Source of the DNA: a virus
Reading direction: 5' to 3' (one strand)
Length of the DNA: 23,401 nucleotides
IMG/VR virus record: IMGVR_UViG_3300044301_001225
Location: 1 to 23,401 of that record
Under the pieces are notes generated by a model that was given only the letters and a program-made list of their open reading frames with translations, did no database searches and was not told the DNA's origin. Of the stretch, positions 1 to 23,401 are shown piece by piece. The translations under genes and the position numbers were made by a program. The stretch's first letter is position 1. Each line of letters begins with the position of its first letter.

Positions 1-882
1 GAAGAACCTCTCGGGTTACTTGAAGTAGCAAGAGAGACAGGTGCCTTTATGACGCTAGTCTCAGGTGAGCTGCAACGGGGTTCCCTCCCCCACTCGGTAT
101 ATGGAGATCTCCCCTTCCAGCTTTCCGGTTATGCGATCAATACTTTGCGGCAGGGTGTGGATACCATGGTGGGTAAATACCTGCGCTCTATTGAGAAGGC
201 ATACCAGATGATCTTCAATATTATTTCCGATCAGTATGCATCCGGTTCTTATAAGGCTATGGAAGTATCTGGGATGGACCGCAACCGGACATACTTTGCA
301 CAGGAGATTACAACGGATGTAATTAAGGGTGCGGGTATGGCAGAGGTGCACCTGATCGGACAACTGCCGCAGGACGATATGACCAAGTTCTCGATGGCAC
401 AGATTGCAAGGGAAGGTCCTACACCGCTACTGTCTGACAGGGCGATACGTGACCGTATCCTTGCGATACAGGACGCAGACCAGATGGACGATGCCATAAA
501 GGAACAGCTTGCAGAGACAATGCTGCCGGAGGCTGGTCTGTGGTCAATGATGCAGGCTGCTGAGAGGCAGGGACGTGAGGATCTTGTAGACTTCTACCTT
601 GGTGAGCTTGTATCGATATTATTTGAAAAACGACGAGTTTTACAGGAACGGATGGGGGCTGCTATGGCGCCACCTATGCAGCCACCCATGCCCGGTGGTA
701 CTCAGCCGGGCGGTCCTCCACCCGGTGGTCCTGTCGGCGCTCCACCCGGTGGACCACCGGGGCTTCCCCCGCAGGTAATGCCTGATGCAATGCTTGGGGT
801 GCCACCACCTAGACCTGTTCCGCAGGCCGGGCCGGTTGTTCCTCCGGGGTCGCCAAGACCCGGCGCACAGGGAGGGCCATAA
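1..882 (+). CDS. Phage portal protein, C-terminal part (partial at window start)
   Basis: The reading frame is open to base 1, so the gene starts outside the window. The ATG at 49 is probably internal, because the 16 codons before it continue the same kind of protein. The portal is the dodecameric ring at the capsid vertex through which DNA is packaged and ejected. The visible part has a helical segment with GELQRGSLPHS-like and Q-L-S-G-Y-A-I-N-T-L-R stretches, a long amphipathic helix, and a block containing HLIGQLPQDDMTKFSMAQ and PLLSDRAIRD. These are typical of large portal proteins of environmental phages. The last ~70 residues are a Pro/Gly-rich tail with PPGG motifs, probably disordered. 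The stop overlaps the next start as TAATG, so the two genes are translationally coupled. The call rests on recognised family style and on gene order (portal before scaffold and capsid), not on a search. Confidence 0.75.
   Translation, partial: EEPLGLLEVARETGAFMTLVSGELQRGSLPHSVYGDLPFQLSGYAINTLRQGVDTMVGKYLRSIEKAYQMIFNIISDQYASGSYKAMEVSGMDRNRTYFAQEITTDVIKGAGMAEVHLIGQLPQDDMTKFSMAQIAREGPTPLLSDRAIRDRILAIQDADQMDDAIKEQLAETMLPEAGLWSMMQAAERQGREDLVDFYLGELVSILFEKRRVLQERMGAAMAPPMQPPMPGGTQPGGPPPGGPVGAPPGGPPGLPPQVMPDAMLGVPPPRPVPQAGPVVPPGSPRPGAQGGP
718..752 (+). repeat. Short palindromic repeat inside the portal tail
   Basis: The 11-bp near-palindrome ccacccggtgg occurs at 718-728 and again at 742-752, a 24-bp period. 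It encodes part of the Pro-Pro-Gly-Gly tail of the portal protein. It is most simply explained by low-complexity coding sequence, but each copy could form a small hairpin in mRNA. Confidence 0.5.
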
Positions 883-3419
883 TGACGGTACCAGAGAATC
901 TGCCTAAAGTATTTGCCAGCATTGTAGCCTTGGCTGATATGGGGCCCGGTGCTACGTGGAATATGCTTGAAGGAGATACCTTTGATCAGGCTGTGACCAA
1001 AGAGGTAGATATGATGACCGGGGCCGGTGGTGACATCATGGATGTGTACGACCCCGATGCACTTGATAAGGCTAAGTTCCAGATAGAGAATCCAGATGCG
1101 GTGATGACGCCGTGGGGACCCGGGCTTGATCCGGCTGATATAGACATGATGATGGATGACAGCATGGGACTTGGCACCCTGATTGGTCTGTCTGATACGG
1201 AGATACGGGATGTTATGAAGGATGCTGACGATCTTCTGCAAGAAGACGGGGGTAACTTCATTACAGATATATGGGATCATGCTCAGGATATCTCCATGAA
1301 GTTTAACGAAGACCCGTGGTCACTGGCAATGAATTTTGTTGATTCGTTGTTGCCGTCAGGCAATGGTGCCGACTGGGACCCCACAATAGATGTATCCGGT
1401 ACTATGGGCCCTGATGGTATGCCACCTGTACAAACTATGGGGGGTGTTACTCCTTTTGGCGATATTCAAAGCACACTTGGACTCCTAGGTGGTTATGGGG
1501 CAACTGCACTAGGGGCTGCTGGAGGTGCTATCAAAGATATGTACGAAAACTTTGATGCGCCATATGGGATGACGGACACTGGCTTGGATGAAGAAACTCG
1601 ACAACGAAACTTGTTTCTACTAGAAGAACAAAAGCAATTTGATCTGGGCCACGACAAGGACTATGCAATGCTAGATAGTATACTGGAGCCAGATATTGAA
1701 CAGACGGGCCATCCGTATGGTGTTACTCCTTATGGTGCTACTCCTCCCGAAATCATAGGGGAAATAGTCGACTATATGAAACGTGGTGTACCTGCTAACG
1801 TTATGTACGGATGGGTAGCAAGTAGAAGCGACGTGCTGGCAGAGAAAGATCCAGCACTGATTCAGAATCTGCAAACTACTATACAGCAGAACCAAGATGT
1901 TGTAGGAATAAATGATCCTGACTACACAGATGCAATTGTAACTTCTAAAGTAACGCCAGCACCGGCAGGTGATATGACTGATTCAACTTTGAATGCAATG
2001 GGTATTACTGGAAGCGTCGCAGAAGGAACAAGGGCGGCTGGTCTGGATGAGGACCCGGTAGATACGGCAAAGTTACTACAGGTCTTCTTTGAGGAAATAG
2101 AGAAGAGGCCGGGTGGTAAATCGCAGCAAGTACAGAACAGGATTCCTAATATGTTTTATGAGTCTCTGCCCCTGTTTTACCTGTGGGCAGGTACAGAGAT
2201 AGTTAAGGGCGAGTATGATACAGAGAGTCTGTATCGTATGTGGGTGGGACACCCGAATCAGGGGTATATAGATAATCCTGCCCAGTTTAATTCCGGGTCG
2301 AATTATCTTAAGAAGGTTAATGAAGTCAGACAGGTACTGGAAAACAATAATGCCGACGTTGCGTGGTTGAATAATTACCCCGGATTGAACTGGGTCGTAA
2401 GTACATTTGGTGATAATCCGACATACCAGCGACAGTTAATGAAGTTTGCCTTTACAAATGGAGCGACGGGACCGATGGCATCAGGTATGCATAAGGATCT
2501 GGATGATCAGTGGGATCGCAGGATTGCTAAGGGAGCCACAGAGCTGGAGCTCTTCTCTGACGTTATGCTGAGTCTTGGCGCTCCAGCAGCAGGATTACAG
2601 GGAACATCTTCCTTAAACTATTCTCAGTACGCCACAGGTACTGGCACAGGTACTGGCACAGGGACTGCCACAGAACCCCAGATACTACCGACAGAACAAG
2701 GTGTAGGCATGGGGCTTGGTGACCCTGTTCCTGTTACCAGTACTCCGGGGCCATCTAGCGAGGCTGGGTGGTCAGCGTACAATAAGCTCCTGCAGGATGA
2801 GTATCAGGATTATCTGGAAGAAAAGAGCAGTCATGATGCCTTAGTCCAGAGCGGACTGGATAAGAGTATATATGGGCACTGGAACCCACCGCCTGTCATG
2901 GACCTTAGTAATGCTCTGGGGAAGGTCCGTATAGACCCGGTAACGGGTGAGCAGAGTCTTGAGAAACCACCGGGATACCAAGCATACTCCGTATCGCAAC
3001 CACTGGAAACTTTCCAGAAGCAAGAGCTTGAAAGTATGCCGGAGCCGTTTGATGATGCCGAGAATGAAAAGCGCATGAAGGGGATGCCTTATGTCACAAA
3101 GCAGGTAGATAAGAAGGGAAAGAAGATTAAGGGAGCAACATTTGTGCCGACTATTAAATGGGGTATACAGCATGGGTTCCGTGACGCTACGGGGCATCTA
3201 GTGGCTCCTGATACTACCGACTATTCTTCTATTACCGGTAAAAATCCTATCGAGGCACAAAATATTGCGAAGGCGAAAGCACTGCAGGCACAAAAGGCAG
3301 AGCAGCTTAAGATACAGGGTACCAACTGGGGCGCTGCACAAGGAATCCCTGCAGGCGACATCGGTAAAATAATGTCAAGTGGTGTTGAAGACCCTTACCT
3401 TACTCCCTACTTATTGTAG
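882..3419 (+). CDS. Large virion-associated protein of unknown function (845 aa)
   Basis: I do not recognise a family. The protein is acidic and Met/Asp-rich in its first ~130 residues (runs such as DIDMMMDDSMG), followed by a Gly/Ala-rich stretch near residues 200-215 that could insert in or lie on a membrane. A mixed helical middle (about 390-560) follows. A Thr-Gly low-complexity linker sits near residue 585-600, and the C-terminus is Lys/Gln/Ala-rich and probably helical. Its start ATG overlaps the portal stop (TAATG), so it is translated with the portal. Placement between portal and scaffold, next to an even larger protein, suggests an internal or ejected virion protein, but that is inference from context. 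Nothing enzymatic is visible. Confidence 0.7.
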   Translation: MTVPENLPKVFASIVALADMGPGATWNMLEGDTFDQAVTKEVDMMTGAGGDIMDVYDPDALDKAKFQIENPDAVMTPWGPGLDPADIDMMMDDSMGLGTLIGLSDTEIRDVMKDADDLLQEDGGNFITDIWDHAQDISMKFNEDPWSLAMNFVDSLLPSGNGADWDPTIDVSGTMGPDGMPPVQTMGGVTPFGDIQSTLGLLGGYGATALGAAGGAIKDMYENFDAPYGMTDTGLDEETRQRNLFLLEEQKQFDLGHDKDYAMLDSILEPDIEQTGHPYGVTPYGATPPEIIGEIVDYMKRGVPANVMYGWVASRSDVLAEKDPALIQNLQTTIQQNQDVVGINDPDYTDAIVTSKVTPAPAGDMTDSTLNAMGITGSVAEGTRAAGLDEDPVDTAKLLQVFFEEIEKRPGGKSQQVQNRIPNMFYESLPLFYLWAGTEIVKGEYDTESLYRMWVGHPNQGYIDNPAQFNSGSNYLKKVNEVRQVLENNNADVAWLNNYPGLNWVVSTFGDNPTYQRQLMKFAFTNGATGPMASGMHKDLDDQWDRRIAKGATELELFSDVMLSLGAPAAGLQGTSSLNYSQYATGTGTGTGTGTATEPQILPTEQGVGMGLGDPVPVTSTPGPSSEAGWSAYNKLLQDEYQDYLEEKSSHDALVQSGLDKSIYGHWNPPPVMDLSNALGKVRIDPVTGEQSLEKPPGYQAYSVSQPLETFQKQELESMPEPFDDAENEKRMKGMPYVTKQVDKKGKKIKGATFVPTIKWGIQHGFRDATGHLVAPDTTDYSSITGKNPIEAQNIAKAKALQAQKAEQLKIQGTNWGAAQGIPAGDIGKIMSSGVEDPYLTPYLL
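2634..2669 (+). repeat. Three tandem 12-bp repeats encoding Thr-Gly
   Basis: Two exact copies of acaggtactggc (2634-2645, 2646-2657) are followed by a diverged copy, acagggactgcc (2658-2669). They encode a Thr-Gly repeat that looks like a flexible linker in the 845-aa protein. A 12-bp unit keeps the frame when copy number changes, so linker length could vary between relatives by slippage. Confidence 0.75.
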
Positions 3420-3448
3420 AGGGTAGTAAGGGAAGGGATAACATGGGG

Positions 3449-3473
3449 TTATGTAATATATAGGAGGTGAGAG
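3449..3473 (+). promoter_or_regulatory. AT-rich TATATAGGA element plus strong RBS before 3474
   Basis: The 54-base gap after the 845-aa gene contains a TATATAGGA motif (3457-3465) that runs directly into a GGAGGTGAGAG Shine-Dalgarno sequence. The same nine bases, also preceded by GTA and TA repeats, recur at 10,083-base distance scale before the scaffold gene (10183-10191). It could be a phage-type promoter -10 box or only an AU-rich translation enhancer. There is no convincing -35 box here. Confidence 0.3.
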
Positions 3474-4124
3474 ATGGCAATTGATCCAATAACTGGTAAC
3501 TGGGTACCAGAATATGGGACCTTGGGTAGTCCGGCAGCCGCGGCCAGTGCATACCAAGGTCTGGGTTTAGTAGCAGACGAGCTGGCAGCAGCACGTTCTC
3601 CTGCTGCTGATTTCGAGAACATGATGGCGATGATGCAGCCATACAGGCAGTTCACGGCGCCGATGAGGAGTCTGCAACCACGTTTGGAGGCACGGTATAT
3701 GATGGCCGAGCCGTATATGACTTCTGCCGACACTTCATTTGCACAATACCTTGGGGATCTGGGTAGTGGAACGGGATACGGTGGAGTGGGATACAGCAAT
3801 ATGCCTTCACTACGTGATAGGCTGCAGACCGCAGCAAATGTTGCTACTGCTGTCGATATGACTCCGTATGCCGCCGATATACCTGCAATGCACTACAGGC
3901 AGATGTTTGGTCAGGCCGCTGGGCAGAACCAGCAGGCGAACCAGCTTGCTGCAGCAACACTGCTTGCTCAACAGCGTGCAGGTGGCGGGGAATATGGTGG
4001 ACGGATGGCGCGTGCAATTCGTAATGCTATGGCCGAAATGCAATCTACCCGTTTAGCACAAGGAGCCCCCGGTGAAAACTTCCTGCAGTGGTATCTGGGA
4101 GCGACAGATCCGGCAGCGACATAA
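3474..4124 (+). CDS. Hypothetical virion-region protein (216 aa, Ala-rich)
   Basis: Family not recognised. The start ATG is well placed behind GGAGGTGAGAG. The protein is Ala- and Met-rich with Gln/Asn clusters (around GQAAGQNQQANQ, residues ~145-157) and long helical stretches. It has no signal peptide, no obvious membrane span and no catalytic motif. A Gly-rich turn (GSGTGYGGVGY) lies near residue 97-107. The Ala/Gln-rich helical character fits a small internal head protein that acts with the two giant neighbours, but this is inferred from position only. The following gene starts 10 bases downstream, and its Shine-Dalgarno sequence overlaps this gene's stop (TAAGGAG). Confidence 0.65.
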   Translation: MAIDPITGNWVPEYGTLGSPAAAASAYQGLGLVADELAAARSPAADFENMMAMMQPYRQFTAPMRSLQPRLEARYMMAEPYMTSADTSFAQYLGDLGSGTGYGGVGYSNMPSLRDRLQTAANVATAVDMTPYAADIPAMHYRQMFGQAAGQNQQANQLAAATLLAQQRAGGGEYGGRMARAIRNAMAEMQSTRLAQGAPGENFLQWYLGATDPAAT

Positions 4125-4134
4125 GGAGTAGCCC

Positions 4135-4497
4135 ATGACTATGCAAAACCCATCCTCGTGGTGGCAGAATTCTAATGGAAACTTTTCATCTGACTGGTGG
4201 ACAAAGGTACTTGAGCAGTACGAACCTGCCCAGTATTACAGCTCGCCTACCGGCACATCGTTTGGGCAGGGTAGTCCCCGCCAGCGCAGGTATTTCTCCA
4301 ACGCCTATCAGGACGTATTCCAAGATTACCTAGGAGCAGCCGGTGCCGCCATGCGTGGTGGACAGGCACCCTCTACCTTCATGGAATTTCTGGAAACAGA
4401 TCCGTGGACCAAGAGATACTCATCAATGCCGCAGGCAGCCAGAGGCGTAACGGGCCTTGCCGCTAATCCACGCACGCGGTTCCTGTATAATTTCTAA
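4135..4497 (+). CDS. Hypothetical small virion-region protein (120 aa)
   Basis: Not recognised. It starts behind TAAGGAGTAGCCC and ends in a TAATG overlap with the 1882-aa gene, so its translation is probably coupled to that protein. It is aromatic-rich (many Trp, Tyr and Phe: S-W-W-Q near the N-terminus, D-W-W-T at about residue 21), has a region resembling QYYSSPTGTSFGQGSPRQRR, and ends in FLYNF. The YQDVFQDYLGAA segment looks helical. A short Trp-rich protein fixed in front of a giant ejection-type protein might be its partner, but nothing in the sequence proves this. Confidence 0.65.
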   Translation: MTMQNPSSWWQNSNGNFSSDWWTKVLEQYEPAQYYSSPTGTSFGQGSPRQRRYFSNAYQDVFQDYLGAAGAAMRGGQAPSTFMEFLETDPWTKRYSSMPQAARGVTGLAANPRTRFLYNF

Positions 4498-7400
4498 TGC
4501 CTAGATTAGATAACGAACAGCTTAAGAAAATCCGGCAAAACGTTGCTGATATTGCTGCCAGAGATACGAGTGGCAGGTGGCAGGCAGAGCAAGGAGGCTT
4601 GCTGGGAACGTCGATGCGGTATATGGACCGCATTGGAAGACTGGCTGGTCTTGCTGTTGGTACTGGCATTGCTGCTAGCCCCGCCGGGCTGATAGGGCAA
4701 TTTATTCCCGGCGTACAAGATTGGCTGCCAGATCCCAGACAGATTCCCGACGCTGCTGGTAGTTTCTGGGATCAGGTGCAACAAGGTGACTGGGATTCTG
4801 CAATAAGTGCGTATCAGGATGAGCTGGATGCCGGTAAGTATTTCTGGGGTGCGGCAGAAGCCGCTGGGTCATTTATTCCAACGGGTGGACCTGCACTGGC
4901 AGGTAGCAAGTTAATATCTATGGCTCCTAAAACCGGTAAGATACTGGGCCCGGCTATGCGTGGTGCTGGCATGACAATGAAAGCTCCTTGGGAAGCCGAG
5001 GAGTGGGTGGGCCGTCAGGCATTATCAGGTATTACTGGTGCAGCACGCATGCCCGGCAGGATAGTGCAGGGAATGCGGGGCACACCTACCAAGACAATAG
5101 ACGAGATGGAAGTTGAAGCGATACTGGCGGGCCAGCAGGGTGAGGCTCTGGAGGCACCGGCAGGCCCCTTGTGGCAGCCTGAACTGTTTAATGAGGAACA
5201 AGCCATGTTGGAGGCGGGACTAGCCAGACAGCCGTGGACACCAACAATGGAAGCGGAGTTCTTTGGGCCGCAGAGGCGTCAAGAAATTGACGTCGATCCT
5301 GATCTTGGTCTTGATATTGCTTTCCGTACAAAGAGGGATGAGCTGGATCGCAGAATATTTAACCTAGGGGAGGATCTGAAGTTAGTCACAGACGAACTAA
5401 ATCAATGGGATAGTGGTAGTGTAGGAGTACACGGTATTTTCATGCCGCCACTACCCAAACGAGGATCTAGGAAGTCAGGAGCCGGCGGGCAATGGCAATA
5501 CCATTCAACTAAGTCAGAACGTAGGCCTAACGAACCCACCGTACTGAGACAAGGTCCGTTATTTCAAATTGTCTTTCCGGCTAGGCCGAGAATGGATAGT
5601 CGCGGCCGTCCTACCATGAAGTTTAAACAGCGCCAAACCATCAACATCAATCTAGCGAAATGGGGCCCAGAGGACCTTAGGGCGATAGCTGATCTATCAG
5701 ATATACCATTGACATCGTCGGCGGTGAGTGGAGAAATAGGTCCTTATCAACCTAGCCGGCTTGAGCCTAATTGGTGGGAAGGGATAGACCCACAACATTT
5801 GATAGATATGGTCATAACGACTGACAGGTCCACAGGGCGAGCATCACTGGTGAGGGATTTTAATACTAGGGTTAGTAAGTCTGTTCTTAAGCAAGACCAA
5901 AAAGATCTGCAACGCGAGATAGCCGGATTGCAAAAAGAACTGGATGCACTGGTTCCAGCACGACGGCCTACGATACATGATCCATTTGATCTACCAGATC
6001 CTGACGCAGACCCACTGCGTTACGACCAAGATGCAATAGATGCTATGACTGGGCGCTTTGATGAAGATGAACTGAGAATATACGATGAAGTGGTTTCGCC
6101 TACGCTTCTGGGCGAGTCAGATGTTATGGTTTACCATGCTGGAAGGGAAGTGGTGGATATAACAGGCATATCCGCAAAGCAACCGTTCCACGTTGGCACA
6201 GAGGAAGCGGCCATACAGCGCGTTACTCGTCCCGCAACAGATCGCCAACGACACGCTTTGCAGGGGTATGTTATTAAGCCAGAGAAGCCATACCTCCCCG
6301 GTGGCGAAATGATAAGTGAGCAATCCGTTGAGGCTCAAAAATTACTTAGAGATGCTGACCCAGCCGCAAGACAAGAACTGATAGACCAAGGTTATGACGT
6401 TATTCCTTATCGTAATATCGTAGAAGATCCTGATTCTATTTCTTATGTTATTTTGCAACCAAGTGCTATCAAGTCATCTGCTACCCCGCGGTGGGGCCTA
6501 TCTACGGCAGATGCTGTACCCCCACCCGCTGGTAGCCCAGAGGCTTTAAGGGGTACTAAAAAAGTATGGAGAGGGCGATTCGTTGAGGACGTTCCCCAAG
6601 TGACGGGTGCTGGTAGGGTATTGGGACAGATTGACCCTCTTGATCCTGTGGAAGAATCTGCGGAGCTATTACGCAGGGCAGACGCCGGGGAGTTGGAGCC
6701 CCCTACGGATGAGATAGATGATATATTGGGTCCTCCACAGACTACGCTGAGCCCAATGGAAGCCCTAGAAGAGGAGTTTACTTGGGGTCTGCGACCGACG
6801 TATCTGGATGTTTCAAGCGGCCCTCCACCACGTCCTATTACTACCGGACGTAGCACTGCTACCGGGCAGGGTATGATGGATCTGTTCGATGAGCCTATGC
6901 CGAGCATGGATGAAGGGTTTGAAGAAGCACTGGGCTTTGGTGCGGGAGATATACCTCCACAACAGCCGCCAGTAGGATTATCGATGCCAGACCTATCAGG
7001 TACACCGGGCGGTCCCGGCCTGATGGTTGACCTGCAGGATATAAATGAGGCTATCAATATTGCAACGATAAAGGATTTGGGGCGCAAGATTGCCAGTTTA
7101 CCCGGATTCCGCAATATCATAGGACCTCTCAATCGTGCTGCGGTTGCTAACACACCTGTCTTAAAGGGCATTATGGGGCGGCATATACTGCGGAGTGAGG
7201 GAGAGCAGCACTCTCAGCAGGTTATGGCATCTGTTACCCGGCTTGGTACATTCTCTGATATCTTTGGCAGGATGGATGAGAGAGGGATTATTAGGGAAGG
7301 GCCTCTTACAAACGTAGAGCCAAATGATCTGCGTACCAGACCACAGGATTATGCAGACAGGTTAACTGAGCCACAGAAAAGGTGGCTTGATGCTGCTCAT

Positions 7401-10145
7401 GATATTGAGGTAGAGAAGCTGGCATTTCTAGAGCGTAACGGTATAGATATTAACAAGATGACCTTTGAGAATGGTGGTGTATATGCTGGGCGTCATATAT
7501 TCGCACGGTATGTGAAGGATGAAATTGTGGAGGTAGGTACTACTGGTCCCCGTATTGGTCCAAAACGGGAAAAGGCAGGGTTTGAGATGGGGCGTCAGTT
7601 CGAGACAGCGGCTGACGCTATTGAAGAGGGATTTGTATATATGCCTCCAGATGAAGCACTGATGCTTAATGTGCGCGGTGCATATAACCGTGTAGCTGAT
7701 AAGAAATTTACTGACTGGATGCTGGAGAATGTACAAACTGTCAAGGCCGGTGAGGTCGTTGGGCCGAGTGGGGTTGCGTTCCGTAGAGCAGGTCCCAAAG
7801 CAGCACGTAGGGAGGGTGAAGTATCATTGTGGGACGTGTCTCCAGCCTTTCGGGGTAAGGTATTCACAGGACCAAAGGCAATGGAAGCAAAGCAGGCACT
7901 GATGACATCAATGAATCCACAGTTTAGCGCAGCTCTGCATTCTATTAACAAGGTAAATGCGATAGGCAGGTTCTTCACGTTGGCCGGTGACGCCAGCCCG
8001 TTTCTGATACAGATGATGTTTATGATCGGATCAGACCCAAAGGCATTCGGCAAAGCGATGAATGGATTCGTCAGGGCTTGGCGTGATCCCAAGTATCATG
8101 CCAATTTTCTGCATAATAACAGGGAGGTACTCCAGCGGCATCGTGGGCTGCTTACAACCCTGCAGGGTAACGAGATGACAGAGGCTATGGAGAGGGGTGG
8201 GTTGCTGCGTGCGAAAGTGGTGCGCCCTTATGCTACAATACTGACGCCATTCCAGAGAGCATTCAACTCTGCTCTGGATACGGCTGGTATTGAGATGGCT
8301 AAGGGTCTGGACCATCTTGCAAAGGGGGATGCTGCAAGAATGGCAGACATAGATGCATTTATTAACGAGATACGTGGTCTGGCATCCAGTTCCCGTATCG
8401 GAGTATCATCCAATATGCGCTTATTCGAGACGGCTTTTCTCCTTGCTCCCCGGTATAACAGGGCTGTTGCCGCATTCCTGTGGGATGCTGCACAGGGAGC
8501 TGTGACGACGGGACGTGAAGGTAGTTTGCGTACCAAGCGGGCCCGGAATGCACTGTTAGCTACGACGACTGGGGTTATGGCTGCTGGTTTAGCGATAACA
8601 CTGGGATTATATAATGCAAGGACACCAGAGGAGGATCGAAACTGGGAGGATGCACAGAAAGATCTGTTGGATCATATGAACCCAGCATCAGGGCGGTTCT
8701 TAACGTGGGACGTCTTTGGGAGAAACATAGGACCCGGTACTAAGGTGAGAAGTATTATCAAGCTCCTTGCTGAAAGTGCTGCTGATCCGGCCAGTCTTGC
8801 TAATCTGGACCTGATTGCTAATGAGAACCCTGCCCTGCGGTTCATACGGGGTAGCATGGCTCCGGTACCGTCAGATGCATGGGATATTTTCTCCGGTTAT
8901 TCATATGTCGGCGAACCTACCAGAGGAGAAATAGGGGATCTGTCTTCTTGGAAGAAGGCGATTCCAACGGTACTGTTGCCGGACTTTATACCTATCTGGA
9001 CACAGGCAGTCCTGATGGAGGGTGGTACGCCGGGAGAGAAAGCTGTTGGAGCAACTGTAGAGTTTTTCGGTGGTCGGGCATATCCACAGACTATTAAACA
9101 GAGGGCACAGGAGTTGCACAGGCAGGACCCGGACACCAGCTCTATCCCGTGGGACAGATTGGATCTGACTAGGAAGGATCAGTATACTGATCAGGCATCA
9201 GAGGAGCGTGGTGAAGAGGGTTACACAGGTCCCAGAGGAATACACTTTGAGAGACGTGACGAGATCAACGAGGAGCACTTAGACACTGTACTCCGTGAAG
9301 TTGCCGGAAGGCTGGAATCACGTCCCTTTAGCCCGGGATATCAGCCTCGTACAGCACGCAATAAGCTTAGTGAAGCTAAGCTTATACGACGCCAGAAGTT
9401 GTTTGGGAACTGGGATAGTACAACACAGAGCTATGATGGTACCGGCGTGTATGATGATATGTATCCAGAGCACGAGGAGGAGGAGCCAGATCCAGTAAAA
9501 GAGCCCCTGCAACACGTTCTCTGGCGTTATTACCGTATGTATGAACACGCTACTGATCCAACAACAGGCAAGCTGGACTTTGACATACTGGAAGAACTTG
9601 AAGGACAGCTCTGGGCATCCCTCAGTCCTGATGAGTCACGGTGGCTACTTGACAGTATCAGGCGTATCGAGAATGATTACCCGGAAGAAGCGCAGCGTCT
9701 TGCTGCGGTAAGCCGGTACGTTGGCAGTGTAAAGGTAAACCTTGATGGCGAGACTCTTGGGTACTGGGACTTGGTGAATCATTCTCGTGTAAAGGAAGAT
9801 ATGCTTAGGCGTCTTCCGGGCGTTGAACAACGAGAGCTGGAGGAATATCTAGATGCAGACTATGACCTGCGTCAGGATCTGAAGGCGGGGGACGATATAT
9901 ACGAGAAGATTGAAGATGTACTGTACGAGGTGCGTGATACAGGGGGAAGTCTTAATATGCTTAAGAGGGCCTTTATCAAGAACGCACCAGCGGAATGGTA
10001 TGAAACAATGATTGTTTATGGGTATCAGCCGTATGGACACGAGCGGGCCCGGGAATATATGAAGACCCAGATAGGGTTAGGGGCCAAGCTCACTGATGTA
10101 CCATACGAGGAGGAGTATGAAAAAACATTGTTACCACGGCAATAG
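4497..10145 (+). CDS. Giant internal/ejection-type virion protein with ADP-ribosyltransferase-like domain (1882 aa)
   Basis: This is the longest gene in the window. Visible parts in order: a hydrophobic Gly/Ala segment near residues 43-68, and a charged helical region with probable coiled coil near residues 465-485. An ART-like block at about 543-660 has VYHAG (His547), FHVGTEEA (565-572), a K-P-E-K-P-Y-L strand, Y-R-N-I-V-E (Glu643) and the closing QPSAIKS (Lys659). A long helical domain with hydrophobic stretches follows near 1140-1375, including a likely membrane-interacting segment at ~1351-1374. The C-terminus is acidic. The ART block matches the pattern of phage PolyVal-type ADP-ribosyltransferases (known family feature). 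The rest resembles large phage polyvalent or internal virion proteins. Position before scaffold and capsid argues for packaging near the portal and ejection into the host. A tape-measure role is less likely. The start overlaps the previous stop (TAATG). Confidence 0.7.
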   Translation: MPRLDNEQLKKIRQNVADIAARDTSGRWQAEQGGLLGTSMRYMDRIGRLAGLAVGTGIAASPAGLIGQFIPGVQDWLPDPRQIPDAAGSFWDQVQQGDWDSAISAYQDELDAGKYFWGAAEAAGSFIPTGGPALAGSKLISMAPKTGKILGPAMRGAGMTMKAPWEAEEWVGRQALSGITGAARMPGRIVQGMRGTPTKTIDEMEVEAILAGQQGEALEAPAGPLWQPELFNEEQAMLEAGLARQPWTPTMEAEFFGPQRRQEIDVDPDLGLDIAFRTKRDELDRRIFNLGEDLKLVTDELNQWDSGSVGVHGIFMPPLPKRGSRKSGAGGQWQYHSTKSERRPNEPTVLRQGPLFQIVFPARPRMDSRGRPTMKFKQRQTININLAKWGPEDLRAIADLSDIPLTSSAVSGEIGPYQPSRLEPNWWEGIDPQHLIDMVITTDRSTGRASLVRDFNTRVSKSVLKQDQKDLQREIAGLQKELDALVPARRPTIHDPFDLPDPDADPLRYDQDAIDAMTGRFDEDELRIYDEVVSPTLLGESDVMVYHAGREVVDITGISAKQPFHVGTEEAAIQRVTRPATDRQRHALQGYVIKPEKPYLPGGEMISEQSVEAQKLLRDADPAARQELIDQGYDVIPYRNIVEDPDSISYVILQPSAIKSSATPRWGLSTADAVPPPAGSPEALRGTKKVWRGRFVEDVPQVTGAGRVLGQIDPLDPVEESAELLRRADAGELEPPTDEIDDILGPPQTTLSPMEALEEEFTWGLRPTYLDVSSGPPPRPITTGRSTATGQGMMDLFDEPMPSMDEGFEEALGFGAGDIPPQQPPVGLSMPDLSGTPGGPGLMVDLQDINEAINIATIKDLGRKIASLPGFRNIIGPLNRAAVANTPVLKGIMGRHILRSEGEQHSQQVMASVTRLGTFSDIFGRMDERGIIREGPLTNVEPNDLRTRPQDYADRLTEPQKRWLDAAHDIEVEKLAFLERNGIDINKMTFENGGVYAGRHIFARYVKDEIVEVGTTGPRIGPKREKAGFEMGRQFETAADAIEEGFVYMPPDEALMLNVRGAYNRVADKKFTDWMLENVQTVKAGEVVGPSGVAFRRAGPKAARREGEVSLWDVSPAFRGKVFTGPKAMEAKQALMTSMNPQFSAALHSINKVNAIGRFFTLAGDASPFLIQMMFMIGSDPKAFGKAMNGFVRAWRDPKYHANFLHNNREVLQRHRGLLTTLQGNEMTEAMERGGLLRAKVVRPYATILTPFQRAFNSALDTAGIEMAKGLDHLAKGDAARMADIDAFINEIRGLASSSRIGVSSNMRLFETAFLLAPRYNRAVAAFLWDAAQGAVTTGREGSLRTKRARNALLATTTGVMAAGLAITLGLYNARTPEEDRNWEDAQKDLLDHMNPASGRFLTWDVFGRNIGPGTKVRSIIKLLAESAADPASLANLDLIANENPALRFIRGSMAPVPSDAWDIFSGYSYVGEPTRGEIGDLSSWKKAIPTVLLPDFIPIWTQAVLMEGGTPGEKAVGATVEFFGGRAYPQTIKQRAQELHRQDPDTSSIPWDRLDLTRKDQYTDQASEERGEEGYTGPRGIHFERRDEINEEHLDTVLREVAGRLESRPFSPGYQPRTARNKLSEAKLIRRQKLFGNWDSTTQSYDGTGVYDDMYPEHEEEEPDPVKEPLQHVLWRYYRMYEHATDPTTGKLDFDILEELEGQLWASLSPDESRWLLDSIRRIENDYPEEAQRLAAVSRYVGSVKVNLDGETLGYWDLVNHSRVKEDMLRRLPGVEQRELEEYLDADYDLRQDLKAGDDIYEKIEDVLYEVRDTGGSLNMLKRAFIKNAPAEWYETMIVYGYQPYGHERAREYMKTQIGLGAKLTDVPYEEEYEKTLLPRQ

Positions 10146-10164
10146 CTACAATACATTGTGCCTA

Positions 10165-10205
10165 TTGACAGAATGGTGTATATATATAGGAAAAGGAGAA
10201 TAGGA
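10165..10205 (+). promoter_or_regulatory. Candidate regulatory region before scaffold and capsid genes
   Basis: The 61-base gap holds an inverted repeat (acaat/attgt, 10148-10159), a perfect TTGACA at 10165-10170, a run of TA repeats at 10179-10188 ending in TATATAGGA (10183-10191), and the Shine-Dalgarno sequence AAAAGGAGA. The distance from TTGACA to a TATA box is only about 8-12 bases, too short for a normal sigma-70 promoter, so the TA-rich box may work alone as a phage late-type promoter. A boost in transcription just before scaffold and capsid would make sense. Confidence 0.35.
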
Positions 10206-10206
10206 T

Positions 10207-10977
10207 ATGGTAACACCGGCAATGCCACAGGAACAAGATACAGAGACTCCGATTGATTATCTGGACGCTCCGGACCCGGATGTAGACGCAGGTCTGCCTC
10301 CGACGGACGACGTTGAGGATATCGTACCGGAAACACCTGTAACAGAAGCTCCGGCAGGTGCGCCGGCGGCTGCACCTGTAAGCGAGGCTCCTTCAGAGCC
10401 GCTTGTGCAGGAACCACAACAGTCACAAGTGGACCAGAGAGCTGTTCAGGAGCTACACCAGAGGAGGGCCGCAGCGTCACAGCAGGAGTGGCGGGACAGG
10501 GTTGGGCAACAGGCTCGACAGTATGAGCAGGGTTTGTCACAGCAGGGATATTCCCCCGCAATGGCTCGTGATCAGGCCCGGCGCTATGTTCAGCAGGAAC
10601 AGAGATTTAGGCAGCAGGAACAGGAAGCTGCTGAGTTTCTGGGGTTTATTGAAGGGCGACAGAATGCCGCAATGCACTATCTTGAGAAGGAGGGTTTAGC
10701 TGATAGGCAGGTGATCGCAGATATACGTGCTTTGCAGCAGGCTAATAACCCCGAGGAAATGGCAAGAGAGGCGCGGCGCATGAAGCAGGAGCGTGAACTC
10801 CGGGCTGAGAATGCGCGGCTAAAGCAGGGACAGGTTCCAGCGCAGACCTTTGATAACAGTCAGGGATCAGCGCAGGCATCCTCGTCCAGCGACCAACGCC
10901 TGATGGATGCGTACATCAATGGCGACAGGTCCGAGGCGGCAACTGCTGCCGTCCGACGCATAATGCAGGGTAACTAG
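10207..10977 (+). CDS. Capsid assembly scaffolding protein (256 aa)
   Basis: Scaffold proteins direct procapsid assembly and are later lost from the head. The first ~75 residues are acidic and Pro/Ala-rich (disordered; motifs such as EAPAGAPAAAPV). The centre (about 75-215) is Gln/Glu/Arg-rich and strongly helical, and should form a coiled coil (QQEQRFRQQEQEA; REARRMKQERELRAENARL). A Ser-rich linker then leads to a short C-terminal helix (DQRLMDAY...AATAAVRRIM), the usual place for capsid binding. It lies directly upstream of the major capsid gene with a 16-base gap and follows its own probable promoter region. The start is supported by AAAAGGAGA. The call rests on composition and position, since scaffold sequences diverge quickly. 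Confidence 0.75.
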   Translation: MVTPAMPQEQDTETPIDYLDAPDPDVDAGLPPTDDVEDIVPETPVTEAPAGAPAAAPVSEAPSEPLVQEPQQSQVDQRAVQELHQRRAAASQQEWRDRVGQQARQYEQGLSQQGYSPAMARDQARRYVQQEQRFRQQEQEAAEFLGFIEGRQNAAMHYLEKEGLADRQVIADIRALQQANNPEEMAREARRMKQERELRAENARLKQGQVPAQTFDNSQGSAQASSSSDQRLMDAYINGDRSEAATAAVRRIMQGN

Positions 10978-10993
10978 GTAAAGGAGGTGTCTT

Positions 10994-11854
10994 ATGGCAC
11001 AGACAGCAACAACGGGTAATTTGGAAAATGCCCAACGTATCATTATATCGACGGCTCGATATACAGAGGAGCACAATGCTCCAGCCATGAACCTCATTGA
11101 GCAGTTCAATCTGCCCAAGGGTTCTAAGCAGGTAACCGTTCCCAAGGTGGGCCAGATGGACATGAGTGACCTCGTTGACGGCTTAGACATCGTTGATGAG
11201 GAAAGCATAGGGATGACCACAGTTGACCTGACGGCGGCTGAGGTTGGGGCCAAGATCATTATCACTGACAAGCTTGCCAGACAGAGCGCACAGAACGTGT
11301 TCTCCATCATAGGCAGGCAGCTTGGTGACGGCATGGCTCGCAAGAAGGACAAGGATGTACTGGCTCTCTATAGTGGCTTCAGCACTGACATAGGTGCGGC
11401 AGGTCGTAGCATGAGCCTTGCAAACGTGTCCGCAACTGTGGCGTATGCCAAGGGCAACAAGTTTGGGTCACAGGTCTACATTGTCCAGCACCCATTTGCG
11501 GTGTGGGATATAGCCAATACTGCGGTGACGGCATCGGCTACATATCCAGTACCAGAAGGATGGTCCGCAGATCTACTCGGGAATTTCTTTAGTGGTCTGC
11601 GCCCAATCAACGGTGTGCCAATCTTTGAAGATGGCAACATAACAATTGACTCAAGCGATGATGCCGTAGGTGTTTGTGCTGACAGATCTGCACTCGCCGT
11701 ACTCAAGAGCGTTGATACACGAACAGAGCGACAGAGGGATGCATCTCTCAGGGCTACTGAGGTAGTTATTACCGCTGACTATGGTGTGTTTGAGCTTGAT
11801 GACAGCAAGGGTGTGGCTCTTACATTAGATGCAGGGACACCAGCCACTAGCTAA
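10994..11854 (+). CDS. Major capsid protein (HK97-fold type)
   Basis: This is the shell subunit of the head. The 286-aa protein begins behind a strong AAAGGAGGTG. The N-terminal arm (about 1-45) is followed by KGSKQVTVPKVGQM and a loop (DGLDIVDEES) typical of capsid proteins. The highly characteristic VGAKIIITDKLARQS segment (~80-95) leads to a helix with GDGMARKKDKDVLALYSG. A later P-domain-like region contains VQHPFAVWDIA, a loop with GLRPINGVPIFED, and a C-terminal segment with RATEVVITADYGVFEL. These are hallmarks of capsid proteins in many environmental tailed phages. There is no sign of an N-terminal prohead protease-cleaved delta domain, and no protease gene lies upstream, which fits the separate scaffold gene. 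Expression is expected to be very high. Confidence 0.85.
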   Translation: MAQTATTGNLENAQRIIISTARYTEEHNAPAMNLIEQFNLPKGSKQVTVPKVGQMDMSDLVDGLDIVDEESIGMTTVDLTAAEVGAKIIITDKLARQSAQNVFSIIGRQLGDGMARKKDKDVLALYSGFSTDIGAAGRSMSLANVSATVAYAKGNKFGSQVYIVQHPFAVWDIANTAVTASATYPVPEGWSADLLGNFFSGLRPINGVPIFEDGNITIDSSDDAVGVCADRSALAVLKSVDTRTERQRDASLRATEVVITADYGVFELDDSKGVALTLDAGTPATS

Positions 11855-11867
11855 ATAGAGGTATATA

Positions 11868-12227
11868 ATGGCAATAACAACTAAGGAGCGCACTCAGTTG
11901 CGTCAGGAATTGGTAGGTCAGGGTTACTCGTGGGATTATATAGACGAGTGGCAGCCCAAGGTTACGCTACATCGCCACAGGGCACTTACGAACCCAAGCG
12001 GTGATATAGTGAGTCCTGTAGGAGCTACGCTTGAAAACCTTCCCGGGAATCCTGACTACGTGAACCGTAAGGCACGCCTTGGGTTATTCCCTTGGCCGCC
12101 TAGTAATACTTGCACTTGCCGATGGTGTGTACGGGTAGTGTCTGAGCAAGAGAAGGTTAAGCCGACATCAAGCTCAGACACTAAGCGTGCCCTTAAGACA
12201 GGTCCGTATTACAATCCAAACAGCTAG
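11868..12227 (+). CDS. Small protein with Cys-x-Cys-x2-Cys motif (119 aa)
   Basis: Family not recognised. The start follows AGAGG at moderate spacing. It is basic, with a helical N-terminus (about residues 5-30). Near residues 82-87 it has C-T-C-R-W-C, and upstream lies His35-x-His37, which together could bind a metal ion such as zinc. The rest is polar with a Ser/Thr-rich end. Because it sits directly after the major capsid gene it may be a head accessory or completion protein, but no known family pattern supports that. Its stop codon lies within a potential RNA stem (see 12223-12268). Confidence 0.6.
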   Translation: MAITTKERTQLRQELVGQGYSWDYIDEWQPKVTLHRHRALTNPSGDIVSPVGATLENLPGNPDYVNRKARLGLFPWPPSNTCTCRWCVRVVSEQEKVKPTSSSDTKRALKTGPYYNPNS

Positions 12228-12268
12228 GTGTAACGATTGCCGTGCCTAGCGATAAAATACTAACGGCA
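12223..12268 (+). promoter_or_regulatory. Possible H-type RNA pseudoknot between capsid-region genes
   Basis: In the 77-base gap two six-base stems interleave. GCTAGG (12223-12228, containing the upstream stop codon) can pair with CCTAGC (12245-12250), and TGCCGT (12238-12243) with ACGGCA (12263-12268). The interlocked order (5' arm 1, 5' arm 2, 3' arm 1, 3' arm 2) is that of an H-type pseudoknot with loops of about 9 and 12 bases. It ends ~28 bases before the Shine-Dalgarno sequence of the next gene and could modulate its translation or protect the mRNA 5' end after processing. Six-base complements arise by chance in a window this size, so the support is modest. Confidence 0.3.
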
Positions 12269-12304
12269 TTCGCAGGACTTTGAGCCTGTAAAAAGGAGTT
12301 TGAG

Positions 12305-13084
12305 ATGGCGTTTCCAAATGTAGTAGCAGGGCATTATGGGATGGAGAGGGAATCGACGACAACAAAGAAGCGTCGATTAGGAACAAAGATGGTTCTTCCA
12401 GACGGAAGAGTGTTCTACTATGGCTACACAGGTGAGGCGGTTACTGCTGGTAAGATTACTATGGGGAAAGCCACATCATCTGGGCACATTAAAGACTTGG
12501 CGATAGCAGCGGCAGTATCTGCTAATGCGACTGGGATAGGTGCGATCACCGTGACCAACTCAACAACGGCAATCTCTGGTTCTGAGTACTACACGGGATC
12601 TGCAGGTGACGTTGGCGACTATGAAGATGGGTACATCTTTGTAAACGACGCAGACGGTGAAGGCCAAAGCTGGCCCATCTGGAGGCATTCTGCTGCGACC
12701 TCAAGTGGCACTCTGACTATAGACCTCTTTGAGAATGACTTTGTTGTGACAGCCCTGACTACCTCTTCTGAGGTTGGGCTTGCAAAGAACCTCTATGCAG
12801 CCGTCGAGCTTTGGGATGTAAACGATATTGATGGCGTTATTGCTGGTGTTCCCAACAGGGACATAGCCAGTGGTTCGTATGGCTGGTTCCAGACCGCTGG
12901 CCCCGCTGCCGTATTAACAAACGGTACGGTTGTTGTCGGCAAGAACGTAATGACTGGCTCTACAACAGATGCTTCCGTCGATGTTATGGCTGATGATTCC
13001 AGTGCTGAGTTTCTGATTGGTGGAGTTATCAACGTAGGTGCTACCACTGAGTATTCACTAGTGGACTTACAGATAAGGTTTTAA
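12305..13084 (+). CDS. Probable capsid decoration / head structural protein (259 aa)
   Basis: The gene starts behind AAAAAGGAGTTTGAG. The N-terminus (MAFPNVVAGHYGMERES then KRRLGTKMVLPDGRVFYYG) and the Gly/Ala/Thr/Ser-rich, strongly beta-forming body are typical of a structural protein often coded one or two genes after the capsid gene in environmental phages. A segment with YGWFQTAGPAAVLTNG (about 197-212) resembles the repeated-strand motifs of decoration proteins that sit on the outer capsid surface. There is no signal peptide, membrane segment or catalytic motif. It probably stabilises the expanded head against internal DNA pressure. The family call is by recognition and position, not by a search. 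Confidence 0.6.
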   Translation: MAFPNVVAGHYGMERESTTTKKRRLGTKMVLPDGRVFYYGYTGEAVTAGKITMGKATSSGHIKDLAIAAAVSANATGIGAITVTNSTTAISGSEYYTGSAGDVGDYEDGYIFVNDADGEGQSWPIWRHSAATSSGTLTIDLFENDFVVTALTTSSEVGLAKNLYAAVELWDVNDIDGVIAGVPNRDIASGSYGWFQTAGPAAVLTNGTVVVGKNVMTGSTTDASVDVMADDSSAEFLIGGVINVGATTEYSLVDLQIRF

Positions 13085-13087
13085 GAA

Positions 13088-13447
13088 TTGAGTACAGATT
13101 TATGGACTCCATCTGGGGTTGTCCCGTTAGGGGCAGCCTCAGTTGGGAACAACAAGGAAACAGGAAGCCCCATTGTGGCGCATACCATACTGCTCAAGGC
13201 CAAGGACAGGTTTGGCAAGGAGCACAAGATGCGTGTGCAGGTACTGGCTGACGAGGATACGAGTCAGGCAGAGATCGAGGACATGATGGCTAATGCAGCC
13301 GAGCGGTTTCTTGAGGAAGTCAGGGAGAAGTATGATAAGCGGCCTGCTACTGCTGCGGAAATGAAGCACGCAGGTAAAGCCCTGAATGACTTCTTACAGT
13401 ACCGCACCCGGCGCAGGGATAGTACAACAGGAAAAATATACTTTTAA
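13088..13447 (+). CDS. Hypothetical protein, TTG start (119 aa)
   Basis: Not recognised. The in-frame start is TTG at 13088, only three bases after the previous stop and without a strong Shine-Dalgarno sequence, so it probably relies on reinitiation by ribosomes leaving the upstream gene. An ATG further in (codon for M in KMRVQVL, near 13229) is the alternative start. The protein has a small beta-rich N-terminal half (SPIVAHTILLKAKDRFGKE) and a helical, charged C-terminal half (AEIEDMMANAAERFLEEV; EMKHAGKALNDFL) ending in basic residues. The length and position would suit a small head-completion or assembly factor, but no motif confirms it. Confidence 0.6.
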   Translation: MSTDLWTPSGVVPLGAASVGNNKETGSPIVAHTILLKAKDRFGKEHKMRVQVLADEDTSQAEIEDMMANAAERFLEEVREKYDKRPATAAEMKHAGKALNDFLQYRTRRRDSTTGKIYF

Positions 13448-13458
13448 GGAATAGGAAT

Positions 13459-13653
13459 ATGACACAGCAAGAAAAGCGTGGTTTTAGCGCGCAAGATGCT
13501 ATGGAGTACTTGGGCGGCATCTCGCGGAATGGGTTGCAGCAATTGATAAAAGACAAAGTTCTCAGATCGTACCGCATAGGAAGCAGGCGATACTTCCTGC
13601 GGGAGGAACTTGATGCGTTTATTGAGCGACAGATAGAGAAGGTGTCGTTATGA
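13459..13653 (+). CDS. Excisionase-family helix-turn-helix DNA-binding protein (64 aa)
   Basis: This small MerR/HTH_17-type DNA-binding protein has an Ala-Leu-Gly helix-turn-helix (about residues 9-32, with YLGGISRNGLQQLIKD), then the wing V-L-R-S-Y-R-I-G-S-R-R-Y-F-L-R, and the closing helix EELDAFIERQIE. That order (helix, turn, recognition helix, RIGxRRxF wing, LxxF helix) is the signature of the excisionase-like family used by phage and plasmid regulators. It starts behind TAAGGAAT and overlaps the next gene by ATGA, so both are made together. A DNA-binding regulator in the middle of a morphogenesis operon is unusual. It could regulate late transcription or help DNA packaging. No integrase is visible, so a true excision role is unlikely. 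Confidence 0.75.
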   Translation: MTQQEKRGFSAQDAMEYLGGISRNGLQQLIKDKVLRSYRIGSRRYFLREELDAFIERQIEKVSL

Positions 13654-13844
13654 CGCAACAGGATATACCAATTGAGGTTACGGCAGACGATATACAGTCT
13701 GTTATGAAAACCAATCCAATGGTAACATTACAGGTACAGAACCGAGCTTTGATACGAAAGCTGAGTGAGGCACATGGAGAGATAGCGAGGCTTGAAGGAG
13801 AACTAGAGCAAGCAAAGGATGGTACAAATATAAAGGAGGGGTAG
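13650..13844 (+). CDS. Small coiled-coil protein (64 aa)
   Basis: Not recognised by family. It shares ATGA with the stop of the helix-turn-helix gene, which implies coupled translation and perhaps a functional pair. The second half is a clear heptad-like helix (about residues 28-58: LQVQNRALIRKLSEAHGEI, then RLEGELEQAKDG), so it probably forms a dimer or binds another helix. The first half contains IPIEVTADDIQSVMKTNP. There is no membrane segment or cysteine. It could be an adaptor for the neighbouring DNA-binding protein or a small head-assembly chaperone. Confidence 0.6.
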   Translation: MTQQDIPIEVTADDIQSVMKTNPMVTLQVQNRALIRKLSEAHGEIARLEGELEQAKDGTNIKEG

Positions 13845-13846
13845 CT

Positions 13847-13963
13847 ATGCCAAAGGTAGGTAAGCGACATTTTCCTTACACGAAGAAAGGGCAGTCGGCA
13901 GCTAAAAGGTATGCCAAAACTACCGGCAAGCCCGTGACAAAGAAGAAGAAGGGTGGATACTAA
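13847..13963 (+). CDS. Tiny, highly basic protein (38 aa)
   Basis: A short ORF with an excellent AAAGGAGGGG Shine-Dalgarno sequence, two bases after the previous stop. The product begins MPKVGKRHFPYTKKG and ends in a Lys-rich run (TKKKKGGY), with Lys and Arg making up a large fraction of its length. Very similar tiny basic proteins beginning MPKVGKxxFPYT are common beside head genes in environmental phages, from my recollection of the family. They may bind DNA or line the connector, but the function is unknown. The strong ribosome-binding site and packed position make it a credible gene despite its size. Confidence 0.65.
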   Translation: MPKVGKRHFPYTKKGQSAAKRYAKTTGKPVTKKKKGGY

Positions 13964-13964
13964 T

Positions 13965-14108
13965 ATGGCGGGGCGTACATCACGCACTGCTAAAAAGCCA
14001 CCCACTATTCCTAATGCCGAAAAGCTGAAGGACCCAAAGTACGCATTAGCATTACACGTTGCCCGCAAGCGACGTGAGCGACAAGGGCCCCCGGCTCCGA
14101 TGAGGTAG
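13965..14108 (+). CDS. Tiny basic protein (47 aa)
   Basis: The ORF begins one base after the previous stop (TAATATG). The AAGAAGAAGAAGGGTGG coding the previous Lys tail may double as a ribosome-binding region. The protein has a basic N-terminus (MAGRTSRTAKKPP), a helix with DPKYALALHVARKRRERQ, and a Pro-rich end. Like its neighbour it is Arg/Lys-rich and could contact nucleic acid. No family is recognised. Codon order and tight packing (three bases to the next gene) support it as real. Confidence 0.5.
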   Translation: MAGRTSRTAKKPPTIPNAEKLKDPKYALALHVARKRRERQGPPAPMR

Positions 14109-14111
14109 GCC

Positions 14112-15380
14112 ATGCCTGTTATTCAAGGACGTACCCGGGAAGAACTACGACAGCACATAGGATATTCGTTGGGGGCTATGTATGTATCATCAGCGTCAAC
14201 GAATGGATCTACCACCACATTAGTGGACAACACCCTCGTTCTTGGGGGTGCTGATAACTATATTGGCCGGTGGGTGCGCTTCACGTCTGGTGACGATGAC
14301 GGTGCGATACGCCGGGTAACAGACTCGGCTATATCCAGCAACGTTACCACCCTGACGTTGATGCCTGCATTATCAGCATCATCAACCTCTGGAGATACCT
14401 ATGAGCTGTGGAGTGGTGAATACAGTCCCGCTTCCATAGATAACTTTATTAATCAGGCTATTATCGGTGCAACGGGCAATGCCTATGATCCTATAGAGGA
14501 TATATCTCTGCATGGTGACGGGCGTCAGACACGGTTCGATATTCCATCGAACATCTCTATGATCTCTCGCGTAGACTACAGGCATAATGTCAGTTCCACA
14601 CGTATTCATGCCTGTGCTACCACGTTTGATGAGGCTACAGACGGTGACTTTACCCAGTCCTTGGACACCAAGGACAGAAAGCAGGGTACTCAGTCACTGA
14701 AGATGGTCATCGCAGCAGGTGCATCAGCAGGGGATTTTGTTACTGACAGCATTACCAGCAAGGATCTATCCAAGTACGACACCATAGAGATGTGGGTGAA
14801 AAGCACAGTAGCAACCAGTGCTGGCAATCTCAAGCTGTTGCTTGATAATACAGCGTCATGTGCCAGCCCACTAGAAACCCTTAGTATCCCTGCCCTAACA
14901 GCGGATACATGGACATTTGTACGTATGTCTCTTGCGAACCCGGAGACTGATACAGCAATTATCTCTGTGGGTCTGGAGTATGACTCCGATATTGGAGCCT
15001 GTACGGTATGGATTGATGACATCTCAGCAGTACAGAACGATACGGCTGAATGGGCAACCCTCGACAGGCGTAACTGGCGTATTGATAAAGAGGCACGGGA
15101 CCTTATTCTTGGCCGTGATGGTCACGATGCGGTGGGTTACAGCCTGATTAAGATAGTGGGTGGGGATAAACCAGCTCTTCTGTCCAGTGATTCGACAGCT
15201 ACTGAAGTAGATGAGAATTTTATTATAGCCCATGCCACTAACTTGGCCTTGATATCTACGTCTGGTGGCCCTGCCACGGACCCTGATGCCAAGCGTCAGC
15301 TTAGTGCATACTGGGCGGCACAGGCAGAGCGTGCCAGAAGGGCTTTACCATTTCTCGTAAATGTTAGGCAAGTTGAGTAA
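14112..15380 (+). CDS. Probable head-tail adaptor with inserted jelly-roll-like domain (422 aa)
   Basis: The helical N-terminus (EELRQHIGYSLGAMY) is followed by a small beta domain (about 25-110), a helix (DNFINQAIIGATGNAYDP), then a central beta-sandwich-like insertion at about 160-315. The insertion has TQSLKMVIAAG, DTIEMWVKSTVATSAGN, TWTFVRMSLANP and CTVWIDDISAVQ, the strand order of galactose-binding-like or carbohydrate-binding modules. The C-terminal part resumes with a WRID strand and ends in a helix (AYWAAQAERARRALP). The N- and C-terminal parts look like an adaptor that joins portal to tail in short-tailed phages, as T7 gp11 does. The middle may bind surface sugars. The next gene overlaps by TAATG. 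Assignment is by arrangement and fold impression only. Confidence 0.55.
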   Translation: MPVIQGRTREELRQHIGYSLGAMYVSSASTNGSTTTLVDNTLVLGGADNYIGRWVRFTSGDDDGAIRRVTDSAISSNVTTLTLMPALSASSTSGDTYELWSGEYSPASIDNFINQAIIGATGNAYDPIEDISLHGDGRQTRFDIPSNISMISRVDYRHNVSSTRIHACATTFDEATDGDFTQSLDTKDRKQGTQSLKMVIAAGASAGDFVTDSITSKDLSKYDTIEMWVKSTVATSAGNLKLLLDNTASCASPLETLSIPALTADTWTFVRMSLANPETDTAIISVGLEYDSDIGACTVWIDDISAVQNDTAEWATLDRRNWRIDKEARDLILGRDGHDAVGYSLIKIVGGDKPALLSSDSTATEVDENFIIAHATNLALISTSGGPATDPDAKRQLSAYWAAQAERARRALPFLVNVRQVE

Positions 15381-17323
15381 TGCCAGCTACCGTTGTCGAT
15401 ACCAATGAGATATCCTTAAATGGGGTCTATTACCCTATTACCCGGCCTATTCGCAGTACGCTTGCTTCTATCTATCCTGCCAAGGTCGTTATAGGTGATA
15501 CCACCAAGGACTCACAGCTCAGAACATCTATCATAGCGTGGTCTGACTGGCGAGGTGGCATTGGTATCAACCGCATGGAAGGGGCTGGTGAGGTTAACCG
15601 GGCATGGTACAGCACCTGTCAGTTGCGTTATAAGAACCATCTGGTGCTTCCTGCACTGGCAACGGAAAGCGCAACGCCGTCACACAGCCTTACTGATGCT
15701 AAGATAGGCGCTATTAATACCCTGTCTGATGAGATCTATGCTTTCTGGAACGGCTCAGTATCAGAGTCACCCAAGCTATTTAAGTACAATAATACTGGCA
15801 ATAGCTGGGGATCTGCCCTAACGCAGAGTGCAACAGACCGGGTAACTGACAGCGTGGTGTTCACCGATGCCGGGGGTACAACGTACCTTGTCTTTGCCCA
15901 CTACGATGTTAATGGAAGCGGGTACACATACTCCTCAGATGGGTCAAGCTGGACTACAGACGCAACAGACACACAGTACATGACTGTATGGGATGAGCGG
16001 CTATGGGGGATATCCTACGCCGGGCAATTATGGTACGCCACTACTATAGGAACAGAGGTCAATGATGCTGTGCTGCCTCTGCCGGATGGCTCTGTAACAG
16101 CCCTGTTTGTGGCTCGTAATGCACTAGGAGTGCCGATAATCTATGCAGCTACAACAAGGGGCTTGTTTGCCCACAATGCAGACAATGCCATGTGGGAAGA
16201 CACACAGATGGACTTTCCTTTTCACCCGGAGAATGGCAAGGGAACTATACGATGGCGGGATTCAGTATATGTGCCATCCGGTAACGGTATCTATAAGTAC
16301 ATTAACGGAAATAATGCTGCTGTAATATCGGTGATGGGTCCCGACAGGGATGACGGCCTGCCTGCAGACAAGCGTGGTTCTATCAGGCATATGGCAGGAT
16401 CTCACAATGAGCTGTTGGTTGGCGTTGATGCCAGTACGTCCCCGGGTACTATTTCATCACAGTCGGTACCATATCAGTGGGAGAGCAATCAGGGAGCACC
16501 TGTCATTGCGGCTGATAGTGGATACAGTGCGATACTGGGATACAACGATATGGGGTGGGAAGTTAAGTGGCAGTCCGAGACAGCAGGTAAGGGCTTTGAT
16601 TCTATCCATGTATCTGATGCGTATGATAAGCACCGTGTCTGGTGGGGGCACAACGATATCGTGCACTTCATGGATTTACCCTCTGATATTATTAACCCGT
16701 CAGAGGTATCGGAGTTTTCTTATGCCCTAGAAGGCATACACGAGACACCGTGGTTCAACGCAGGGCAGTCAGAGATTGACAAGCTGGCATTAAAGCTACG
16801 CATCGAGGCACAGGATCTCAGCTCCACAGAGAAGGTCAAGGTAGAGTATGCTACTGATTATGCTGAGTCGTATACTACGGCTGTAGGAACGCTCGACTCC
16901 ACGGAAATGGGAGCTGCGTCTGGGACATATACCTACACATTTGGCTCCAGTGCAGGAACGGCCTTCAGGGCTATCAAGTTCAAGCTTACCCTGAACCGCT
17001 CTACTGCTACTACGACCGGGCTGGAGAAGTTCAAGACTCCTGACGTGGTAAGCCTGACGCTTGAGTGGAGAAAGAAGATTGAGGCTAAATGGGGGCATAC
17101 GGTCGAGGTGGATCTTAACAACAGATACAAGGGTAACGAGCCAAAGGACTTACGGGCTGCTTTAATATCAGCCGTTGAGAGTACAACTCTCGTAGAGTTT
17201 ACCTTTAGGGATGACAGTGGTGGTACAAGGAACTACTATGTGGATGTAGCGGCAGCGGTGGGCATGGAATACACAGGTTATGATGAAAGGGGTTCAACCC
17301 AGATTACTGTGGTTGAGCCATAG
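15380..17323 (+). CDS. Beta-propeller-like tail (nozzle/tubular) protein (647 aa)
   Basis: Residues about 90-380 show repeated beta-strand blocks with motifs typical of propeller blades: TYLVFAHYDVNGSGYTYSSDG, YMTVWDERLWGISYAGQLWYAT, IYAATTRGLFAHNAD, SVYVPSGNGIYKYI and NELLVGVDAS. A further beta-rich C-terminal domain (about 440-647) contains EKVKVEYATDYAESYTT, GTAFRAIKFKLTL and YVDVAAAVGMEYTGY. Short-tailed phages carry a nozzle protein of this size and build (T7 gp12-like) directly after the adaptor, which matches the gene order here. The start overlaps the adaptor stop (TAATG). Alternatively it may be a tail hub or receptor-binding base protein. No lysozyme or peptidase motif is visible. 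Confidence 0.55.
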   Translation: MPATVVDTNEISLNGVYYPITRPIRSTLASIYPAKVVIGDTTKDSQLRTSIIAWSDWRGGIGINRMEGAGEVNRAWYSTCQLRYKNHLVLPALATESATPSHSLTDAKIGAINTLSDEIYAFWNGSVSESPKLFKYNNTGNSWGSALTQSATDRVTDSVVFTDAGGTTYLVFAHYDVNGSGYTYSSDGSSWTTDATDTQYMTVWDERLWGISYAGQLWYATTIGTEVNDAVLPLPDGSVTALFVARNALGVPIIYAATTRGLFAHNADNAMWEDTQMDFPFHPENGKGTIRWRDSVYVPSGNGIYKYINGNNAAVISVMGPDRDDGLPADKRGSIRHMAGSHNELLVGVDASTSPGTISSQSVPYQWESNQGAPVIAADSGYSAILGYNDMGWEVKWQSETAGKGFDSIHVSDAYDKHRVWWGHNDIVHFMDLPSDIINPSEVSEFSYALEGIHETPWFNAGQSEIDKLALKLRIEAQDLSSTEKVKVEYATDYAESYTTAVGTLDSTEMGAASGTYTYTFGSSAGTAFRAIKFKLTLNRSTATTTGLEKFKTPDVVSLTLEWRKKIEAKWGHTVEVDLNNRYKGNEPKDLRAALISAVESTTLVEFTFRDDSGGTRNYYVDVAAAVGMEYTGYDERGSTQITVVEP

Positions 17324-17332
17324 GAGCAGGCA

Positions 17333-17626
17333 ATGAGAATTGACCAAGGAACTACTACGGTATCTTCAGCAGGCACGGCAGTACAGGTTCTTAATGTAAC
17401 GAACCGTGTTAAGTTTGCAAAGTTCAAGGCTTTGGGTGCGAACTCAGGCATGGCTTATATAGGTGTGAGTGATGTCAGTGCATCATTGGGTTACGAGCTG
17501 GATGCAGGCAATGAACTAGAGCTGAACTTTGGTGAGTTCGGTGGCAGTGTACCTGCTAATATCTTCTATGTTGATGCTGGCACTAATAACGACAAGGTAT
17601 GTTGGGTGCTTATTCTGGAGGGCTAA
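17333..17626 (+). CDS. Small beta-structured virion protein (97 aa)
   Basis: It starts behind TAGGAGCAGGCA and is made of alternating beta strands: VSSAGTAVQVLNVTNRVKFAKFK, then SGMAYIGVSDVSASLGYELDAG, and NELELNFGEFG. The pattern of a Gly-x-G turn followed by 'Y-I-G-V-S-D-V' and 'G-Y-E-L-D-A-G' is common in ~100-aa proteins coded beside tail genes of many phages. Function is unknown. It is probably a beta-sandwich part of the tail or fibre base. It overlaps the following gene by TAATG. Confidence 0.6.
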   Translation: MRIDQGTTTVSSAGTAVQVLNVTNRVKFAKFKALGANSGMAYIGVSDVSASLGYELDAGNELELNFGEFGGSVPANIFYVDAGTNNDKVCWVLILEG

Positions 17627-18024
17627 TGACGACACCCACGCCACAAGTACAGGTCCCGCCTAACTGGCCCGGCTCAGTGCCTGAGTACATTGCGTACCAG
17701 ACATTTATACAGCTTGGTAAAGAGCCCGGTGAAGACTTTATCTACCAGTCCCCACTGATGGGTGGACGACTGGACAAGGGTGGCATCGTCCTTGATTTCG
17801 TGTTTTCCAACCCACCGGATTTGGCAGTTAATATACAAGGGGTGTATTATCACTATGAATTTGGTGTTGAAGTGAAGGCTCGTGATCTGATGGCGCGTGC
17901 AATGATGGCAGGTCAGGGAATCTCACTGATCTTTGTTGATGACGACGACCTGATACGGGATGCGGTATACTACTGCCGTGAAGCCCTTAATTATCAGGAT
18001 CACTCCCAGCTAGGAGGTGGGTAA
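17626..18024 (+). CDS. Vsr-like (PD-(D/E)XK fold) protein with degenerate active site (132 aa)
   Basis: The start is set at 17626 by the TAATG overlap with the preceding gene. An in-frame TTG at 17599 is possible but less likely. The pattern matches very-short-patch-repair/DUF559-like nuclease folds: N-terminal helix VPEYIAYQTFIQLG, a G-G-R...G-G turn, strand IVLDFVF with the acid Asp57, then strand LAVNIQGVYYHY, the R-D pair (Arg86-Asp87), a helix, the strand ISLIFVD and a last helix. In active enzymes the second strand carries E-x-D. Here it is Asn69-Ile-Gln71, so catalysis is doubtful. Its place before the fibre gene suggests a packaged or structural role, or a nuclease that has lost or altered activity. 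Confidence in the fold is moderate, and in activity low. Confidence 0.55.
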   Translation: MTTPTPQVQVPPNWPGSVPEYIAYQTFIQLGKEPGEDFIYQSPLMGGRLDKGGIVLDFVFSNPPDLAVNIQGVYYHYEFGVEVKARDLMARAMMAGQGISLIFVDDDDLIRDAVYYCREALNYQDHSQLGGG

Positions 18025-21000
18025 ATGACGATTAACTTTGCAGGACACCTGTATAATGATGCTGGTTCAGCGATCAGCGGAGCCAGCGTTAAGCTTCTTG
18101 AGACAGGGACCACTACACAGGAAGGCTCAACCGTTACCACTGACTCCGCTGGGGCGTGGGCTTTCACCGAGGCCGATCAGGACCGATATGACGTAGAGAT
18201 AACGAGTGGCTCCTCTGTCAGGCGCATCCGTTGGGATGACCAGATCTCCCTGAAAGAAATAGATGTACGCAATAACTCAGCGGCAGGTACACCTGCTGCC
18301 ACGTTCAGCAATATAACAAACAGTACGGCGAACCAAGTGGCCGTATTCAGCGGTGCTAACTCCACCAAGGCAGATAACGACGAGATCTACCTGTCGTTCA
18401 AGTTACATGACTCCGCTGGCAACCTCGATGAGTTTGCCCGGATGACCGTGGTGGCAACAGATGTAACATCTGGCTCTGAAGACGGACAGTTTGAGTTTGA
18501 TGTACTACAGGGCGGCAGCCTTATCAAGGCGTTCACTATTGCTTCCTCTACGGCAGGGGCGCAGTCTATAGACTTCAACCAAGATTCCGTAACATTTGGC
18601 ACAGGCACGGCAGCTACGGATATCACGCTGACCTTTGATGCTGAGAGTGCAGATGGTGTCATCACATGGATGGAAGACGAGGACTACTTCAAGTTCTCTG
18701 ATGAGATATTGATGAACGGTACCGAAAAGATATTGTTCGGGGATACTGCAACTTTCATCCATCAGTCATCTGACGGTGTGATGACCGTTGATGGAGAAGC
18801 AACGATAGACCTTAATGCTTCTACGGCAGTGTTAGTGAGTAATGACCTAAAGCTTAATAGTGACTCTGCTGTTTTAGGCTTTGGAGCAGACAACGATACC
18901 ACCCTAACGCATACAGATGGTACTGGCCTGACGGTGAACTCTACTAACAAGCTCACGTTTGGGGATGTTGCTTCCTTCATACAGCAATCGTCCGATGGCA
19001 CATTAAGAATTGATGGTGAAGCTATCATTGACCTTAATGCCTCTACACGAGTAGATGTGTCAGGGGATATAAAGGTTGGCGGTGAAGTACAGACAGCAGG
19101 GATTGGCTACACTGATGGAGACAATGCTATCACCATCGCCGATGGCGGTGGTATAACAGTTCCCCAAGCAGCTACATTCTCAAGCACCATATCAACAGCG
19201 TCTGGCTCTACCATAGGGAACCTTACACTTGCCAACGGAAGCATTACAGACTCTGGTGGTGCATTAGACTTTGGTAACGAAACCCTTACTACTACAGGTG
19301 CGGTAGACTTTGGTGCTGCTACTGTTGACAGCCTGTCTGTATCAGATGCCAACATCACTAACGTAGGTGACATAGCACTCGACAGCATTAGTGCTGACGG
19401 GACTGATATCAATGTTGCAGTAAGTGATAACTCAGCAACGGCCCTGACAATCAAGCAGGGGTCTGATGCCTACCTCATTGTTGACACAGCGAACAGTAGT
19501 GAATCAGTAAGTATTGGTACAGGTATATCAGGCACGGCAATTACTCTGGGGCATAGCACTTCAGAGACAACCGTGGCAGATAACCTGACCGTTACCGGAA
19601 CTGTAACGGTAGGATCTGATGGCAGCGGTACTGATGTCATCTTCTACTCAGGTACGGCCGGGGATAACTTCACATGGGACGCATCTGCGGAGAAGCTGAC
19701 TATTACGGGTACTGTGGGACAATTGGGGTTAGAGGTTGCAGCCGGTCATGTATTGATAAAAGACGTTCTCTACTTTGAGGACCAAGGTGGTGAATATATC
19801 TCAAGTGACGGCTCGACGTTAACCATTGCTGGGAATATCGTGTTCAGTAGTGCTACTGTTGAGGTTAGCGGCAACTTATCAATGTCAACAGACGATAATA
19901 AAATCTTCTTAGGAGCTGATGATGACAGCGTTATAAGCCATCGGGGTGATGCAGTATCAGCAGACGCAGAGATTTCGAATCTCGTTGTCGGCACGAGCGA
20001 CCACCCCGGTACTGCTGCCAACTCCATGTTTATTTCTAACACTACCACTGACGGCGATATAATGTTCTTGGTATCTGACGGCGGTAATTCCAAGGGGTTA
20101 TTGAAGCTAAATGGTGCTGACGGTACGGTTGAGTTGCACGGTAACCTCTTGCCTACGACTGATGATACCTATGATCTGGGTTCGGCTTCTGCTGCATGGC
20201 AAGACCTGTTCCTAGAGGGTGATATTACCTTCACAGACTCGGCTACTATTAAAACGAATGGGGGAAACCTAAACCTCCATGCGGCAACAGGGCAGGATGT
20301 CATCATCGGTGATACAGATGGCAACTACCTCTTTGTAGATGGTGGCAGTAACCACATTGCTTTCGGCGCTCATGCTTCCAACAATGTGCAATTCGGTATC
20401 AACTTCCCTGCTGAGACATATTCTCCGGGTAGTGCAGGCACGAGCTTCTTCCGCTTCCATGTGAACCAGAACAATGCTGTAACCATTGACACTAACGATG
20501 TATCTCTTGCGGCTTCTGTGTACCTTGAAGAACCTAACCTAACCGTAAGCGGAGTAACACTTGCTACTTCAGCAACGCTGTATATTGCAGGGGCTGCGAG
20601 TGAGGCAACGAATGACTACGCTCTGTTTGTGGATGCAGGGACTGTTAGATTCGATGGATATATGTATTTCTACGACCAAGGCGGTGAATATATCTTCGGA
20701 GATGGTAGTTACCTGTACCTCATAGGTGGGTCGGGAACAATGACAAGAAATCTTATGCCACAAGCCGATGATACATATGATTTAGGGCATTCCAGTTATC
20801 GATGGGATGACATATATGCCACCAATGGTACAATTCAGACTTCTGATAAACGAGACAAGAAAGATATCGTAGCTACGAGTTTAGGGTTAGAGTTTCTTAA
20901 TAAACTAAATCCTGTTTCATATAAATGGGCTACTGACAGTAAAAACACTAGTACACATTATGGTTTAATCGCCCAAGAAGTTCTCGAAACATTAAAAGAG

Positions 21001-21144
21001 TGTGGCATAGAGTCCAGAGATGAGTTTGGGGGTATTACAGGGGATGAAGAGACTAGATATGGCGCACGATACGGAGAATTTATAGCTATTTTAATAAAAG
21101 CTGTACAAGAGTTGTCAGAACAAGTTAAAGGCGGCAGCACTTGA
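18025..21144 (+). CDS. Tail fibre with self-cleaving S74 intramolecular chaperone (1039 aa)
   Basis: Residues 1-75 form a carboxypeptidase-regulatory-like beta-sandwich (INFAGHLYNDAGSAISGASVKL...YDVEITSGSS), a likely attachment domain. The shaft is Ser/Thr/Gly/Asp-rich with repeats: FGDxAxFIxQSSDG blocks at ~230-278 and ~308-356, DQGGEYI at 586-592 and 884-890, and DDTYDLG at ~713 and ~915. The last ~100 residues are a Peptidase_S74 domain: Ser940 in S-D-K-R-D-K-K (S-D-x-R-x-K signature with Lys945), LEFLNKLNPVSYKW, HYGLIAQEV and the closing helix FIAILIKAVQEL. In this family the domain trimerises the fibre, then cuts itself off before the Ser. The mature fibre would be ~939 residues, released from a ~100-residue chaperone. 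The gene begins at TAAATG behind AGGAGGTGGG. Confidence 0.85.
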   Translation: MTINFAGHLYNDAGSAISGASVKLLETGTTTQEGSTVTTDSAGAWAFTEADQDRYDVEITSGSSVRRIRWDDQISLKEIDVRNNSAAGTPAATFSNITNSTANQVAVFSGANSTKADNDEIYLSFKLHDSAGNLDEFARMTVVATDVTSGSEDGQFEFDVLQGGSLIKAFTIASSTAGAQSIDFNQDSVTFGTGTAATDITLTFDAESADGVITWMEDEDYFKFSDEILMNGTEKILFGDTATFIHQSSDGVMTVDGEATIDLNASTAVLVSNDLKLNSDSAVLGFGADNDTTLTHTDGTGLTVNSTNKLTFGDVASFIQQSSDGTLRIDGEAIIDLNASTRVDVSGDIKVGGEVQTAGIGYTDGDNAITIADGGGITVPQAATFSSTISTASGSTIGNLTLANGSITDSGGALDFGNETLTTTGAVDFGAATVDSLSVSDANITNVGDIALDSISADGTDINVAVSDNSATALTIKQGSDAYLIVDTANSSESVSIGTGISGTAITLGHSTSETTVADNLTVTGTVTVGSDGSGTDVIFYSGTAGDNFTWDASAEKLTITGTVGQLGLEVAAGHVLIKDVLYFEDQGGEYISSDGSTLTIAGNIVFSSATVEVSGNLSMSTDDNKIFLGADDDSVISHRGDAVSADAEISNLVVGTSDHPGTAANSMFISNTTTDGDIMFLVSDGGNSKGLLKLNGADGTVELHGNLLPTTDDTYDLGSASAAWQDLFLEGDITFTDSATIKTNGGNLNLHAATGQDVIIGDTDGNYLFVDGGSNHIAFGAHASNNVQFGINFPAETYSPGSAGTSFFRFHVNQNNAVTIDTNDVSLAASVYLEEPNLTVSGVTLATSATLYIAGAASEATNDYALFVDAGTVRFDGYMYFYDQGGEYIFGDGSYLYLIGGSGTMTRNLMPQADDTYDLGHSSYRWDDIYATNGTIQTSDKRDKKDIVATSLGLEFLNKLNPVSYKWATDSKNTSTHYGLIAQEVLETLKECGIESRDEFGGITGDEETRYGARYGEFIAILIKAVQELSEQVKGGST

Positions 21145-21159
21145 AAGTTAAGGTGAGCA

Positions 21160-21327
21160 ATGAAGGCGATGATACGCATATGCTTTACAAACAGGGCTTT
21201 AGTCCTTGCCCTCTGCGCCTTTGCCGAGGCGGTGCAGCAGGCTACCGCAGGGGGTCGTGTGCCTAGCGAAAAGAAACAGCCACTGAACACGCTCTTCTGG
21301 TCCCACTATGAGGGGAGCAGGAAGTAA
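21160..21327 (+). CDS. Small exported or membrane-anchored protein (55 aa)
   Basis: A short gene with AAGGTGAG ahead of ATG. Residues 1-12 are basic (MKAMIRICFTNR), followed by a hydrophobic core ALVLALCAFAEAV with a possible Ala-x-Ala cleavage site near residue 23-29 (AFAEAVQQATAG). This looks like a signal peptide or a single-pass anchor. The Cys in LCAF is not in a full lipobox, so a lipoprotein is unlikely. The remaining ~25 residues are polar. It overlaps the next gene by TAATG. Position beside a two-span membrane protein after the fibre is where phages keep holin/spanin-type genes, so a small lysis accessory is possible. No specific family is recognised. Confidence 0.55.
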   Translation: MKAMIRICFTNRALVLALCAFAEAVQQATAGGRVPSEKKQPLNTLFWSHYEGSRK

Positions 21328-21503
21328 TGTTTTCTAAGATAAGACCACAGATACTCGCAGGGATCATAGCAGGTACAATTGTAGCCTGCCTTGCCCTTTA
21401 CATAGGTTACTGGATGGGTGCGGTAGAGATCGTAACTGCTGTGGTGGGGTCGATCTTCGGGTTCCTGAGTGGGGTTTCATTTAAGATATTGGAGAGTGAA
21501 TAA
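21327..21503 (+). CDS. Two-span membrane protein, holin-like (58 aa)
   Basis: The 58-aa product has two hydrophobic segments, about residues 9-31 (AGIIAGTIVACLALYIGYW) and 35-52 (EIVTAVVGSIFGFLSGV), a basic N-terminus (MFSKIRPQ) and a short polar tail (KILESE). This size and topology fit a small class II-like holin, the protein that opens the inner membrane to end infection. The missing piece is a recognisable endolysin nearby, so the holin call stays tentative. Translation is coupled on both sides by TAATG. Confidence 0.55.
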   Translation: MFSKIRPQILAGIIAGTIVACLALYIGYWMGAVEIVTAVVGSIFGFLSGVSFKILESE

Positions 21504-22501
21504 TGATAATCGCCGAGATGTGGTTGGTGTTTTTATTGAACCTGCAATTCGCTTGGTGGAGCTTTCTCCGCTCACCTATGGCGACGTATCATAAGCTACG
21601 AGCATGGCGTGATTGGTTACTGGCCAAGGTAGAGTACCTACAGTCCGAGTCACAGAAGTGGAAGGCACTCTTTACCACATTGAAGCTACCGTACTCTGCC
21701 CTACGCATGATGGGTGTGTCACCTAACATGGCAGTATCAATGCTTGTTGCAGGCTCTGCTGTTGGTGGTGGAGTTGTAGTAGCAGAGGTTATGGAACCCC
21801 CATCGTTTAGTAGAGGCGACCCCGGAGTATACGACGCTCCATCGGACGCTCCGATATTCTTTGAAGAGAAATTCAATACTCTTAGGGTAGACCTTGGGGC
21901 TACAGCGGTGGGCAATATAACTATTACCGATACTACGCTGGGCACGGCTTTTCTTGGTTCCGCTTTGCCGCAGGGCGAGAATGCACCAATCGTGATCGGA
22001 GGCAAGGCCGCAGTTGTTGACCCAGCCTTCTCTGAAACCTTTCTTGAGACATCTCATTTACTGGTAGACAGATGGCGATGTGAATCATTGATTGTTACCA
22101 ACTCAGAAGCCAATAAACTGATAGTGACTGGCATGGTTTCTGACGGCCAAAGCATATCGGCAGTACCCGGAGTGGTGCGGATGAGAGCGATAAACGGTGG
22201 AGTCCGGGCGGCTGATATGACTTCGCAGGATTCCTACTTTGACCAATTGCGTATTCAAGCCACCTCGTCTGGAGTGAATGGGAAAGTTGATGTCCTGACT
22301 CTGAGCAACCTGTACAGCCGTGGAGGAGCCTGCCTTATCGACAGGGTGAAGGCCAATGTCATAGAAATCAGGATGTCAGAAATCGGGGGCGATACCGACC
22401 TGAGCACTAAAGCACTTCAAATTGCAGATTCTGTAGTTTACTCCACCGCCGAGTACAACGGCAACGTTGAGGTATCTATGGCAGTACCTGCGATACAGTA
22501 G
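21503..22501 (+). CDS. Membrane-anchored, beta-rich protein of unknown function (332 aa)
   Basis: Not recognised. Residues 1-22 (MWLVFLLNLQFAWWSF) are hydrophobic and aromatic. A basic/helical linker with RAWRDWLLAKVEYLQSE follows, then a second hydrophobic segment at 76-97 (Ala/Gly/Val-rich, MLVAGSAVGGGVVVAEVM). The remaining ~235 residues are beta-rich and repetitive in feel (NITITDTTLG, CESLIVTNSEANKLIVTG, DVLTLSNLYSRGG, ANVIEIRMSEIGG), resembling a right-handed beta-helix or sandwich that would face outside the membrane or lie in the virion. It could be a superinfection-exclusion or surface protein, an odd lysis factor or a structural part. The sequence does not decide. It starts at a TAATG overlap. 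Confidence 0.6.
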   Translation: MIIAEMWLVFLLNLQFAWWSFLRSPMATYHKLRAWRDWLLAKVEYLQSESQKWKALFTTLKLPYSALRMMGVSPNMAVSMLVAGSAVGGGVVVAEVMEPPSFSRGDPGVYDAPSDAPIFFEEKFNTLRVDLGATAVGNITITDTTLGTAFLGSALPQGENAPIVIGGKAAVVDPAFSETFLETSHLLVDRWRCESLIVTNSEANKLIVTGMVSDGQSISAVPGVVRMRAINGGVRAADMTSQDSYFDQLRIQATSSGVNGKVDVLTLSNLYSRGGACLIDRVKANVIEIRMSEIGGDTDLSTKALQIADSVVYSTAEYNGNVEVSMAVPAIQ

Positions 22502-22505
22502 AATC

Positions 22506-22616
22506 ATGAAGAAAAACCCAAAGAAATGTGTTCACCGCCATGTTGATGGCAAAAGGTGCGATGGAAAGAGGGCCAAGCCGACGCTGTTCTGCATTCGACA
22601 TCAGGGTAGTAGGTAA
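22506..22616 (+). CDS. Mini zinc-finger-like protein (36 aa)
   Basis: A tiny ORF four bases after the previous stop. The product has Cys8, Cys18, Cys29 and His32 in the pattern C-x9-C-x10-C-x2-H, within KCVHRHVDGKRCDGKRA and LFCIRHQ. This matches a zinc-ribbon-like treble of 'C...G-x-x-C...C-x-x-H' seen in small phage and bacterial proteins, so metal binding is likely. It is very basic and may bind nucleic acid. An overlapping ORF in another frame begins at GTG 22528, but most of it is a shadow of this gene. The cysteine spacing is why I keep this frame. Confidence 0.5.
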   Translation: MKKNPKKCVHRHVDGKRCDGKRAKPTLFCIRHQGSR

Positions 22617-22626
22617 ACCTAGCTGT

Positions 22627-22722
22627 ATGGCAACGTATGGCTTAAATACAAGCGTCCACGGGCCAGTGAGGGACGCACATCACAAATATAACGTGGTTCG
22701 CTGGCCCATAGGAAAGGAATAG
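22627..22722 (+). CDS. Possible tiny ORF (31 aa)
   Basis: From the ATG at 22627 the frame runs 31 codons (MATYGLNTSVHGPVRDAHHK...) to TAG at 22720-22722, ten bases after the mini zinc-finger gene. The ribosome-binding site is weak (AGTAGG). No family is recognised. The gap between neighbouring genes is otherwise 114 bases, which is wide for this operon, so a small gene here is plausible but unproven. Confidence 0.3.
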   Translation: MATYGLNTSVHGPVRDAHHKYNVVRWPIGKE

Positions 22723-22730
22723 GAGGAATT

Positions 22731-22955
22731 ATGAATTGGTTACTACGGTTTCTACCAGAAGAGACAAGGCAGATGGTTGTCTTAGGACAGAGGATCATTG
22801 CCGCCTTGGATACACCAGAGGAACGGCGTGTTGCCATCCAGTACGGCATAGAGATGCTTGAGGATGGCCGGGTAGAGGTAGGGGAGTGGGCTAAGTTTGG
22901 ATCTAAGCTTGGCATTCTTCGTGCGCCTGCCAAAAATCCAAGGAAGTCTAGGTAA
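22731..22955 (+). CDS. Small helical phage protein, last gene of the + operon (74 aa)
   Basis: It starts behind a strong AGGAGGAATT. The protein is mostly helical: MNWLLRFLPEETRQMV and a second amphipathic helix with PEERRVAIQYGIEMLEDG, then a basic tail (RAPAKNPRKSR). There is no membrane span or signal peptide. Similar short helical proteins lie near the ends of late operons in environmental phages, but I cannot name a family. It is the final + strand gene. Beyond it lies non-coding sequence with potential RNA structure and then a convergent minus-strand gene. Confidence 0.6.
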   Translation: MNWLLRFLPEETRQMVVLGQRIIAALDTPEERRVAIQYGIEMLEDGRVEVGEWAKFGSKLGILRAPAKNPRKSR

Positions 22956-23165
22956 AGTTGCAACAGGGGGGACCAACCTCATGTTATGACGTATACGGCA
23001 TTGCCCTAGCCTTTACGCCACGGGCTAAACTAGCCGGGCCAGCCTAAACGGTGAGGTTCCGCTTAGTTCGCAGGACGGTGGTGAACCGTCACCCTTGAGC
23101 AATTTTCCCGTGGTCCCCGCTGATGCACGTAGAAAGGAGACGTTGGTAATATAGCATAGATGCTA
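22956..23165 (+). other. Non-coding region with multi-helix fold potential, including a pseudoknot
   Basis: No credible gene lies in these 210 bases. The pairable parts are: (P1) GGGGACCA 22968-22975 with TGGTCCCC 23111-23118, an 8-bp outer helix; (P2) hairpin GGCTA 23023-23027 with TAGCC 23031-23035; (P3) CTAA 23044-23047 and CGG 23049-23051 with CCG 23059-23061 and TTAG 23063-23066, whose 7-base loop TGAGGTT (23052-23058) is exactly complementary to AACCTCA 22975-22981; (P4) GACGGT 23074-23079 with ACCGTC 23085-23090. An 8-bp palindrome CGTATACG sits at 22990-22997. Such a set suggests a structured RNA or a transcription-terminating/processing element. It does not match tRNA, tmRNA, RNase P or a riboswitch I know. 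Confidence 0.45.
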
Positions 23166-23169
23166 TTAC
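23146..23169 (-). terminator. Hairpin at the end of the convergent RusA gene
   Basis: A perfect 7-bp inverted repeat (atagcat/atgctat, 23151-23157 and 23160-23166) with a two-base spacer overlaps the stop codon of the minus-strand gene. GTA/TAC flank it with a two-base bulge. Read as minus-strand RNA it forms a hairpin but lacks a U-run, so it is a weak or factor-assisted terminator at best. It may also stop + strand transcription reading into the other arm. Confidence 0.35.
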
Positions 23170-23401
23170 GCAACAACCTCTTCCATGATTTCAAGTATGG
23201 TTTTAGGTGCCCGTGACCTATCTACTATAAACTGCACAGGAGCATAAGATACTGAGGAACTGTCGTCGTCTGACAGGAACCCTGTCTTCACCAAGGTATC
23301 TATCAGGGGCTTCATACTGGCGAGCCAGTTATCCCCGTCCCTTCTCCTCTGCTGTGCCGTTACAAAGGTTATTGTTATAAGAACCTTACCCTTAACAGGA
23401 T
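23166..23401 (-). CDS. rusA: RusA-type Holliday junction resolvase, C-terminal part (partial at window end)
   Basis: On the minus strand, an ORF open to the right edge (codons from 23399) runs 77 codons to TAA at 23168-23166. It reads KGKVLITITFVTAQQ then RRRDGDNWLASMKPLIDTL, V-K-T-G-F-L-S-D-D-D, and ends in a strand-plus-helix (PVQFIVDRSRAPKTILEIME). This has the RusA signature: D-x-D-N (visible residues 21-24), K-P-x-I-D-x-L and the later D-D pair (44-45). The matching acids in E. coli RusA hold the catalytic metal. RusA dimers cut four-way DNA junctions during recombination and packaging. The beginning of the gene lies outside the window. It is the first minus-strand gene, so an opposing (probably replication) operon converges here with the late operon. 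Confidence 0.85.
   Translation of the reverse strand, partial: PVKGKVLITITFVTAQQRRRDGDNWLASMKPLIDTLVKTGFLSDDDSSSVSYAPVQFIVDRSRAPKTILEIMEEVVA

Follow-up and report, generated by a model that had tools for sequence, protein, structure and literature searches.

A conserved double-pseudoknot RNA element, probably a stand-alone noncoding RNA, in contigs of related phages

What does a phage keep in a spacer at which two genes converge and where no open reading frame accounts for the DNA? The window analyzed here is the whole 23,401-base IMG/VR record IMGVR_UViG_3300044301_001225, a tailed-phage fragment whose major capsid protein (MCP) is ~31 to 34% identical to the MCP of HTVC pelagiphages. The spacer in question is bounded by the end of a late gene at 22955 (plus strand) and the end of a RusA-like gene at 23166 (minus strand), and an initial annotation had drawn in it a folded element.

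22731 to 22955, plus strand: gene for a 74-amino-acid protein, the last of the late block and the convergent neighbor, used as bait for relatives
23166 to 23399, minus strand: RusA-like gene fragment (PHROG 34, E = 6e-9), truncated at the contig end

The RusA-like fragment thus lies upstream of the element in the window, on the strand to which we assign the RNA below. Elsewhere in the window, positions 18025 to 21144 encode a 1039-amino-acid tail fiber or spike protein whose C-terminal part resembles phage tail spikes (PHROG 7121 and 4636), and the 74-amino-acid late gene is apparently duplicated in contig L006 (1415 to 1606 and 2815 to 3036).

The initial annotation correctly placed the 8-bp outer helix, its hairpins, and a 7-base loop that complements a segment next to that helix, although it had missed a helix (P2) stacked on the outer one (P1), a further hairpin (P6), and a second pseudoknot. 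Its reading of the strand, implied by calling the partner of the loop a leader, does not hold. All pairs were said to be Watson-Crick, but on the plus strand an A-C mismatch interrupts the third hairpin; on the minus strand it becomes G-U. Nested folding of the minus strand gives z = -2.42, with 3 of 200 shuffles as stable, compared with z = -0.68 and 48 of 200 for the plus strand, so that only the minus-strand fold is better than shuffles. Over eight homologues, 35 G-U and 6 A-C combinations occur among 343 paired cells, an excess that fits a minus-strand reading and leads us to take the minus strand as the RNA; the supposed leader is therefore its 3' tail. On sequence grounds, both the fold and the strand assignment are well supported. 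The parts of the element in the window are as follows (all on the minus strand).

22968 to 23118: whole RNA element, 151 nt as modeled from P1 to P1'
23148 to 23153: promoter-like -10 box TATATT with an upstream TG (extended -10), 29 nt before P1
23111 to 23118: P1 5' strand, GGGGACCA
22968 to 22975: P1 3' strand (P1'), UGGUCCCC
23107 to 23110: P2 5' strand, CGGG, stacked on P1 (from RNAalifold)
23021 to 23024: P2 3' strand, CCCG (from RNAalifold)
23097 to 23103: pseudoknot A 5' strand, AUUGCUC
23000 to 23006: pseudoknot A 3' strand, GGGCAAU, within the P6 loop
23074 to 23090: P3 hairpin, GACGG/CCGUC, a variable, member-specific domain not conserved in the alignment
23044 to 23066: P4 hairpin, whose loop carries a strand of pseudoknot B
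23052 to 23057: pseudoknot B 5' strand, ACCUCA, within the P4 loop
22976 to 22981: pseudoknot B 3' strand, UGAGGU, adjoining P1'
23033 to 23043: P5, a small hairpin, GCUG-GCC-CGGC
22988 to 23019: P6 hairpin (outer 6 bp and inner 3 bp), whose loop carries the pseudoknot A 3' strand

Relatives were collected from viral contigs with three late-block baits, the 74-amino-acid gene and proteins of 647 and 332 amino acids; RusA as bait recovered none. Homologues of the element at L010 (identical to L011) and L002 were found by reading spacers by eye and L090 by a descriptor scan, and a covariance model (R1) made from the alignment of these three with the window recovered four unseen members, L143 (E = 7e-17), L189 (1.4e-16), L067 (8.5e-16), and L190 (1e-12). 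The whole window element scores 128 bits with R1 and 115 bits with R2, a model built from all eight sequences. R2 searches gave no members beyond those of R1, and a wide gapped pattern scan with covariance search returned only known members among the matches listed. Carriers number 8 of the 137 related contigs searched with R1, which together with the window makes nine IMG/VR contigs, all metagenomic fragments, holding eight distinct sequences that are 46 to 72% identical (L010 and L011, on separate contigs, are one and the same element). Searches of isolated phages by BLASTN, with the spacer and with two other members, gave chance-level matches only, and nothing was found in prokaryote genomes with a protein bait and one exact pattern. 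We regard the RNA as patchy because it was not seen in most relatives, contigs of 35 to 41 kb included, within the limits that fragmentary contigs set to such a statement.

Pairs were counted in an alignment of the eight sequences (A7), and since this alignment was fitted to the structure the counts for the helices lean towards it: 93.3% of pair cells in the whole structure are standard (74.6 ± 1.4 in shuffles), both positions vary in 30 of 44 pairs (13.8 ± 2.3 shuffled; 0 of 500 as high), and the covariation score is 0.612 (0.236 shuffled; 0 of 500). When partners were slid by 1 to 3 columns, pairing reached only 39 to 45%, so that covariation exceeds both the shuffled and the slid controls, as is characteristic of a conserved structured noncoding RNA. 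The outer helix and the loop pseudoknot of the initial annotation are conserved, each in an unchanged register and with compensatory changes; such changes in related phage contigs, the test that it had proposed, are seen in every helix, P2 being almost invariant. In P1, 98.6% of cells are paired and 5 of 9 pairs differ at both positions; the corresponding values are 89% and 7 of 7 for P4, 94% and 2 of 4 for P5, 98% and 5 of 6 for outer P6, and 92% and 2 of 3 for inner P6, while P2 is 100% paired and mostly invariant. Pseudoknot A is 81% paired (4 of 6 changed on both sides) and pseudoknot B 92.5% (4 of 5). The window's counts in A7 are lowered because its row is one column off in P1, P4, and pseudoknot B; read directly, the window element has 51 pairs, all standard. 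Both P2 and P6 were proposed by RNAalifold from the eight sequences without any input from us.

An alignment-free control, which is free of the bias of a fitted alignment, also favors the two pseudoknots. Summed over members, each beats shuffled loops (0 of 2000), with scores of 105 for pseudoknot B (shuffled maximum, 83) and 106 for pseudoknot A (shuffled maximum, 85), and loops pair better with their own partner strands than with those of other members; single members are not always significant alone (for example, P = 0.32 for pseudoknot A of L067). The strands of pseudoknot B pair as ACCUCA/UGAGGU, AGCCCC/GGGGCU, AGUCUC/GAGGCU, AGUCCC/GGGGCU, AGUCCU/AGGGCU, AACCCC/GGGGUU, and GCUGU/GCAGC. 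Two earlier drawings were replaced. Pseudoknot A had been a nested helix in the first structure until RNAalifold revealed P2 and P6, whose presence makes it a pseudoknot, and pseudoknot B of L002, L090, and L010 had been placed on a strand 5' of P4 before giving way to the P4-loop pairing, which has one register in all members.

A perfect TATAAT lies 5 to 10 nt before P1 in five of the eight sequences (L010, L090, L067, L189, and L190). The box has one mismatch in L002 and in the window, where it lies farther from P1 than in the relatives, and two mismatches in L143; TGN precedes it in the window, L090, L067, and L189. On the opposite strand, the best -10 match in a region of the same length never has fewer than two mismatches. 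The position of the TATAAT boxes suggests that the RNA probably starts at P1, and by this motif argument most members would have a predicted start site at P1 or next to it; a generic two-hexamer scan made no call at the boxes, for want of good -35 hexamers. No long open reading frame was found on the RNA strand, where the longest start-to-stop frames have 9 to 34 codons and vary freely in length, and with no coding signal the element is, judged from its reading frames, not a protein gene.

The position, orientation, and neighbors of the RNA vary from phage to phage. It occupies a convergent junction in the window, in L010, and probably in L090, and it lies near the end of the block that opposes the late genes in these three and in L067, L189, and L190; in L002 it is on the late strand, and in L143 it is within an operon, between two codirectional genes. 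The L202/L143 contig has the 332-amino-acid protein and the RNA in common with others, whereas its remaining neighbors differ; no copy of the 647-amino-acid protein was detected there by gene comparison, and the RNA sits among early-type genes. No gene family among the contigs compared is confined to all RNA carriers. The only defense family among the neighbors is an MT-A70 DNA methyltransferase, found in a single member, whose gene (L154, 5755 to 6321, minus strand) immediately precedes the RNA. Two small Cys/His-rich frames with CRCFCH and CECVCH motifs, for which there was no Pfam family, flank the RNA in a pair of related phages (L067, 4841 to 4960 and 5159 to 5425; L192, 15688 to 15879 and 16013 to 16345, minus strand).

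The main rival to a stand-alone RNA is a structured 5' leader acting in cis on the following gene, either riboswitch-like or stabilizing, since frames start ~11 to 35 nt past P1' in four members (L067, L189, L190, and L143), two of them (L190 and L143) with a Shine-Dalgarno-like sequence, and transcription would begin at P1. We nevertheless consider it unlikely as a general explanation, because no convincing gene follows on the RNA strand in the other four members (window, L010, L002, and L090) and the frames that do follow are mostly unrelated, a common family being present only in the close pair L067/L189. These frames encode small proteins with, apart from one weak PHROG match, no known families, and most members do not have the same type of gene downstream, as a riboswitch or leader would. 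A leader role may apply to L143, whose element is within an operon and lacks a good -10 box.

Our results lead us to favor, as the probable explanation, a stand-alone structured phage RNA of a new family that is encoded on the minus strand and acts in trans. The members are homologous, share a fold and a strand, and have promoter-like boxes, no coding signal, and no fixed neighbor gene; that the element is transcribed, as an independent transcript, and acts in trans is what we infer. In this model, host RNA polymerase would start a noncoding RNA of ~150 to 190 nt at the extended -10 promoter, with its 5' end at or near P1. In the folded RNA, P1 would stack on P2, P3 to P6 would form hairpins, and two loops would each pair with a strand elsewhere to make the pseudoknots: the P6 loop with the strand that follows P2 (A) and the P4 loop with the one immediately preceding P1' (B). 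Promoter-like boxes, the absence of a fixed neighbor, and the patchy spread suggest that the most likely action of the folded RNA is in trans, on a host component; during infection it would probably bind a protein or complex of the host. Such a target is a guess, and a tentative one; it fits the finding that no family of genes occurs in all carriers compared and in them alone. A bolder version, that this is a phage effector RNA of a new class which captures or mimics a host component (such as polymerase, ribosome, or a defense protein) through an unprecedented double-pseudoknot fold and moves between phages as an independent cassette, seems to us rather doubtful.

Self-cleavage offers another possible use for a compact double pseudoknot with conserved single-stranded bases, and several ribozyme classes occur in phages. 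A new ribozyme processing the transcript is nonetheless very unlikely, as there was no match to an Rfam ribozyme, the fold is, to our knowledge, unlike the known small ribozymes, and P1 seemingly lies at the start of the transcript, where cleavage would serve little.

The window, L010, and probably L090 have the element at a convergent junction, which could also point to a boundary or terminator element read from either strand, and the initial annotation had offered a processing site or an antisense or terminator element. This has only a slight chance of being correct. A GC-rich hairpin followed by a T run, the mark of an intrinsic terminator, was not found at the element; there was no terminator call or T run at or after it in the window and none at the L090 element, and the only call within the L010 element does not rise above the shuffled background. 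Downstream of the element, L010 and L002 have separate palindromes adjoining it, and L090 has a T-rich run. Moreover, the element can occupy either strand with respect to the late operon and in L143 even lies within an operon, and its own -10 boxes together with the G-U asymmetry favor one strand.

The pRNA of phage phi29 is phage encoded, has its own promoter, and is conserved in structure more than in sequence. The element is likewise phage encoded, similar in length, preceded by a promoter-like box, and conserved in fold over sequence, but a comparable packaging or virion role is highly improbable. It is patchy and was not found in most related contigs, long ones included; it has no match in Rfam, the phi29 pRNA family model included; its two pseudoknots fit intramolecular loop-to-strand pairing, in contrast to the intermolecular loop-loop pairing of pRNA; and the MCP resembles that of pelagiphages, where a large terminase subunit is annotated. 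A chance fold of a GC-rich spacer, for which the plus strand folding no better than shuffles might have spoken, is refuted by the covariation and the blind recovery of homologues.

The stand-alone RNA that we favor does not correspond to a family in Rfam 15, which gave no match to the window element at gathering level and, in permissive searches with seven member loci (E of 5 and 10), no match covering the element. The suggestion in the initial annotation of an undescribed phage RNA has therefore been borne out by a conserved fold, an own promoter-like box, and the lack of an Rfam family. Class I tetrahydrofolate riboswitches resemble pseudoknot B in that the loop of a hairpin pairs with a strand immediately inside P1; unlike these metabolite-sensing leaders of ~100 nt, the element has a second pseudoknot, no downstream gene in the window, and no Rfam match. 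Like the ornate GOLLD and ROOL RNAs of phages and prophages, it is a structured, pseudoknotted phage RNA; GOLLD is often >800 nt long and, like ROOL, is frequently found near tRNA islands (PMC12286853), whereas the element has 150 to 190 nt and no Rfam match, and no tRNA was found in the window. The manA, wcaG, glnA, and abiF RNAs of cyanophages are also structured RNAs in phages of aquatic bacteria, the first three described as cis-regulatory and the last accompanying abiF genes (PMC12197685), in contrast to the element, which has neither a fixed neighbor gene nor an Rfam match. The literature searched describes these six RNAs, none of which matched, and a description elsewhere is possible.

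With no Rfam relative and an architecture that we do not recognize, the RNA class itself is, as judged from these comparisons, new. It is this class that is the novelty, since phage structured RNAs without an assigned function are already known as a broad kind. The family has its own fold with strong covariation from few sequences, in a phage group found here only in metagenomes, and it suggests that the few known classes do not exhaust the small stand-alone structured RNAs of phages. Both the model and the fold are directly testable in transcriptome data.

A match to the mir-6644 microRNA model in L011 and L142 falls on the neighboring palindrome and overlaps the edge of the element by ~12 bases. 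Related phages have recurrent long near-palindromes at convergent junctions, for example TACTTTACTAACTACCCCCC..GGGGGGTAGTAAAGTA, which look like bidirectional terminators (L010, ~17838 to 17876; L032, ~16560 to 16610; L030, ~19240 to 19300).
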